Source: Bellilinea sp.
Lineage (GTDB): Bacteria > Chloroflexota > Anaerolineae > Anaerolineales > Anaerolineaceae
Reading direction: 5' to 3'
Length of the DNA: 64,000 nucleotides
Assembly: GCA_026003615.1 (NCBI GenBank)
Contig: BPHQ01000001.1
Coordinates: forward strand, 1-64,000
Positions 1 through 64,000 of the stretch are shown in pieces (position 1 is the first letter of the stretch; the number at the start of each line of letters is the position of its first letter). Position numbers and translations under genes: made by a program. Below the pieces are notes generated by a model. The model was not told the origin of the DNA and ran no database searches. It saw nothing but the letters and a program-made list of their open reading frames with translations.

Positions 1-53
1 CAGGGATCCATCGGGTGCGGTGCGGAGGACAGGGATGGAATCCCTGTGAAAGT

Positions 54-127
54 GGGCGCGGAGGGGCTCGAACCCCCGAACCTCACGGATGTGAACCGTG
101 CGCTCTGACCAACTGAGCTACGCGCCC
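54..127 (-). tRNA. tRNA-Val (anticodon CAC)
   Basis: On the minus strand this folds as a 74-nt cloverleaf. It has a 7-bp GGGCGCG/CGCGCCC acceptor stem, a GTTCGA T-loop region, and anticodon loop TTCACAT, giving CAC for the GTG codon. No CCA end is encoded; the next three bases are ACT. It lies downstream of pstB but has its own promoter. A 7-bp inverted repeat at 30-46 lies just past its 3' end and may end transcription, although no T-run follows. Confidence 0.95.
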
Positions 128-139
128 TGAGTGACCTCG

Positions 140-168
140 ATTATAGCAGGATTTTCCACGACAGGCAA
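140..168 (-). promoter_or_regulatory. promoter of tRNA-Val
   Basis: Minus strand: TTGCCT (168-163), 17-bp spacer, TATAAT (145-140), then the tRNA start at 127. The same TTGCC(A/T)/TATAAT architecture precedes tRNA-Arg at 8.6 kb and the candidate small RNA at 28.1 kb. Confidence 0.75.
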
Positions 169-176
169 GATTTATT

Positions 177-935
177 TCAACCAAATCTCCCTGTAACATA
201 ATCCTCGGTTTCCTTGACCTTGGGAGAAACAAATAATTGCTTGCCTACGCCGTATTCCACTAACCGGCCTTGCAGGAAGAAAGCCGCAAAATCGGCTACG
301 CGGGCTGCCTGTTGAACATTATGCGGCACGAGGACAATGGTATATTGTTCCTTCAGTTCCAGCAGAGAATACTCGATTTTTGCCGTAGATACCGGATCGA
401 GGGCTGAGGTTGGCTCATCCAGTAATATGACTTCGGGTTCCAAAGCTAACACACGGGCAAGGCATAGCCGTTGCTGCTGTCCCCCTGAAATAGCACTGGC
501 TGGATCGTTAAGGCGGTCTTTGACTTCATCCCACAATGCGGCCAGCCGCATGGCTTTCTCCACAGCCTCATCCAGCCGGCTTTTCCGCTTTTCACCCATC
601 AACAGCAAACCGTATGCCACATTTTCCCATAGGGTCAACGGCAGTGGCACCGGGCGGGAAAAGACCATGCCGATTTTTCGGCGTAGTTCAATCACATCGG
701 TATCTGGGTCAAGAATGTTTTTACCATTGAACCAGATTTTTCCGCTTAAGTGCCGCACATCAGCCAGGTCGTTCAACCGGTTGAAGGCGCGCAGGAGAGA
801 AGATTTTCCACCGCCGGCCGGTCCAAAAAACACATTCACTGCATTCGCAATCACTTCTACGTTGATGTCATGAAGACTTTCAACGCCATCAGAATAGGTC
901 AGGTTCAAATGTTGAACGGAGATTTTACTTTGCAT
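177..935 (-). CDS. pstB: phosphate ABC transporter ATP-binding protein
   Basis: This is the cytoplasmic ATPase of the high-affinity phosphate importer, 252 aa, the usual PstB length. Visible motifs are Walker A GPAGGGKS (38-45), signature ISGGQQQR (149-156), Walker B VILLDE (169-174) and the switch His205. It is the last gene of pstS-pstC-pstA-pstB, 6 nt after pstA. Two departures from the family stand out: the Q-loop, normally VFQRP, reads VFSRP with Ser93 in place of the coupling Gln, and Walker A has Gly-Gly-Gly where PstB usually has Gly-Cys-Gly. The reading frame is intact. No phoU follows, since tRNA-Val comes next. Confidence 0.93.
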   Translation of the reverse strand: MQSKISVQHLNLTYSDGVESLHDINVEVIANAVNVFFGPAGGGKSSLLRAFNRLNDLADVRHLSGKIWFNGKNILDPDTDVIELRRKIGMVFSRPVPLPLTLWENVAYGLLLMGEKRKSRLDEAVEKAMRLAALWDEVKDRLNDPASAISGGQQQRLCLARVLALEPEVILLDEPTSALDPVSTAKIEYSLLELKEQYTIVLVPHNVQQAARVADFAAFFLQGRLVEYGVGKQLFVSPKVKETEDYVTGRFG

Positions 936-941
936 TTGTTT

Positions 942-1808
942 TTACCATTGACGGCGGCTTCTGGCTCGGTTACGGATGAGCGTCGCCAGCAGATTCATTC
1001 CCAGTACAAAGACCAGCAGCACCAGCACTGTCCCATACTGAATCTGGAGCGGCATACCCGGCACCGAGGTTGAGATAACAAAAATATGGTAAGGTAGCGC
1101 CATAGTTGCATCCATTGGTGAAGCCGGCAGACGCGGCAAGAAAAAGGCAGCGCCGGTAAACAGAATGGGGGCTGTTTCGCCCGCAGCCCGTTCAAGACCA
1201 AGAATAATACCGGTGATGACACCCGGCATGGCCTGCGGCAGAGTGATACGCCAGGTGGTTTGCCAGCGTGTGCCGCCCAGTGAGGTGCTGACTACTCGAA
1301 AAGCATTTGGAACCGAACGCAGCGCTTCTTCGGTGGTGCTGATAATGACCGGTAATGTCATGATGGAAAGCGTTAGTGAGGCAGCCAGGATGCTGGTGCC
1401 CAGTTGTAAGAACAGAACGAACAAACCCAGCCCAAACAATCCATAAACAACCGATGGAATTCCGGCCAGGTTAATGATGGCAATTCGGATCAGACGGGTA
1501 GCGACATTATCGCTGGCATACTCTGCCAGATAAATACCAGCGGCTACCCCCAGCGGAACCGAAAAGATGGCCGTCCCCAGAGTCAGATATACTGTACCGA
1601 TGATTGCAGGGAAAATGCCTCCGGCGCGCATCCCATCGCGCGGCATTTGGGTCAAGAACTCCCATGAAATTGCCGGTAAACCTCGCACCAGTATGAAAAT
1701 GATGATTCCAATTACCGGTACTGCGGTGATTACCGTAATCAGGCGCAGTAAATTGATGCCCAACACCTCAATCTGTCTCATTTTACGAGAATGTTCACGC
1801 AAATTCAT
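942..1808 (-). CDS. pstA: phosphate ABC transporter permease PstA
   Basis: Inner-membrane permease, 288 aa, with about six hydrophobic segments and a cytoplasmic loop near residues 195-225 (ERAAGETAPILFTG) typical of PstA. It forms the channel with PstC. It starts 9 nt after the pstC stop and ends 6 nt before pstB, so it belongs to one transcript. The Arg/Trp-rich C-terminus is normal for the family. Confidence 0.94.
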   Translation of the reverse strand: MNLREHSRKMRQIEVLGINLLRLITVITAVPVIGIIIFILVRGLPAISWEFLTQMPRDGMRAGGIFPAIIGTVYLTLGTAIFSVPLGVAAGIYLAEYASDNVATRLIRIAIINLAGIPSVVYGLFGLGLFVLFLQLGTSILAASLTLSIMTLPVIISTTEEALRSVPNAFRVVSTSLGGTRWQTTWRITLPQAMPGVITGIILGLERAAGETAPILFTGAAFFLPRLPASPMDATMALPYHIFVISTSVPGMPLQIQYGTVLVLLVFVLGMNLLATLIRNRARSRRQW

Positions 1809-1817
1809 GGAGAAACC

Positions 1818-2717
1818 TCACGATAGCAATCGTTCAGCCCGTTTTCGGCTGCGGAGAGTAAGGGAGGAGGCCGTGAGATTGACCACCAGCGAGATTAGAA
1901 ACAGGATAATCCCGATAAAAAAGAGGACATGGTAGTGGGGAGAGCCTGTTGCCACTTCTCCCATTTCGGAAGCGATTGTGGCGGTCATGGTACGGGCCGG
2001 CAGGAACAAGGCATTCAAACCCGATGGTAGAACCGGTGCATTCCCGGTCACCATCATTACGGCCATCGTCTCGCCAATGGAGCGGCCAATTCCCAGCATC
2101 AAGGCGGTCAGCAGACCAGAGCGAGCAGCCGGCACAGTCACACCCCAGGCGGTCTGCCAGTTTGTGGCTCCTAAAGCCAGCGCTCCTTGTCGGTACGCCG
2201 GCGGCACGGTGTTGAGAGCATCCTCAGCAATGGATACAATGGTTGGTAGAGAGATGAGAGCCAGCAAGACAGCTCCCGTGAAAGCCGTCAGCCCGGTTGG
2301 AAGATCAAAGAAACGGCGGAAAAAAGGTGCAACGATTTGAATCCCCAAAAAACCAAGGACAACGGAGGGTAAGCCGGCCAGAATCTCAATGATCGGTTTC
2401 AAGAAATTTCTCAGCCAGGCCGGTGAAAATTCAGAAAGAAAGACAGCTGTTCCAATTCCCAGAGGGATGGCAATCAAGATTGCCCCCACAGTGACCAGTA
2501 AAGATCCGCTAATCAACGGAAGAATACCAAAGTACCCTTCAATTGGATACCAGCGCGAACCGAATAAATCCCCAAATGGAACATCTTCAAGAGCGGGTAG
2601 ACCTTCCCGCACAAGAAAAATCAAGATCAGGCCGACAAAGATAATACTGGAGTAACCGGCGATTTTGATCAAACTGTTGATGAGGATCTCATTGAGAGCG
2701 GTTCGCTTTGAATTCAT
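1818..2717 (-). CDS. pstC: phosphate ABC transporter permease PstC
   Basis: Second membrane subunit of the phosphate importer, 299 aa. It contains the permease loop GIGRSIGETMAVMMVTGN around residues 205-225, a PstC hallmark, and about six membrane segments. It begins 4 nt after the pstS stop, so translation is probably coupled. The order S-C-A-B is the standard one. Confidence 0.94.
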   Translation of the reverse strand: MNSKRTALNEILINSLIKIAGYSSIIFVGLILIFLVREGLPALEDVPFGDLFGSRWYPIEGYFGILPLISGSLLVTVGAILIAIPLGIGTAVFLSEFSPAWLRNFLKPIIEILAGLPSVVLGFLGIQIVAPFFRRFFDLPTGLTAFTGAVLLALISLPTIVSIAEDALNTVPPAYRQGALALGATNWQTAWGVTVPAARSGLLTALMLGIGRSIGETMAVMMVTGNAPVLPSGLNALFLPARTMTATIASEMGEVATGSPHYHVLFFIGIILFLISLVVNLTASSLTLRSRKRAERLLS

Positions 2718-2721
2718 GGCA

Positions 2722-3615
2722 TCACTTTCCTGCGCTCATCTGAATAATGGGAACGAACCCTAAACGGGAAACAATTTGCTGTGCTTCGGGGCTGACAATC
2801 CATTCCAAATATTCGTTGACAACAGGTGGTGCGTCCCTGCGGGTGTACATGTATAAATCGCGTGAAATCGGATAAGCACCACTGTTGACGGTTTCAATCG
2901 AAGGAAGAATAAATGGTCCTTCGGGTTGGGTGCCGATTGCGATCACTTTGACATGTTCGGTAACATACCCCAGGCCGTCATAACCGATGGCGTTGGGGTT
3001 ATCACTGACCTCGGCAATAATCCCTTCGGAAGATGGCAGCAAAAGAGTATCCGCTGAAAAGATGGCCTTGTTGTTCTTATCCCCTTTTCGAATAACTTCT
3101 TCTAAAAAATAGACATGCGTTCCCGAATTGGTCTCGCGTGAAAGGCGGACAATCGGACGGTCTTCACCTCCTACCTCCCGCCAATTATTGATGACGCCCT
3201 GATAAATCAGCGATATCTGGTCAATCGTCAGATGGTCAACAGGGTTTTGGGGATGAACAATGACCGCAATGGCATCTCTGGCAACGACATGCTCGACTGG
3301 CTCAATTCCGTTTGCCAGGGCGGCTTGCATTTCCTCGTCTTTAATCTGGCGCGAGGCGTTGGCAATATCCACCGTGCCGCTGATCATGGCTGTGATGCCC
3401 GTGCCGCTACCCCCACCGGTTACCGAGATACGTACATCGGGATGAAGCAGTTGATATTCTTCTGCCCATGCCAACGCCAGGTTGACGATGGTATCGGATC
3501 CTTTATTCTGGATGTAGGTCGAAGGGACAGGGGTTTGTTGAGAGTGACCGGCGGTACAAGCCGTCAGCATCATGCCAGTAATGATCACGATAATGCCAAA
3601 CCATTTTCTTTTCAT
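2722..3615 (-). CDS. pstS: phosphate-binding lipoprotein PstS
   Basis: Extracytoplasmic phosphate-binding protein, 297 aa, with a lipoprotein signal peptide ending in LTAC (Cys20). The phosphate-loop motif GGGSGTGI lies near residue 67 and SRETNSGTH near 160, both typical of PstS. It is first in the pst operon. A TATAAT box ends only 10 nt before the ATG and no Shine-Dalgarno is visible, so the mRNA may be leaderless or nearly so. AT-rich direct repeats upstream could be Pho-type regulator sites. Confidence 0.93.
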   Translation of the reverse strand: MKRKWFGIIVIITGMMLTACTAGHSQQTPVPSTYIQNKGSDTIVNLALAWAEEYQLLHPDVRISVTGGGSGTGITAMISGTVDIANASRQIKDEEMQAALANGIEPVEHVVARDAIAVIVHPQNPVDHLTIDQISLIYQGVINNWREVGGEDRPIVRLSRETNSGTHVYFLEEVIRKGDKNNKAIFSADTLLLPSSEGIIAEVSDNPNAIGYDGLGYVTEHVKVIAIGTQPEGPFILPSIETVNSGAYPISRDLYMYTRRDAPPVVNEYLEWIVSPEAQQIVSRLGFVPIIQMSAGK

Positions 3616-3625
3616 GACTGAATAA

Positions 3626-3685
3626 ATTATAAACGAGAATATTCAATCAAATTTAACCCTCAAAATAAATTTAATCATCAATTTA
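3626..3685 (-). promoter_or_regulatory. pst promoter with upstream direct repeats
   Basis: Minus-strand TATAAT occupies 3631-3626. No TTGACA-like -35 is present. Instead two copies of TTAAATTT (3656-3649 and 3674-3667), 18 bp apart, and a third partial copy near 3685-3680 sit where an activator would bind. This fits a phosphate-starvation activated promoter of PhoB/PhoP type, but the repeats are AT-rich and the assignment is tentative. Confidence 0.4.
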
Positions 3686-3870
3686 CAGGAAAATCGTCAT
3701 GGGAGATGGATGCCCGGTTGTCCACCGGCGTTGTCGTATTTCAACAGAGACTCAGCACAGGAAAATGGCTTATAAGAAAAGCCATTCCTTATCGAGTGTA
3801 GCGGCAAGAAAAACGGACTCGATGCGGTATAATTAGAAGGTTATCATTTTGGGTTAAGAAGGAAATTGTT

Positions 3871-6354
3871 ATGGATATCGGTACGATTCAACCGGTAGAT
3901 ATAGATGAACAGATGCGCTCAGCATATCTGGATTATGCGATGAGCGTTATTGTGGCGCGGGCGTTACCCGATGCACGCGATGGCCTCAAACCGGTACACC
4001 GGCGCATTCTTTATGCCATGCAGGAACTGGGTTTGCGGGCGAACAGCGCTTATAAAAAATCGGCTCGTATCGTCGGGGAAGTACTGGGTAAATATCATCC
4101 GCATGGCGACATGGCCGTGTACGATGCCATGGCCCGAATGGCACAGGACTTTTCGATGCGTTATCCGCTGGTGGATGGGCAGGGTAACTTTGGTTCGATT
4201 GATGGTGATGCTCCGGCTGCGATGCGGTATACCGAAGCCCGCCTCAATGCCATGGCTGAAGAAATGCTGGTGGACATTGATAAAGATACGGTTGATTTTA
4301 CCGACAACTTTGATGGTTCACTTCGTGAACCGGTCGTCTTGCCAGCACGCTTGCCCAACCTGCTTTTGAATGGCTCGGCGGGGATTGCCGTGGGTATGGC
4401 AACCAATATTCCCCCGCATAATCTGCGCGAATTAAGCGATGCCTTGATTTACCTGATTGATCATTACGATCAATTGGATGAGGTCAGCATTGAAGATTTG
4501 ATGCGCTTTCTGCCCGGTCCGGATTTTCCTACGGGGGGTGTGATCGTTGGGCAGGAAGCCATCCGCCAGATGTACACCACTGGCCGCGGCAGGTTGACCG
4601 TACGCGGGCAGGCGCATATCGAGGAAATGCGCGGTGGTCGGTATCAAATTGTGATCACGGAAATTCCCTTTCAGGTTAATAAGACCAGCCTGATCGAGCG
4701 GATTGCTGAATTGGCGAGGGAAGGGCGATTGGACGCCATTGCCGATCTCCGAGATGAATCCGACCGGCGTGGAATGAGCATCGTCATTGAATTGCGCCGC
4801 GGTGCGCAGCCTCGTAAAGTGCTTAATCAGTTGTACAAATACACCCCCTTGCAAACTACCTTTGGGGCGCACCTGTTAGCGCTGGTGGATAACGAACCGC
4901 GCTTGTTGACCCTCAAACGTGCCTTGCAAATTTACATCGAACACCGTATCGAGGTTATCACCCGTCGTTCCCGCTTCGAGTTGGAAAAAGCCCGCCAGCG
5001 GGCGCATATTCTGGAAGGGCTGCTGGTTGCTCTGGCCAATCTGGATGAGGTTATTCAAACCATCCGTCAATCGGCGGATGCAGACACCGCGCGGGAACGG
5101 TTGATCGTTCGTTTCAAATTAACCGAAACACAGGCACAGGCGATTCTGGATATGCAACTGCGCCGTTTGGCGGCTTTGGAGCGGCAGAAAATTGAGGAGG
5201 AGCACCGCTCGCTCCTGGAGCGGATTGCTTATCTGGAGGATTTGCTGGCTTCACCCAATAAAATTCTGGATGTGATCAAAAGCGACCTGCAAGAAGTCAG
5301 CGAAAAATATGCTGATGCCCGCCGCACTCATCTGCTCACCGAAGCCAGTGAGTCTCTCAACGAAGAAGATCTCGTTGCCGATGAGCAGGTGCTGATCATG
5401 ATCACCCAGCGTGGCTATATCAAGCGGGTGGCAGCGCGCGCCTTCCGCACTCAAATGCGCGGGGGGCGGGGTGTGACCGGTCAGAATTTGAAAGAGGAAG
5501 ATGAAACCCTGATGGTCATTCCGGCCCGCACTCTCCACACGATCCTGTTCTTTTCGGATAAGGGCAAAGTCTATTCCGAAAAAGTTTACCAAATACCGGA
5601 TGCCGGGCGTACCGATCGTGGTATTCCAATGGTCAATGTCCTGTCGCTGGGTGCGGATGAAAAGATCACGGCGGCTGTGGTGGTGCCCGATTTTGAAGCG
5701 GCTCAGTATTGCACCATGGCAACCGTGAACGGGCGGGTCAAGCGTGTTGCATTGGCTGAGTTTTCCAGTGTACGTCCATCTGGTCTCATTGCTATCAGTC
5801 TTGAGGATGGAGATGAACTGGGCTGGGCGCGTATTACCAGCGGAAAAGACGAGCTGATTTTGGTTACGGCGCAGGGTAAGGCCGTGCGTTTCGATGAAAA
5901 CGAAGTGCGTGTCATGGGACGACAGGCTGCCGGTGTCAGCGGTATCCGTCTGGGAAAAGGGGATCAACTGGCAGGGATGGAAGTTGTCCAACCGAATGCG
6001 GATTTGCTGGTGGTTACAGAACGCGGCTTTGGCAAACGCACTTCCCTGAGTGAATACCCCCCGAAAAGTCGTAATACTGCCGGCATAACCACCATTGATC
6101 AGAAGAATCTGGCAAAAATTGGCAAAATTTCTGCTGTGCGAGTAGTGGAAGAAAATGATGACATCACCCTCGTTTCGACCAGTGGTTTAATCATCCGATT
6201 GAAGGTGAAAGACATCAGCCGTACTGGCCGCTCAACACGCGGTGTGCGCCTGATGGTCTTGGCGGAGGATGACAGTGTTGCCTCGGTGGCAAGAATTTCA
6301 GCGCGGGATCTTCAAAAAGCGGAAGAAGAAAAGAATGGCGAGAACGGGGTTTAA
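3871..6354 (+). CDS. gyrA: DNA gyrase subunit A
   Basis: The 827-aa breakage-reunion subunit of gyrase. The catalytic tyrosine is Tyr120 in RYTEARL. The C-terminal beta-pinwheel carries the gyrase signature box QMRGGRG, which marks it as GyrA rather than ParC. The quinolone-determining region reads [10 protein letters not shown]: the residue equivalent to E. coli Ser83 is Met81, while the acidic position (Asp85) is kept. A TATAAT at 3828-3833 gives a leader of about 30 nt with an AAGGA ribosome site. gyrB is not in the window. Confidence 0.96.
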
Positions 6355-6357
6355 GAT

Positions 6358-6579
6358 TTAAACCCACACTCGACCGGTAAGCACCAGACAAAGAACCCCC
6401 AGCACACACGTCATCAACAACAGCAATACAGCGATGACAAAGCGTTGCGGGGCAGTCATCCCTAAAAACGTACGCCGGGCTGCAATCGTGCGGGTGGGTT
6501 TAATTTGTTCCAGCAGAGGAGTTTGATCTTCTTCGTCGGGTAATTCTTGAAAAGCAGAATTGCGCAAGTCGTCTAACAT
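6358..6579 (-). CDS. small single-pass membrane protein, unknown function
   Basis: 73 aa with an acidic N-terminus and one membrane segment near residues 47-68 (FVIAVLLLLMTCVLGVLCLV). A strong CGGAGG ribosome site lies about 6 nt before the ATG, which supports it as a real gene. It starts 27 nt after the birA stop and is probably cotranscribed with birA. It converges on gyrA with a 3-nt gap. No family is recognised. Confidence 0.6.
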   Translation of the reverse strand: MLDDLRNSAFQELPDEEDQTPLLEQIKPTRTIAARRTFLGMTAPQRFVIAVLLLLMTCVLGVLCLVLTGRVWV

Positions 6580-6606
6580 TATAATCCTCCGAGTCGGGAA
6601 GGCCGG

Positions 6607-7389
6607 TCATGAGAGCGGCCTTAACTTCAGGTCACCAATTGAAAAAGCGCGTTCGCTGCCATCATCCAGTTGCAGGCGCAGGTGTCCATTCGCGTGAATG
6701 CCGATCAGTCGGCCTTCAAAAGTTTCACCACCGGGATTTTCGAGGCGCACCAGTTGATCCACAAACGCCAGTCTTTTCTGCCACGCCTCTAAAAATGCGG
6801 GGGAGGCGATTTGATCACGCCATTCCAGTAAGGCCTTCAACACCTCTGCCAGTAATCCCCACCGGTTAATCGTCCTTCCGAGGGCCGCTTCCACACAGGT
6901 GGCTGGAAAGAGAACCTGTTCATCTGGCGGCACGGAGGAGGGTGCAACATTGATGCCGATGCCCAGCACAATGGCCTGTAAAACATTATCCTGCCAGAGG
7001 GCCTCTGCCAGCACGCCGCAGACTTTGCGGTTTTTCAGTAAAACATCATTCGGCCACTTGATTTGTGGCCGCAGGTGATAGGCGTTTTCCAAAGCCTGTG
7101 CCACACTTAAGGCACCCAACGGCGAATAGAGGGGTACCTTGTCGGTGGAGATTTGAAGGGGCCGAAGCACCATGCTGAATGCCAGCGCTGCACCAGCGGG
7201 GGTAAACCACCGGCGGCCGAAGCGTCCGCGTCCGGCGGTTTGATGGTCGGCGACAACCAGAGCCGAATCGGGTGCACCTTGGGCGGCCCAGTCTAGTGCC
7301 TCCTGATTAGTCGAGCCGGTTTCGGCGTAAAACCGCACTGCGGCAATTGGCAGATTTCGAAGTGCCTCGAGTAATTGTGTTTCACTCAT
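6607..7389 (-). CDS. birA: biotin--[acetyl-CoA-carboxylase] ligase
   Basis: Biotin protein ligase, 260 aa, which makes biotinyl-AMP and attaches biotin to carboxylase carrier protein. Motifs are GSTNQEA, the biotinyl-AMP loop GRGRFGRRW near residues 53-61, KWPNDVLL, and GIGINV. It has the catalytic and C-terminal SH3-like domains but no N-terminal winged helix, so it is a monofunctional ligase rather than a BirA-type repressor. A small membrane-protein gene follows. Confidence 0.94.
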   Translation of the reverse strand: MSETQLLEALRNLPIAAVRFYAETGSTNQEALDWAAQGAPDSALVVADHQTAGRGRFGRRWFTPAGAALAFSMVLRPLQISTDKVPLYSPLGALSVAQALENAYHLRPQIKWPNDVLLKNRKVCGVLAEALWQDNVLQAIVLGIGINVAPSSVPPDEQVLFPATCVEAALGRTINRWGLLAEVLKALLEWRDQIASPAFLEAWQKRLAFVDQLVRLENPGGETFEGRLIGIHANGHLRLQLDDGSERAFSIGDLKLRPLS

Positions 7390-7440
7390 GGTTTAATTGT
7401 ACCCGTATTCTTGAGAATGAATTTATAACGAAACGGTGAA

Positions 7441-7486
7441 GCAAAATTAAAAGATTGACCCACCGGCTAGTCAGCCGGTGGGTCAA
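7441..7486 (-). terminator. intrinsic terminator after hsp20
   Basis: A perfect 14-bp stem (7455-7468 with 7473-7486) around a 4-nt loop, followed on the minus strand by a T-rich stretch (TCTTTTAATTTT). It ends hsp20 transcription before birA. Confidence 0.85.
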
Positions 7487-7505
7487 CACAAGATACTTCT
7501 ACGGT

Positions 7506-7925
7506 TTAGCGCGCGGTGACTTTGATGGTCTTGGGGCGGACGTGTTCAGCCTTGGGGACGAAAAGGGTCAGCACGCCATCTTTAAGGCTGGCTTCGGCCT
7601 TGTTGGAATCGACCGCTTCGGGCAAATCGATCGTCTTGCAGAAGCGCCCACTGGGCAGCTCGGCGAGAAGATATTCGGCTTTTTCGTCGCGTTCCACTTT
7701 GAGCGTCCCCTGAATGGAAACGCGGTTATCCACAACCTGGATGTTGAGGTCTTCGGCTTTTACACCGGGCAGTAACGCAGTGATGGTATAACCATTTTCA
7801 CTGGCCATCACATCTACGGGGAAAATCACTTCTCCCTGTTCGGAAGGCCATTCTTCATTCATTCGTTCCATCCAGTGACGTCGAGCCAGCCGTCGGGCAT
7901 ACGGGTTGATCCAGTAAATGCTCAT
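7506..7925 (-). CDS. Hsp20/alpha-crystallin family small heat-shock protein
   Basis: A 139-aa holdase chaperone. The alpha-crystallin domain covers roughly residues 35-125, with the conserved DGVLTLFVPK strand near 114-123 and a short C-terminal tail (PKTIKVTAR). CGGAGG sits 6 nt before the ATG. A 17-bp palindrome lies 24 nt upstream of the start and a strong terminator follows, so it is a one-gene unit that is probably heat- or stress-regulated. Confidence 0.93.
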   Translation of the reverse strand: MSIYWINPYARRLARRHWMERMNEEWPSEQGEVIFPVDVMASENGYTITALLPGVKAEDLNIQVVDNRVSIQGTLKVERDEKAEYLLAELPSGRFCKTIDLPEAVDSNKAEASLKDGVLTLFVPKAEHVRPKTIKVTAR

Positions 7926-7949
7926 GTCAATCCTCCGGTTTGTATTCTC

Positions 7950-7966
7950 AACCTCAAGTTGAGGTT
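7950..7966 (-). promoter_or_regulatory. palindrome upstream of hsp20, possible operator
   Basis: AACCTCAA-G-TTGAGGTT has 8-bp arms around a 1-bp centre and lies between the hsp20 start and its likely promoter. It is not the CIRCE element. It shares a CTCAAG/CTTGAG core with the HAIR element bound by HspR, but the spacing differs. The regulator is unknown. Confidence 0.45.
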
Positions 7967-8125
7967 ATATGCCGATTTTAGACATTTTTTATTGATTTTT
8001 GATCTGAAGAGTGTAAACCTTTTATTAGATAAACAGGAAGGATCATTTCTCTTCCGGCAACCTTGTAAAATTGAAAGCGCGGTAAACTCAAAATGTGGTA
8101 TGATTGCGGCTTGGAGTAATGGAAA

Positions 8126-8488
8126 ATGGAAGATCGAATCACAATAATCGAAGGGCCAACACCCGATTTTGAAACCATTGATGACGGCTGGGCGCTAGGA
8201 CTGAATGAAAGTCCTTCGTTGTATGATCTGGCTTTGACCCGCCTGCGTACTTTCAACGGAGCCGCCTTGGTTGAACGTTGCCATCGGGCATGGCATAAAC
8301 AAAATCACATCTACCTGCATTACCGCAACCCTCTCGGCATGGAAGAACGTGTTCCGATCATGGCGGCTCAATCCGTTGAAACTGAGCAGGGACAGGTATT
8401 ATTGCTGTGGGTACGCCGCAAGCACGAAGAGACTGAAATCGAAATTGATCTCGATGATGATGAAGAGGGCGGTGAGTTGGGTAATTGA
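8126..8488 (+). CDS. conserved hypothetical acidic protein
   Basis: 120 aa, soluble, with no signal peptide. The C-terminal third has a charged tail (EIEIDLDDDEEGGE) preceded by a beta-rich stretch (GQVLLLWVRRK). A TATGAT box near 8098 could be its promoter, and a clear terminator follows 13 nt after the stop, so it is probably monocistronic. I do not recognise the family and assign no function. Confidence 0.6.
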   Translation: MEDRITIIEGPTPDFETIDDGWALGLNESPSLYDLALTRLRTFNGAALVERCHRAWHKQNHIYLHYRNPLGMEERVPIMAAQSVETEQGQVLLLWVRRKHEETEIEIDLDDDEEGGELGN

Positions 8489-8501
8489 GCCAACTTTGTT
8501 C

Positions 8502-8535
8502 AAAAAAAGCCCCGCTTTACGCGGGGTTTTCTTTT
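8502..8535 (+). terminator. intrinsic terminator
   Basis: CCCCGC/GCGGGG stem with loop TTTAC, preceded by A7 and followed by TTTTCTTTT. It ends the hypothetical gene at 8126-8488. Confidence 0.85.
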
Positions 8536-8543
8536 CCAGCAGG

Positions 8544-8617
8544 TGCCCCCGGCGGGAGTCGAACCCACAACCTCGGCGTTAGGAGTGCCTCGCTCTGTCC
8601 TTTTGAGCTACGGGGGC
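8544..8617 (-). tRNA. tRNA-Arg (anticodon CCT)
   Basis: Minus-strand cloverleaf of 74 nt with acceptor GCCCCCG/CGGGGGC, D-stem GCTC/GAGC, and T-arm GTGGG-TTCGACT-CCCGC. The anticodon loop CTCCTAA gives CCT for codon AGG. The anticodon stem has only three clean pairs: positions 27/43 (A.G) and 31/39 (A.C) do not pair. CCA is not encoded. Confidence 0.88.
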
Positions 8618-8631
8618 ATCACTCAGGGCGG

Positions 8632-8660
8632 ATTATAGCATTGCCAAAATGAGGTGGCAA
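8632..8660 (-). promoter_or_regulatory. promoter of tRNA-Arg
   Basis: Minus strand: TTGCCA (8660-8655), 17-bp spacer, TATAAT (8637-8632), with the tRNA 5' end 14 nt beyond. The TTGCCA is also one arm of a 6-bp inverted repeat with 8641-8646. Confidence 0.75.
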
Positions 8661-8700
8661 GAGGTATCTCATCCAAATGTATTCTCTCTGTAAACGAACC

Positions 8701-8836
8701 GGCAGGCGTGGGGGGGACACGCCTGCCGATCCTCAGGGAGGGAACTCCACCTCAGGTTATTGATCCAACGTGGGGGGGACACGCTGAACCGCCTGTCCGG
8801 TGGATTGACACCATTTACCAGTAAGTGTTGGTGTCA
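8701..8836 (-). ncRNA. candidate structured RNA with two C6-loop hairpins
   Basis: Three hairpins lie in the non-coding stretch between the NYN-domain gene and tRNA-Arg. Read on the minus strand, the hairpin at 8727-8701 has a perfect 10-bp stem and the one at 8785-8767 a 6-bp stem with one G.T pair. Both carry the identical 7-nt loop TCCCCCC closed by GTG/CAC. A third hairpin (8 bp, 8836-8806) lies upstream. The loop matches the one in the promoter-equipped RNA candidate at 28.0 kb. No clear promoter or terminator is seen here, so strand and ends are inferred by analogy. Confidence 0.4.
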
Positions 8837-8898
8837 TTGCTAATATACACTAATTTTGTCCAAATTGTATTAAAAATCCATAAGAGTTTTCTTATAAT

Positions 8899-9378
8899 TC
8901 AGTCCAATTTTTGGCCGCGTTTTTTCTTAAATAGATCCAGCATTTCATTGACTTCCGCGGCGCTGGGCCGGGGTTTCTCCTCCCCCTCATGGGAGCGGCG
9001 CTGGCTGTTAATCAGTTGGGCGGCAAATTCTTCACTGGAAACGATGCGCGCGCCGCTTTGCCGGGCGGCTGCCTGCACCTCGCGGTCAGAACTGACCACC
9101 GTCCAGCCAGACGCACTCTTTCCGAGTTGCCTCAGGCGGGCGGATATGGCAGCGTCGGCGGTGGAGCTGCGCACCACAAAGTGAGCAGTAACCTGACCAA
9201 AGGTTTGCGGCCCGGCTTTACCCAGCATCGCACGGTCAAAAAATACCTCGATTTTCTGCTGCCGCGTCGAGGCAAAGACTTGCAACAGGCGAATGAGACG
9301 CTGTTCGTCATTCGGGTTGTCCAGGCGCATTCCGCCAATGTGGGGGATCAGGTTGTGTCCATCAATCAGGTAAGGCAT
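8899..9378 (-). CDS. NYN-domain ribonuclease-like protein (YacP/Rae1 type)
   Basis: 159 aa with the PIN-like NYN fold. DGHNL at the N-terminus gives the first acidic metal ligand, VFFDRAM a second, and SSDREVQAAARQSGA near residues 96-110 the conserved SSD motif. The family includes Bacillus Rae1, which cleaves mRNA on ribosomes. The Lys-rich C-terminus could bind RNA. It is transcribed towards tRNA-Arg and stands alone. Confidence 0.8.
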   Translation of the reverse strand: MPYLIDGHNLIPHIGGMRLDNPNDEQRLIRLLQVFASTRQQKIEVFFDRAMLGKAGPQTFGQVTAHFVVRSSTADAAISARLRQLGKSASGWTVVSSDREVQAAARQSGARIVSSEEFAAQLINSQRRSHEGEEKPRPSAAEVNEMLDLFKKKRGQKLD

Positions 9379-9476
9379 TCAACGCATCCTTCCGCCTTAT
9401 TTTACCGGAAAAGTATGCTATGATTCTATGAAGTGAACCATCTTTCCTTCCAAATGAAGAGACGAGCTTTATTTTT

Positions 9477-9995
9477 ATGAGAAGTTGGAAACGAGTCATT
9501 CCTTTTTTGATCCTGAATATCATTATTTCCGCGACTACAACTTTGGCGGTATTGCTCTTATGGGATCGCAGTCTGCGTCCAACCCAACCGTTGCCGGTGC
9601 GGGTGGGTAGTACAGGAGGCATTCCTCCGGTTTCCTCCCCTCAACCGCTGCCAGAAAGTGAGGCTACATTGCCGCCGCTGGACGAACCGGTGATTCTGAT
9701 TGAAACGGTGATTGGTGCGGGCGATTTGCAGAACGAGGCCGTGTTGCTGCGACGGGTTGGTGAAGGCGAACTGCTGCTGACCGGCTGGAAACTCACCAAC
9801 GGACGCGGAGTGGAGTATGTTTTCCCCTACCTGCTGCTGAACAAAAACGGAGCAGTTCGTCTATACAGCCGGGCGGGAAATAATAGCGTCATGGAGCTGT
9901 ACTGGGGGGCAACTCAGGCTGTGTTCCGCAGCGGTGACGTGGTTTCTTTATATGATTGGCAGGGCAACCTGCGGGCTTCGTACACACTGCCTTGA
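9477..9995 (+). CDS. membrane-anchored lamin-tail-domain protein
   Basis: 172 aa. One N-terminal membrane helix (about residues 8-28) is followed by a Pro/Ser-rich linker (30-70) and a C-terminal Ig-like lamin-tail domain (about 72-172) with the pattern GWKLTN...YVFP...GAVRLYSRAG. It is probably displayed outside the membrane as a binding or structural domain. It is followed after 23 nt by the DUF1992 gene and may be cotranscribed. No enzymatic residues are seen. Confidence 0.65.
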   Translation: MRSWKRVIPFLILNIIISATTTLAVLLLWDRSLRPTQPLPVRVGSTGGIPPVSSPQPLPESEATLPPLDEPVILIETVIGAGDLQNEAVLLRRVGEGELLLTGWKLTNGRGVEYVFPYLLLNKNGAVRLYSRAGNNSVMELYWGATQAVFRSGDVVSLYDWQGNLRASYTLP

Positions 9996-10018
9996 ACGGC
10001 ATTGACAGGTAAAAAGAT

Positions 10019-10435
10019 ATGAACGCTTTGGAGTGGATCGCCGAACAGAAAATTCGCTCGGCAATCGAAAGTGGTCAATGGGACAACCTGCGCGGCAAAG
10101 GCAAACCATTGCAATGGGACGAAAATCCTTTTGAACCACCCGAATGGCGTATGGCATTTTCGTTGCTGCGCCAAAATGGCTTCAGTCTGCCGTGGCTGGA
10201 AGAACGCAAAGATATCGAAGCCGAGATTCAGCACTTTCGTTCCCAATTCACCCGCCAAATCCAGTCGGGCAATCGGCTGGGAGAAATGGATGGGATAAAA
10301 AAACAAATTGAGCGATTGAATAAGCGAATTTTCCGGTACAATTTAGGGGCGCCCTCGGAGCGTTTTCATTTACAACCATTGAATTTTGAACAAGAGTTGG
10401 TACGGGCTAAGGCTGAGCAAGACCAGAATTCATGA
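10019..10435 (+). CDS. DUF1992 (DnaJ-C28-like) protein
   Basis: 138 aa with the DUF1992 pattern: N-terminal IAEQKIRSAIESGQWDNLRGKGKPL, here split as IAEQKIRSAIESGQW and NLRGKGKPL, then a helical middle and RLNKRIFRYNL. The eukaryotic relative is DNAJC28; the bacterial function is unknown. It lies 13 nt before dnaX and is likely in the same transcript. Confidence 0.8.
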   Translation: MNALEWIAEQKIRSAIESGQWDNLRGKGKPLQWDENPFEPPEWRMAFSLLRQNGFSLPWLEERKDIEAEIQHFRSQFTRQIQSGNRLGEMDGIKKQIERLNKRIFRYNLGAPSERFHLQPLNFEQELVRAKAEQDQNS

Positions 10436-10448
10436 AGAGCAGGTAATC

Positions 10449-12110
10449 ATGTCTCAAGCATTGTATCGAAAATGGCGTCCCCGCCTGTGGGATGAGGTAG
10501 TCGGGCAGGATCATGTCGTCCAAACCCTGCAAAATGCTATTCGCGGCGAGCGGGTCGGACATGCCTATCTTTTCGCCGGCCCGCGTGGCACCGGAAAAAC
10601 CACCACTGCCCGTCTGCTGGCAAAGGCAGTGAACTGTCTGGCTGAATCGCCGGCGGAACGACCCTGTGATCGCTGCGAACATTGTCAGGCGGTCAACAAT
10701 GGGCGTTTTCTTGACCTGATCGAGATTGATGCTGCTTCCAATACCAGCGTGGATGATGTGCGGGACCTGCGCGATAAAATCAATTTTGCTCCCACTCAGG
10801 GCAAATACAAGGTCTATATCATTGATGAAGTTCACATGCTTTCTACGGCGGCTTTCAATGCTTTGCTCAAAACACTGGAAGAGCCGCCGCCACATGCCAT
10901 TTTCATTCTGGCGACGACTGAGATTCACAAAATACCGGCCACCGTACTTTCGCGCTGTCAGCGGCATGAATTCCGTCGCATCCCGGTCAAGATGATTGTG
11001 CAGCACCTTCAACACCTGTGTCAGCAGGAAAAGGTGGATGTGGATGAAGAAACGCTGAGCCTGATTGCCCGTCAGGCAACCGGCAGTCTGCGGGATGCCA
11101 TCTCGCTGCTCGATCAACTGGCTTCCAGCGGCGGACCAATCCGGCTGGCGGATGCTCAGCAGGTGTTGGGGACGGCCACCGGTCAATCGGTCGTTGAACT
11201 GGTGGAAGCACTGCTGGAGCGGGATGCCTCGAAAGGCTTGACAACCATTCACGCTGCGCTTGATAGCGGCAGCGATCCACGTCAATTTGCTCGTCAGGTG
11301 GTGGACTACTGCCGAAATCTGCTGCTGGTGCGCCTGGGTAATGGCAGTATGATCGAAGCCACCCCTGAACAGCAGACTCAGATGAGCAACCATGCGCGCC
11401 GATTTACAACCCCGGCTTTGCTGGATGTGATCGAGGCTTTTAATATGGCTGCAAGCGATCAACGCAGTGCATGGCAGCCCGCCTTGCCGCTGGAAATGGC
11501 CCTGGCGCAGCTGGTCAGCGAGAGCGCCACCCCGGCCACTGGGGAGCAGGAACAAGCGGTTCAACCGGCTGCTTCAATACCAGCCGTCCCAACCAGAGCC
11601 GAAAAGACGCATAAAGCAGCTTCTTCCAAAGCGGAAACGGCCCCAACGCCAGCCAGCCAGCCTCCGGCTCCGAAAATTGCGGCGGAACAACCGGCGGTTT
11701 CACAAAGCGAGGCTCAACCGGTTTCTGATGAAGCGTCTATACCCACGCAAAACACCTCCGCGGTTGAATTGCAAACCATTCTGGAAAACTGGCAGAAAAT
11801 CCGCCAGCGGGTGAAAGCCCAAAGTTCACCGGTGGATGGGCTGCTCAATTCCTGCAAGTCCATCACCATACGGAATGGTGTGCTTCAGCTGGGGTTTGGC
11901 AGTGATGTGTTGAAAACAATGATGGAAAAAGGCAATAATTTGAAAATCACTCGCAAGGCTATCCGGGATGTGCTGGGGGTAGAGGTAGATATTGCCTGTG
12001 TGGTTGTGCAGGGCAAAGGCAGTCAAATGCAACTGGATGCCGATATTGAGGCGGACGGGATGGTCAGCACGGCCATCCGACTCGGCGGAAAGATTGTGCA
12101 TAAAGAATAA
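10449..12110 (+). CDS. dnaX: DNA polymerase III subunits gamma/tau
   Basis: Clamp-loader ATPase, 553 aa from the ATG at 10449, where the canonical MSQALYRKWRP begins; upstream in-frame codons are not family-like. Features are Walker A GPRGTGKTT, a four-Cys zinc module, Walker B DEVHML, sensor TLEEPPPHAIFILATTE and SRCQRHEF. Then comes a Pro/Ala-rich linker (about residues 360-435) and a C-terminal tau-like domain. I saw no A-rich slippery heptamer, so a separate gamma product is not indicated. It is followed by ybaB and recR as in many bacteria. Confidence 0.95.
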   Translation: MSQALYRKWRPRLWDEVVGQDHVVQTLQNAIRGERVGHAYLFAGPRGTGKTTTARLLAKAVNCLAESPAERPCDRCEHCQAVNNGRFLDLIEIDAASNTSVDDVRDLRDKINFAPTQGKYKVYIIDEVHMLSTAAFNALLKTLEEPPPHAIFILATTEIHKIPATVLSRCQRHEFRRIPVKMIVQHLQHLCQQEKVDVDEETLSLIARQATGSLRDAISLLDQLASSGGPIRLADAQQVLGTATGQSVVELVEALLERDASKGLTTIHAALDSGSDPRQFARQVVDYCRNLLLVRLGNGSMIEATPEQQTQMSNHARRFTTPALLDVIEAFNMAASDQRSAWQPALPLEMALAQLVSESATPATGEQEQAVQPAASIPAVPTRAEKTHKAASSKAETAPTPASQPPAPKIAAEQPAVSQSEAQPVSDEASIPTQNTSAVELQTILENWQKIRQRVKAQSSPVDGLLNSCKSITIRNGVLQLGFGSDVLKTMMEKGNNLKITRKAIRDVLGVEVDIACVVVQGKGSQMQLDADIEADGMVSTAIRLGGKIVHKE

Positions 12111-12151
12111 TTGACGATTAAGCGACAGGAAAGTACTTTAAGGAGGTAGAA

Positions 12152-12502
12152 ATGGCAAAAGGAAAGGGATTTAATCGCGGTGCTGCGCCGGCAGGCGGGA
12201 TGGGCGGCGGAATGATGGCTCAGATTCGCAAATTGCAGGAGCAAATGGAAGCCGCGCAAGCTCAATTGGAGGTGGAAACCGTTACGGCTTCAGTAGGCGG
12301 TGGGGCGGTCAAAGTTACCATGACCGGCGCACAGGTATGCAAAGCCATTGAAATTGATCCTGAACTGCTGAAAGACGCCGATGTGGAAATGCTGCAGGAT
12401 TTACTGCTGAGCGGCGTCAATCTGGCCTTGGAGCAGTCGCGCAAACTGGCTGAGGAGCGGATGGGGCCGTTGGCGGGCGGTTTATCGGGTTTGGGTCTTT
12501 GA
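12152..12502 (+). CDS. ybaB: YbaB/EbfC family nucleoid-associated protein
   Basis: A 116-aa dimeric DNA-binding protein. The coiled-coil helix (about residues 20-40) is preceded by a Gly-rich head, and the core VTMTGAQVCKAIEIDPELL is typical. AAGGAGG sits 6 nt before the ATG. It lies between dnaX and recR, the classical neighbourhood. Confidence 0.94.
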   Translation: MAKGKGFNRGAAPAGGMGGGMMAQIRKLQEQMEAAQAQLEVETVTASVGGGAVKVTMTGAQVCKAIEIDPELLKDADVEMLQDLLLSGVNLALEQSRKLAEERMGPLAGGLSGLGL

Positions 12503-12506
12503 TTGA

Positions 12507-13127
12507 GTGCCTGGCATGCCAATCTTACCGGATGCTGTCCAAAACTTGACTCTGGCTTTTGAGCGTTTGCCCGGTATTGGGCCGAAAACCGCCTCGCGGC
12601 TGACCTTTTACCTGCTGCGGGCGCCGGAGGAGATTTCCCGTTCGCTGGCAGAAGCCCTGCTGGCGCTGAAAAGCGATACTGGCTTATGTCAGGTGTGTTT
12701 TAACATCACGCGAGCCGGGCAGGAGGTGTGTGATATTTGCGCCAGTCCTCAGCGAGATGAGGGGGTGATTTGTGTAGTGGAAGAACCGCTGGATGTGCTG
12801 GCGCTGGAACGAACGGCTGGCTATTTTGGGCGTTATCATGTTCTGCACGGTGTGCTTTCTCCGATCGAAGGAATTGGGCCGGATGACTTAAGAATCAAAC
12901 CCTTGTTGGAGCGGGTGAAGAGCGGGAAAGTCCGGGAAGTGATTTTAGCCACCAACCCGAGCATGGAGGGGGATGCTACTGCATTGTATATTCAACAGCA
13001 ATTAGCCGGAATTCAGGTACGCATCACCCGATTGGCGCGCGGTTTGCCGGTGGGGGGAGACCTGGAATATGCTGACCAGAACACCTTGCTGCGCGCGCTG
13101 GCTGGCCGGCAGGAATTAGGCTCCTGA
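12507..13127 (+). CDS. recR: recombination mediator RecR
   Basis: Acts with RecF/RecO to load RecA on gapped DNA. Visible parts are the helix-hairpin-helix LPGIGPKTASRL, the Cys4 zinc finger (CQVC...CDIC), a Toprim core (VVEEPLDVLALE; ATNPSMEGDATA) and the C-terminal ARGLPVGGDLEYAD. Length is 206 aa from GTG 12507, or 203 from ATG 12516, which better matches family N-termini. Neither has a strong ribosome site. Confidence 0.94.
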   Translation: MPGMPILPDAVQNLTLAFERLPGIGPKTASRLTFYLLRAPEEISRSLAEALLALKSDTGLCQVCFNITRAGQEVCDICASPQRDEGVICVVEEPLDVLALERTAGYFGRYHVLHGVLSPIEGIGPDDLRIKPLLERVKSGKVREVILATNPSMEGDATALYIQQQLAGIQVRITRLARGLPVGGDLEYADQNTLLRALAGRQELGS

Positions 13128-13216
13128 TATCCGTTGGTTTTGGGCAAGGGGGATACATTTTCATATTGAATTAATACTAATGGGATAAACTTTATTCTAT
13201 TATATTGGACCATTAC

Positions 13217-13232
13217 GGACAAAACCTTGTCC
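13217..13232 (+). promoter_or_regulatory. inverted repeat in the leader of the YceI-like gene
   Basis: GGACAA-AACC-TTGTCC lies between a TATATT box (near 13200) and the AAGGAGG ribosome site. A further TTGGAC half-site is at 13205-13210. It could be an operator or a small 5' hairpin; no regulator is evident. Confidence 0.35.
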
Positions 13233-13251
13233 AAACCGAAGGAGGACCACC

Positions 13252-14004
13252 ATGCAAAAACTGGTATCTGTCTGGTTCGTCTTGCTGTTGTTAATTGTCT
13301 CTGCCTGTGCGCCTGCCGCGACTCCGCAACCAGAACCGACCGTTGAAACCTCTCTGCCGACACCTGTTCCAACAATGCCACCAGCAGCTGAGCCGACGGC
13401 CGTTTTAACCGAGCCGCAGCCCACCCAAACGGGCGAGTCCGAGCCGCCAGGAGGGGAACAAGCCGAAACCAAAGTTTTCAAAATCGTACCGGGCGAATCT
13501 CGTGTGACTTATGAGGTTGGCGAGACCTTTATCAACCAGAATAACCGCTTTTCGGTGGCAGTCGGCGTGACAACCGAGGTGCGCGGTGAGATCTATGCCA
13601 ATTTAAGCAATCCGCCAGAAAGCAGCATTGGCGTTATTGAGGTGGATATCAGCCAGTTTAAGTCGGATTCTTCCCGCCGTGACGGGGTGATTCGCAATCA
13701 ATGGCTGGAATCGGCACGCTATCCGATTGCCCGGTTTGAACCGTTGCGGGTGGAGGGACTGCCCCAAACTTATACCGAAGCTACCCCCTACGCGTTTCGG
13801 GTGGTTGGTAATCTGACCGTTAAGGATGTTACGCGTGAGGTTGCCTTTGACATCACCGCTCAATTGCAGGGTGAGACTTTGACTGGCAAAGCCACCACCA
13901 CAATTTTGATGAGTGATTTTGGAGTTGGCCCCATCTCGATTTTGGGTGTGCTGAACACAGAGGATGAGGTCAAATTGACCTTTGATTTTGTCGCCCGTCC
14001 GTGA
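13252..14004 (+). CDS. YceI-like domain lipoprotein
   Basis: 250 aa. The lipoprotein signal ends in VSAC (Cys19), a Pro/Thr/Glu linker covers about residues 20-75, and a YceI-type lipocalin-like beta-barrel follows (about 77-250). Typical strands are SRVTYEVGE, GVIEVDISQFKSDS, RYPIARF, GNLTVKDVTREVAFDI and FGVGP. YceI proteins bind polyisoprenoid or amphiphilic ligands in the envelope. An AAGGAGG site is present and a terminator follows directly, so it is a one-gene unit. Confidence 0.88.
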   Translation: MQKLVSVWFVLLLLIVSACAPAATPQPEPTVETSLPTPVPTMPPAAEPTAVLTEPQPTQTGESEPPGGEQAETKVFKIVPGESRVTYEVGETFINQNNRFSVAVGVTTEVRGEIYANLSNPPESSIGVIEVDISQFKSDSSRRDGVIRNQWLESARYPIARFEPLRVEGLPQTYTEATPYAFRVVGNLTVKDVTREVAFDITAQLQGETLTGKATTTILMSDFGVGPISILGVLNTEDEVKLTFDFVARP

Positions 14005-14030
14005 TCTTTTCAAAATCCGGAGGTTCCGCC

Positions 14031-14074
14031 AAAAACGGGATGGGAAAGGAAAGACACCCATCCCGTTTTTATTC
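14031..14074 (+). terminator. intrinsic terminator
   Basis: A perfect 14-bp stem (14031-14044 with 14057-14070) including an A5/T5 base, with a 12-nt loop. It ends the YceI-like gene. Confidence 0.85.
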
Positions 14075-14134
14075 CGGTTTTCCATTAGTTTGAGGCTATA
14101 ATCAATTCATCATTTCAATTTGGAGGCGGCGGCG

Positions 14135-14938
14135 ATGGATAAATACCGCGTAAAACCGGGGGAGAAAATCCGTTTGAAGGATTGGGATCCCGATGAAACT
14201 GACTCGTTTGATGGTGGAAAAGACGAAGGCAGAGAGTGGTTGCAGGAGTTAAACCGTGAACTGGAAGCACTTCAAGAGTTGTTATACGCGGAACATCAGC
14301 ATAAAGTGCTGATCGTCCTGCAAGGCATGGACACCAGCGGTAAGGACGGTGTTATCCGGCATGTCTTTGAAGGAGTCAATCCGCAGGGGGTGCGGGTGGC
14401 CAATTTCAAAGTGCCAACCCCGGAGGAACTGGACCATGACTACCTGTGGCGTGTGCATCGCCAGACGCCGGGTAAAGGAGAAATCGTTATTTTTAACCGC
14501 AGCCACTATGAGGATGTGCTGGTCGTACGCGTTCACGGTCTGGTTGGGGAGGACGTCTGGAAACGCCGCTTTGCTCACATCAATGATTTTGAGCGTTTAC
14601 TCGCCGAGGAAGGTACGCTCATTCTGAAGTTTTTCCTGCACATTGATCTGGAAGAGCAGAAAAAACGTCTGCAGGCGCGGTTGGATGACCCCACCAAACA
14701 CTGGAAGTTCAATGTGGGCGACTTAAAAGAACGCGCCCGCTGGGGGGAGTATATGCAGGCTTACGAGGATGTGCTGAACAAAACCAGCACCGATTATGCA
14801 CCGTGGTATATTGTCCCATCCAATAAAAAGTGGTATCGCAATCTTGTGGTTGCCAGTGTGCTGGTGGAGGCGCTCAAAGGTTTGAAGATGCAATTTCCGC
14901 AGCCAAAAGAGGACCTGAGTCAGGTGGTGATTGAATAA
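14135..14938 (+). CDS. ppk2: polyphosphate kinase 2 family protein
   Basis: 267 aa, a polyphosphate:nucleotide phosphotransferase. Walker A is GMDTSGKD (64-71) and the Walker B/lid region is FNRSHYEDVLVVRVHG, both hallmarks of PPK2. A single-domain protein of this length suits the class that phosphorylates AMP/ADP from polyphosphate. ATG 14135 is chosen because TGGAGG lies 8-9 nt upstream; a TTG 15 nt earlier overlaps that ribosome site. It lies in the same window as the pst importer but is not clustered with it. Confidence 0.92.
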   Translation: MDKYRVKPGEKIRLKDWDPDETDSFDGGKDEGREWLQELNRELEALQELLYAEHQHKVLIVLQGMDTSGKDGVIRHVFEGVNPQGVRVANFKVPTPEELDHDYLWRVHRQTPGKGEIVIFNRSHYEDVLVVRVHGLVGEDVWKRRFAHINDFERLLAEEGTLILKFFLHIDLEEQKKRLQARLDDPTKHWKFNVGDLKERARWGEYMQAYEDVLNKTSTDYAPWYIVPSNKKWYRNLVVASVLVEALKGLKMQFPQPKEDLSQVVIE

Positions 14939-14962
14939 ACGGAAGGTTGAGGTGATTCCGGG

Positions 14963-15631
14963 TTGTTATATTTAGTCTCAACACCGATTGGCAATTTGGG
15001 CGATATGAGTCAGCGCGCCCTCGAAACCCTCCAGCAGGTGGACTATGTGGTCAGCGAGGACACCCGCAAGACCGGCCTGCTGCTGAAACATTTTGGCATG
15101 CACAAGCGGCAGATTTCCTTTCGGGAGGATAACGAGGAACGTGCCCTGCCGCGTCTGCTGGATTTGTTGAGAGAGGGTAATTCACTGGCGCTGGTCACCG
15201 ATGCCGGCACACCGGCCATCTCTGATCCGGGTTATTTACTGGTGCGCCGGGTCATCGAGGAAAACCTTCCCCTGACGGTCATTCCCGGTCCAACAGCCCT
15301 GATTGCAGCGCTGGTGCTTTCTGGCCTGCCCGTGCATAGTTTTACCTTTCGGGGTTTTCCACCGCGTAAATCAGGGGCGCGTCAGCGATTTATGGCAGTA
15401 GACCAGGACAGCCCGCACACGCTGATTTTCTACGAAAGTCCCTACCGCCTGCAAGCCTTCCTAGTGGACGCCCTGAAAGTATATGGCAACCGCCCGGCGG
15501 CGGTTGCCAATGACCTGACCAAGATGTTTGAAACGGTCTACCGCGGTACCTTAGCCGAATTGATCGAGATTTTCAAAAAAGAACCGATTCGTGGTGAATA
15601 TGTGGTCGTGATTGCCGGTAAATCTACCTGA
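14963..15631 (+). CDS. rsmI: 16S rRNA (cytidine-1402 2'-O)-methyltransferase
   Basis: Methylates the ribose of C1402 in 16S rRNA using SAM. 222 aa in the tetrapyrrole-methylase fold: [45 protein letters not shown] and FYESPYR. The start is TTG 14963, since an in-frame stop at 14948 and a GAGGTGA ribosome site leave no earlier choice. The C-terminal extension of longer RsmI proteins is absent. Its last 8 nt overlap the convergent transporter gene. Confidence 0.93.
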
Positions 15632-16346
15632 CCGCAAACGGCGTGAAGCGGGTGTGGGTATCGAAGTAATCTTCGTTTTCAGCCTTCTTGAGGGCATTGA
15701 CGATTTGATAGGTGATGGGGGTCATGATGGCTTCAATACCTACTTTGAAAATGTAATTGGTAACGGTCAGAGTGGCAAACAGCTCCCAGGGGAATACACC
15801 TGCCAGAGTAGCCACAAAGATAAAAATCACGGTATCTACCCCTTCGCCGACCAGGGTGCTGCCGATGGTGCGCATCCATAAAAAGCGCCCGCGCGTGATG
15901 ACTTTCATGCGTGCCAAAACGATGGAGTTACTGAATGATCCGGCCAGATAAGCCACCAGTGAGGCCAGTACAATCCCACCACTGCTGATACCGCCCAAAA
16001 TGGCTTCGTAGGCAGTTTGTCCGGCATATTCCTGCCAGGTGGCTTCGCCGGGCATGATTCTGACCAGCCAAAGGACAAAGGCAGTCAGTGCCAGCATGGC
16101 AAACCCCGTCCAGATGACCCGGCGGGCACGCCGAAAACCGTAAACCTCGGTCAGGACATCCCCAAAAATGTAGGAGATGGGAAAAAGGATGGTGCCGCCA
16201 TCGAAGGCTAATCGTAAACCGATAATCGAAACTCCCCAATCAATAATTTTTGCTGAGGAAGCGATGTTGCTGATGATCAGCACGGTGACGAACAAAGCCA
16301 TCACCCAGTCGAAATAACGATACGTGCGGTTGGTGTCGTTTTCCAT
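15624..16346 (-). CDS. yhhQ: queuosine precursor transporter (YhhQ family)
   Basis: 240 aa with about six membrane helices. Family motifs are [19 protein letters not shown] and the region around [24 protein letters not shown]. Members import 7-cyano-7-deazaguanine or related bases for queuosine tRNA modification. It is monocistronic and overlaps rsmI tail to tail. I looked for a preQ1 riboswitch in the leader and did not find the consensus. Confidence 0.9.
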
Positions 16347-16475
16347 AAAAATCCCTTTAATTCCTGTTTGCTATCCATCAGATTTCATCAGATTTTCAAT
16401 AGGTCCTTTTCAATTGCCTGGCGCCGGTAATTCTACCATTTACAGGTAAAATTAACACAGAAAGGAGATCGGGCA

Positions 16476-16964
16476 ATGGAACTGGAATTGGTCAGCATTG
16501 AAAAACCGGAAGAGATCAATTTTATTTTGGGACAGTCGCATTTTATCAAGACAGTGGAGGATATTCACGAAGCGCTGGTCAGTACGGTGCCGGGCATCCG
16601 CTTTGGGCTGGCCTTTTGCGAGGCATCCGGCAATTGCCTGATTCGCTGGAGTGGAACCGATGAACAGATGATTGAGCTGGCGCAGAAGAATGCTCAGAAA
16701 ATTGGTGCGGGTCATTCTTTTATCCTTTTTCTTGGCAGTGGATTTTATCCAATCAATGTGCTGAATGCACTGAGGAATGTGCCGGAAATCTGCCGCATCT
16801 TTTGTGCCACCGCCAACCCGACGCAGGTAATTGTTGCTCAAAGTGAGCAGGGTCGGGGCATTTTGGGTGTGATTGATGGTTACAGCCCCAAGGGCGTTGA
16901 AGGCGACGAGGATATTGCCTGGCGGAAGAACTTCCTGCGCCAGATTGGCTACAAGGCCGGCTAA
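16476..16964 (+). CDS. adenosine-specific kinase family protein (PF04008-like)
   Basis: 162 aa, a full-length match by eye to the small family named adenosine-specific kinase: GQSHFIKTVEDIHEAL, GIRFGLAFCEASG, GHSFILFLG, YPINVLNALRNVPEIC, FCATANPTQVIVA and GRGILGVIDG. The family was named from archaeal proteins with adenosine binding; its physiological role is poorly known. AAAGGAG lies 6-8 nt before the ATG. It is not clearly in an operon with the next gene. Confidence 0.85.
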   Translation: MELELVSIEKPEEINFILGQSHFIKTVEDIHEALVSTVPGIRFGLAFCEASGNCLIRWSGTDEQMIELAQKNAQKIGAGHSFILFLGSGFYPINVLNALRNVPEICRIFCATANPTQVIVAQSEQGRGILGVIDGYSPKGVEGDEDIAWRKNFLRQIGYKAG

Positions 16965-17049
16965 GACAGGGCGGGGAACCTAAAAGACTTGAAAAACGTC
17001 TGGGTTTTATCTTGAAGAGCCAATGTCAAACGGGAAGGATTGATAAAAA

Positions 17050-17994
17050 ATGAAAAAATGGATTGCTGCCATCTTTGGATTGTTTGTACTGACCGGTTGT
17101 GGCGGGCTATTTCAGCCCATGCCCACCCCGGATGAGGATACCATCGCCACGCAGGTGGCAGCCATCTTGACCACCATGCCAACCGCAACCGGCGAAGCAG
17201 GGGGGCAGCCAACCCAACCGCTTCCCACCATTCCTCCTACCGAAACCCCTCTCATGCCTACGGAAACAACCCAGCCAACCGAGTTAATCCCTTCTCCTAC
17301 TCAGCCGGTTGAGCAGCCTACTTTTACCCCAACCGAAACATCGCTGCCCAGTCCCACTCCACAGCCTACTGCGACGATTGCCTTTACGCCCTCCCCCAAC
17401 GATCCGGTGGCGCGTTTCGGGCAGGCAAGCTGGACGGATAACATGGATAGAGATACCAACTGGCCGACAGGGAGTGACAAATTTACCGAAATTTCTTTCA
17501 GTGATGGGGTAATGTTCTTAACTGGCCTGACTACGACCGACGGCTGGCGGTTGACCTGGCCAGAACTGACCAATTTCTATCTGGAAATGACCTTTCAGAC
17601 CGGGGATTGCGCCGCCAATGACCGGTACGGGATGATTGTGCGCGTACCGGAAAGCCATAACCCCGATCGAGGCTATCTGGTTGGCCTCACCTGTGACGGA
17701 AAAGTCTCCTTACGCCGCTGGGATGCCACCGCTGGCGCAAAGGGCGAGATGATCAACCTTATCCCGTGGACGGCAAAATCCGTCGTAAAAGTCGGCCCTA
17801 ATCAGACCAACCGCCTGGGTTTGATGGCCATTGGTGATCGCTTAATTGTCTATGTCAACGGGGAACTGGTGGGCGAAGCGCGGGATAATACCTTTACCAA
17901 GGGTTACTTTGGGGTGTTTGTCGGCGCACGTGATACAGAGAAGTTCACGATCAAGGTGGATCAGGTAAGATATTGGGAAAACCCTACGCCGTAG
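17050..17994 (+). CDS. lipoprotein with Thr/Pro linker and LamG-like C-terminal domain
   Basis: 314 aa. The signal peptide ends at LTGC (Cys17), residues about 25-115 are a low-complexity Thr/Pro/Glu linker, and residues about 120-314 form a beta-sandwich with a jelly-roll pattern (YLEMTFQTGDCAANDRYG, IVYVNGELVGEARD, YFGVFVGA) like concanavalin-type or DUF1080 domains. It is exported and surface anchored, with a probable carbohydrate- or ligand-binding role. The P450 gene starts 9 nt after its stop, so the two may be cotranscribed although a functional link is not obvious. Confidence 0.7.
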   Translation: MKKWIAAIFGLFVLTGCGGLFQPMPTPDEDTIATQVAAILTTMPTATGEAGGQPTQPLPTIPPTETPLMPTETTQPTELIPSPTQPVEQPTFTPTETSLPSPTPQPTATIAFTPSPNDPVARFGQASWTDNMDRDTNWPTGSDKFTEISFSDGVMFLTGLTTTDGWRLTWPELTNFYLEMTFQTGDCAANDRYGMIVRVPESHNPDRGYLVGLTCDGKVSLRRWDATAGAKGEMINLIPWTAKSVVKVGPNQTNRLGLMAIGDRLIVYVNGELVGEARDNTFTKGYFGVFVGARDTEKFTIKVDQVRYWENPTP

Positions 17995-18003
17995 AGGTGC
18001 TTT

Positions 18004-19344
18004 GTGCAGGTACTCAGCGGAAAAGATCTTCTACCCCATCTCTCGAAAATCCGCAAAGATACGCCGGGCTTCCTGTTGGAATGTTCCCGGCGTTACGGCG
18101 ATCTGGTAGGATTTGCGGTTGGCGGTGTTAAGGTTTTTTTCATCAATCATCCGGATTTCATCCGCCGGGTGTTGCAGGACAACCACCATAATTACTCCAA
18201 AGATACGATTCAATACAACACCCTGGCGACGATCACCGGCAGGGGATTGTTGACCAGTGATGGGGAAGAGTGGCTGCGCCACCGCCGGTTGGAACAACCG
18301 GCTTTTTCTCGTTCACGGCTGGCGGCTCTGGATCAGGTGATTGCCCCTGCACTCGAAGCCATGCTGAAGCGCTGGGAGCAGCAGCCGGAGGATGCGGTGT
18401 TGGATATAGACCGCGAGATGATGGCAGTCACACTGGAGATTGTCGGTCAATCTCTGTTTTCGATTGACCTGCGTACGGATGCGCCCCGCCTGACTCAGGC
18501 GGTACTGACGGCGCTCGATCACGTCATTTACCGTGCGCAAAATCCGTTTGCTCCTCCGGATTGGCTGCCGATTCCGCAAAATATTGCCTTTCGAAAAGCA
18601 TTGCGCCAACTGGATCAGGCTGTGTACGAGATCATGGAAAACCGACGGCGCAGCGGTGAAATACGCGATGACCTCCTTGCAATGCTGATGAATGCCCGCG
18701 ATGAGGAAGGCAAGGGCTCGGCATTGACCGATCAACAGATTCGGGATGAAATCATCACCTTGTTGATCGCCGGTCACGAAACGGTCGCCAGCGCACTGAC
18801 GTGGTCGTGGTATTTGCTGGCGCAGCACCCCTCGATCTGGGAGCAAATGCGTGCGGAGGTTGCCCAACTTCCTGATGACCGGCTGCCCTGTTATCCTGAT
18901 CTGGAACGGTTGCCGTTTACTGCCGCGGTTTTTTCGGAGGCATTGCGGCTCTATCCACCGGCCTGGCTGATTACCCGTAAGGCTATTGGGGAGGATGAGT
19001 TGAACGGCTACAAGATCTCCCCCGGCTCTTTGATGGTGATCAGTCCGTATGTGGTTCATCGTCATCCGCAGTATTGGGAAGACGCCGAAGCCTTCTTGCC
19101 TCAGCGTTTTACCAACGGACGGGAGCGCGCGATTCCCCGTTTTGCTTATATTCCTTTCGGGGGTGGTCCAAGGTTGTGCATTGGAAACAATTTCGCCATG
19201 ATTGAGGGGGTCTTGATTCTGGCGGGGGTTACTCAACACTATCGGCTGGAACTGGCCACCGCAAACCCGGTGCTGGCCGATCCGTTAGTGACGCTTCGAC
19301 CACATCATGGTTTGCCCATGCGTCTGCGGCGAGTAGTAAGTTAA
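18004..19344 (+). CDS. cytochrome P450
   Basis: 446 aa, soluble, with all P450 landmarks: I-helix AGHET (256-260), K-helix ExxR (E312-R315), and heme loop FGGGPRLCIG with ligand Cys392. GTG start with AGAGGTG just upstream. It adjoins a B12-photoreceptor regulator and a carotenoid operon, as CYP175A1, a beta-carotene hydroxylase, does in the light-induced cluster of Thermus thermophilus. A carotenoid hydroxylase role is therefore an inference from context. It needs O2 and a redox partner, and none is encoded nearby. Confidence 0.92.
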   Translation: MQVLSGKDLLPHLSKIRKDTPGFLLECSRRYGDLVGFAVGGVKVFFINHPDFIRRVLQDNHHNYSKDTIQYNTLATITGRGLLTSDGEEWLRHRRLEQPAFSRSRLAALDQVIAPALEAMLKRWEQQPEDAVLDIDREMMAVTLEIVGQSLFSIDLRTDAPRLTQAVLTALDHVIYRAQNPFAPPDWLPIPQNIAFRKALRQLDQAVYEIMENRRRSGEIRDDLLAMLMNARDEEGKGSALTDQQIRDEIITLLIAGHETVASALTWSWYLLAQHPSIWEQMRAEVAQLPDDRLPCYPDLERLPFTAAVFSEALRLYPPAWLITRKAIGEDELNGYKISPGSLMVISPYVVHRHPQYWEDAEAFLPQRFTNGRERAIPRFAYIPFGGGPRLCIGNNFAMIEGVLILAGVTQHYRLELATANPVLADPLVTLRPHHGLPMRLRRVVS

Positions 19345-19347
19345 GAG

Positions 19348-19426
19348 TTGTATTAGAATTGTACAAGAATGCTGTACAAACCTTGTAAAACCTGCTATAG
19401 TATTAGTGTGTACAAGGTTAGTACAA
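19348..19426 (+). promoter_or_regulatory. carH1 promoter with CarH-type operator repeats
   Basis: Copies of the motif nTnnACAn occur as TTGTATTA (19348, weak), TTGTACAA (19359), CTGTACAA (19372), TTGTAAAA (19383, one mismatch), GTGTACAA (19408) and TAGTACAA (19419, one mismatch), mostly 11 bp apart. They flank a promoter of TGTACA (19373-19378), 17-bp spacer, TATAGT (19396-19401). CarH of Thermus binds 11-bp direct repeats of this consensus. Repression of the downstream regulator gene in the dark is predicted. Confidence 0.7.
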
Positions 19427-19476
19427 CTTTGTAGCCCGGAAAATGGGCTGAGTACCCCCACAGAAAGGACGCTGGC

Positions 19477-20466
19477 ATGAAAACCATAAGCGATTACCCC
19501 GATGATCCCAAGTACACCATCAAAGCTGTTGCTGCCCAAACTGGCATTCGCCCGGTCACATTGAGAGCATGGGAGCGGAGGCATGAGGTGCTTACCCCGC
19601 ATCGCTCGGACAATCGTTATCGTTTGTATTCCGACCGCGATGTGGCTATTCTGCGCTGGTTGAAAAAGCGCATTGACGAAGGCGTTTCAATCAGCAATGC
19701 GATTAGTGAACTGCGCAGCATGACTCGTAATGGGGTGTGGCCCGAAGCCGTCCCGGCTATGCCTTCCATTGAACGGGTCAGACCGGAAACCCTGCCAGAA
19801 GTCTATGCCGACCAGTTGTATCATGCGCTGATCAAACATGACGAGGCGCGAAGCGGCGAAATTGTCAAAGAGGTGCTAGCGGGTTATGATGTGATGACGG
19901 TATGTACCCAGATTTTTGCGCCGGCACTGGTGCAAATTGGTGAAGCATGGTATCGCGGGGACATTCGCATCACGACCGAACATTTTGCCAGTTCTTACCT
20001 GCGGGGTAAATTGCTGACCCTGTTACAATCCTATCCCAGCCGGCGCGGTGCTCCTCACCTTCTGGTTGGTGGTGCACCAACCGAACAGCACGAAATCGGT
20101 GCTTTGATGTTGGCGGTACTGCTGCGCAGCGAGGGTTACCGGGTGGAGTACCTTGGGCCGGATATTCCGCTGGATGACCTGGTGGATTATGCCCGCTTCG
20201 AAAAACCGAACATGATTATCCTCAGCGCCAGTATGGAATCGGCTGCGTTGGAATTGCGGCGGATGCAGGAAAAAGTCAACCGGTTGCGTCCAACACCGCT
20301 GTTTGGCTACGGCGGCAGTGCGTTTAACTACAAGCCAGCGCTGAGAAAACAAATTGCTGGTATTTTCCTCGGTGAAACTCTCGATCAGGCAGTTGAAAAA
20401 GTGGGCGAACTGCTTTCGCACAGCCGCAAGATCTCCTCGCGCAGCCCAGTGGGTGAAACGGTTTAA
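19477..20466 (+). CDS. carH: CarH/LitR-type B12-dependent MerR regulator (copy 1)
   Basis: 329 aa. The N-terminal MerR winged helix (about residues 13-82, RPVTLRAWERRHEVLTPHR) is followed by a four-helix cobalamin cap with W158-x9-E168-H169 and a Rossmann B12 domain with E203-x-H205-x2-G208. These are the residues that make CarH an adenosylcobalamin photoreceptor: tetramer bound to DNA in the dark, disassembled by light. Operator repeats at its own promoter suggest autoregulation. A paralogue follows after 92 nt. Confidence 0.9.
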   Translation: MKTISDYPDDPKYTIKAVAAQTGIRPVTLRAWERRHEVLTPHRSDNRYRLYSDRDVAILRWLKKRIDEGVSISNAISELRSMTRNGVWPEAVPAMPSIERVRPETLPEVYADQLYHALIKHDEARSGEIVKEVLAGYDVMTVCTQIFAPALVQIGEAWYRGDIRITTEHFASSYLRGKLLTLLQSYPSRRGAPHLLVGGAPTEQHEIGALMLAVLLRSEGYRVEYLGPDIPLDDLVDYARFEKPNMIILSASMESAALELRRMQEKVNRLRPTPLFGYGGSAFNYKPALRKQIAGIFLGETLDQAVEKVGELLSHSRKISSRSPVGETV

Positions 20467-20487
20467 GGTTGTTGCCAACCCAAGAGG

Positions 20488-20538
20488 TTGTACAAACTTT
20501 GAACCGTCATTGTATCTTCCAGCCCGTTTCGTTATTAT
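20488..20538 (+). promoter_or_regulatory. carH2 promoter with CarH-type repeats
   Basis: TTGTACAA (20488) is followed at exact 11-bp steps by TTGAACCG (20499, one mismatch) and TTGTATCT (20510, two mismatches). The last overlaps a possible -35 (TTGTAT) 17 bp before TATTAT (20533-20538). This indicates separate light control of the second regulator. Confidence 0.5.
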
Positions 20539-20558
20539 AGGTAAATTAGGTGTAGATT

Positions 20559-21533
20559 GTGAAAAAAGAAAAGGTCAATTATGGAATGGATGATCCGGCG
20601 CTGGTAAATCCTCATCATGTCCCGGTATATAACATCAAAGCCGTTTCGAGGTTGGTAGGCTTGCTGCCGGTGACCTTACGAGCCTGGGAACGGCGCTACG
20701 GATTGCCGCGACCTTCGAGAGGTGATCAGGGGTATCGCCTGTACTCAGAGTATGATCTGCGCCTGCTGCAATGGTTGAAGCGGCACGTAGATGCTGGAAT
20801 GAGCATTGGCCGGGCGGTCGAATATCTCCACGAACTGCGGGCAATGGGCAAAGATCCGCTCACCGAGCAAACGGTCGTTCAGCCGGAACGCTCGGCTTCG
20901 CTAGAATCGCTATCCCGCCAGTTTATGAATGCGTTGATCAACTTCAACGAGGAATCGGCCACCGAAATTCTGCGTCGTTCGTTCTCCCTCTACTCGGTGG
21001 ATCAGGTTTTAGTTCATATCATCACCCCCGTGCTGGTTGAATTGGGTGAACGCTGGCACCGCGGCGAACTGCCGATTGCCGTTGAACACTACGCCACCCA
21101 GTTTTGTATGCAGTATCTGATGAGCATGCTTTCGGCTTCTGCGCCGCCGGCCCGCCCGGGGGTGATTGTGGCCGCCTGCGCCCCGGGGGAACTGCACCAG
21201 ATAGGTTTGCTGATGCTGGTTGTGATGCTGCGCTGGCGCGGGTGGGATGTCAAGTATTTTGGGCAGGATCTGCCGCTGGACCGCCTGGAAGAGGCTCTGC
21301 TCCCGTTGAAGCCGCGCCTGATGTTGTTCACCGCCACCCGCAAAGAATCGGCGGCTCAGTTGAGTCGGTTGCCCCACATATTGAAACAATTTCCTGAACC
21401 ACAGCCAATGGTGGTGCTGGGCGGCCGGGCTTTTCTGGAACAACAATTGCCGGAAGAGATACCGGCGGTTTACCTCAATGGTACGCCATCCGAGATTGTG
21501 TCGCGAATCGAGCAATTAATGATGGGTGAATAA
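20559..21533 (+). CDS. CarH/LitR-type B12-dependent MerR regulator (copy 2)
   Basis: 324 aa, the same architecture as the preceding gene: MerR domain (about residues 23-92, LPVTLRAWERRYGLPRPSR), W166-x9-E176-H177 and E211-x-H213-x2-G216. Both photoreceptor signatures are intact, so it is not a B12-independent CarA-like derivative. The first domain differs in the recognition region, so DNA preference may differ. The start may be GTG 20559 or ATG 20586. A terminator follows. Confidence 0.88.
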   Translation: MKKEKVNYGMDDPALVNPHHVPVYNIKAVSRLVGLLPVTLRAWERRYGLPRPSRGDQGYRLYSEYDLRLLQWLKRHVDAGMSIGRAVEYLHELRAMGKDPLTEQTVVQPERSASLESLSRQFMNALINFNEESATEILRRSFSLYSVDQVLVHIITPVLVELGERWHRGELPIAVEHYATQFCMQYLMSMLSASAPPARPGVIVAACAPGELHQIGLLMLVVMLRWRGWDVKYFGQDLPLDRLEEALLPLKPRLMLFTATRKESAAQLSRLPHILKQFPEPQPMVVLGGRAFLEQQLPEEIPAVYLNGTPSEIVSRIEQLMMGE

Positions 21534-21562
21534 TCCAAAACCGCACTTTTTAATCCTGATTG

Positions 21563-21597
21563 ATTGCGCGCCTGATTACCCATCAGGCGCAATTTTG
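21563..21597 (+). terminator. intrinsic terminator after the regulator pair
   Basis: Stem ATTGCG/CGCAAT plus CCTGAT/ATCAGG with a 2-nt bulge and TACCC loop, followed by TTTTG. It separates the carH genes from the MFS transporter. Confidence 0.75.
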
Positions 21598-21615
21598 TAG
21601 CGAAGAGGTTGCATC

Positions 21616-22824
21616 ATGTTCAAAAACAAAGCGCTTTCTACAATATTTGTCATTATTTTTATTGATTTGCTGGGTTTCAGCCTGATATTACCCTTGCTGC
21701 CGTATTATGCCAGGCAGTTCAATGCCAGTTCTTTTGAAATTGGGCTGCTGGTGGCGGTTTACGCGTTGGCGCAGTTCCTCGCAGCACCCATTTTTGGGCG
21801 TCTTTCGGATCGGTTTGGCCGCCGCCCGGTGCTGTTAATCAGCCTGGCGGGCAATATTCTCAGTTTTGTGCTGTTGGGGCTGGCTGCCAACTTGTGGATG
21901 CTTTTCGCTGCCCGTATCCTGGCGGGGATTATCGGCAGTAATATCAGTGTTGCGCAAGCCTACATTACCGATGTGACCGATGAGAGCAACCGCGCCCGCG
22001 GGCTTGGGTTGATTGGGGCAGCATTTGGGCTGGGTTTCATTCTCGGTCCGGCGATTGGCGGGCTGCTCAGCCGCTTTGGTTTTGGGGTGCCTTCATTTGC
22101 CGCTGCCGCGCTTTCGGCAGTCAATTTTGGGATGGTCTTTTTCTGGCTGCCCGAATCGCTGACGGCGGAACGGCGCGCGGCTATGGCCGAGGGAAAACGC
22201 CCTCCTTTTACCCTGCAAGCCTTAATTTCTACTTTGCGTAAACCGGTGGTAGGGCCGCTGTTGCATACCCGCTTTTTCTTTGCCATTGCATTTTCTACCT
22301 TCCAAACCATATTTGCTCTGTGGGGGTTGCAGCGGTTGAATCTCAGCGCTCAGACAACCGGTTATTTGCTAACTTACGTGGGTTTTTTGTCTGCTTTTGT
22401 GCAGGGCTTCCTGATCGGGCGTTTGACCCGCCGGTTTAGCGAGCCGTTCCTCATCTTTTCGGCAACCGTCCTGATGGCAATTGGATTGCTGGGCTGGGCG
22501 TTGGTTTCCACCGTACAAACCTTGCTGCTGGATTTGATCCCGATTGCGCTGGCTGGCGGCGTGCTGAATACGGTCATCAACAGTGCTATCAGTAAATCGG
22601 TTACACCAGTTGAGGTGGGTGGAACACTGGGGTTATCGGCTTCGCTGGAAAGCCTGACGCGCGTCTTTTCACCCACCCTGGCGGGTTTAATGCTGGATAC
22701 CTTAGGTACCTGGGCGCCGGGCGTGTTTTCGGCACTGCTCCTGTTCTGGCTGGCAACTTACGTTTACCGCTATGTTTACCGCCCGGCACAACTGGCAGCA
22801 ACGGTAACGCCAACCGTCCATTGA
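21616..22824 (+). CDS. MFS transporter, Tet/DHA1-like
   Basis: 402 aa with 12 predicted membrane helices and the MFS motif A DRFGRRPVLL after helix 2. It opens with IIFIDLLGFSLILPLLPYYA, characteristic of the TetA-like multidrug subgroup. The substrate is unknown. It is followed after 9 nt by an SRPBCC gene and then the desaturase-like gene, so the three form a likely operon inside the light-response region. Confidence 0.88.
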   Translation: MFKNKALSTIFVIIFIDLLGFSLILPLLPYYARQFNASSFEIGLLVAVYALAQFLAAPIFGRLSDRFGRRPVLLISLAGNILSFVLLGLAANLWMLFAARILAGIIGSNISVAQAYITDVTDESNRARGLGLIGAAFGLGFILGPAIGGLLSRFGFGVPSFAAAALSAVNFGMVFFWLPESLTAERRAAMAEGKRPPFTLQALISTLRKPVVGPLLHTRFFFAIAFSTFQTIFALWGLQRLNLSAQTTGYLLTYVGFLSAFVQGFLIGRLTRRFSEPFLIFSATVLMAIGLLGWALVSTVQTLLLDLIPIALAGGVLNTVINSAISKSVTPVEVGGTLGLSASLESLTRVFSPTLAGLMLDTLGTWAPGVFSALLLFWLATYVYRYVYRPAQLAATVTPTVH

Positions 22825-22833
22825 GGATCAGCC

Positions 22834-23295
22834 ATGCGTCACTTTCGCTATCAATTTGAGGTGGGTGCTTCCCTATCCGCGGTTGCCGAATTTCATCGCG
22901 ATACGCGCGCTTTGCGCTGGCTCACTCCGCCGCCAATCTGGGTGCAGTTTCACCACCTTGAGCCGATAGCGGAAGGCTCGCTGGCCGAGTTCACCTTGTG
23001 GTTTGGGCTTTTTCCGGTGCGCTGGCGGGCGGTTCATAGCCGGGTGGATCCTCTGGGTGGATTTACCGATACGATGGTCAAAGGCCCGCTGCGATTCTGG
23101 CAGCACCGCCATTCCTTCAAGGCGCTTCAACCTGAAAGAACACGAATCGTCGAAGAAATCGAATTTGAATACCCGCCAGGGATAGCCGGCTGGTGGACAA
23201 GGCTGATCTACTCACCATTTGCGCTGCGGTTGTTGTTCTCATACCGCAGCATGATAACCCGCTGGTTGCTGGAACGAGGGAGACGGGCTTTATGA
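22834..23295 (+). CDS. SRPBCC-fold protein (coenzyme-binding/polyketide cyclase-like)
   Basis: 153 aa with the pattern of START/SRPBCC hydrophobic-ligand proteins: N-terminal FRYQFEVGASLSAVAEFHRD, then DTMVKGPLRFWQHRHSF and VEEIEFEYPPG. Its last codons overlap the next start as ATGA, so translation is coupled to the desaturase-like gene. A role in handling carotenoid-like ligands is plausible but unproven. Confidence 0.75.
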   Translation: MRHFRYQFEVGASLSAVAEFHRDTRALRWLTPPPIWVQFHHLEPIAEGSLAEFTLWFGLFPVRWRAVHSRVDPLGGFTDTMVKGPLRFWQHRHSFKALQPERTRIVEEIEFEYPPGIAGWWTRLIYSPFALRLLFSYRSMITRWLLERGRRAL

Positions 23296-24815
23296 AAGAC
23301 CGCCATCCTCCGCACATTGTGGTGGTTGGTGCTGGTATTGGTGGACTGACGGCTGCAGCCTTGCTGGTGAAGGCTGGTTTGCAGGTAACAGTGTTCGAAG
23401 CCCATGTGTATCCGGGCGGATCTGCCGGCACTTTTTATCACAAGGGCTACCGCTTCGATGCCGGCGCAACGCTGGCGGGCGGGTTCGCCCCCGGCGGCCC
23501 GCACGAACGAATTGGACAAATGCTGGGTTTCACGTGGCCGGTCTGGCCAGTCAACCCGGCCTGGGTAACCCTGATTGAGGGAATGCCGATTTATCAATGG
23601 TCAGAACGAGAGCGCTGGCGGGAGGAAATTGAGCAAAATTTTCCGGAGAGCCGGGGTTTTTGGAGAACGCAGGAATGGCTGGCGGAACAAGCCTGGCAGG
23701 TTTCAGCGCGGGATTTTCCTTTCCCTCCCCAAGCCTTGCCGGATTATGCACGAATTGCGGCAGCGTTGCGTCCAATGACCCTGCTGGCGGCCCCGTTTGG
23801 TTTGCTGACTGTCGGTCATTTAATGCCACGCCATGCCAGCCAGCGACTGAAGGTTTTTGTGGATTCGCAGTTACTCATTTCGGCGCAGACGACCTCACGA
23901 TTTGCCAACGCGCTCTATGGCAGCGCAGCGCTCGACCTGCCGCGCCGGGGTGTCAATCATGTGCGGGGCGGCATTGGCCAGCTCGCCGTAACCCTCGCAG
24001 ACTGGCTGACTGAAAACGGTGGAAGGCTGCATTATCGCCAGCAGGTTGAGCGCATCCAGGTCAGAGAAAACGGCCGGTTACGGGTGAAAACCCGCAAAGG
24101 AGTAGAAGTTGAAGCCGATGGCGTGGTTGCCAATCTGACGCCGTGGGGCCTTGCCGAAGTGCTGGGTGAGAATCTTCCCCGGCGCTTACACAATGAGATG
24201 CAATCGCGACCTAAGGGCTGGGGGGCATTTACCCTGTATCTGGGTCTGGATCGGTCCTACCTGAACCATTTGCCGGCCGATCACTTTCAAGTCATTGCTG
24301 ACCCTGACCGGCCGCTGGGGGAAGGAAATTCCGTCTTCATTTCCCTCTCGCCGGAAGATGACCCTATGCGAGCTCCAGCGGGGATGCGGGCAGCCACGCT
24401 CTCAACCCATACCCGTGTGGAGGATTGGTGGCTTGACGACCGCTCGGCATATGAGGAAAAGCGTCAATCCTATACAGAAAAACTGCTGGCGGCAGCTGAA
24501 ATTGCGCTGCCGCGTATCCGTCAGGCGATGCGCTTATGTCTGCCTGGCACACCGCGAACGTTTGCGTTTTACACCCGCCGTCCTTATGGGATGGTGGGCG
24601 GATTTCCACAAACTTCACTCCTTGCGGCTCGCGGATCATGGACGGGTGTTCCCAGCATCTGGCTGGTCGGCGATTCGATTTTTCCGGGGCAGTCCACTGC
24701 CGGGGTAACTTTGGGCGGTATGCGGGTTGCGCGGCAGGTGATGGATTATTACGCTGAACGATGGGAGGCGAAAACATACTTTAGCCTGAAAAGAGATATT
24801 TCACATTCTACATAG
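23292..24815 (+). CDS. carotenoid desaturase/isomerase-family flavoprotein (CrtD/CRTISO-like)
   Basis: 507 aa from ATG 23292, chosen because it forms an ATGA overlap with the previous stop. N-terminal FAD motif [16 protein letters not shown] with the following E and GG, and a C-terminal FAD motif [20 protein letters not shown]. That C-terminus resembles CrtD (3',4'-desaturase) and CRTISO-type proteins more than phytoene desaturase. Its exact substrate cannot be read from the sequence. Its 3' end holds the operator for the next operon. Confidence 0.8.
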
Positions 24816-24824
24816 TTTGTACAA
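24806..24824 (+). promoter_or_regulatory. CarH-type operator before crtI-crtB-plsY
   Basis: TTCTACAT (24806-24813) and TTGTACAA (24817-24824) both match nTnnACAn perfectly at 11-bp spacing. A TACAAT sequence at 24820-24825 overlaps the second site and could be the -10 box. This places crtI-crtB-plsY under the same regulator as carH1 and carH2. Confidence 0.6.
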
Positions 24825-24907
24825 TTGTTTGTTTTGAGGACGGATTTGTGTCAAAATCAAACCAACGACGAAATTTCACTGTGGCATCTCACTTTTCTGG
24901 AGGGAAT

Positions 24908-26389
24908 ATGTCCAAAAAAATCATTGTGATCGGCTCGGGCTTCGGGGGGCTGGGTGCAGCAGTCCGATTGGCAGCCAATGGCTACGATGTGGAGATCTTT
25001 GAAAAGCGCGATAAACTGGGGGGGCGGGCTTACGTGTACGAAATCAACGGTTTCAAGTTCGATGGCGGGCCGACGGTCATCACTGCACCGTTCATGTTCG
25101 ATGAGATTTTCGAAATGGCCGGCAGACGGCGGGAAGATTACTTCCAGATGGTGCCGGTTGATCCTTTTTACCGTATCTTCGATCACGAGGGGAAATGTTT
25201 TGATTACAACGGCGATCCGCAATTTATCCTCTCTCAAATTGATCTGTGGAGCCCGGAGGATAAAGAAGGTTATCAGCGCTTTATCGAAACGACCAAAGCC
25301 ATATTCCAAAAAGGGTTTGTCGAACTGGCCGATAAGCCCTTTCTTAAATTTACCGACATGCTCAAAATTGCCCCGGATTTGATTCGGTTGCAATCCTACA
25401 AGACGGTTTATCAATATGTCTCTCAATTTGTAAAGAATGATTTTCTCCGCCAGGTTTTTTCTTTTCATCCCTTACTGATTGGGGGCAATCCTTTTGACAC
25501 GACCAGCATTTACGCATTAATTCACTACCTTGAACGCCAGTGGGGTGTTCATTATGCCATCGGTGGAACCGGAGCCATTGTGGATGCTCTGGGTCGTTTG
25601 TTTGTCGAACTGGGCGGAAAAATCCACCTGAACGCCGATGTAGCCGAAATCACCGTTCAAAATCGCAAGGTGACCGGTATAAGGCTGCGGAATGGTGAGT
25701 TTCATCCCGCCGACATGGTGGTTTCCAATGCGGATGTTGCCAGTACTTACCGCTACATGATTCCGGAGGTCTATCGGAAAAAATACACCAACGGCCGGAT
25801 CGAACGCATGCGCTACTCCATGTCGTTGTTTGTGATTTATTTTGGCACCAAGCGGCGCTATCTGGACTCTCGTCTGGCACACCACAATATCATCTTGAGC
25901 AGCCGCTACAAACCGCTGTTGGACGATATTTTCCACAAAAAGATTTTGGCGGATGATTTTTCCCTCTATTTGCACATGCCCACACTGACTGATCCCAGCA
26001 TGGCACCTGAAGGCATGGAAGCTTTTTATGTGCTTTCACCGGTCCCACACCTTGGCTCCGGCATTGACTGGACAAAAGCGGCCCGCCCGTATCGTGACAG
26101 GATTATGGAGTTTTTGGAGAAAAATTACCTGCCGGACCTGCGCGCCAACATCGTTGCCGAACACTACATTGATCCACTCCATTTTCGGGATACCTTAAAC
26201 AGTTATCTGGGTTCGGCTTTCTCGGTTGAACCGATTTTGACCCAATCAGCCTGGTTCCGTCCACACAACCGCTCGGAGGAATTTGACAACCTCTACTTCG
26301 TCGGGGCCGGCACTCACCCGGGTGCGGGATTACCGGGTGTGCTTTCTTCATCCAAGATTGTCGAAAACCTCATTCGCGAAACGGCGTGA
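24908..26389 (+). CDS. crtI: phytoene desaturase
   Basis: 493 aa flavoprotein that desaturates phytoene towards lycopene. N-terminal FAD loop [26 protein letters not shown] near residue 60, and C-terminal [19 protein letters not shown] are CrtI hallmarks. ATG 24908 follows GGAGGGAAT; an in-frame GTG 60 nt earlier lacks a ribosome site and would add an atypical N-terminus. It leads the operon crtI-crtB-plsY. Confidence 0.93.
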
Positions 26390-26440
26390 CGGTATTGGGG
26401 TTTATCCATTAATTCGATTAATCCGATGGGAGGCTCTCGA

Positions 26441-27352
26441 ATGTCCTGGCAATCTGCTGAACTTCATCTGACGGCGCCTGATTTACAGGCGGCTTTTCGC
26501 GCCACCGAGCAGGTCATCCGGGAGCATTCGAAAACTTTTTATTTTGCAACCGGCTTGCTCCCTTTTCCGACTCGCCGGGCTATCCGATCCCTGTATGCTT
26601 TTTGCCGCGCCACCGATGATCTGGTTGACTCGGATGAGGCTACCCTGACCGATATTGAAAACTGGCGGGCACAAACGGCATTACCTCCCCAGCAGCAAAC
26701 CCATGCCGTTTTGCTGACCTGGTCGCTCATCCGCGAGCGCTATGGGGTTGACCTGAAATACGAACGCGAATTAATTGATGGCGTTTGTATGGATGTTCAT
26801 TTCAAGCCCTATGCTACCTGGGATGAATTGCAGGCGTATTGCTACAGGGTGGCTTCTACGGTGGGACTGCTTTCCATGCCAATTATTGGGCTGGCAGAAG
26901 GGGTCACTTTCGAGCAGGCGGCACCCTATGCGATTCGATTGGGAATTGCTTTGCAGTTGACCAATATTCTGCGGGATGTTGGAGAAGATGCCGAGCGCGG
27001 GCGGGTTTATTTTCCAGAGGAAGACTTAACACGATTTGGATTGACTTTGCAAGACATCCGTGATCGGGTCTATGATCACCGTTTCATTGCGCTGATGAAA
27101 TTTGAAATAGACAGGGCGCGTCGTTTGTACGATGAAGCGTTGCCTGGGATTGCGCTGCTTTCGCGGCGGGCACGCCCGGCGGTTGGTGCGGCTGCATTAT
27201 TGTATGCTGCCATTCTGGATGAAATTGAGGCGTTGAACTACAATGTGTACGCTCACCGGGCGCATACCGGTGCGTTGCAAAAACTGGCGCTGCTGCCCGG
27301 CATACTCTGGAAGGTGATGCACCTAAAACCGCCTTTACCGGCACAGGAATAG
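26441..27352 (+). CDS. crtB: phytoene synthase
   Basis: 303 aa, condenses two GGPP to phytoene. The Asp-rich motif DDLVD (59-63) and the second motif NILRDVGEDAERGRVYFP bind the Mg-diphosphates. ATG 26441 is preceded by GGGAGG at 9 nt. It is cotranscribed with crtI upstream and plsY 4 nt downstream. GGPP synthase and a lycopene cyclase are not in the window. Confidence 0.95.
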   Translation: MSWQSAELHLTAPDLQAAFRATEQVIREHSKTFYFATGLLPFPTRRAIRSLYAFCRATDDLVDSDEATLTDIENWRAQTALPPQQQTHAVLLTWSLIRERYGVDLKYERELIDGVCMDVHFKPYATWDELQAYCYRVASTVGLLSMPIIGLAEGVTFEQAAPYAIRLGIALQLTNILRDVGEDAERGRVYFPEEDLTRFGLTLQDIRDRVYDHRFIALMKFEIDRARRLYDEALPGIALLSRRARPAVGAAALLYAAILDEIEALNYNVYAHRAHTGALQKLALLPGILWKVMHLKPPLPAQE

Positions 27353-27356
27353 GGGT

Positions 27357-27962
27357 ATGAATGAATGGCTCTGGCTGGCACTGGCCTTCTTTTCGGGCAG
27401 CGTGCCTTATTCTTTGCTGTTGGGTAAGTTGCTTCTCAAACGCGATATTCGCCGTTTTGGGGATGGTAACCCGGGGGCGACCAATCTCATCCGTGCCGGT
27501 GGGGGATGGTGGGGTGGATTGGCAATCCTCTTGGACGGGTTGAAAGCCGCCATACCGGTCGGTTGGGTATACTGGTTTGATCGCCCTGTGCTGCCCTGGA
27601 TGGCAGCAATTGCACTTGCCCCAGTGCTGGGACATGCTTATTCCCCTTTTTTAGCAGGGAAGGGAGGAAAAGCCATTGCGTCCATGTTTGGGGTTTGGAC
27701 GGGATTGACCCTGTTCGAAGCGCCGCTGATTTTGGGGGCAGCCATGGGGCTGTTTTATTTGATTTTTGAAAATAGCGGCTGGGTGGTGCTTTTCTCCGAA
27801 GGAGTGCTCGGCGTGTTTTTATGGTTGTATCACCCTGATCCATTGCTTGGTGCGGTGTGGATTTTGCTATTCTTGCTTTCCGCGTGGAAACATCGCGCCG
27901 ATTTGGCTCGGCCGCAGCTGGTACGGGCTTCGGTGCATAAAATACTTTCTCGACTGAGATGA
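27357..27962 (+). CDS. plsY: glycerol-3-phosphate acyltransferase PlsY-like
   Basis: 201 aa membrane enzyme using acyl-phosphate to acylate glycerol-3-phosphate. The three family motifs are seen: SGSVPYSLLLGK-type start, RRFGDGNPGATNLIR, and HAYSPFLAGKGGKAIAS. About six helices. It sits 4 nt after crtB, an unusual place for a phospholipid gene. It may serve membrane remodelling along with carotenoid insertion or be a specialised paralogue. Whether another plsY exists elsewhere cannot be seen. Confidence 0.87.
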   Translation: MNEWLWLALAFFSGSVPYSLLLGKLLLKRDIRRFGDGNPGATNLIRAGGGWWGGLAILLDGLKAAIPVGWVYWFDRPVLPWMAAIALAPVLGHAYSPFLAGKGGKAIASMFGVWTGLTLFEAPLILGAAMGLFYLIFENSGWVVLFSEGVLGVFLWLYHPDPLLGAVWILLFLLSAWKHRADLARPQLVRASVHKILSRLR

Positions 27963-27989
27963 CTGAGACAACCGTAGTCCATCCTCTGT

Positions 27990-28103
27990 AAAAAAAAAAG
28001 AGCCAGCCTGCTGGCTGGCTCCACTCGATTTCTGTTTTTCAACCGGTAAGGTTACCGCTAATAATCAATCGCCGGGGTGAGGGGGGCACCCAGGCGATTG
28101 ACA
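27990..28103 (-). ncRNA. candidate small RNA with C6-loop hairpin and intrinsic terminator
   Basis: Minus strand, about 110 nt. The predicted start near 28103 lies 7 nt after the TATAAT. The first hairpin (28100-28066) has 8 + 5 bp with one mismatch and loop CCCCCCT closed by GTG/CAC. A small CGGTA/TACCG hairpin follows, then an A-rich single strand, and finally a perfect 9-bp terminator stem (28021-28000) with T10. The C-rich loop resembles those with which sRNAs such as RsaE/RoxS bind G-rich Shine-Dalgarno sequences. It could also be processed from the 3' UTR of the photolyase operon. Confidence 0.6.
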
Positions 28104-28109
28104 ATGTTT

Positions 28110-28137
28110 ATTATATACAATTGGATTGGATTGGCAA
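28110..28137 (-). promoter_or_regulatory. promoter of the candidate small RNA
   Basis: TTGCCA (28137-28132), 16-bp spacer, TATAAT (28115-28110) on the minus strand. It is the same type as the two tRNA promoters in this window and lies in the gap after the photolyase-like gene. Confidence 0.65.
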
Positions 28138-28180
28138 GAGTTTTTCGGTCATTTTCTGGTACTTGCAATGAAAATGCAAC

Positions 28181-29710
28181 TTAACCGGCGTCGTACTCAA
28201 AAGGATAACGGTCATCGTCTTCCGGCAAACGGGTGATAAAGCGGGCGCTGTCCCGGCGGATGCTTACTCTTTCTTCATTGGTTTTCTGGTCGAGCAGCCG
28301 GTACATGACCGCCATGCGCGGGTTGTACATTAATTTTTCGCGCTGTTTTTCCAGAAAATCCCAGTAAAGGTAGTTGAAGGGGCAGGCATCCTCGCCTTGC
28401 TTTTTATTCACATCAAAACGGCAGGCAGCGCAGTAATTACTCATTTTGTTGATATAACTGCCGCTGGAAATGTAGGGTTTACTGGCGAGCAGCCCGCCAT
28501 CCGCATAGGTTGCCATGCCGAGAACGTTGGGCAGCTCCACCCATTCGTATGCATCCACAAAGCCTGCCCAAAACCACTCCGATAGCCGCAAGGGATGGAT
28601 GCCGGTTAAGTTTGCAAAATTGGACAGCACCATCAACCGATGAATGTGATGGGTAAAACCGTGCTGTTTGACCATTTGAATCGAATCGCGCAGGCATGCC
28701 AGTTCACATTCCTCCGGCTCCCAATACCAGCGGGGCAAAGCCCGTTGATGCTCAAAGTAATTAACCCGACGATAATCGGGCATTTGATACCAGTACATAC
28801 CGTGAATGTATTCCCGCCACCCCAGAATCTGGCGCACAAATCCTTCCAGTGAATTTAACGGCACGGCATACTGCTGCGCTGCTTGAAGGGCGTGTTCGAT
28901 CACTTCGCGCGGGTGCAACAGACCCAGATTCAGGAAAGCTGAAAGGAGCGAGTGGGTGAGAAGCGGATCGCTGCTTCGCATGGCATCTTCGTATGGGCCA
29001 AAATCGGCAAAACGCCAGCGAAAAAAGTGCTCCATCCAATCCATGGCGGCAGCACGGGTTACCGGCAGCCGAAAATCACTGGCACTTCCCCATAAACCCG
29101 GCAGGGCTTGAATGGTTTCCATCACTGCACGGGTGATTCCATCCGGTTCAACATAAGGCGGGTCGGGGTAGGTTCGCTCAGGCGGCGGCTTTCGGTTTTC
29201 CTTGTCAAAATTCCATCTGCCGCCGAGCGGACGATTTTTTTCCATCAGGATGTTTTCCCGTTGCCGCATCCATCGGTAGAAAGTTTCCATGCGCAGGTTT
29301 TTTTGTGAATTGGCCCAACCGATAAAATCCTCGCGCGGTAAGATGTAGAAGGGATTGGGCAGCAAGAGAAGCGGAAGGTCTTTCGTCAAGCCGGTTAAAA
29401 TTTGCTGCATTCCCCATTCACGCGGCTGAAAGGCAAGAATCTGTGGGGGGCGATATTGTTGAAAATGCGCCCGCAGCCCGCTGGCAAAATCGGCTTCATG
29501 GCGGTAATCTACCTCGTAACCGACCTGCTCCAATTCCAGCCTGAAATGGCGCATGGCCGAAATGCCCAACACCAGTTTTTTCCGGTGAAACGGCAACGCT
29601 TGCCATTTGCGTTGGGACTCGATCATCAGGATGCGCGTATCGGCTGGCGGGTAGTTTTTCAGTTCCGCCAGCGAAAGGTCGCACATGGTGATCAGGAAGG
29701 TCCTTTTCAT
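28181..29710 (-). CDS. FeS-type bacterial cryptochrome/(6-4) photolyase
   Basis: 509 aa of the photolyase-related family typified by Agrobacterium PhrB and Rhodobacter CryB. C339, C427, C430 and C443 have exactly the spacing of the four PhrB ligands (88, 3 and 13 residues) that hold a [4Fe-4S] cluster. The FAD domain contains GWREYIHGMYW and the HHIHRLMVLSNFANL helix. It is predicted to repair (6-4) photoproducts or sense light, probably with a lumazine antenna as in relatives. Its ATG overlaps the Rieske stop (ATGA). Confidence 0.9.
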   Translation of the reverse strand: MKRTFLITMCDLSLAELKNYPPADTRILMIESQRKWQALPFHRKKLVLGISAMRHFRLELEQVGYEVDYRHEADFASGLRAHFQQYRPPQILAFQPREWGMQQILTGLTKDLPLLLLPNPFYILPREDFIGWANSQKNLRMETFYRWMRQRENILMEKNRPLGGRWNFDKENRKPPPERTYPDPPYVEPDGITRAVMETIQALPGLWGSASDFRLPVTRAAAMDWMEHFFRWRFADFGPYEDAMRSSDPLLTHSLLSAFLNLGLLHPREVIEHALQAAQQYAVPLNSLEGFVRQILGWREYIHGMYWYQMPDYRRVNYFEHQRALPRWYWEPEECELACLRDSIQMVKQHGFTHHIHRLMVLSNFANLTGIHPLRLSEWFWAGFVDAYEWVELPNVLGMATYADGGLLASKPYISSGSYINKMSNYCAACRFDVNKKQGEDACPFNYLYWDFLEKQREKLMYNPRMAVMYRLLDQKTNEERVSIRRDSARFITRLPEDDDRYPFEYDAG

Positions 29711-30696
29711 GCCTGATCAGATGGACGATTGTTTTCGGCAATCAGCTCTTCCCGCCTGCGCCGATAGGTGAGGATGATTCGGTCGCCTTGCACAAATTTT
29801 TCTCCGTTGCGCAAGGAAGATTTTTTCGGATCCTGCCGGCTGACCACCCGTTTATCCTGATTGGCGATATAACGGCTGCCCAGCACACCAGCCCAATTGA
29901 AAATCTGCTTAAGCACAGGCAAGCGGACTACGCGTTGATAATAACGCAGGTAAAACATGCCATGCTCTTCATCTACCGGGGCAAAAGCGACAAAGATGCG
30001 CAAATCATCACTGATTCGGTTCTGCCAGATATTGGGAAAAATGAATTCGAGAAACGGCGGACGCTTTGGAGGGGGTAATTCCTCCGGCTTACGCGGTGGC
30101 GTGCCGTCATCCACACGGTTGTAAACCCACATGCGGATAATATCGTTTTCCAGTGTGACGATGGGTCCATCCACGACCACCCGCCGGCCGCGCCCAATTG
30201 TATTGTAATGAACATGTGGCAGGTGCATCACATCCATTTGATTCTCGATCATGCGGGAGTAATGCACCGGCCACTGCTCGTGGTAGCCGCTGTATGAAAA
30301 GGTTTCGTCAATGTCAAACCAGCGCGGCGGATTTAAGTTTGGGCGGGGTTCTCCCCACCAGATCCAGATGAAATCATGTGCCTCGTAGGTGGGATAGGCG
30401 TGAACGCGCATGGCTTTGGGTGGTTCGGTGCTGCGTCCCAGTGCCGGGATAAAGCGGCATTGTCCACTGGAGTCATATTCAAACGCGTGAAACGGACAGG
30501 CTAGCCGGTCTTCGGGGGTGATTTTGCCCTGACTGAGGCTGGCACTCAGGTGGGCGCAACGATCACTCAGACAGTTGACTTTTCCTTGCCGATCGCGCCA
30601 GAAAACCAGTTTCTCTCCCATACGGGTTACCCCAACCGGCTTGCCCTTCGGCACTTCTCTGGATTCCAGCACGGCGTACCATTGATTGCGAATCAT
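29707..30696 (-). CDS. Rieske [2Fe-2S] non-heme iron oxygenase
   Basis: 329 aa from ATG 30696 with an AGGGAGG ribosome site; a longer reading would run inside the photolyase gene. The Rieske ligands are C47-x-H49 and C67-x2-H70. The catalytic iron motif is N152-x2-D155-x2-H158-x4-H163. This is the architecture of VanA/PaO-type oxygenase alpha subunits. Substrate unknown. It overlaps both neighbours by ATGA, between two photolyase-type genes, which points to a light- or pigment-linked role. A reductase partner is not nearby. Confidence 0.88.
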   Translation of the reverse strand: MIRNQWYAVLESREVPKGKPVGVTRMGEKLVFWRDRQGKVNCLSDRCAHLSASLSQGKITPEDRLACPFHAFEYDSSGQCRFIPALGRSTEPPKAMRVHAYPTYEAHDFIWIWWGEPRPNLNPPRWFDIDETFSYSGYHEQWPVHYSRMIENQMDVMHLPHVHYNTIGRGRRVVVDGPIVTLENDIIRMWVYNRVDDGTPPRKPEELPPPKRPPFLEFIFPNIWQNRISDDLRIFVAFAPVDEEHGMFYLRYYQRVVRLPVLKQIFNWAGVLGSRYIANQDKRVVSRQDPKKSSLRNGEKFVQGDRIILTYRRRREELIAENNRPSDQA

Positions 30697-32090
30697 TTTC
30701 CCTCCCTTTGTTTGGATTGTTGATAAGCGCGCAGCGTGCGTTCCTTCGCCTGCGCGTGATCTACGAGCGGCAGCGGGTAGTCGCGGCCGGGTTTGAAGCC
30801 GGTTTTGCGCTGAATTTCGCCCGGCATCAGCCAGGGTTCGTGCAGGTATTCGTCCGGCACGCGTTCCAGTTCCGGCAGCCAACCGCGGATGAAACGCCCG
30901 TTGGGATCAAACTTCTTGCTTTGCAGAACGGGATTGAAAATGCGAAAGTACGGGGCAGCATCCGTGCCGACCCCCGCCGTCCACTGCCAGCCGCCGTTGT
31001 TGGCGGCGGGGTCGCCATCCACCAGATGACGCATGAACCAGCGTTCACCCTCCTGCCAGTTGATCAGCAGGTCTTTGACCAGAAAAGAGGCCACAATCAT
31101 CCGCCCGCGGTTGTGCATCCAGCCCGTTTTCAGTAATTGACGCATGCTGGCATCCACGATGGGAATTCCGGTCAATCCCTGCTGCCAGGCAGCGAGTTCT
31201 TCCGGTGCGTGCCGCCATTCGATTTCGCGCAGCGTGGGGTTGAAGGCGGTTTGCAAAACGTGGGGGAAGTGGTAGAGAATGGCGTTGTAAAATTCACGCC
31301 AGATCAGTTCGTTCAGGAAAGTTTCGGCGCCTTTGCGGGCGAGTGGGTCGCTCGTCTGATGGATTTTTTCCACCGTCAGGGCGGCGGCGCGGCGCGCGGA
31401 AATCATCCCAAAGCGGAGATATGGTGAGAGTTTGGAAGTTCCGTCCAAATCCAGCCGGTTGCGATCCTCCGCGTAGGAGAATACCGCTGAATCCAGAAAC
31501 GCCAATAATCGCCGTTCGGCTTCGGCCTCGCCAGCCGGAAAGCAGGGGTTTTCCGGCGCTGATGGTATCGCCTCGCTGGTCAGGGGTGGGGGTGGGGGAA
31601 GATGGTCTGGAATGGGTGGCAATGGTTTGGGCAGCGGAAGGGCTTTCCATGCTTTGCTGAAGGGGGTGAAAACAGTGTAAGGGCTGCCGTCCGGCTTGAC
31701 GACCGCCGCAGGGTGATGAACGGTCAGGCCGACGACCCGCTGAAGAGAGAGAAGACCGGTCAGTTTTTGGTCGCGGCGAATGGCGAAGGGAGTGTAATCC
31801 TCCTCGGCGAATACCGCCTCGGCTCCGCTTTCGGTCAACAGGGCTGGGAGGACTTCTTCCGGCAGTCCGCTGCGGAGGATCAATCGGCTGCCCCGCGCAC
31901 GCAGATCTTCATCCAACCGACGCAATCCGTTAAGTAAAAATTGCTGGCGGTTCTCGGCCGGTTTTGAAAGCAGGCGCGGATCAAGGATGAAGAGCGGCAG
32001 CACGGTGTGCCCGCCTTGAAGGGCGCTGTGCAGGGCCGGGTTGTCCTCTAACCGCAAGTCACGGCGAATCCACCAGATGTGAGTAGCCAT
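30693..32090 (-). CDS. phr: deoxyribodipyrimidine (CPD) photolyase, class I
   Basis: 465 aa. N-terminal antenna domain (IWWIRRDLRLEDNPAL), Pro-rich interdomain linker near residues 175-195, and C-terminal FAD domain with SPYLRFGMIS, FLNELIWREFY, GWMHNRGRMIVASFL and a GGWQWTAGVGTDA core. It splits cyclobutane pyrimidine dimers with blue light. ATG 32090 follows GAGGT; the frame extends further up but without a ribosome site. First gene of the phr-Rieske-FeS-photolyase operon; one CarH-like motif (TTCTACAT, 32162-32155) and a TATAAT near 32127 lie upstream. Confidence 0.95.
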   Translation of the reverse strand: MATHIWWIRRDLRLEDNPALHSALQGGHTVLPLFILDPRLLSKPAENRQQFLLNGLRRLDEDLRARGSRLILRSGLPEEVLPALLTESGAEAVFAEEDYTPFAIRRDQKLTGLLSLQRVVGLTVHHPAAVVKPDGSPYTVFTPFSKAWKALPLPKPLPPIPDHLPPPPPLTSEAIPSAPENPCFPAGEAEAERRLLAFLDSAVFSYAEDRNRLDLDGTSKLSPYLRFGMISARRAAALTVEKIHQTSDPLARKGAETFLNELIWREFYNAILYHFPHVLQTAFNPTLREIEWRHAPEELAAWQQGLTGIPIVDASMRQLLKTGWMHNRGRMIVASFLVKDLLINWQEGERWFMRHLVDGDPAANNGGWQWTAGVGTDAAPYFRIFNPVLQSKKFDPNGRFIRGWLPELERVPDEYLHEPWLMPGEIQRKTGFKPGRDYPLPLVDHAQAKERTLRAYQQSKQREGK

Positions 32091-32181
32091 GGGGAAAGAC
32101 CTCGCAAACGAAGATAAAGCAATTATATGCCTTCCCACTCCGCAAATTTCCAAAATGTAGAAGGTAAATCCAGATCCGGTC

Positions 32182-32187
32182 TATAAT
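32182..32187 (+). promoter_or_regulatory. -10 box of pfkA, probable leaderless start
   Basis: TATAAT ends 7 nt before the pfkA ATG, so transcription should begin at or within a base or two of the start codon. No Shine-Dalgarno at normal spacing and no TTGACA-like -35 is present. Confidence 0.5.
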
Positions 32188-32194
32188 AAGAGTA

Positions 32195-33283
32195 ATGAGG
32201 AAATTAGCCGTTTTGACGGGCGGGGGCGATGCCCCCGGTTTGAATGCTGTGATTCGGGCTGTGGTCAAAACCGCCATTCTGCGCTATGGCTGCGAGGTGT
32301 GGGGGGTGCGCAACGGCTTTGATGGATTTGTGGATGAGGGCGGCGTCTTTCCCCTCACGCTCGGCGATGTGCGCGGTATTTTACCGCGCGGCGGCACCAT
32401 TCTCGGCGCGGCTAACCGGGGTAATCCCTTTGCCCGCAAAGTGATGCGGAGTGGTGTGGAAGTCATTGAAGACACTTCCCAACAGGTAATTGAACGCATC
32501 CAAAGCCTGAATCTGGATGCACTGATTGTGGTAGGCGGGGATGGTACCTTGCGGATTGCGCTGGAACTGTATCAACAGTTGAATGTGCCGGTGATTGGGG
32601 TTCCCAAGACGATTGATAATGACATTCATGGCACTGATTTCACCTTTGGTTTTGATACAGCCCTGAACACGGCGATGGAGGCGATTGATCGGCTGCACAC
32701 CACAGCCGAGTCGCATCACCGAGTCATGATCCTTGAACTGATGGGGCGGGATGCCGGTTTCATTGCGCTGTATGCGGGAATCGCCGGCGGTGCGGATGTC
32801 ATTTTGATTCCGGAAATTCCTTTCCGCATCGAGGCGGTGTGTGCCAAAATTCAGGATCGCGTTGCGGCAGGGGCGTTTTTCAGCATTATTGCAGTAGCCG
32901 AGGGAGCGCACGCGGCTGGTGGACAGCGGGTATACCGGATGGGGGGTGATCAGGTTTTTCTGCCGCGTCTGGGTGGTATTGGACAGCAGGTTGCCGAAGT
33001 GCTGGCGGAATCTTGTGGGGTTGAAACGCGGGTAACCGTGTTGGGACACTTGCAGCGCGGAGGAAGTCCCACAGCCTTTGACCGTGTTCTATGCACGCGG
33101 ATGGGCGGTGCGGCCGTGCGGCTGGCAGCAGCCGGACGCTTTGGCAGGATGGTTGCCCTGCGTGGTGGCGAGGTGGTGGATGTAGCCCTGGAAGAAGCGC
33201 TGGCTCAACCGCGGCGGGTCAGTTTGGATAGCGACCTGATTCAGACGGCGCGGGAGATGGGCATCTCGCTTGGAGATGATTGA
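32195..33283 (+). CDS. pfkA: 6-phosphofructokinase
   Basis: 362 aa. Phosphorylates fructose-6-phosphate. N-terminal TGGGDAPGLNAVIR, phosphoryl-donor loop GGDGT (114-118), catalytic PKTIDND with Asp141, and MGRDAGFIA. Gly117 matches ATP-dependent enzymes, while Lys138 in PKTIDND is the residue of PPi-dependent ones. This mixed pair is typical of group III PFKs, and ATP is the more likely donor. It is divergent from phr with 104 nt between starts and ends 17 nt before the convergent lipA. Confidence 0.93.
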   Translation: MRKLAVLTGGGDAPGLNAVIRAVVKTAILRYGCEVWGVRNGFDGFVDEGGVFPLTLGDVRGILPRGGTILGAANRGNPFARKVMRSGVEVIEDTSQQVIERIQSLNLDALIVVGGDGTLRIALELYQQLNVPVIGVPKTIDNDIHGTDFTFGFDTALNTAMEAIDRLHTTAESHHRVMILELMGRDAGFIALYAGIAGGADVILIPEIPFRIEAVCAKIQDRVAAGAFFSIIAVAEGAHAAGGQRVYRMGGDQVFLPRLGGIGQQVAEVLAESCGVETRVTVLGHLQRGGSPTAFDRVLCTRMGGAAVRLAAAGRFGRMVALRGGEVVDVALEEALAQPRRVSLDSDLIQTAREMGISLGDD

Positions 33284-33300
33284 GGCTGAATGCGTATAGC

Positions 33301-34248
33301 CTATTTACTGATGGGTTCGCCGTATAGTTGGCGGTGAACCACGCTGAGCGCGCGCACCTGTTCAGCGGCGTGGTAAGATGAGCGCACCAGCGGGCCGCTT
33401 TCCACCCATTTGAAGCCAATTTGCAGGCCAAATTCGCGCAAATGCTCAAACTCTTCGGGAGTGTAATAACGGGCAATTGGCAGGTGTTTGCGGCTGGGTT
33501 GCAAATACTGGCCAATGGTGAGAATTTCGACGCCCCACGAGCGTAAATCTTCCATAACGGCTTTGACTTCTTCCATTGTTTCGCCCAGCCCAACCATAAT
33601 TCCGGATTTGGTCAGCACATCCGGGTCGAGTTTTTTGGCATTGCTGAGGGTGGCTTTGGCCCATTCATAACGGTCTTGTGGCTGCACCAGTTTGAACAGA
33701 CGTGGCACGGTTTCTACATTATGATTGAGAATTTCCGGGCGGGCATCCATGACGATACGAAGTGCCTCGATGCTGCCTTTGAAATCGGGGATAAGCACCT
33801 CAATCGAGCAGCCGGGGTGAATTTGCCGGATGCGGCGGATGACCATGGCAAAAATTGGCGCCCCGCCGTCTTTGCGGTCATCGCGGTTGACGGAGGTAAT
33901 CACGGCGTGTTGCAGGTTCATGGCTTTGACGGCTTGAGCCACGCGTTCCGGCTCCAGCCAATCCAGCGCCTCTGGGCGGCCGCGTTTGATGTCGCAAAAA
34001 CCACAGGTGCGCGTGCAGATGTCGCCCATCATCAAAAACGTAGCCGTTCCGGCGCCCCAGCATTCACCCATGTTGGGACAGCCGGCTTCCTCACAAACGG
34101 TATGGAGCGCTTTACGGCGCATCAATTGTTGAAGTTGTTCAAAAGTTTCACCGCTGGGGGCGCGCACACGAATCCAGGAAGGGCGGCGCAGCGGGGTGGT
34201 ATCGAATTTTTGGGGGTCAACCCGGTCGCGAGTGGCTTCAGGTGGCAT
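33301..34248 (-). CDS. lipA: lipoyl synthase
   Basis: 315 aa radical-SAM enzyme that inserts two sulfurs into octanoyl groups. The auxiliary cluster uses the C-x4-C-x5-C motif ([12 protein letters not shown]), the SAM cluster C-x3-C-x2-C (CTRTCGFC), and the C-terminal RSSYHA supplies the serine ligand. Domain order is standard. lipB is not adjacent. Confidence 0.96.
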
Positions 34249-34276
34249 AGCTTACCTCTAAGATTTTGAAAATTGT

Positions 34277-36763
34277 TCAGGCAGGTCTGCGGAATGCAGG
34301 GATTTCGCGTAACTGCCCGTCAACCAGCAGAGTGTAATACGGCATCCAGATGATACCATACTGCTGGACGAAAATGTCTTTTTTGTATGGAGAGAGTGGG
34401 ATTTCAACTTCATCGTTGACGACATCTGCCCAGCGGTCTTGAATTTGTTTTAATTCGCGGTCTTTTTCCGTTTCAATCTCTTTGAGTTGTTTTTGGAGCT
34501 GTTCCAATGCCAGTCGGGCTTTTTCCAGGCGGTCTTTGGCTTCACTGGTCAGTCTGCGCTTGGTCATGGAACTGGATAGGGTGGCACGCCGCTTACCAAA
34601 CAAATTCATCAGCGATTGCCCATGGGTGGCGAGCTCCTCCATTTGACGCTGTTTGTAGGTGTTTTCTTTGTCGTCCACATCGCTCTTGGCCCGTTCGATT
34701 TTTCGGTTCAGATCTTCGATTTTTTTCTGATAGAGGGTTTCCAGTTTTTCCACTTCATTTTGCAGAGCCGAGCGGGCTGCCTGAGCGCATTGCTCACGAA
34801 ATTCGGCGGTGGAAACTTCCGGTGGTGCATAAACTTTCAGTTTTTCATTGGCGCGCAAGCGGATGGCAGCATTTCGATAGACCCATTCGATGAAATCCTG
34901 CTGGTAAGCATTCAACTGGCGGGCATCAGCCAGCCAACCCGGCAGGGGAGCGTACTGCGCCGAGGGCAGCGGGCTGGCGGTGATTTCACTGCGTTTGAAA
35001 CTACGCCAGGGACAGTCATCCCATTCGATGGTGCGTCCACGTGGTTCTTGGACCAGCGCGGCAACTTCACGGTTGAGTTCGAGGTTGTATTTGCGCGCCA
35101 GATAGTTAATCGTCGCCTGGGCAAACAGGGCCGGGTGGTAGACGAATCCTTTTTGCTCCACCTTGGCAGTGGCCGGAATACCTGTCTGCTGAATGGCCTC
35201 TGATAGGGGGAGATCATTGGGCAGGAAGTACTCTTCCACTCCGCCGGGAAGGGGAGGACGGACAGCTGTGTAAGGCGAGGTACTGGTTGTGGAGCCACTT
35301 TGACGTTGAGGGGTGGTTTCAACGCTGGTTTGAGAAGTTGCAGAAACCTGGGCGGGTACAGTGCTGGTCAGCGGTATGAGGGCGGGCAGCTGAGCGCGGG
35401 TCAATGGGCCGGCGAGGAAGTTCAACACCCAGCGGGTTTGGAACAGGAGAGGTTTTTTTGCATGAACACTGTGCAGGACAAACACGCGCTTGCCCAGCGA
35501 GGAGATGAGGCGGTCTATTTCCTGTCGGTTGACCCCCCCGCCTGCCGAGTCCAGCCCGTCCAGCAAACGTTGTTTGTCCTGGTCGGTTTGCAGACGCCCA
35601 ATCATCCATGTGCCGGCGTTGGATAAGCCCTTGTAGTCCACATCCACCGGGTTTTGAGTGGCAAGCAGCAAACCAACCCCGAACGCGCGCGCCTGTTTCA
35701 ACATGCGCAGCATGATGGTTTTGGAGGGCGGGTTACCCAGCGGCGGCAGGTAGCCGTAGATCTCGTCCATATAAATAATCGCGCGGAGATTGCCTGTACC
35801 GCGTTGATTGCGCATCCAGGATTCAATGGAGGCGAACAGCAGGGTTACAAAGAACATGCGCTCGCTTTCGCTAAGGTGGGCCAGGTAGAAAATGCTGTGA
35901 CGTGCCTTACCCGCCGGGCTGTAAAGTAGCCTTTCGATGTTCAAGGGCTCTCCTTCGCGCCAGATTTCAAAAGTGGGGGAGGCGAGGAAATTGTTGAGCA
36001 GCATTGCCAGCGATAGACGATCTTTTTCGGGGAAGAAACTGTCCACCGGAAAAGCGCCCAAACGGTCAAAAGGCGGCTTTTGGGTTTGTATGATCAGGTC
36101 AGTTAGATCAAGGGATTTACCGCTACTCCAGGCGTGTTCGAGGATATTGGAAAGGAGGATATGCTCGCGGGAACGGAGGGGGTCAATGTCGTTAAAACCG
36201 ATCAGCCCCAATAAGGCGGTGACAATGGTGGAGATTTTTTCGCGCAAAATTTCACGATTTTCGTTCCATGGCAAATCCGGCGATTCGAAAGAAGACAGAA
36301 TGTTCACCGGCGTTGCCGCCGATGAACCGGGGGAGTACAAGCCAAAATCCACTGCATCTTTCAATTCGCGAATTTGCTCCGTGCCCAAACCCCATTCTGC
36401 CAGACCATTTTTCCAGCGTTCGGCGGTTTCTTCAGCCAGTTGTTGAATGGTTTTACCCTCTCGCCGGGCATTTTCGGGGTCAATCCACGGTTCAAAATCC
36501 GCGGATAGCAAGTCGGGGAAGTGGAGGAGGAGGTTGGTCAGATCCCCTTTGGGATCAATGATGATCGCCGGAATGCCCTCCAGGGCAGCTTCTTCCAGCA
36601 GACCAATGCATAAACCGGTTTTTCCCGATCCGGTCATACCGGTGACGACGGCATGGGTCGTCAAATCCGCGGGGTTATATAAAACCGGTTGTTCGAGCAA
36701 TTTTTTCTCAACCGGGTCGAATTGTTTACCCAGATAAAACAGACCATCTTTTGAAAGAGCCAT
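34277..36763 (-). CDS. HerA-like/DUF853 family P-loop ATPase with coiled coil
   Basis: 828 aa. Walker A GMTGSGKT near residue 41, a DPKGD segment after it, Walker B IIYMDEIYGYLP near 335, and an ATQNPVDVDYKG motif define a HerA/FtsK-superfamily ATPase. Residues about 470-500 are a Thr/Ser/Pro linker, and about 640-760 form a long charged coiled coil. ATG 36763 is used because GGAGG lies 9 nt before it; an ATG 9 nt earlier abuts the ribosome site. Probably DNA processing or translocation; no NurA neighbour. Confidence 0.75.
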   Translation of the reverse strand: MALSKDGLFYLGKQFDPVEKKLLEQPVLYNPADLTTHAVVTGMTGSGKTGLCIGLLEEAALEGIPAIIIDPKGDLTNLLLHFPDLLSADFEPWIDPENARREGKTIQQLAEETAERWKNGLAEWGLGTEQIRELKDAVDFGLYSPGSSAATPVNILSSFESPDLPWNENREILREKISTIVTALLGLIGFNDIDPLRSREHILLSNILEHAWSSGKSLDLTDLIIQTQKPPFDRLGAFPVDSFFPEKDRLSLAMLLNNFLASPTFEIWREGEPLNIERLLYSPAGKARHSIFYLAHLSESERMFFVTLLFASIESWMRNQRGTGNLRAIIYMDEIYGYLPPLGNPPSKTIMLRMLKQARAFGVGLLLATQNPVDVDYKGLSNAGTWMIGRLQTDQDKQRLLDGLDSAGGGVNRQEIDRLISSLGKRVFVLHSVHAKKPLLFQTRWVLNFLAGPLTRAQLPALIPLTSTVPAQVSATSQTSVETTPQRQSGSTTSTSPYTAVRPPLPGGVEEYFLPNDLPLSEAIQQTGIPATAKVEQKGFVYHPALFAQATINYLARKYNLELNREVAALVQEPRGRTIEWDDCPWRSFKRSEITASPLPSAQYAPLPGWLADARQLNAYQQDFIEWVYRNAAIRLRANEKLKVYAPPEVSTAEFREQCAQAARSALQNEVEKLETLYQKKIEDLNRKIERAKSDVDDKENTYKQRQMEELATHGQSLMNLFGKRRATLSSSMTKRRLTSEAKDRLEKARLALEQLQKQLKEIETEKDRELKQIQDRWADVVNDEVEIPLSPYKKDIFVQQYGIIWMPYYTLLVDGQLREIPAFRRPA

Positions 36764-36788
36764 TGCTGCCATCCTCCAATGGATTGAT

Positions 36789-38774
36789 TTATTGCAACAA
36801 GTATAATTGATACACACCCCCCAAATCCTCTATCATTGGCAAGGAAGTGAGGAAATCCTCCAGGGCGGTAAGACTTTCGACAGGGTGTTTGGGGTCGGGA
36901 TTTTCTTTTATAAATTCTACACCTGAACGAAAGACGAGCAGGTGGGTGAAACCTTCTTGCTGCCACTGGTGACGGATAGCGTTGAAATCCCGATGGCGTG
37001 TCCAGTCCCGCCGCCAGCGGTCGAGATTTTCATCAGGGGTGCAGGCGGGGCGGCAGTAGAAAGCGCGCGGCTCATAAATCAACAAGGTTTGACTGCCCTG
37101 TGGAAAGCTGCGAACGGCTTCCATTGCCGGTTGATACCAGCCGGTATTTCTTTCAAGGTACTTTTCCGTCTCCACCAAACCGAGGGCTGCCTGCGGCGTG
37201 AATCGGCGAAGTAAATCCAAATGAACCTCCAGCGTGGTAAATGCCAGCACCATGATGACCATGGCGGTGAGGACTCGCTGGAGGCGGATCGAGCCGATTT
37301 GCAGGGAAGTGGACGCGAGAAAACCCATACCGGCCAGGGCGGCGAAAGCCGGCAGCATCGGGTAGAACATGCGGGTCTGGAGAAAATAGGCGGTGAAGCG
37401 TCCGCCGATTGCCCAAAAGAACCATGTGGCAAGGACAAATACCGCTGTCAGTTGAAGGGTTTTCCGTTGGGATTCAGTCCACTTGTGCCAGTTGAATGCG
37501 GCTAGAAGACCAAATCCCAGAAGCAATGGCCCGATGGAAGCGCCATAACCCGCTCCACCTTCCACGCCCCAAAGGGTAGCGCGCAAGGGTAATGCTATCA
37601 CATCCTGCCAGCCGCCATACGGTTCATCTTCAAAATAAATGGCAAGGCGGATTTCATCCATATCGGCTGACGGAAAGAAGAAGGGATAGAGCGGGTTGCG
37701 AGTAAAAAGGTAGTTCTTTACCAACCACGGAAGGACGAACATCCCCACGCCGAGGGAAAACCAGAAGAAGTGTGAGAGGATCTGGCGGAGCGAGCGACGG
37801 GAAATAAGCCCAATCACTGCCAGCCCGACAAGTGCCAGCATACCAAAGGGGTACTTTGTGCCGATGGCCATACCGCAAAATGCGCCAGCCAGCAGCAAAT
37901 ACCGTGTGTGTTGTCCATCTTTTCGCCAGAGGTTCAGCGAGAAAAGACATCCCAAACCGAACAATAATCCCAGCCAGTCTGCATAGCCCCAACCGCTGGA
38001 AAGCACCAGCGTTGAGCCGGCAAACAAGGCGGCACAGGCTGTCCACGCAGCCCGGCTTCCCCATTCTTCAACCAGCCAGCCCAGCAGTCCACACAGGCCA
38101 AGAATGGCAAATCCCCAGCCAAGAACGGTTGCCGCCGATGTGCCTCCAAGCCCCATCGCCAGCAAGTAGAGCATTTCCGCATTTTGGGGGTAGCCGCTCA
38201 TCATCAACCAGCCCACGTGGATGATTTTACCGGCAGCGAGATAGGCCTGCGGGAGGGTCAGGTGATAGACAAGAGCGTCATACCTGAACGGCGGGGCAAG
38301 GGCGCTCCAAAGTGAAGCCGTAAGGGCAAGGAAAATGAGAATGCCAATCCAGCGTTCCGCGACACTGCTGGCTTGAAAGACTCCGCGCCAGGCACCCCAT
38401 TTGACAAGCCAACGGCGAATGGAACGATGCAATAAAATCGTCATCCCTGCTAATAGAATTGCCATCAACCACGCTGTGGCACCGATCAAAGTCCCCACCA
38501 TTAAAACGAGCAGGGCGAGCAGCCCCAGCCCGGCCGTAGCCTGGATGGTGAGGTCTGCCAGCGGATGGAGGGGGAGGCGTGGTAGCAGGCGATCCCCTAT
38601 CCCACCGGCCAGCGAAAGAATCCATGCTGCAAGGAGAATGCGCCAGACGATCAGCGTGAAGGTCAGCGCAAAGGATGGGTCGAATGGTTTATGCGTAACA
38701 TAATACCCGGCAATGATCAGAAGGGGGATGAAGAAGGCAGATAATGGGGTGAGCCAGGGTGGTGATTTCTTCAT
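36789..38774 (-). CDS. polytopic membrane protein, GT-C glycosyltransferase-like
   Basis: 661 aa with about 12 membrane helices and a C-terminal soluble part (about residues 545-661). The first large loop contains PPFRYDALVYHLTLPQAYL, where an Asp in a short acidic loop resembles the catalytic position of GT-C enzymes. It probably moves a sugar from a polyprenyl carrier outside the membrane. The HerA-like gene starts 25 nt after the stop. The family is assigned from topology, so specificity is unknown. Confidence 0.6.
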   Translation of the reverse strand: MKKSPPWLTPLSAFFIPLLIIAGYYVTHKPFDPSFALTFTLIVWRILLAAWILSLAGGIGDRLLPRLPLHPLADLTIQATAGLGLLALLVLMVGTLIGATAWLMAILLAGMTILLHRSIRRWLVKWGAWRGVFQASSVAERWIGILIFLALTASLWSALAPPFRYDALVYHLTLPQAYLAAGKIIHVGWLMMSGYPQNAEMLYLLAMGLGGTSAATVLGWGFAILGLCGLLGWLVEEWGSRAAWTACAALFAGSTLVLSSGWGYADWLGLLFGLGCLFSLNLWRKDGQHTRYLLLAGAFCGMAIGTKYPFGMLALVGLAVIGLISRRSLRQILSHFFWFSLGVGMFVLPWLVKNYLFTRNPLYPFFFPSADMDEIRLAIYFEDEPYGGWQDVIALPLRATLWGVEGGAGYGASIGPLLLGFGLLAAFNWHKWTESQRKTLQLTAVFVLATWFFWAIGGRFTAYFLQTRMFYPMLPAFAALAGMGFLASTSLQIGSIRLQRVLTAMVIMVLAFTTLEVHLDLLRRFTPQAALGLVETEKYLERNTGWYQPAMEAVRSFPQGSQTLLIYEPRAFYCRPACTPDENLDRWRRDWTRHRDFNAIRHQWQQEGFTHLLVFRSGVEFIKENPDPKHPVESLTALEDFLTSLPMIEDLGGVYQLYLLQ

Positions 38775-38832
38775 GGTGAGTTTTTGTGTTTTTTGAAAAA
38801 ATGGGTCGGATGGGATGAATCAATTATAGCCA

Positions 38833-38882
38833 AAAGCCCTTAGGGCTTTGTCACTCAGTGACATTTTTAATTTTGATATAAT
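38833..38882 (+). promoter_or_regulatory. icd promoter with two palindromes
   Basis: AAAGCCCT-T-AGGGCTTT (38833-38849) abuts TGTCACT-C-AGTGACA (38849-38863). A TATAAT follows at 38877-38882, giving a start near 38889 and a leader of about 40 nt with GGGAGG. The second palindrome is centred near -33 where a -35 box would be, so it probably binds a dimeric regulator. Confidence 0.5.
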
Positions 38883-38930
38883 CGAGATAATTCATCGGAA
38901 ACGGAAAATCAAATTGCGGGAGGAAACAGG

Positions 38931-40229
38931 ATGAGCGCTGAACAAGCATTTCCACTAGGTGAGAAAATTCGCATGGAGGAGGGCAAACTGATTGTTCCGG
39001 AGCAGCCGGTCATTCCCTTTGTCGAAGGGGATGGAACGGGCAGGGACATCTGGCGTGCCTCACAGCGGGTGTTCGATGCGGCGGTGGAAAAGGCCTACGG
39101 CGGGAAGCGCAAGGTGCACTGGCTGGAGGTGCTGGCGGGTGAGAAAGCCTTTCAGCAGACCGGCAACTGGCTGCCGGAAGAGACCCTGACGGCTTTTCGT
39201 GAGTATCTGGTGGGTATCAAAGGGCCTTTGACGACGCCAGTAGGCGGGGGCATCCGCTCTTTGAATGTGGCATTGCGCAAGGCTTTGGATTTGTATGTTT
39301 GTCTGCGGCCGGTGCGTTACTTCAAGGGTGTACCTTCGCCGGTGCGCCGTCCAGAAGATGTGGATATGGTCATTTTTCGCGAAAACACCGAAGATATTTA
39401 TACTGGCATTGAATTTGAACTGGGGACGGAAGCCAATGAACGTTTTAAAGCCCTCTTGAAAGAACACTTTCCACAAGAGTTTCAGAAAATCCGCTTTCCC
39501 AAGACGGCTGCTTTCAGTTTGAAGCCAATTTCCAAAGAAGGTACTCACCGGCTTGTGCGGGCAGCCCTGCGTTATGCGTTACAGTACAAACGCCGCAGCG
39601 TGACTCTCGTGCATAAAGGGAATATCATGAAATTTACCGAGGGGGCTTTCCGCAACTGGGGTTATGAACTGGCCGAACAGGAATTTGGCGATCAGGTGTA
39701 TACCTGGGCGCAATGGGAACGTACCAAAGCCGCCAGGGGAGAGGATGCTGCCAATGCCGAGCAGGATGCAGCGCTCAAAGCCGGCAGGCTGCTCGTAAAG
39801 GATGTCATTGCGGATATTGTCTTTCAGCAAACCATCACCCGCGCGCGGGATTTTGATGTGCTGGCTACCATGAACCTGAATGGCGATTATCTTTCCGATG
39901 CACTGGCGGCACAGGTGGGTGGGATTGGTATCGCACCCGGCGGCAACATCAATTACGATACCGGCCATGCCGTATTCGAGGCCACCCACGGCACCGCCCC
40001 GAAATACGCCGACAAAGATATGGTCAACCCGGGTTCAGTAATACTCTCCGGCGAAATGATGTTCCGTTATCTGGGCTGGAACGAAGCTGCCGACTTGATC
40101 ATTCGTGGGATGGAAGGCGCCATCAGCGCGAAAACGGTGACCTATGATTTCCATCGCCTGATGCAAGACGCTACCCTGCTCAAATGCTCTGAATTCGGTG
40201 ATGCTGTGATTCATCACATGGACGATTAA
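38931..40229 (+). CDS. icd: isocitrate dehydrogenase (NADP)
   Basis: 432 aa TCA-cycle enzyme. The substrate loop [16 protein letters not shown] carries Ser110, the equivalent of the serine regulated by AceK in E. coli. [16 protein letters not shown] and [16 protein letters not shown] are also present. The Lys-Tyr in APKYA is the NADP-specificity pair. GGGAGG lies 8 nt before the ATG. A small gene follows in the same direction. Confidence 0.95.
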
Positions 40230-40300
40230 CGAAAATCTTACACTTCCGTGCTATGCTGTATACAGTCAACAATTGGGTTGGCTGAAAGGAGGTACGGAAG

Positions 40301-40498
40301 ATGGAAGAGTTAATCAAGCGAATGTCCGAAAAACTGGGCATTTCCGAAGAAATTGCTCGCAAAGCCGTGATTATGACAGCCGATTACCTGAAATATAAAT
40401 TGCCGGACACTTTCGATCGTCAGGTAGATGTCATCTTAGGCTTGCCCGAAGTAACCGAGAAGGAGGTAAAGGAACTGGGTTTGTTCCAGATTCCGTAA
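40301..40498 (+). CDS. small helical protein, unknown
   Basis: 65 aa with an AAAGGAGGT ribosome site 8 nt before the ATG. Two amphipathic helices separated by a KLPDTFD turn. The overall pattern resembles small DUF2267-like proteins, but the match is weak. It has a terminator immediately after the stop and a possible promoter (TTACAC...TATACA) in the 70 nt after icd. Confidence 0.6.
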   Translation: MEELIKRMSEKLGISEEIARKAVIMTADYLKYKLPDTFDRQVDVILGLPEVTEKEVKELGLFQIP

Positions 40499-40531
40499 AA
40501 CAGCCGCTCTCGATTGCCCGGCGAATCGGAA

Positions 40532-40576
40532 AAAAAGAAATTCCCGCGCTAATGGGGTGGTGCGGGAATTTCTTTT
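40532..40576. terminator. bidirectional intrinsic terminator
   Basis: A perfect 14-bp stem (40534-40547 with 40562-40575) with A-rich left base and T-rich right base and a 14-nt loop. It serves the small gene on the plus strand and the M23-like gene on the minus strand. Confidence 0.85.
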
Positions 40577-40592
40577 CTCGGAATGGTAACAT

Positions 40593-42689
40593 CTAGCGGG
40601 AGATTAGCGGCAGAAAGGTATCCTGCACCGGCCACAAATTCAGACGATAAACCGCCTGTGAGCCAAACAGGTTTGGCTGGAGCGGTTCGACTTTTAGATA
40701 ATAGGTTGCGGGAGCAGTTGGTTCGAAACGCAGAAAGGTGTTTTCACCAGCGGCGGGAGCCTGAGCAGTGGCTAATTCATTAAGACCATTTTCATCAAAC
40801 AGGCGCAGGCGCACTGCTGCACCACCACTTTGAGAAAGCGCACTCAACAGGTAATTACCCGGCTGGTCAATGGTGATGCGAAACCCGTCTCCGTTGTTTT
40901 GCGGGCATAGATTACCAATGACGGTTTCGCCGGTACTGAGCAACCTTGCCTGTGATGGGGAATCATCCGGTTCGTACTCATCCGCCTGACAGGACAAAGG
41001 CAACGCAGCGGTCGTCTCGGCAGCGTCACCGGCAGGCCAGTTTTCCGGCTGACCGTTGATATCCACGGCGCGCAAACGAAAAGCATAGGACTGCCCCGGC
41101 TCACCCACAAACCAGACCGAGCGCTGATAAGCGGGAAGGCGGATGATGCCGCCATCCTGCCAGGCGCCGGATTCGGGCCGCCATTGCAGATCAAATCCGC
41201 CAAAACCAGCCCCGTTATCGAATCCGTCCCAGCTTAACCGCACGGCGGTTGAATCAAAGACCTCCGCTGGTTTCAACTGACTGGAGGATGGCGGGCAGGC
41301 GTGATCCACATGAATGGTGCGCGGATTGAGAGCAGCAGCCACGTTCCCTTCGTGATCCCAGACCCGCAAAGCAATTTCCACATCGCCGTTGAGAGGACCG
41401 ACGGAACACAAGTCCACATCCCAATCATACTGCCCGGTCTGCACCGGTGTACTCACCTTTTGGCCGGCTTCGACCCATTGATCGTTGATCCTGACCACCA
41501 GCCGGACGGCGGTGACGCGCACATCATCACTGGCGGTAGCGCTGACATCCATCACCGTGCCGGTACCGGTCAACAACGTTGCTCCAGCGGCGGGGCGGGT
41601 GAGACTGCCGCTTGGCGGGAAGGCGCCCACATTGCCGGAAACATACCAGTCATTGGCCGGGTTACGCGGGTCGAGTTTGTTGCCCAGGCATTCGGTTGCG
41701 CCATCGTAGATGGGGAAACGGGTGACCTCGTAGCAGTTGCGCGGGATGCCGTTGTTGATCGGCACATCGGCAAAGCGGATATCTATCGAGCGCCCCCAGT
41801 AGTAGCCGCTGTTGCTGAAGTAGAGCGTATTTTTGTGAACCACCATGAAGTGAACATGCTGAGAAGTGCTGTAACCGGTGTCGTCGCTATCGCCTATGTA
41901 TTGACCGCGCTGGACAAATGTGCCGGGAGTTAATTTATCCGGTATAGTGCCGTGAGCAAGGTGCAGGTAAATCTGATAGGTATCTTCGGTGCGGTTATGC
42001 AGGACGATGTAATTCGTGCAGGTTGGGCTGCCATCGGTGCAGGAATCGCGGGAAGCAAGGACATATCCTTCTTTGGAAGCCAGCAGTGGGAAGGGGGTGT
42101 AATCGGTGAAATCGTAAGCGTAACGGCAATAAACTTCGCTGCAGGAGGGGTAACCCAATTCAGGAATGGATTGAAAATGGCTGATCGAGCCCTCCATCCA
42201 TTTGGCTGTACCGGCGGCATAAGGCAGGTAGTAGCCAGTCAAGGGCGCATTGATGATGATTTCCTCATTCACTGAATTACCAGCCAGAGGCTGAATTTCG
42301 GCGGGAAGTGAATGAGGGGGGAGGGAATCCAGAGTCATCTGCCACTGCGGGTCAGTGGGAAGCAAAATTTGCCAGCCGTCTGGGTTTTGACGAGCCAAGG
42401 CCAGGCCGGGCTCGGTTGCCAGCCGCCGTCCGTAATCATCCCGTAGAGCCAGCCAGAGGACAGCGGTTTTTCCGTCAGCCGTCAGGAACGCGGTGTCCAG
42501 TTCGGGTGCGAACAGGTCAAAGGCGAGGGGGCGGATGGCAGCATCACCTTGCAACCGTTGGCTGAATGCTGACCACAGTTCATTTTTGGTGGCTTCAGGT
42601 GCCGGCAGGAGGGGCGGCTCTGCCGGGGCTGTGAGGCAAATCAGGCAACAGAAAAGAATAAGAAGTTTCAACCCTCGTCGGCCAGGCAT
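40593..42689 (-). CDS. secreted M23-like peptidase with FnIII-like and PPC domains
   Basis: About 698 aa. A signal peptide is followed by an M23/LytM-like domain (about residues 155-310) with YLHLAHG and HVHF; the usual first zinc His of H-x3-D is replaced by Arg in RYAYD, so activity is doubtful. Then come Ig/FnIII-like modules and a PPC domain (about 575-680). The protein ends in FLPLISR, a short hydrophobic-basic tail. ATG 42689 is preferred over GTG 42698 because AGGTG lies at the proper distance. Confidence 0.75.
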   Translation of the reverse strand: MPGRRGLKLLILFCCLICLTAPAEPPLLPAPEATKNELWSAFSQRLQGDAAIRPLAFDLFAPELDTAFLTADGKTAVLWLALRDDYGRRLATEPGLALARQNPDGWQILLPTDPQWQMTLDSLPPHSLPAEIQPLAGNSVNEEIIINAPLTGYYLPYAAGTAKWMEGSISHFQSIPELGYPSCSEVYCRYAYDFTDYTPFPLLASKEGYVLASRDSCTDGSPTCTNYIVLHNRTEDTYQIYLHLAHGTIPDKLTPGTFVQRGQYIGDSDDTGYSTSQHVHFMVVHKNTLYFSNSGYYWGRSIDIRFADVPINNGIPRNCYEVTRFPIYDGATECLGNKLDPRNPANDWYVSGNVGAFPPSGSLTRPAAGATLLTGTGTVMDVSATASDDVRVTAVRLVVRINDQWVEAGQKVSTPVQTGQYDWDVDLCSVGPLNGDVEIALRVWDHEGNVAAALNPRTIHVDHACPPSSSQLKPAEVFDSTAVRLSWDGFDNGAGFGGFDLQWRPESGAWQDGGIIRLPAYQRSVWFVGEPGQSYAFRLRAVDINGQPENWPAGDAAETTAALPLSCQADEYEPDDSPSQARLLSTGETVIGNLCPQNNGDGFRITIDQPGNYLLSALSQSGGAAVRLRLFDENGLNELATAQAPAAGENTFLRFEPTAPATYYLKVEPLQPNLFGSQAVYRLNLWPVQDTFLPLISR

Positions 42690-42789
42690 GAGAAGCACCT
42701 GTAATGGAGTGTAGAGTAAGAAGGCGCGAATAGATCTACTTACTGTACCATAGTTGCAACTTCAACGCCAATTTTCAAGGGAGCAAAGT

Positions 42790-42814
42790 AAAAAAACGCC
42801 CGCAAGGGCGTTTT
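42790..42814 (-). terminator. intrinsic terminator after the aminotransferase remnant
   Basis: AAAACGCCC/GGGCGTTTT stem with a GCAA loop, continuing into T-rich sequence on the minus strand. Confidence 0.8.
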
Positions 42815-42842
42815 GGTCGTCATTTATTGGTTGCAAGAGGTG

Positions 42843-43458
42843 TTACTTACAAAATTCCAGAGCCTCCCCAAGCGCATCAACAACCCGAGCAACCTTTTCG
42901 TTGGTCATAGCCGGGTACAAAGGCAGAGTCAATTCCCTCTGACCTACTTCTTCGGTAATCGGAAGCGCCAGATTGTTTTGGGGGCTATCCGATTGGTAGA
43001 TGGAGAATCGGTGAACGGGTGGATAGTGAATGCTGGTTTGAATGCCGCGGCTTTTGAGAAATTCGATGATCTGTCGGCGGTCTACGTCTTGTGGCAGCAA
43101 AACCGGCAGCAAATGAGCGGAAGTTTTTCCACGGTAATTCTCAAAAGGTGTTTCCACTTGAGGCAGTGTCTTTTTGAGCATGGAGTGATAGTGTCTGGTG
43201 AGATTTCGGCGTTGTTCGTTATTTTTTTCCAGTTTGTTTAATTGAACCAGCCCAATTGCGGATCGAATTTCGTCCAGCCGATAGTTGTAACCCAGCGTAA
43301 CCACATCGTAATCCGTGGCGCGGCCTTGATAGCGGTCCCAGGTGAGGGTGGTCATGCCATGCGAGCGTAACAAGCGCAGTCGGTCAGCCAGTTCATCGTT
43401 ATTGGTCACAACCATACCGCCTTCACCGGTGGTCATGTTTTTGTTGGAGAAAAAACTA
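42843..43458 (-). pseudogene. DegT/DnrJ/EryC1/StrS aminotransferase, 5'-truncated by an IS
   Basis: About 205 codons remain, the C-terminal half of a PLP-dependent sugar aminotransferase (family length about 370-400). The remnant begins at SFFSNKNMTTGEGG, which holds the PLP lysine, and continues with GYNYRLDEIRSAIGLVQL and SIHYPPVH. The frame runs straight into the insertion sequence at 43459. The sequence beyond the element's other end does not continue the gene; an in-frame TAG follows at once and no family motif is found. The N-terminal half is therefore lost. Confidence 0.85.
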
Positions 43459-44241
43459 AGAACCTATCCCAAAATTATCCCGAGGAGGATATGAGCCGAA
43501 GCGAGTTTGAGAAAAGCCAGCCAGTTTTCTGGTTTTTTTCGACCAGCGGATTTTGATGCTGCGACGCTTGGCTAACCAACCCAAGGTTCTTTCAACCACC
43601 CAACGCCTTGCCGGGTAATTCATTTCACCCAGGATCGGGCATTGCTCGATTTTCGGTTCATTCCTGCGACGGCGATGTTGGATGTGCGGCAGGCAGCGCT
43701 GTTCTTTGACAAGTGCATGAATATCGGCTGTATCATAGCCTTTCTCCGCACAACGATGTTGCTCGCAATGCGGGCGTTTTATAGCAATGGGGATCACCCA
43801 TTCGTCCAAAGACCACTTATCATGTTGATTGGCACCGGTGATGTGAATGGACAGCGGTGCACCGCGTTCGTCAACCAGAATGTGGATTTTTGCACCAGAT
43901 CTGGCACGGTCGGGGAGATTTTTGCCCCTTTCTGCGCCACCCAGTGGCGCCGGCACGATTTTACTGTCCACCGACTGCCATTTCCAGCCAATGCTTCATT
44001 CTCTCGCATAGTACCGAACCATGATTTTGAACAGCTTGTCAACCACACCTGTTTGCTGCCAGTCCTGAAACCTGCGATGCAAAGTGCTGCTGGAAACCTG
44101 AAACCAGTTCCTGTCTATCGCCTTCCACTGGCATCCCGTCCACAAAATGAACCAAATGCCGTTCATCACATTCCGATCATTCACCCGAGGGCGTCCCGGC
44201 CCGCCTTTCTTACTCGCTTTTGGTAGGTGCTTTTTGAGCAA
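43456..44241 (-). pseudogene. IS5-family transposase with an internal TGA
   Basis: A single reading frame of 262 codons interrupted by TGA at 43998-43996. Before it: an 81-aa N-terminal DNA-binding part (GGPGRPRVNDRNVMNGIWFIL). After it: the DDE domain (KWQSVDSKIVPAPLGG; GANQHDKW; AEKGYDTADIHAL; RRWVVERTLGWL). Both parts are in the same frame and related transposases typically have Arg there, so a CGA-to-TGA change is the simplest explanation. The terminal TAG uses the TA target duplication outside the element. Confidence 0.85.
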
Positions 44242-44402
44242 CCGCCATAGCTTCCGAGGTATCTGATGAAAATTGATGGTAGTCGATTTTGTGTTATCCT
44301 TCCTCGCAGAGACGTTCTCCTGTCGAACTTGTGTTTTGGCGAACTAAGTTTTAACAGGAAGCATCTCTTCTTTCAACTCCTTTCTATTTTGAGATAGGTT
44401 CT
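43459..44402 (-). mobile_element. IS5-family insertion sequence, 944 bp
   Basis: Terminal inverted repeats AGAACCTATCCCAAAAT and AGAACCTATCTCAAAAT match at 16 of 17 positions. A TA dinucleotide flanks both ends (43457-43458 and 44403-44404), consistent with target duplication. One transposase frame is carried, with a nonsense codon. Insertion truncated the DegT gene. Confidence 0.88.
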
Positions 44403-44482
44403 TAATGATCTACATAACGATTGATGTGACCATGCGCAGAGAAACACGAGTCGCCGTGGCGGTGGCGTTCCAATTGGGGGAT

Positions 44483-45304
44483 TCAGCCAGTGCCATCCAG
44501 GAAAGCATCCACAAACTTGTTAAAGGTTTCTGGCTGGTCCAAATTCATCGCGTGACTTGCACATGGAACAACCCTTGATATGGCTTGTGGAACGCGGCGT
44601 AAAATTTCCTTTGTGTGTCGGAAGGTGTTTTTGGGTTCAAATTCCCCGTTGAGAATTAGTGTGGAGCAGGTAATTTTATTCAATGGAACTGAGTGGAAAC
44701 GGTACATTGCATTCCAGATCTTCAGATATTCACTGCTTTCCATGCGGAGCATGCATTGTTCCAGATAAGCCTGGGCGTTTTCATCCCGGCTAAGCCAATG
44801 CTTGCCGCGTGTAAGGCGAGCCAGCCGAAAAGAAAAACGGGTAAATTTCTCAACGCTCATCGTCCGGATGGTTAGCGACATCATCCACCTGGGGAACAGC
44901 ACATAGCACAGTAACTTATCCAGTAAAGTTAAGTCAATCGAGACAGCTGCACTCGCCAGGATAATAGCCTTGGGTCGCTGCGGGTTGCGGATGGCGAATG
45001 CCTGAACGATGCTCCCTCCCCAAGACAATCCACACAGGATGGGTGAGCGGAAGTCAAGTGCATCCAGCAGGGCGCACAGGTCATCCGCATAAGTTGCCAT
45101 GGTGTAATGAGCCAAATTGGAAGCACCAGTTCTCCCATGACCACGTAAATCATAGCGTAAAACCCGGTATTTTGTAGAGAAATACTCCCATTGAGGATCC
45201 CATATACGAGCATCTGCGAATGCGCCGTGGATAAGCACCAGCGCAGGTCCCTGCCCGGTTTGCTCGTAATAGTGATCCAGATTGTTGATGCGGATATGCG
45301 GCAT
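44483..45304 (-). CDS. alpha/beta-fold hydrolase
   Basis: 273 aa. Oxyanion region LIHGAFADARIW, nucleophile elbow GLSWGGS near residue 94, acid turn LILNGEFEPKN near 220, and catalytic His in CASHAMNLDQP near 250. It resembles esterase or C-C hydrolase members of the superfamily; substrate unknown. GAGGTG lies 7 nt before the ATG. It sits between the IS and a lone membrane-protein gene, with no obvious operon. Confidence 0.82.
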   Translation of the reverse strand: MPHIRINNLDHYYEQTGQGPALVLIHGAFADARIWDPQWEYFSTKYRVLRYDLRGHGRTGASNLAHYTMATYADDLCALLDALDFRSPILCGLSWGGSIVQAFAIRNPQRPKAIILASAAVSIDLTLLDKLLCYVLFPRWMMSLTIRTMSVEKFTRFSFRLARLTRGKHWLSRDENAQAYLEQCMLRMESSEYLKIWNAMYRFHSVPLNKITCSTLILNGEFEPKNTFRHTKEILRRVPQAISRVVPCASHAMNLDQPETFNKFVDAFLDGTG

Positions 45305-45664
45305 TCAAGCACCTCATCGTGCCAGGAATGATTTTTGAAGATGGAAAAATGAATTTCCCGCCAACAGTGACTGATGGCTATTATCCATGCATAACCTGAA
45401 AAAATTTATCCGGGTAATATTAAAATTTTACCATGCCCCCTCACCTGCTATTTTGTCCGTCAATTACGGATAATAGGCATCAGGTTCTCTCTCAACCGCC
45501 CAGGGTGATATGAAAAATAGACAAGTCTAGACGAAACACAATCAATGTCAACTTGACTCTGGTTGAACCAATCCTTAGAGTATTGCCCAGGTTTTTGGTA
45601 ATTGATGTCGGGCAATTGCAGTTACCGTTTTTTACAATAACCGTATAAGGAATAAATGGGCTGT
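45305..45664. other. 360-bp AT-rich gap with no recognisable gene
   Basis: No open frame with a ribosome site, no tRNA and no strong hairpin was seen. It separates a membrane-protein gene from the hydrolase on the same strand and is more AT-rich than its flanks. Confidence 0.6.
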
Positions 45665-46135
45665 TTAGGAATACTGCCTGGCCTTCACCCGCTGCACTAC
45701 AAGTCCGATCAGCAGGCCAATCATGCTGCCTCCGATGATGGCGATAACCAGCCATTCCCCCACACCGCTGACGAAATCACCGGTAAAGAACGCCCTTACA
45801 TTGCTCCAGTAGAAGTCGTCTCCACGGTTAGAGAGATGCATTTCTGGCCGGCTGGGTTCTCCGATCACAATCAATTTGATGCCATTAAAAAGATAGTACG
45901 CTACCACAGCTATTGACCATGTAAAGGCGGACACTGCCGCCGTCAGCCAAATTGAGTTGGAAGTTTTTGCTTCCACTACGGCAACAGGCACCAATAACAC
46001 CAGCCAAATCCCCAGGATGGGAATATTGATCCATATTCCCCAGGAAGAAAGTGCCTGAACCCAATTTTGGAAGTAGAAATCAAAAACACCAAAAACAATT
46101 CCCGCCAACAGGTAGTACAGCCATCGCTTCTTCAA
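45665..46135 (-). CDS. small polytopic membrane protein, unknown
   Basis: 156 aa with about four membrane helices (near residues 7-24, 33-55, 63-90 and 128-148) and a polar loop between helices 3 and 4. No catalytic or family motif is recognised. It lies in the accessory patch between decayed genes. Confidence 0.55.
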   Translation of the reverse strand: MKKRWLYYLLAGIVFGVFDFYFQNWVQALSSWGIWINIPILGIWLVLLVPVAVVEAKTSNSIWLTAAVSAFTWSIAVVAYYLFNGIKLIVIGEPSRPEMHLSNRGDDFYWSNVRAFFTGDFVSGVGEWLVIAIIGGSMIGLLIGLVVQRVKARQYS

Positions 46136-46289
46136 TTCGAAACGCCTTCCGACATGAGGTTATCAATCCTAATCACGCCACAGCAGGACAATACTTAGTA
46201 AAAATTCGATCCATGGCGAGGATTGTACCATAGAGAAAACAAAAAGTGATCGTGTGATCGTTCCAAATATGGTAAAAGCGCGGGTAAAA

Positions 46290-46857
46290 AGGAGGTGAGG
46301 CAGTCGGCAAAACGTCTCACCCCCTACGAACAAAGAGGCACACTGACTTGCGCCTGAATCGGATATTACCAAAAGTTGAACCGAACGAATTTGAGTATTC
46401 CAAGCAATCCCCGCGGGAAGGATGTAAGGGAATGCGACTTATTCCGCGGCAGGAAGTGAGCAAGAAGATTGTGGGTGGACAATACCCGGATGTCACAGCC
46501 TGGCGGTGTGAATGGGATGGCGGTGATGCTGTAGCGGTTGGGGGTAAGTTACGGGGCGGTAGAAATCGTCTTGAGCAGTTTGGGAGTGGGGATTGGAAAA
46601 AAACGAGTGTGTTCCGGGCGGTTCAGAGGGTAGCGGAGCAAATTCCCGGTCCAAAGCGAGAGGAGTTGTTGAGTGGATACAAGACCGAGGCGATTGGGGC
46701 AGATGGAACCAGGGTACGCTGCAAGGGGTAATGAGTGATAATTGGGATCGTGGTTGAGGCGGTCAATGGGGTGGTGTTTGAGCATTGACGGACTCCCCGG
46801 CGAGGATGCCGAGCAACTGAACGCCTGGCTGCAGCCGATTATGGATGCGGTGTTGCC
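46290..46857 (+). pseudogene. decayed transposase remnant
   Basis: Transposase-like pieces occur in successive frames: KRLTPYEQRGTLTCA (46309-46353), a longer stretch ending TEAIGADGTRVRCKG (to 46731), IGIVVEAVNGVVFEH, and LSIDGLPGEDAEQLNAWL (near 46780-46835). The order GADGT...KG, then IVV-A-NG, then the LPGEDA-x2-L-x2-WL block is that of DDE transposases common in Chloroflexota. At least two frameshifts and loss of the 3' half make it non-functional. The family is tentative. Confidence 0.45.
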
Positions 46858-46867
46858 TTGGGAACAG

Positions 46868-46962
46868 CGCATGGCGCCGCACTGGGTAATATTGCCCTGG
46901 GCCTGGTTATGGGCATTCTGATTGGTGGGATGGTGGCCATTTTTAGAATGAAGCGGATTTGA
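46868..46962 (+). pseudogene. fragment encoding one membrane helix
   Basis: About 30 codons ending in a stop read AALGNIALGLVMGILIGG and a short basic tail. It looks like the C-terminal end of a membrane protein whose rest has been deleted next to the transposase remnant. Confidence 0.3.
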
Positions 46963-46975
46963 TGCAAAAATTTGC

Positions 46976-47981
46976 CAGTGGGGGGTTGCCATCCTGATGG
47001 CTTTAGTGGTAATCCTCCTCCCATTTTTCCGGCTCATCAGCCACTGGCGGCGACTGGAACTTATGCCATTGGAACGGTACATTTTACCTAATATAATCAG
47101 CGCCTTGAAACCTGCTCCGGCACCATAGAGCATCGTCAGGTCAATGTAGTCTGCTGGTATTCTGAACAAACGGGCAACGGCAAAACTTTGCCGCTGGTCA
47201 TTTTTTCGCATGGTGGGTTGGGGACGGTAATCAGAAACGTGTCCCCGTACCGGGATCTGGCAAGTCATGGATATGTGGTCTGTTCCATCGGTCATCCCTC
47301 TCACGCTCTCTGGACAAAAAGCGAAGAGGGTCACCTGATATTTGTCAGCCCGGAATATGTTGGCGAACTTCAACGCGAAGACGCGAGGACCAATAAACAG
47401 GGAAGTCTGTGCGTTTACCAGAAGTGGTTGGAAATTTGCACAGCCGCCATCAATCTAGTGATTAATATCATGCTGGTAAAAACCGCTGCGGGCGCTGAAG
47501 GTATGTATATGCTGATGGATGTTTCGCGCATTGGCGTGATGGAACATTCCCTCGATGGGTCTGCAGCTCTGGCAATCCCAGGCAGCGTGATGATATTGAT
47601 GCCGTGATTGCGCTCGAACCTCCGTTTTTGTATGACATTGTGGGTGTGGGAGATGATCGTTTCGTTTGGTTGGATCAAGAATACCCCGTTTCTTTCCTCA
47701 ACATTTACTCCGATAGCGCATGGGGTCATCTCTCCGAATGGGCGCAATATGCCAAGAAGGATGAATTGCTCTCCGCGGCATCGGAAAATATGGTTAACCT
47801 GTATCTTTCCGGCAGGGGACATTTTTCGCTGACCGATCTGTCGCTTGCCAGCCGGTTGTTGGTGAGGTTATTGGATGGCTCAAAGCCCAGCCGCGATCGT
47901 GTGGAATACCTGTGCGAGGTCAATCAGATTTGTCTCGAATTTCTTAACCACTACTTGAAAGACCTGGATCAGATGAGGTGA
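46976..47981 (+). pseudogene. PAF-acetylhydrolase-like alpha/beta hydrolase, decayed
   Basis: Successive pieces of one family are readable: an N-terminal membrane stretch (GVAILMALVVILLPFF), TGTYAIGTVHFT followed by in-frame TAA (47089-47091), PLVIFSHGGLGT, a nucleophile region reading MEHSLDGSA instead of GHSLGGSA, a frameshift near 47570, then RDDIDAVIALEPPFLYDIV and the His-region GRGHFSLTD. One nonsense codon, one or two frameshifts and two lost glycines at the nucleophile make it inactive. Confidence 0.75.
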
Positions 47982-48123
47982 TCACATGAGGCATCCAGCG
48001 GAATGCCAATTTGAAAGGCGTTTATCTTAGAAGTTGGCCCACTTGGTAATATGGAGTTGGTTACACTTCGGCACTGGCAAGAGATTTATGATAGATGTTA
48101 AAACTACATTCTCCTGTCTGGCA

Positions 48124-48150
48124 GGACTACATCTCCATGTAGTCCATTTT
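48124..48150 (+). terminator. intrinsic terminator-like hairpin
   Basis: GGACTACAT/ATGTAGTCC, 9-bp stem with a CTCC tetraloop, then ATTTTT. It lies after the decayed hydrolase and before the flavodoxin pair. An ACTACATTCTCC near-repeat precedes it by about 24 nt. Confidence 0.6.
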
Positions 48151-48176
48151 TGAGTAAAACGCCTTATATTAGGCAT

Positions 48177-48428
48177 ATGAATAACAACGCCTTTTCTCAA
48201 CCACACTCGGAACGCTACCGAATTATCATCAAAGGGGCTATGGACGAGGAGTTTCTGCGGGATTACTGTGCGCCCGGTTTTACCCTGACCTACAGCACGG
48301 GCAGAACAACACTTTCAAACATCCGCACCGATCAGGCCGGAATGGTGGGACTGATCCGTCGGTTACACAACCTTGGTGTGACGGTTCTGATAGTGGAACT
48401 TCAATCCGATATGGAGGACACTCAATGA
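48177..48428 (+). CDS. small conserved protein coupled to flavodoxin gene
   Basis: 83 aa from ATG 48177, a small alpha/beta protein (RYRIIIKGAMDEEFLRDYC; LIRRLHNLGVTVLIVEL). Its stop overlaps the start of the next gene as ATGA, so the two are translated together. The family is not recognised. A TTG 27 nt upstream is an alternative start. Confidence 0.6.
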   Translation: MNNNAFSQPHSERYRIIIKGAMDEEFLRDYCAPGFTLTYSTGRTTLSNIRTDQAGMVGLIRRLHNLGVTVLIVELQSDMEDTQ

Positions 48429-49081
48429 GCGAGAAAACAATTTCCCGCCGTGAATTTTTGAAAATTGCCGGAATGGGACTGGCAGCGACCGCCTTTGCCT
48501 GCTCCGGCTTGGGGTACGCAGCCACCCGCCAACCCCAATTGGAATTACCCGAATTGAATTTTGGAAAGGAACACATCATGACAAAAATTTTAGTCACCTA
48601 CTCAACCCGTGCCGGTTCAACTGCCGAAATTGCTGCGGCAATTGGGCAAACCCTTTCTCAGCGCGGTTACAACGTAGATGTCCTGCCGGTTAAAAAACAG
48701 CCCAATCCGGCGGATTATCAAGCCGTGATTTTAGGCAGCCCCATCCGAATGGGCAGCTGGCTGCCAGAAGTAGTTGGCTTCGTCAAGGAAAACCGCGCCT
48801 TGTTGGAACAGATACCGGTTGCGGCCTTTACCGTTCACATGTTGAACGGCGGGGATGATGAACAAAGCCGGACTAGTCGTCAGGCATATTTGAATGCCGT
48901 TCATGAGTGGATTCAACCTGCTGAAGAAGTCTTCTTTCTTGGCAAAATGGAACTGGCAAAACTTTCCTTTTTAGACCGATTTATCTCCAACGCGATGAAA
49001 GCAAAAGACGAAGATTTACGCGACTGGAATGCCATTCATGCCTTTGCCGAGTCGGTTTTTGCCCAAGTTGAAACACAATGA
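48425..49081 (+). CDS. flavodoxin-domain protein with Tat-type signal
   Basis: 218 aa. The N-terminus carries a twin-arginine motif SRREFLKIAG and a hydrophobic stretch ending in AFACSG, which could be a Tat lipoprotein signal. A flavodoxin fold follows from residue 52: FMN loop TYSTRAGSTAEIA, LGSPIRMGSWLPEV, and HMLNGGDDEQS, similar to HemG-type flavodoxins. Flavodoxins are normally cytoplasmic. An internal ATG at 48578 has its own GGAAAGGA site, so two products, exported and cytoplasmic, are possible. Confidence 0.8.
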   Translation: MSEKTISRREFLKIAGMGLAATAFACSGLGYAATRQPQLELPELNFGKEHIMTKILVTYSTRAGSTAEIAAAIGQTLSQRGYNVDVLPVKKQPNPADYQAVILGSPIRMGSWLPEVVGFVKENRALLEQIPVAAFTVHMLNGGDDEQSRTSRQAYLNAVHEWIQPAEEVFFLGKMELAKLSFLDRFISNAMKAKDEDLRDWNAIHAFAESVFAQVETQ

Positions 49082-49197
49082 AACCCACTGCCGCCTTAAG
49101 GGTGCGGTAGTCGTGGCGGTTTTCCTTTGACATTCTCGCCCCGCACAGATAAAATGAAATCATAATCCATTTTATTCCAAACCAAACAGGAGACAGG

Positions 49198-50337
49198 GTG
49201 AGTCACTGGGCGGGTAAGTATGTCATTGGTCTGACCGGCAATATCGGAACGGGTAAAAGCGTTGTGCGGCGTATGCTAGAACATCTCGGGGCGTATGGCA
49301 TTGACGCGGATGCTCTGGCGCATCGTGTGATTGCCAAAGGTGCCCCCGGTTACGCAGCCGTGGTAGATTACTTTGGCAAGTACATTCTCAAACCCGATGG
49401 AGAAATTGACCGGGGACGTTTGGGTAGAATTGTATTTGGTGACCCCGAAGCGCTGGCAAAACTGGAGAGCATCATCCACCCGCTGGTGCGGCAAGGTGCC
49501 GACTATCTGATTCGACGGGCTTCGCAACCGGTTATCGTCATTGAAGCAATAAAATTACTCGAATCGAGCATGGCAAAGCAATGCGATAGCATTTGGGTAG
49601 TCTATGCCCCGCCAGATATTCAACTGGCGCGTCTGATGAAAAACCGCGGCATGAACGAAAAGGATGCCCGCCAGCGGATCACCAGTCAGCCACCGCAGGA
49701 AGAGAAAATTGCCGCCGCGGATGTGGTTATTCGAAATGCTGGAACTTTTGATGAAACCTGGAAACAGGTTGTCAGCGCCTGGCGAACATATGTGTCATTG
49801 GTGGAAGAAGCACCGCCTCAGCCCGTCCTTGCCCCCACAATCAAAGGTCAAATCCAAATTGAACGCGGCCGTCCCCGTCATTCTACTGAAATTGCGGATC
49901 TTCTCAATCGTCTGGATAAAAAAGGCAAACCCCTCACCAGCGAAGACGTGATGGCTGCCTTTGGCGAAAAAGCTTTTTTGTTATTGCGATTGGACGAGCA
50001 ACTCAAAGGTCTGATCGGCTGGCAAGTTGAAAATCTGGTTGCCCGTACTACCGATATCCATCTTGATCCCACCTTGCCGGTCAACGAAGCCATTCCGGTC
50101 CTGATTCAGGAGATGGAACGTGCCTCAAGCGACTTGCAGTGTGAAGCATCGCTGGTTTTTGTGCCGCCCTCGCTGGCGAGACATGATGGTTTATGGCGCA
50201 AGTTGGGTTACCTGCGCACCACTCCAGAGGCGTTAGAAGTACAAGCCTGGCAGGATGCCGCGCGTGAGTCCATGCCGCAAGGCAGTGTGATGCTTTTCAA
50301 AAAATTACGCGAGGATCGGGTGTTGCGCCCCATTTGA
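49198..50337 (+). CDS. coaE: dephospho-CoA kinase with C-terminal GNAT-like domain
   Basis: 379 aa, against about 200 for ordinary CoaE. Residues 1-200 are CoaE: P-loop GNIGTGKS (14-21), DADALAH and the HPLVRQ lid region. Residues about 215-379 look like a GNAT acetyltransferase fold (CEASLVFVPPSLARHDGLWRKLGY) without a clear acetyl-CoA pyrophosphate loop. The kinase completes CoA synthesis; the role of the second domain is unknown. GTG start with AGGAGA upstream. cdaA follows after 24 nt. Confidence 0.87.
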   Translation: MSHWAGKYVIGLTGNIGTGKSVVRRMLEHLGAYGIDADALAHRVIAKGAPGYAAVVDYFGKYILKPDGEIDRGRLGRIVFGDPEALAKLESIIHPLVRQGADYLIRRASQPVIVIEAIKLLESSMAKQCDSIWVVYAPPDIQLARLMKNRGMNEKDARQRITSQPPQEEKIAAADVVIRNAGTFDETWKQVVSAWRTYVSLVEEAPPQPVLAPTIKGQIQIERGRPRHSTEIADLLNRLDKKGKPLTSEDVMAAFGEKAFLLLRLDEQLKGLIGWQVENLVARTTDIHLDPTLPVNEAIPVLIQEMERASSDLQCEASLVFVPPSLARHDGLWRKLGYLRTTPEALEVQAWQDAARESMPQGSVMLFKKLREDRVLRPI

Positions 50338-50361
50338 TCTCTCTCGGTAGGGTTTCCCAGC

Positions 50362-51252
50362 GTGACCGAATTACTAAATGAACTCACTTTCATTTTCCAG
50401 CGCTTCAACTGGTTGAGTGCGCTCGACTTGTTTCTGGTTACGCTGGTTTTTTTTGGGGTATTGCTGTTAGTGCGGGATACGCAGGCAATGGTACTGCTGC
50501 GGGGTGTATTGCTACTGGTGGTCGCCCTGAGCCTGCTAACCAGTCTGGTAAACCTGCCCGCGTTTTCGTGGCTGATTCAAACCATTGCCCCGACATTGGT
50601 ACTTGCCATTCCGGTCATTTTTGCCCCCGAAATACGGCGCGGTTTGGAACGACTGGGGCGAGCGGGGTCCACGACCGCAATTTTTTGGCAGCACAACGAA
50701 AAAGATATTTCCACGATGCGCGAGACCATTCAGGCAGTGGTCAGCGCCTGTGCCCGGCTTTCTGCCCGCCAGCATGGTGCATTGATCATCTTGCAGCGCG
50801 GGGATAGCTTACAAGATTATATCCGCACCGGCGTCCGGCTAAACGCGAAGGTAACGCCGGAATTGCTCCTGCAAATCTTCTACCCCAATACGCCCCTGCA
50901 TGATGGAGCAGCCATTATCGTCCGCGATCAGATTGCAGCCGCCGCCTGTGTCATGCCACTCTCCGCAAGTGGTATTCTTAACCGCTCACCGGAAAGACAA
51001 ATGGGGCTACGCCATCGGGCTGCACTGGGCACATCCGAAGCAACCGACGCGATTGCCGTGGTAGTCTCCGAAGAAACCGGTTCAATTTCAATTGCCCACG
51101 GTGGGCGGATGATTCGCCGGCTGGATAGCGAACGGCTGGAAAACATTTTGATGGCTTTTTATCAACCACCGGCAAAAAGCACCAGCCTGAGCGATTGGTT
51201 TAAGAGAAATCGTAAACCACCGGCTTTTCGGGAGGATGGAGGAGAACGATGA
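50362..51252 (+). CDS. cdaA: diadenylate cyclase CdaA
   Basis: 296 aa membrane enzyme making c-di-AMP from ATP. About three N-terminal helices precede the DAC domain with the DGA motif (from residue 181) and the RHR motif (about 217-219), plus EETGSISIAHGG. GTG start. It overlaps the cdaR start as ATGA. The pairing with CdaR is conserved across bacteria; glmM, often third, is absent. Confidence 0.94.
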   Translation: MTELLNELTFIFQRFNWLSALDLFLVTLVFFGVLLLVRDTQAMVLLRGVLLLVVALSLLTSLVNLPAFSWLIQTIAPTLVLAIPVIFAPEIRRGLERLGRAGSTTAIFWQHNEKDISTMRETIQAVVSACARLSARQHGALIILQRGDSLQDYIRTGVRLNAKVTPELLLQIFYPNTPLHDGAAIIVRDQIAAAACVMPLSASGILNRSPERQMGLRHRAALGTSEATDAIAVVVSEETGSISIAHGGRMIRRLDSERLENILMAFYQPPAKSTSLSDWFKRNRKPPAFREDGGER

Positions 51253-52511
51253 TCGAGGTTTTTCGCCGCCTGCTGCGCCTTCTTCCTTCGCTGATCACAG
51301 CATTCATTTTAGCGCTGGCGGTTTGGATTTCGGCAGTCAGCTCGAGCGACCCGCTTGATGAACGTACCTATCCGAATCCCTTACCCATCGAAATCGTCGG
51401 GCAGGATCCGGGGCTGGTCATCACCTCTCCCATTCCCAGCTCGGTGACGGTTGTCCTCAGCGCGCCGCAGTCAATCTGGAATCAACTGACCACCGAAACA
51501 GGATCGGTACGTGCCTTCCTTGACCTTTCCGGTCTGGAAGCCGGCAGCCACACCATTCCTGTCAAGGTGCAAATTTCTGCCCGACCGGTACGCAAAATTG
51601 CCCAATCTCCCCAGACCATCACCATCACACTGGAACGCCTTGCCAGCAAAGAATTCCCAATTCGGGTTATGACCCGCGGCAGCCCCGCGGTTGGTTACAC
51701 AGCCGACACCCCCACTCTCAGCCAGACTTCGGTAACAGTTAGCGGCCCGGAATCGCAGGTCAACCGCGTTGCCGAAGTTCAGGCCATTCTGGACATCAGC
51801 CAGGCCACTGAAACGATCAACCGGACGGTCAATCTGATTGCGGTGGACGCTAATGACAATCCGATCAACGGCTTGAGCTTATTGCCCGACCGGGTAACCG
51901 TTCGGCAGAATATCTCCCAGCGGTTCGGCTACCGCAATGTGGTCGTTAAGGTTGTGGTATTGGGACAGGTTGCCAGCGGCTATCGCCTGACAAATATTTC
52001 GGTGTTTCCGCCGGCGGTTACTGTCTTTTCAGCCGACCCACAAATCGTCAGCGATTTACCCGGTTTTATCGAAACCGAACCGCTCAACATTAACGGTCTT
52101 AAGGATGATTTGGACATTTCACTGAGTCTCAATCTTCCCGCGGGTGTATCTGTCGTTGGTGATCAAACCGACGTGTTGGTAAGAGTGGGTGTTGCAGCGA
52201 TCGAGAGCAGTTTAACGTTACCCAACATACCGGTTGAAATTACCGGTCTGCAGCCGGGGTTGAGCGCGACGATTTCACCAGAAACAATCACGGTGATCAT
52301 CTCCGGGCCGGTTGCCTTACTCGATCGCCTGCGCGCCACCGATGTGCGCGCGGTAGTTGACTTAAGCACCCTCTCCGAGGGCACTTATCAAATTGAACCT
52401 GAAGTGGAAATTCTAATTGCGGAGTTGAGGACCGAGTCCCTCCTGCCGGAAAGCGTGGAAGTCATCATCTCTCGGACAACCCGTTCCACAAGTGGTACAA
52501 TCACCCCCTGA
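51249..52511 (+). CDS. cdaR: YbbR-domain protein, CdaA regulator CdaR
   Basis: 420 aa. One N-terminal membrane helix (about residues 12-32) is followed by four YbbR-like repeats, each about 80 residues with patterns like VTVSGPESQVNRVAEVQAI and ITVIISGPVALLDRLRATDV. It is anchored outside the membrane and in relatives modulates CdaA. It is translationally coupled to cdaA. der starts 8 nt after its stop. Confidence 0.92.
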   Translation: MIEVFRRLLRLLPSLITAFILALAVWISAVSSSDPLDERTYPNPLPIEIVGQDPGLVITSPIPSSVTVVLSAPQSIWNQLTTETGSVRAFLDLSGLEAGSHTIPVKVQISARPVRKIAQSPQTITITLERLASKEFPIRVMTRGSPAVGYTADTPTLSQTSVTVSGPESQVNRVAEVQAILDISQATETINRTVNLIAVDANDNPINGLSLLPDRVTVRQNISQRFGYRNVVVKVVVLGQVASGYRLTNISVFPPAVTVFSADPQIVSDLPGFIETEPLNINGLKDDLDISLSLNLPAGVSVVGDQTDVLVRVGVAAIESSLTLPNIPVEITGLQPGLSATISPETITVIISGPVALLDRLRATDVRAVVDLSTLSEGTYQIEPEVEILIAELRTESLLPESVEVIISRTTRSTSGTITP

Positions 52512-52519
52512 GGTGAAGG

Positions 52520-53881
52520 ATGCGAAAACCAATTGTTGCTCTGGTTGGGCGGCCAAATGTAGGAAAAAGCACTCTCTTCAATCGTCTGGCTGGTGAACCG
52601 CTGGCCATTGTGGACGATACCCCCGGCACCACCCGCGACCGGCTGATGGCCGAATCCGTGTGGAATGGGCGTTATTTCTTTGTTGTGGATACCGGCGGTA
52701 TTGACCCTTCCACCGGCGGAAAAGAGGCGCTCTCGATCGGCTCAGCCGATTACATTCACCAAATTCGCCAACAAGCCGAATTGGCTATCCGAGAAGCAGA
52801 TGCTGTGCTGTTTTTGACCGATGCTAGCAGCGGAGTCACTCCCGCCGACCAGGAAGTTGCCCAAATTTTGCGACGCAATCAGAAAATCATTGAAGGCAAA
52901 CCGCAACCGCCCGTTTTTTTGGTCGTCAACAAAGCTGATAATCAGACCTTTCGCAGCCAAGCGGCTGAATTTTATGAATTGGGCATTGGTGAACCTTATC
53001 CCATCTCTGCACTGCACGGCACCGGCACGGGGGATTTGCTGGACGATCTGGTGGCGGCTTTCCCGGCCGATGCCGAAGAGGAAGAGGATGACTCGGTTAA
53101 AATTGCGATTGTGGGCAAGCCCAATGTCGGTAAATCCAGCCTGTTGAACAGGCTGGTGGGAGAGGAACGCGCCATTGTCAGCCCGATTGCCGGCACCACC
53201 CGCGATGCGGTGGATACAAAAATTCTTTACGAAGGCATCGAAATTACTTTGATTGATACAGCCGGAATCCGCCGGCGGGGCAAAATTGAACCGGGGGTTG
53301 AAAAGTACAGTGTCATCCGTTCGATGCGTGCCATCGAACGCGCCGATGTTGCCCTGCTGATGATTGACGCCACAACCGGTATCACCGCTCAGGACGCTCA
53401 CATCGCCGGTTATATTCTCGAAGCTCAAAAAAGTACCGTCGTGTTGGTCAACAAGTGGGATGCGGTTGAAAAAGACAATTTCACGATGCAAAATTACACC
53501 AATCGTATCCGGCAGGAATTAAATTTCATTGATTACGTACCGATTCTCTTCATCTCGGCTAAAACCGGTCAGCGGGTTGATCAGGTATTGCCTATGGCTT
53601 TGAAGGTACAGGAAGAACGGCTGGCGCGGTTGACCACGGGACAGCTCAACCGTATTCTCCATAATGCCCAGGATGCCCACCACGCTACCTCGCGAACGGG
53701 CAAGTCATTGCGGATTTATTACGGGACACAGGTACGCAGTGACCCGCCGACTTTCCTGATTTATGTCAACGACCCAAAACTGGCCCATTTCACCTACCTG
53801 CGCTATCTGGAAAACGCCATACGGAAAGAATATCCTTTCACCGGCACGCCCATCCGGCTGGTATTGAAACCGCGACGTTAG
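52520..53881 (+). CDS. der: ribosome-assembly GTPase Der (EngA)
   Basis: 453 aa with two GTPase domains: first P-loop GRPNVGKST and DTGG; second GKPNVGKSS, DTAG and NKWD near residue 318. A C-terminal KH-like domain binds rRNA. Needed for 50S maturation. It is the last gene of the coaE-cdaA-cdaR-der cluster. tRNA-fMet follows with its own promoter. Confidence 0.96.
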   Translation: MRKPIVALVGRPNVGKSTLFNRLAGEPLAIVDDTPGTTRDRLMAESVWNGRYFFVVDTGGIDPSTGGKEALSIGSADYIHQIRQQAELAIREADAVLFLTDASSGVTPADQEVAQILRRNQKIIEGKPQPPVFLVVNKADNQTFRSQAAEFYELGIGEPYPISALHGTGTGDLLDDLVAAFPADAEEEEDDSVKIAIVGKPNVGKSSLLNRLVGEERAIVSPIAGTTRDAVDTKILYEGIEITLIDTAGIRRRGKIEPGVEKYSVIRSMRAIERADVALLMIDATTGITAQDAHIAGYILEAQKSTVVLVNKWDAVEKDNFTMQNYTNRIRQELNFIDYVPILFISAKTGQRVDQVLPMALKVQEERLARLTTGQLNRILHNAQDAHHATSRTGKSLRIYYGTQVRSDPPTFLIYVNDPKLAHFTYLRYLENAIRKEYPFTGTPIRLVLKPRR

Positions 53882-53908
53882 AAAAAGGTTAGAAAGCAAG
53901 CGCAAGGG

Positions 53909-53936
53909 TTGACGATCAAACGGGGTGTGGTAAAAT
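53909..53936 (+). promoter_or_regulatory. promoter of initiator tRNA
   Basis: TTGACG (53909-53914), 16-bp spacer, TAAAAT (53931-53936), 11 nt before the tRNA. Confidence 0.65.
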
Positions 53937-53947
53937 ATAGGACACGA

Positions 53948-54019
<72 letters not shown>

Positions 54020-54027
54020 CTCTAAAA

Positions 54028-54060
54028 AAAAAACCATAGCTCGTCGGGCTATGGTTTTTT
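54028..54060 (+). terminator. terminator of tRNA-fMet
   Basis: 13-bp stem AAAAAACCATAGC/GCTATGGTTTTTT with a 7-nt loop. The loop and inner stem repeat the tRNA's GCTCGTCGGGCT segment. Confidence 0.85.
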
Positions 54061-54138
54061 GCTTGGCCCGACGGTGAGAAAGTGATCAAATCCAAAAAAT
54101 GATGTGGTGATGTCCGGAGCCTCGCGGAAAATGTGGCA

Positions 54139-56802
54139 TCAGATCAAGCCTTGCCGACGGGCTTCTGCAATTGCCTGATTGACTTTGGTAACCCCCAATT
54201 TCCCGTAAATCCCCTTGACATGAAAACGCACGGTATTCAGGCTGACCACCAGCTGTTCGGCAATTTGGTTGTAGGTATGGCCTTGTGCAAGCAGTCGTAA
54301 AACTTCCTGTTCTCTTTCGGTCAAAGTGATACCGCTCTGGTATCTGGCACTGGAGGGCGGTTTTTGCGATGAGATGGAGGCCTGTGTTTCGCCGAGCGGG
54401 CATAGGAAGGGTTCCAGTGCCGGCATACGGATTGATTTCAGGATGGGCAGTAAATCCTGCCGATGCTCTAAAAAGATACTGCGGTAACCGCTGGCTGCAG
54501 CAACCTGAACCGCTTCATCCAGCCACTGGCGGGTTTGAATGGCATTTCCTTTTTTGAAGTGGAGAACTGCTCCAGCAATCAGTGTTTGCAGGAGAGCATA
54601 ATTACGTCGGCTGGCACGCGCATATTCCAGCAACCGCTGGACGAGTTCGAAAATCGTATTTCTGGTTTGGATATCTTCCTGCGCGATCGCCAGCCGCAGC
54701 CAGGCGATCAGAAGGGGTTCTGAATAGGGCGTAGGCGCGAAATCCGGCGTCACTCCGCTGGCGGTAAGAATTGCCTCGGCTTCAATCCAGTTTCCTTCGA
54801 TAACCGCCAGGCGACTCTTGCAGGAAATCAATTCGGGCAAAACCCAGCCGGGTGCGCCTCTCTGAAAGAATTGATCGGCCTGTTGCACACATTGGCGGGC
54901 TGCGTTAAGGTCGCCCCGAACAATGTGCAGGCGTGCCATGCCTGCCAGCGAATAGACTGCGGATGCGTTATGTCCGCTTAATTCTGCCAGATGAATTCCC
55001 CGCAGTAAAAATTGGGCGGCAAGTTCGGGTTGATTGAGGTGGTAATGTGCCCAGCCCAACGCGCCGTAAACCGCACCTAAGACTGCCGGGTAACCATGCG
55101 GGTGCTGTTCCAGATGGTGGATGGCGGTTTGTGCCGTGGTGGCAGCCAGCTCTAAGTGCCCATATTCCAGAGCCATGAGGGTGAGGTGCGATACCGCCAG
55201 AATATCGGTTACCGGATCATCGTTAACTCGGCTGAGTTGAATGGCTTTTTCCAGCGCTGCCCGGGCTTCCTCATACTCTCCCTTTTGACGTAGCCCCCCT
55301 CCCAAAGCCAGAAAAGCCAGCGAGGCAATCCGGTTGTTTTTACTGTCGATCAGAGTAAGAGATTGCCGCGCAAACTGAATAGCCTGGTCGAATTTCTGCT
55401 GAACCTGCAGGAAGTTCGCCTGCAGGGCAAGGAACTCGGCGCGTAACAGGGCCAAGTCGTCTGATAATGGTTTGTTTTCTGCCAGCAGATTTTCCAGTGA
55501 TTGGAGGGTGCCAGCCAGGCGGGGAAAATTCCCTTGCAACAGGTGCAACCAACCCAACCCCAACTGAAGTCGAGGATGGGAAAACTGGATTTCGGGGGGG
55601 ATTTTGGACAACATCTTCTCCAGTTCGGCTGCCGGTATGTGGTTGATCCAGTCCCAGATGTGGCTTTCCAGCAAATCTGCAACTGCTGCAAACTCTTTTG
55701 CTGCCAGAAAGTGGGAAAGACTCTCGGTCGCCAACCCTTCGGCTAACAGTGCCTGAGCAGCCCTCAGGTGTAAATTGCAGACTTCTTCCTCCCCCTGCCG
55801 GTTCAGCCGGTTGCGTAACAATTCGGCAAAGAGGGCATGATAGCGGTAATAATGAGATTGCTCATCCAGTGGTTGAATGAACAAATTGCTTTTCTCCAGT
55901 TTCTCCAGCACCTCGGCGCTATCCTCACGTCCGGTGAGCAGGTTGCAACGAGCGGGGGTTAGGGTGGAAAGCAAAGAGGTTTTCAGAAGGAAGTCCTGAA
56001 TGTCCTGCGGTTGTTTGTTCAGCACTTCCTCGGCCAGATAGTTCAACATGAAGCGTGTGCCGGCAGATAAGTCCTGTACCAAATTGGCCGGTTGTGGACT
56101 GCTTTGCAGGGATATACCGGCCAATTGCAGACCGGCTGCCCAACCTTCGGTGCGCTCGGTAAGTGCTTTTACTATGGATGGTTCAAGCGAGATGTTGAGA
56201 AGTTCGTTGAATAGCTGGCTGCTCTCTGTTGGGTCAAATCTCAAATCATTGGTACGGATTTCGACCAATTCATTTTGCGAGCGCAACCGAGCTAACGGCA
56301 GGGCAGGGTCTTCGCGGGTGAGGATGGCCAGATGAAATTCTGGGGGAAGATATGTTATTACATCCTGAATGAATCGCACAATAACCGTATTTTGAATGTG
56401 TTGAAAATCATCTAAAACCAGTATGGCGGGCTGGTTGGATTGCAGCAGGGGATTGATTAACTCCGCTGTGAGCAGGTCAAGGGCGGGTAATTGGGCAGAA
56501 CACAAAACTTGAAGGAGATCATCACAATAGGAAGGGATCATCTGACGCAGACAGTTGATCCACGCACTGAAGAAACGGATGGGGTCGTCGTCGGTTTCTT
56601 CCAGTGCAATCCACAAAGCCTGTAAGGATTGACTTTGCAGCCATTGAACCAGCAGCGTGGTCTTCCCAAAGCCGGCCGGTGCTGAAATTAAAATCAACCG
56701 GCAACCCAGCCCGCGATTCAGTTTTTCCAGCAGCCGCGGACGAAGCACACTTTTGGTGCGCAGTAGGGGAATTTTGAATTTCGTCCAGACCAGCGGTGGC
56801 AT
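54139..56802 (-). CDS. MalT-like LuxR-family ATP-dependent regulator
   Basis: 887 aa from ATG 56802. STAND/NOD ATPase domain with Walker A APAGFGKTT near residue 45, Walker B ILVLDDFQHI near 130 and LTREDP; a tetratricopeptide-like helical region (about 390-780); and a C-terminal LuxR helix-turn-helix (LTEREQEVLRLLAQGHTYNQ onwards). An ATP-dependent activator, often sensing sugars or other small molecules. TATAAT lies 6 nt before the ATG, so the transcript is probably leaderless. A longer start at 56835 would include the promoter. Confidence 0.9.
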   Translation of the reverse strand: MPPLVWTKFKIPLLRTKSVLRPRLLEKLNRGLGCRLILISAPAGFGKTTLLVQWLQSQSLQALWIALEETDDDPIRFFSAWINCLRQMIPSYCDDLLQVLCSAQLPALDLLTAELINPLLQSNQPAILVLDDFQHIQNTVIVRFIQDVITYLPPEFHLAILTREDPALPLARLRSQNELVEIRTNDLRFDPTESSQLFNELLNISLEPSIVKALTERTEGWAAGLQLAGISLQSSPQPANLVQDLSAGTRFMLNYLAEEVLNKQPQDIQDFLLKTSLLSTLTPARCNLLTGREDSAEVLEKLEKSNLFIQPLDEQSHYYRYHALFAELLRNRLNRQGEEEVCNLHLRAAQALLAEGLATESLSHFLAAKEFAAVADLLESHIWDWINHIPAAELEKMLSKIPPEIQFSHPRLQLGLGWLHLLQGNFPRLAGTLQSLENLLAENKPLSDDLALLRAEFLALQANFLQVQQKFDQAIQFARQSLTLIDSKNNRIASLAFLALGGGLRQKGEYEEARAALEKAIQLSRVNDDPVTDILAVSHLTLMALEYGHLELAATTAQTAIHHLEQHPHGYPAVLGAVYGALGWAHYHLNQPELAAQFLLRGIHLAELSGHNASAVYSLAGMARLHIVRGDLNAARQCVQQADQFFQRGAPGWVLPELISCKSRLAVIEGNWIEAEAILTASGVTPDFAPTPYSEPLLIAWLRLAIAQEDIQTRNTIFELVQRLLEYARASRRNYALLQTLIAGAVLHFKKGNAIQTRQWLDEAVQVAAASGYRSIFLEHRQDLLPILKSIRMPALEPFLCPLGETQASISSQKPPSSARYQSGITLTEREQEVLRLLAQGHTYNQIAEQLVVSLNTVRFHVKGIYGKLGVTKVNQAIAEARRQGLI

Positions 56803-56844
56803 GTCCTGATTATAGCAGGACTTGGGTGGGTTCAACCCGCCTCC

Positions 56845-57456
56845 TCAGGCTGAGTGACTGGCAATTCCTTTCCAGAAAATTTCCAGCACTTGTTCCAATT
56901 GCTGGGTGGTTAATTCCTGTCGCAGGGGGGACTCGCTGCTCATAAAGGGGTAAAGCATTCCTAATAACGCCCATACGGCCAGTTCAGATGAAAGAGGGCG
57001 CAGTTCGCCGGTCTTTTGCCCTTCGGTGAAGATATCCATCAGCGGTTGCAAAAATTTTTCGCGGTAGTGATGGGCAAATTGAGCGCGCAATTCGGGTTGT
57101 AATTTGCCCATTTCCTGGGTCGCCAACCGAATAACAGCCCGATTTTCAGGTGGCAGGCGGGAAAAAAGCGAAAAGACAAAGGCGCGAATCCGCGATTGGG
57201 CGTTTTGGTGACTCCGGCGGGCATCGTCCAAAAGCTGATGAAAGGTATCCAGCCCTGTTTCCAGAATTTCAATCAGCAGACGTTCCTTATCCACAAAGTG
57301 GTAATACAATGCGGCTTTGGTAATGTTGCAGGCTTCGGCAATTTCGCGGATGGAAACACCATCGTAACCGCGCTCCACGAACAAACGGGTGGTCTGGCGC
57401 AAGATTTTTTCGCGCATTGATGAAAGTGGTGGATTATCCACGGCTGAAGGCTTCAT
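56845..57456 (-). CDS. TetR-family repressor
   Basis: 203 aa. The N-terminal helix-turn-helix (about residues 13-60) contains LFVERGYDGVSIREIAEACNIT and ALYYHFVDKERLL split by one residue. The C-terminal ligand domain is of the AcrR/QacR type. The start lies 23 nt inside the end of the MFS gene, so the regulator is encoded downstream in the same transcript and probably represses it from the operator at 58874-58895. Confidence 0.9.
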   Translation of the reverse strand: MKPSAVDNPPLSSMREKILRQTTRLFVERGYDGVSIREIAEACNITKAALYYHFVDKERLLIEILETGLDTFHQLLDDARRSHQNAQSRIRAFVFSLFSRLPPENRAVIRLATQEMGKLQPELRAQFAHHYREKFLQPLMDIFTEGQKTGELRPLSSELAVWALLGMLYPFMSSESPLRQELTTQQLEQVLEIFWKGIASHSA

Positions 57457-58850
57457 TTCCTCGGAGTGTCTCCAATTCTCGTTGACGGTTTTTCAAGAAG
57501 GTTGCACTGGCAAACAAAATCAGGCTGATGAAGGCAACCAGTACAAAGGCTGTTTGATAGCCGCCGAAGGGATCGTCCGCTCCAAAGGAGGCGACCAGCG
57601 CACCGATCAAAGCGCTCCCCACCAGTTGACCAATACTGGTGAACAATGTCACTAACCCCTGTGCCAGCGAACGCTCTTCGGCAGAGGCTTCTCCTAACAT
57701 GATATACCGGATTGGCGCCCCAAGCAAGGCGGTCAGCCCGCCGCCGATCAGCACACCCGAAAGAAGAAAAAAGGTGAGATTGCCGCCCAGCAGGCTAAGC
57801 ATGAAGAAACCAGCGCTCATCAGTGCTGTACCGCTCCTGATCACGTTGCGGGAACCAACCCGGTCGAGCAGCCGCCCGGCGAGGGGGGATCCGATTGCCA
57901 TGGCGAGAATGGCAGGAATGAGTAACCAGGTAGCGTTCTTGTCATTAATACCTTGATTTGCCAGACCGGTCACAGCCATCAGGGGGACAAATACCAGACT
58001 GGCCTCAGCCAGGCCGGCTCCTGCCGAAAGCAGGTAGGCCAGCCCTAACTGGCGGCGGTTAAAAAGACGGGCTGGCAGCATCGGCTGGCTGATTCGCTGC
58101 TCGACTTGAATGAGAAGAATGAGGAGAACCAGTGCGAGCGCCAGTGTCCCACCAACCGGTAGAGTCAACAGGCTAACGATAAAATTGCTGGGATCGAGTT
58201 GATTCAAACCAAAGGTCAGGGCGGCCAGAAACAGGGCCAGTAAAACCATGCCGACCACATCCAAACCTCGGCTGGTAGCAGGGACGGGTGGCGGGCAACA
58301 GACGCAGGCTGAAGAGAATAATCAGACCGGCGATGGGCAGATTGATCAGGAACAGCCAGTGCCAGTTGGCAATGGCCAGAATAACACCTCCCAGCAGCGG
58401 GCCGATCAAAAAGGCTACGCCGAATACCGCTCCAATCATGCCAAGCGCGCTGCCGCGTTTTTCGGGCGGGAAGGTGTCGCCGATCACGGCGCTGGCAACC
58501 GGGAAAATACCACCGGCTCCAAACCCCTGAATGGCGCGTCCGATCAGCACGCCGGTAAAACTGGTTGAGGTGGCCACCAGCAGAGAACCCAAGGCGAACA
58601 ACACGATATCGAGGATATAAATCCAACGGCGACCGTAGAGGTCAGAAAGTTTTGCCATCAGGGGAGTGCTGACCAGTTGAAAGAGAACATAAATGCTGAA
58701 CATCCAGGCCAGGTTGCGTTCGTCAACCCCAAATTCAGCCCGGATGGAAGGCAGGGCAGGGCCGAGAATGGCAATATCGAGTGCGCCCATCAGCACGCCA
58801 AAAAAGAGAAGGGAAAGGAGTTGGTTGCGTTGTTTGTTTTCTTGTAGCAT
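57434..58850 (-). pseudogene. DHA2-type MFS efflux pump, frameshifted
   Basis: Two overlapping frames together make one 14-helix EmrB/QacA-like transporter of about 470 aa. The N-terminal frame (to about 58280) has LGPALPSIRAEFGV and DLYGRRWIY; the C-terminal frame resumes with DVVGMVLLALFLAAL. One extra base, probably in the GGG at 58281-58283, accounts for the shift. It could be a true mutation or a sequencing error. Start ATG 58850 has GGAGGTG at 9 nt; TetR is encoded immediately after. Confidence 0.8.
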
Positions 58851-58873
58851 CCGAATACACCTCCGAAATACAC

Positions 58874-58895
58874 TTACTGACCGTTCATTCAGTAA
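58874..58895 (-). promoter_or_regulatory. inverted repeat, probable TetR operator
   Basis: TTACTGA-N8-TCAGTAA, directly beside a minus-strand TATATT (58900-58895) and 24 nt before the MFS start. Size and position fit a TetR dimer site that blocks transcription. Confidence 0.6.
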
Positions 58896-58957
58896 ATATA
58901 TCACATAACGGAGATGTGACGATCCTCAAAACGGGTGATTTTTAAGAAAGTCAGTAC

Positions 58958-59015
58958 TTGACAATGCGGATTAAATTTTCTATACTGTTAATGCGAACGT
59001 TCGCACGAACGTTCG
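58958..59015 (+). promoter_or_regulatory. lacI-type gene promoter with two palindromic operators
   Basis: Consensus TTGACA (58958-58963), 17-bp spacer, TATACT (58981-58986), start expected near 58993. The perfect 14-bp palindrome TGCGAACGTTCGCA (58992-59005) covers the start, and a second CGAACGTTCG core (59006-59015) follows with centres 12 bp apart. LacI-family dimers bind such CG-centred palindromes, so strong autorepression is expected. Confidence 0.75.
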
Positions 59016-59036
59016 CAAAGGGTAAACTCCTCTTTT

Positions 59037-60131
59037 GTGCCTGCTTATTCTCTTATGCCCCGAAGAGTGACTCTCAAAGAAGTGGCCTTGCGCTCCGGCG
59101 TCAGTTATCAGACCGTCTCGAAAGTGATTAACGGTCAGGTGCAGGTGGCGCCGGATACGGCGGCGCGCATCTGGCAGGCAGTGCAGGAATTAAATTACCG
59201 CCCCAATTACACTGCCCGCAGTTTGCGGGCTCAGCGCAGTTTTACCATTGGTTACTCCTGGCGGCCCTCCCCTCCCGATCAGGCCAACCCAATTCTGGAT
59301 ACTTTTTTACAAAGCATGTTCCATGCTGCCGAGCAGCGCGGCTATTACCTGTTGTGTTTCCCCTACCATTCCGAAACTCAGCGCCAGATTGAATCCTACC
59401 GCGAGCTAATGGATACCCGCCGCGTAGATGGTTTTGTGCTTTCCGGGGTGGAATACAACGATCCGCGGGTGTTGTTCTTGCTCGAACAAAAATTTCCTTT
59501 TGTAGCGTTTGGTCGCTCCAATCCTGAACTGCGCTTTCCCTCGATTGATGTAGATGGCGGCTATGGGCTGCGGTTGGCAACCGAGCATCTCCTGTCTCAG
59601 GGTCACCGCAAAATTGCGGCGCTGGCCTGGCCGGAAGAATCGCGCGTGGGGAACAACCGCATGGAAGGTTACTTTTCCGCGATGCGCGCTGCCGGCATTG
59701 AACCACTGGCAGAGTGGATTCAGCGTGGGGAAGGTCGTTACGCTTTTGGGTATGATGCCACCAGAAAACTGCTGGCACTGCCAGAAGAAATTCGCCCAAC
59801 GGCGATGGTCTGCCTGAACGATTACATGGCGGTGGGCGCGGTCAAAGCCATTCAGGATGCCGGTTTTCGGGTGGGCAGTCAGATTGGCGTAACGGGTTTC
59901 GATGACACCCCGATTGCCCAATACCTGACCCCGCCGTTGACTTCTGTGCGGCAACCGGTTTGGGAGATAGGCGAACGCCTGATTGCGCTTTTGTTGAACT
60001 TGTTGGAAGCGAAGGATGTTGTGCAAGAATGGGAAACCATCCTGATGCAACCACAACTGGTCATTCGCGCTTCCAGCCGGAAGGTTGACCAGCATGATTG
60101 GATTTCCGAGGAGGTGATGCGAGATATCTAA
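59037..60131 (+). CDS. LacI-family transcriptional regulator
   Basis: 364 aa from GTG 59037, or 358 from ATG 59055. HTH VTLKEVALRSGVSYQTVSKV and hinge RPNYTARSLR, then a periplasmic-binding-like effector domain ending GVTGFDDTPIAQYLTPPLTSVRQP. It lies upstream of a sugar ABC importer and GH65 phosphorylase in the same direction, so an alpha-glucoside or disaccharide is the likely inducer. Two operators cover its own promoter; no copy of the palindrome was seen directly before the transporter. Confidence 0.92.
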   Translation: MPAYSLMPRRVTLKEVALRSGVSYQTVSKVINGQVQVAPDTAARIWQAVQELNYRPNYTARSLRAQRSFTIGYSWRPSPPDQANPILDTFLQSMFHAAEQRGYYLLCFPYHSETQRQIESYRELMDTRRVDGFVLSGVEYNDPRVLFLLEQKFPFVAFGRSNPELRFPSIDVDGGYGLRLATEHLLSQGHRKIAALAWPEESRVGNNRMEGYFSAMRAAGIEPLAEWIQRGEGRYAFGYDATRKLLALPEEIRPTAMVCLNDYMAVGAVKAIQDAGFRVGSQIGVTGFDDTPIAQYLTPPLTSVRQPVWEIGERLIALLLNLLEAKDVVQEWETILMQPQLVIRASSRKVDQHDWISEEVMRDI

Positions 60132-60175
60132 CGAGAGAAAAAAACGATTTTCCCTGTTTCATTCTGCCGACAAAT

Positions 60176-60223
60176 GAAGCCACCCCTCCATGCTCCTGCC
60201 AGGAATAGAGTCGGGGTGGCTTC
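60176..60223 (+). terminator. long hairpin between regulator and transporter genes
   Basis: GAAGCCACCCC/GGGGTGGCTTC, 11-bp stem with a 26-nt loop, not followed by a T-run. It may partly terminate the regulator transcript or mark an mRNA end; its function is uncertain. Confidence 0.4.
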
Positions 60224-60320
60224 GACGGGGCGGCTTTGCCAGCCCTCCCGCGTTGAGTATAACACACACTTTTTGAGGAATATCACAATTTTCCAATCCT
60301 AATTCAGGAGAAGAAAGGTC

Positions 60321-61652
60321 ATGAAAACCCTGTTGAAATGGTTTGTCCCCCTGATGGTTCTCAGTTTGCTGCTGGCGGCTTGCCAGCCGGCGGCTACCCC
60401 CACCCCCGAAAAGGTTATCGAGACGGTTACGGTGGAGAAGGAAAAAGAGGTCGTCAAAACGGTTGAGGTTGAAAAACCGGCTGAACGTGCGGTGGTGCGC
60501 CTGTCTGGATGGGCTGCCAGCCCGGAGGAAACTGCTCTCCTGCAATCAATTTTGCTGGATTTCACGGTAGAGAACCCGGATATTGTGGTCAAGTACGAAC
60601 CCATCACCGGTGATTACTGGCAGCAGTTGAAAACCTCGATTGCCTCGGGTGTAGAACCGGATGTGTTCTACATGGATATCTTCCAGTTCCCGGCATTCGT
60701 CCGTGACGAAGTTCTGCTGCCAATTGATGACCTGATGGCGAAAGAAGGCGTCAAACGGGATGATTTCATCCCCTCTCTGATTGATGCCTTCTCCGATGCT
60801 GGAGTTACCTACGGTATTCCCAAAGACTTCAACACGCTGGGTCTTTTCTACAACAAAGATCTCTTCGCTCAGGCGGGCATTGCCGAACCGACGGATGATT
60901 GGACATGGGATGACCTGAAAGCCGCTGCTGAGGCGCTATCCGACCCCGCCAACAACATCTACGGTTTGGGTGTGCCGGCGGATCCGGGTCGTTTCCCCAT
61001 TTTCGTTTTCCAAAATGGCGGCTCGATCATGACCGAAGATTACAGTGATACCCTGCTCGATTCGCCGGTGGCGGTTGAGGCAGCCACTTTCTACACCGAC
61101 TTTCGCAAGAACCAGTCCGGTGCCATTCCGGCGGATGTTGGCGAAGGCTGGCAGGGAACGGTCTTTGGCAAGGGGCAGTTTGCCATGGTTTATGAAGGTG
61201 GCTGGCTGATCCCGTACCTCAAGCAGCAATTCCCCGATATCAATTACGGTGTGGTCACTCCGCCAGCCGGCCCCAAAGGTGAAGGCAACCTGATCTTCAC
61301 TGTGGCGTATGTCATCTCACGCAACAGCAAGAATCCGGAAGCGGCTATGCGGGTCATCAACTACCTGACCAGCGAAAAGGCCCAAACCAAGGTGCTGGAA
61401 AGCGGTTTTGCCCTGCCTACCCGTCTGTCGCTGCAAAACAGCGAGTACTTGAAGACGAATCCGGCTTCCAGTGCGATTTTTAGAGGCGCACTGCAGGGTG
61501 CCCGTCCCTTCGTTTGGGGACTGGTGGGTTCGGATGTGAACGAACAGATGGGCAAAGCGCTCGAACGCATCTATCTGGAAAATCAACCGGTTGATGAATC
61601 TTTGAAGCAGGCGGCGCAGGTCATCCGCCAGAAAATTGCCGAAGTGAAGTAA
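60321..61652 (+). CDS. sugar ABC transporter substrate-binding lipoprotein
   Basis: 443 aa. Lipoprotein signal ending LAAC (Cys21), a short charged linker rich in Glu/Lys/Val, then a cluster-B solute-binding domain (WAASPEETALLQSIL; YGIPKDFNTLGLFYNKDLFAQAG; GKGQFAMVYEGGW). It captures a sugar outside the membrane and delivers it to the two permeases downstream. No ATPase gene is seen before the window edge, so a shared MsmX-type ATPase may energise it. Confidence 0.92.
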   Translation: MKTLLKWFVPLMVLSLLLAACQPAATPTPEKVIETVTVEKEKEVVKTVEVEKPAERAVVRLSGWAASPEETALLQSILLDFTVENPDIVVKYEPITGDYWQQLKTSIASGVEPDVFYMDIFQFPAFVRDEVLLPIDDLMAKEGVKRDDFIPSLIDAFSDAGVTYGIPKDFNTLGLFYNKDLFAQAGIAEPTDDWTWDDLKAAAEALSDPANNIYGLGVPADPGRFPIFVFQNGGSIMTEDYSDTLLDSPVAVEAATFYTDFRKNQSGAIPADVGEGWQGTVFGKGQFAMVYEGGWLIPYLKQQFPDINYGVVTPPAGPKGEGNLIFTVAYVISRNSKNPEAAMRVINYLTSEKAQTKVLESGFALPTRLSLQNSEYLKTNPASSAIFRGALQGARPFVWGLVGSDVNEQMGKALERIYLENQPVDESLKQAAQVIRQKIAEVK

Positions 61653-61665
61653 AGCGGTTGTGCTG

Positions 61666-61698
61666 GAGAGGGTCAGCCGCATCAAGGCTGACCCTCTC
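61666..61698 (+). promoter_or_regulatory. intercistronic hairpin after the binding-protein gene
   Basis: A perfect 13-bp stem GAGAGGGTCAGCC/GGCTGACCCTCTC with a 7-nt loop and no T-run. Such hairpins protect the upstream mRNA end and raise binding-protein levels over permeases in other sugar ABC operons. Confidence 0.6.
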
Positions 61699-61718
61699 TA
61701 CAAATGGAGGATGAAGGA

Positions 61719-62702
61719 ATGGCACAAACGGTATCTACTCGTCCCGCGGGTTTATTTCGACGGGTGAGCAACCCCGAAAAACGTAAAAAACGCAGCGAAG
61801 CCCTTACCGCCTACATTTTTCTGCTGCCGTACCTGTTTATCTTCTTGACCTTTACCGTTTTCTCGATTGGTTACGCATTCTACCTGTCTTTTACTCGTTA
61901 CAACCTGCTGCGTCCACCGGAGTGGTGGGGGTTGGAGGGTTACCGCCGTGTGCTGTGCCTTGAAGCCTTGCTGCCGCGAGGTGAAGATGCCCCTCCTCTG
62001 GCTTGCGATGATTTATTTATCAAGAAGGCCTTACCCAATACGGTCAAATACACCCTGATCGTTGTACCAACCCAAACGGTTTTGAGTCTGATCCTGGCGT
62101 TTGCCATGGATCAAAAGCTGCGATTTCGGCGCCTTTTCCGCACCATCTACTACCTGCCATCGGTCACATCCTCTGTGGTCATTTCTCTGATATTTGTGTG
62201 GTTATTCAGCCCATTAGGTATTGTCAATCAGCTGTTCAATCTCAATATCAACTGGCTGAATGATCCGCGTTATGCCTTTTATACCATCATGATATTGAAT
62301 GTCTTTACCACCAGCGGTACATTAATGCTCATCTTTCTGGCCGGCTTACAGGATATTCCCACGGCGATTTATGAAGCCGCCTCAATAGATGGTGCCAACA
62401 AGTTTCAGGTACTGCGTTATATCACCATTCCCATGCTGCGACCGGTGGTGTTTTTTGTGGTCACGGTGGGTTTGATTGGATGTTTTCAGGTATTTGATCA
62501 AATTTACGTGATGACCTCGGGTGGCCCGCTGGATTCGACTACCACAGTGGCTTACCTGATCTACAAATGGGCCTTCCGCGACACAACCGTCAAAATGGGG
62601 CAGGCAGCTGCTTTATCCTTCATTCTGGCGTTGATCATACTGGTGTTCACCCTGATTCAACGGCGGATTATCGAAGGAAGTGGCAGCGTTGGTTCAGCAT
62701 AA
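61719..62702 (+). CDS. sugar ABC transporter permease (MalF/UgpA-like)
   Basis: 327 aa with about six membrane helices. The coupling EAA motif reads EAASIDGANKFQVLRYITIP near residue 225. The protein carries a basic N-terminus (NPEKRKKRSEAL). ATG 61719 is chosen because GGAGG lies 8 nt before it; an ATG 15 nt earlier overlaps that site. It pairs with the next permease 11 nt downstream. Confidence 0.92.
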   Translation: MAQTVSTRPAGLFRRVSNPEKRKKRSEALTAYIFLLPYLFIFLTFTVFSIGYAFYLSFTRYNLLRPPEWWGLEGYRRVLCLEALLPRGEDAPPLACDDLFIKKALPNTVKYTLIVVPTQTVLSLILAFAMDQKLRFRRLFRTIYYLPSVTSSVVISLIFVWLFSPLGIVNQLFNLNINWLNDPRYAFYTIMILNVFTTSGTLMLIFLAGLQDIPTAIYEAASIDGANKFQVLRYITIPMLRPVVFFVVTVGLIGCFQVFDQIYVMTSGGPLDSTTTVAYLIYKWAFRDTTVKMGQAAALSFILALIILVFTLIQRRIIEGSGSVGSA

Positions 62703-62713
62703 TTTGAGGAGGC

Positions 62714-63652
62714 ATGATGGCGACACTCACTCAAACGGTTCCTAAAAAAGCAACCTTTTCGGACAGGCTGATTGCGGTTTTGGACCGCGTCAAGACACCG
62801 GTATTTTACGCGATTCTGATTGGCTGGGCGATTTTATGTATTGCGCCGCTGTATTTCACGCTCGTTTTCAGTCTCAAACCGGTTGCCAATGTCTATGATC
62901 CTCCGTTGTTCTGGCCGATTCCGTTCAGTTTGGAAAATTTCCGGGATGTGATTGGGGCTTTGCCGTTGTTTCCCCGATGGTTATTGAACAGCACCATCAT
63001 TTCGGTGGTGGTGACTCTGGCGCGGGTATTGTTTTGCGCCATGGCGGGCTATGCCTTTGCCCGCATGGAGTTCCCCCTGAAAAAATTTTTGTTCACGGCG
63101 TTGTTGATTTCCATGATGATTCCCGGTCAGGTCACCCTGATTCCGAACTTTCTGGTGGTTGGGCCGGGCATCATTCGCGGCGGATTGAAAATCGGTGATT
63201 GGACGATTCCGACCGGTTTCGGATTGATGGACAATCTCGGCGGGGTGATTCTGCCCGGCATTGTGGCAGCCTTTGGTATCTTCATGATGACCCAATTTTA
63301 CAAGAGCATTCCAAAAGAACTGGAAGAAGCGGCGATGATTGACGGGTTGGGACGCTTTGGCATCTTCTTCCGCATCGTTCTCCCAATCAGCACCACTCAA
63401 CTGTTGACCCTGGCATTGCTGACCTTTCAGGGGGAGTGGAATAGTTTTATGTGGCCATTAACCATCTTGCGTACACCGGAAAACTTCACCTTGCCGATTG
63501 GTTTGAACTGGTTCCGCGGCGAGTACTACACCCTGATCTCGAAGGTGCTGGCGGGCTCACTCTTCAACACCTTGCCAATACTGATCATCTTCTTTATCTT
63601 CCAGCGCTACTTTACGCAGAGCATTGCCGGAACCGGATTGAAAGAAGGTTGA
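62714..63652 (+). CDS. sugar ABC transporter permease (MalG/UgpE-like)
   Basis: 312 aa (or 311 from the second ATG), six membrane helices, EAA motif EAAMIDGLGRFGIFFRIVLP near residue 205. GAGGAGG precedes the start. It forms the heterodimeric channel with the preceding gene product. Confidence 0.92.
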   Translation: MMATLTQTVPKKATFSDRLIAVLDRVKTPVFYAILIGWAILCIAPLYFTLVFSLKPVANVYDPPLFWPIPFSLENFRDVIGALPLFPRWLLNSTIISVVVTLARVLFCAMAGYAFARMEFPLKKFLFTALLISMMIPGQVTLIPNFLVVGPGIIRGGLKIGDWTIPTGFGLMDNLGGVILPGIVAAFGIFMMTQFYKSIPKELEEAAMIDGLGRFGIFFRIVLPISTTQLLTLALLTFQGEWNSFMWPLTILRTPENFTLPIGLNWFRGEYYTLISKVLAGSLFNTLPILIIFFIFQRYFTQSIAGTGLKEG

Positions 63653-63691
63653 TTTCAACACCAAAATTAATGCATCAAGAGGGTAAATTAT

Positions 63692-64000
63692 ATGCTGAAC
63701 GAACGCAACTGGATCGTCACTGAAACTTGTTTTGATCCCAAAAGCCAGAATCATGCGGAGACAATTTTTACCATTGGGAATGGTTATCTCGGCACCCGTG
63801 GGGCGCATGAAGAGCGTTACCCCGGCGAGGAACGTACCACCTTCATTCACGGGGTGTTCGACGATGTCCCCATTGTGTTTACCGAGCTGGTCAACGCGCC
63901 GGATTGGTTGGATTTAACCTTGAATCTGGGCGGGGAGTGGTTTTCGCTCAGTGAGGGGGAGATTCTGGCATACCAGCGCCAGTTAGATCTGCGCAATGGT
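63692..64000 (+). CDS. glycoside hydrolase family 65 phosphorylase, N-terminal part
   Basis: 103 codons visible, cut by the window edge. The start MLNERNWIVTETCFDP and the segment TIFTIGNGYLGTRGAHEE, then FIHGVFDD, match the N-terminal domain of GH65 enzymes (maltose, trehalose or kojibiose phosphorylase). It would cleave an imported disaccharide with phosphate into glucose-1-phosphate and glucose, saving ATP. Its place after the LacI-regulated importer supports this; the exact disaccharide cannot be told. Confidence 0.88.
   Translation, partial: MLNERNWIVTETCFDPKSQNHAETIFTIGNGYLGTRGAHEERYPGEERTTFIHGVFDDVPIVFTELVNAPDWLDLTLNLGGEWFSLSEGEILAYQRQLDLRNG

Follow-up and report, generated by a model that had tools for sequence, protein, structure and literature searches.

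A family of predicted C6-loop small RNAs in the order Anaerolineales, with copies on viral contigs

The stretch of Bellilinea sp. DNA analysed here (64,000 nucleotides; hereafter the window) contains, at positions 27990-28137, an intergenic locus that an initial annotation read as a compact small-RNA gene, whose C-rich loop would act on G-rich ribosome sites in the manner of RsaE/RoxS-type RNAs and whose position suggested a link to light or oxidative stress. The locus raises three questions: whether it is a small-RNA gene at all, to which family such an RNA would belong, and what it would do.

Layout of the locus and its predicted transcript

All of the elements of a small-RNA gene were found at 27990-28137, on the minus strand; the initial annotation had given no strand. 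The promoter named in the initial annotation consists of a -35 box TTGCCA (28132-28137) and, after 16 nt, a -10 box TATAAT (28110-28115), and matches 11 of 12 consensus positions; promoter-like sites as such showed no excess here over shuffled sequence. Seven nucleotides downstream of the -10 box begins a 5'-terminal hairpin (28102-28064), the family-defining element. Its loop is CCCCCCU, as annotated; in place of the 13-bp stem given initially, it has 15 bp, formed by 10 pairs, a mismatch and 5 pairs. The fixed core UG-CCCCCCU-CA spans 28078-28088, with the loop, the proposed pairing site for AGGGGGG, at 28086-28080. The stem is followed by TATTA (28059-28063), the local form of a TTTAA motif, then by a variable linker (28024-28058) with a small second hairpin (GCGGTAACCTTACCGGTTG) and the A-rich stretch GAAAAACAGAAATC, and finally by an intrinsic terminator of a 10-pair stem and T10 (27990-28022), the expected 3' end of an RNA of ~110 nt; the A-rich single strand and the T10 terminator had likewise been recognized from the start. 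Neither the second hairpin nor the terminator has a C-rich loop; the predicted RNA displays a single C6 loop.

The predicted RNA folds at -50.8 kcal/mol, compared to -30.2 +/- 3.5 in shuffles (z = -5.95), and the core TGCCCCCCTCA occurs once within the window, against 0.07 expected occurrences. That the locus goes beyond chance follows from its conservation across an order. A photolyase-related gene (PF04244) lies on the same strand, 78 nt upstream of the small-RNA gene, and a plsY-like gene (PF02660) is convergent, 101 nt past the hairpin.

Conservation, spread and viral copies

When the locus was compared by BLAST to 60 relatives, many short matches were obtained in various genomes and contexts, the best of which covered the -10 box and the hairpin. 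A model built from the 39-nt hairpin alone, without promoter or flanks, on 16 training sequences matched 55 of 61 related genomes, from nearly all sampled families of Anaerolineales; in a sample of 301 genomes of the phylum, credible model matches were confined to that order. Four matches outside Anaerolineales lacked the C6 loop on inspection and were rejected as copies. Scanning a single genome from each species yielded at least 120 stretches, and the matches listed were assigned to Anaerolineales, a lower taxon of it, Anaerolineae or Chloroflexi, with the exception of one short contig binned as Herpetosiphon. The hairpin is recognizable from sequence alone in the cultured strains Leptolinea tardivitalis and Anaerolinea thermolimosa. 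Genomes carry from 1 to ~8 copies, some in tandem; in the strongest copies the model matches the palindromic hairpin on either strand, and these counts were therefore corrected by eye. Judged from these matches, the family is a mostly multi-copy one of the order Anaerolineales. Nine stretches hold tandem hairpin genes, two or three copies with a promoter each. Separately, a copy occupies the same site in five genomes of the genus, close to a gene for an ABC transporter ATPase (judged by eye to be ECF-type); this site constitutes a second orthologous location of the C6-hairpin family.

The stem covaries strongly. Two-sided changes were present at 7 of 15 pairs in the 16 training sequences, and the observed values were reached by none of 500 shuffles; among 191 distinct hairpins, 97.8% of cells were paired (76% in shuffles and 37-44% when slid), and two-sided changed cells numbered 661, versus 179 in shuffles. 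The initial annotation had staked its reading on compensatory stem changes in relatives, and such changes were found. Across hairpins only the loop and the last two pairs are fixed, giving the core UG-CCCCCCU-CA; part of this loop fixity is built in, since the loop was a search requirement in the large scans. Among copies obtained from the model or BLAST, for which the filter allowed up to three core substitutions, nearly all nonetheless retain CCCCCCU.

In 84 of 87 copies from the model or BLAST, the C-loop strand has a -10 box (4 or more of 6 positions) at a distance of 5-8 nt ahead of the stem, as opposed to 3 with one on the G-loop strand, and the TTG-type -35 box is conserved among copies. 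Given this fixed distance, the stem should start at or next to the 5' end of the transcript. TTTAA or a close variant stands within a few nucleotides after the stem in most copies. Terminators were detected within 200 nt downstream of 30% of copies (0.4% of shuffles); in the ~70% for which the scan detected none, the 3' end is uncertain. With a stable stem, an exposed C-rich loop and its own promoter, the RNA is predicted to belong to the class of C-rich-loop sRNAs, and the conserved promoter and hairpin, together with the terminators of about 30% of copies, strongly support the original reading of a compact sRNA gene.

Known RNA families gave no match. The family is absent from Rfam 15, where the locus had no match; at E values up to 10, three weak matches at the locus lay far below gathering scores, and the covariance model of 6C RNA (RF01066) gave no match over the locus. 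A literature search for this RNA in Chloroflexi returned nothing. Together these data indicate that the locus is almost certainly one copy of a new, well-supported RNA family.

The pattern was also matched on 33 viral contigs of IMG/VR, of which three (L273, L287 and L288) could be host DNA. Among the viral contigs studied closely, many have the copy a short way past the gene for the large terminase subunit and ahead of lysis or head genes; a second promoter frequently comes next, with a -35 box that starts 11-16 nt past the stem. In 17 of the 33 viral copies, GAAC-N4-GTTC (with at most one mismatch) is positioned 24-25 nt before the stem, between the -35 and -10 boxes; among 198 chromosomal copies this LexA-type box had three matches, none at -25/-24, and it occurred in 0.8% of shuffles. 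Because the same box lies upstream of several lexA genes of Anaerolineales, control of the box-bearing viral copies by LexA is likely, and for about half of the viral copies the promoter sequence points to DNA damage, instead of light or oxidative stress.

Two further observations were made on viral contigs. On seven of these, and on others, a second structured RNA follows ~50-200 nt after the hairpin, of the form GCAGTCCTGG..CCGGGAC..TGATGC(C)GCCCGA, with a strong terminator before the lysis or head genes. The second promoter, in some cases with a LexA-type box near its start, drives this RNA, which is absent from Rfam and recalls a late-promoter leader. Four phage contigs hold an additional divergent copy of the hairpin, CTTGCCCCCCTCAAG, which has a promoter to itself.

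Candidate targets and alternative readings

Hfq was detected in 0 of 41 genomes, and in all five control genomes, and ProQ was searched for and not found in these genomes. Neither G6 nor AGGGGGG was enriched before start codons genome-wide, nor did its frequency track copy number. A broad regulon of G6 ribosome sites is thus unsupported; either there are few targets or the RNA works in another way. Most places examined in which a G-run precedes ATG were inside genes or had no long ORF, and were set aside. In the genome of the window itself, approximately two credible G6 starts were present, one at an FtsI-like penicillin-binding protein gene (PF00905, PF03717; start region GAGGGGGGC) and the other at a gene for a CopD-like membrane protein, named by eye. 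All 7 genomes of the genus that were examined have a run of G5-G6 at the FtsI-like start, as do 3 of 22 other genera, compared to 1% of starts; excluding the discovery genus, P is about 0.001. The loop is predicted to form a duplex with this site at -24.2 kcal/mol, whereas a common ribosome site of the AGGAGG type gives -6.1. On eight viral contigs, G7-G9 precedes the start of the small terminase gene, with a length that varies between related phages. These targets were chosen after the G-runs had been seen, and the phages behind the eight terminase sites are related to one another; the FtsI-like gene and the phage terS are accordingly candidates, no more. The pairing of a C-rich loop with G-rich ribosome sites, as originally put forward, is hence plausible for specific candidates and has no counterpart in genome-wide enrichment of G-runs.

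We consider it most likely, by analogy with 6C/B11 and sX13, that the C6-loop RNA represses a few mRNAs that have a G-run at the ribosome site. The locus would encode a trans-acting small RNA of ~110 nt, whose transcription would begin on the first base of the stable hairpin displaying CCCCCCU, or on a base adjoining it; the loop, needing neither Hfq nor ProQ, would then pair with AGGGGGG at the ribosome sites of a few mRNAs and block their translation. The FtsI-like gene would be a candidate target in the Bellilinea genus, and the phage's own small terminase gene a candidate target of the viral copies, approximately half of which are proposed to be switched on by DNA damage because of the LexA-type box in their promoter. 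For this mode of action as a whole, we estimate a probability of about 0.5. An extension, in which one C6-loop hairpin serves both host and phages as an order-wide RNA regulon, LexA cleavage turns on the phage copies, and their induction stops FtsI-like division wall synthesis and times packaging through terS, seems to us unlikely.

The same absence of a genome-wide trace of G-rich targets would suit a protein decoy, in which the loop and its two closing pairs bind an RNA-binding protein that is titrated by the multi-copy RNA, and which phages would use to remove that protein. CsrB-type RNAs titrate CsrA in this way. The invariance of the loop and closing pairs while the rest of the stem varies, and the presence of several copies in most genomes, fit such a decoy; we nevertheless regard it as somewhat unlikely, in that there is no candidate protein, a known class of sRNAs with such loops works by pairing, and G-runs do occur at two candidate starts.

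A hairpin at the start of a transcript could also act in cis, as a 5' leader or stabiliser that controls or protects the transcript behind it. Of 87 copies, 39 have the nearest downstream ORF on the same strand and 48 have it on the opposite one, in the latter case sometimes within a few nucleotides of the hairpin, and downstream genes were diverse, with none in common. As neighbours differ and there is no downstream strand bias, the hairpin RNA is by its genomic context a stand-alone gene, and not a leader as a rule; the leader of a downstream gene was rejected on these grounds. In the window, moreover, the transcript would stop at the T10 terminator ahead of the convergent gene. A role in cis is decidedly unlikely despite the many copies for which no terminator was detected, the position of many viral copies just upstream of the second promoter, and one copy with a ribosome site and ATG directly behind it. 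That copy (L013), in which AGGAGG and ATG immediately follow the hairpin, resembles use as a 5' leader.

The diversity of neighbours bears on two other proposals. Since the genes around other copies differ, those flanking the window copy are uninformative with regard to light, and the light or photolyase link, with the oxidative stress inferred from the same position, was abandoned. A recently mobile repeat is unlikely, because copies vary greatly in both promoter spacer and stem.

The C6 loop might instead kiss the G-rich loop of a second small or stable RNA and antagonize it, as nearly complementary motifs are known for Yfr1 and Yfr2 (PMC6778093). This would explain a loop that is fixed independently of any genome-wide target; with no partner RNA found in a search that covered rRNA and other stable RNAs unsystematically, we judge it quite improbable. 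That the hairpin instead acts as DNA (as a cruciform, a protein site or a repeat), with no RNA made, would fit a near-palindromic, multi-copy and intergenic sequence. We consider this very improbable, given that the promoter keeps a constant position and is confined to one strand, that the stem has G-U pairs and compensatory changes, and that terminators follow downstream.

Relation to known C-rich-loop RNAs

To our knowledge, no order-wide regulatory sRNA has been described in Chloroflexota, and our search for one found none; the family, if it acts by repression through pairing as favoured above, would be the first known to us, within genomes in which Hfq and ProQ were not found, and a further case in the apparently repeated evolution of C-rich-loop sRNAs. 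Because viral contigs also carry copies, of which about half have a damage-type promoter, the question of a shared host-phage RNA can be tested.

RsaE/RoxS of Firmicutes carry a C-rich pairing motif aimed at ribosome sites. Their layout differs from that of the new family, and the RsaE/RoxS model of Rfam gave no match at E values up to 10, so that the assignment to this type was dropped. The Yfr2 family of cyanobacteria is a lineage-wide, multi-copy sRNA family at unconserved loci, with a fixed motif in the loop (PMC6778093); the new family shares the multiple copies, the unconserved loci, the spread through a lineage and the fixed loop motif, whereas the motif itself is different and no relation was detected by Rfam search. 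RepG of Helicobacter pylori is an sRNA whose target is a length-variable G-repeat within the leader of an mRNA (PMC8295292), and the G-run of the phage small terminase is also variable, at 7-9 G; RepG is a single-target system of another phylum, and its sequence was compared through Rfam only. sX13 of Xanthomonas has C-rich loops, represses mRNAs with G-rich motifs near the start and is Hfq-independent (PMC3771888). It is a different RNA with three C-rich loops, whereas the new family has a single loop, in genomes where Hfq was not found.

6C/B11 of Actinobacteria (RF01066) likewise displays C-rich loops on stable stems, and B11 (6C RNA) represses mRNAs with G-rich ribosome sites, for example a six-G tract (PMC10470900). 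It has two such loops, in contrast to the one C6 hairpin at the 5' end described here; the new family further differs in having several copies per genome, in its phylum, in its presence on viral contigs and in the lack of an Rfam match. In C. glutamicum, 6C has been connected with SOS and perhaps with cell division (as cited in PMC6582537), which offers a suggestive parallel.
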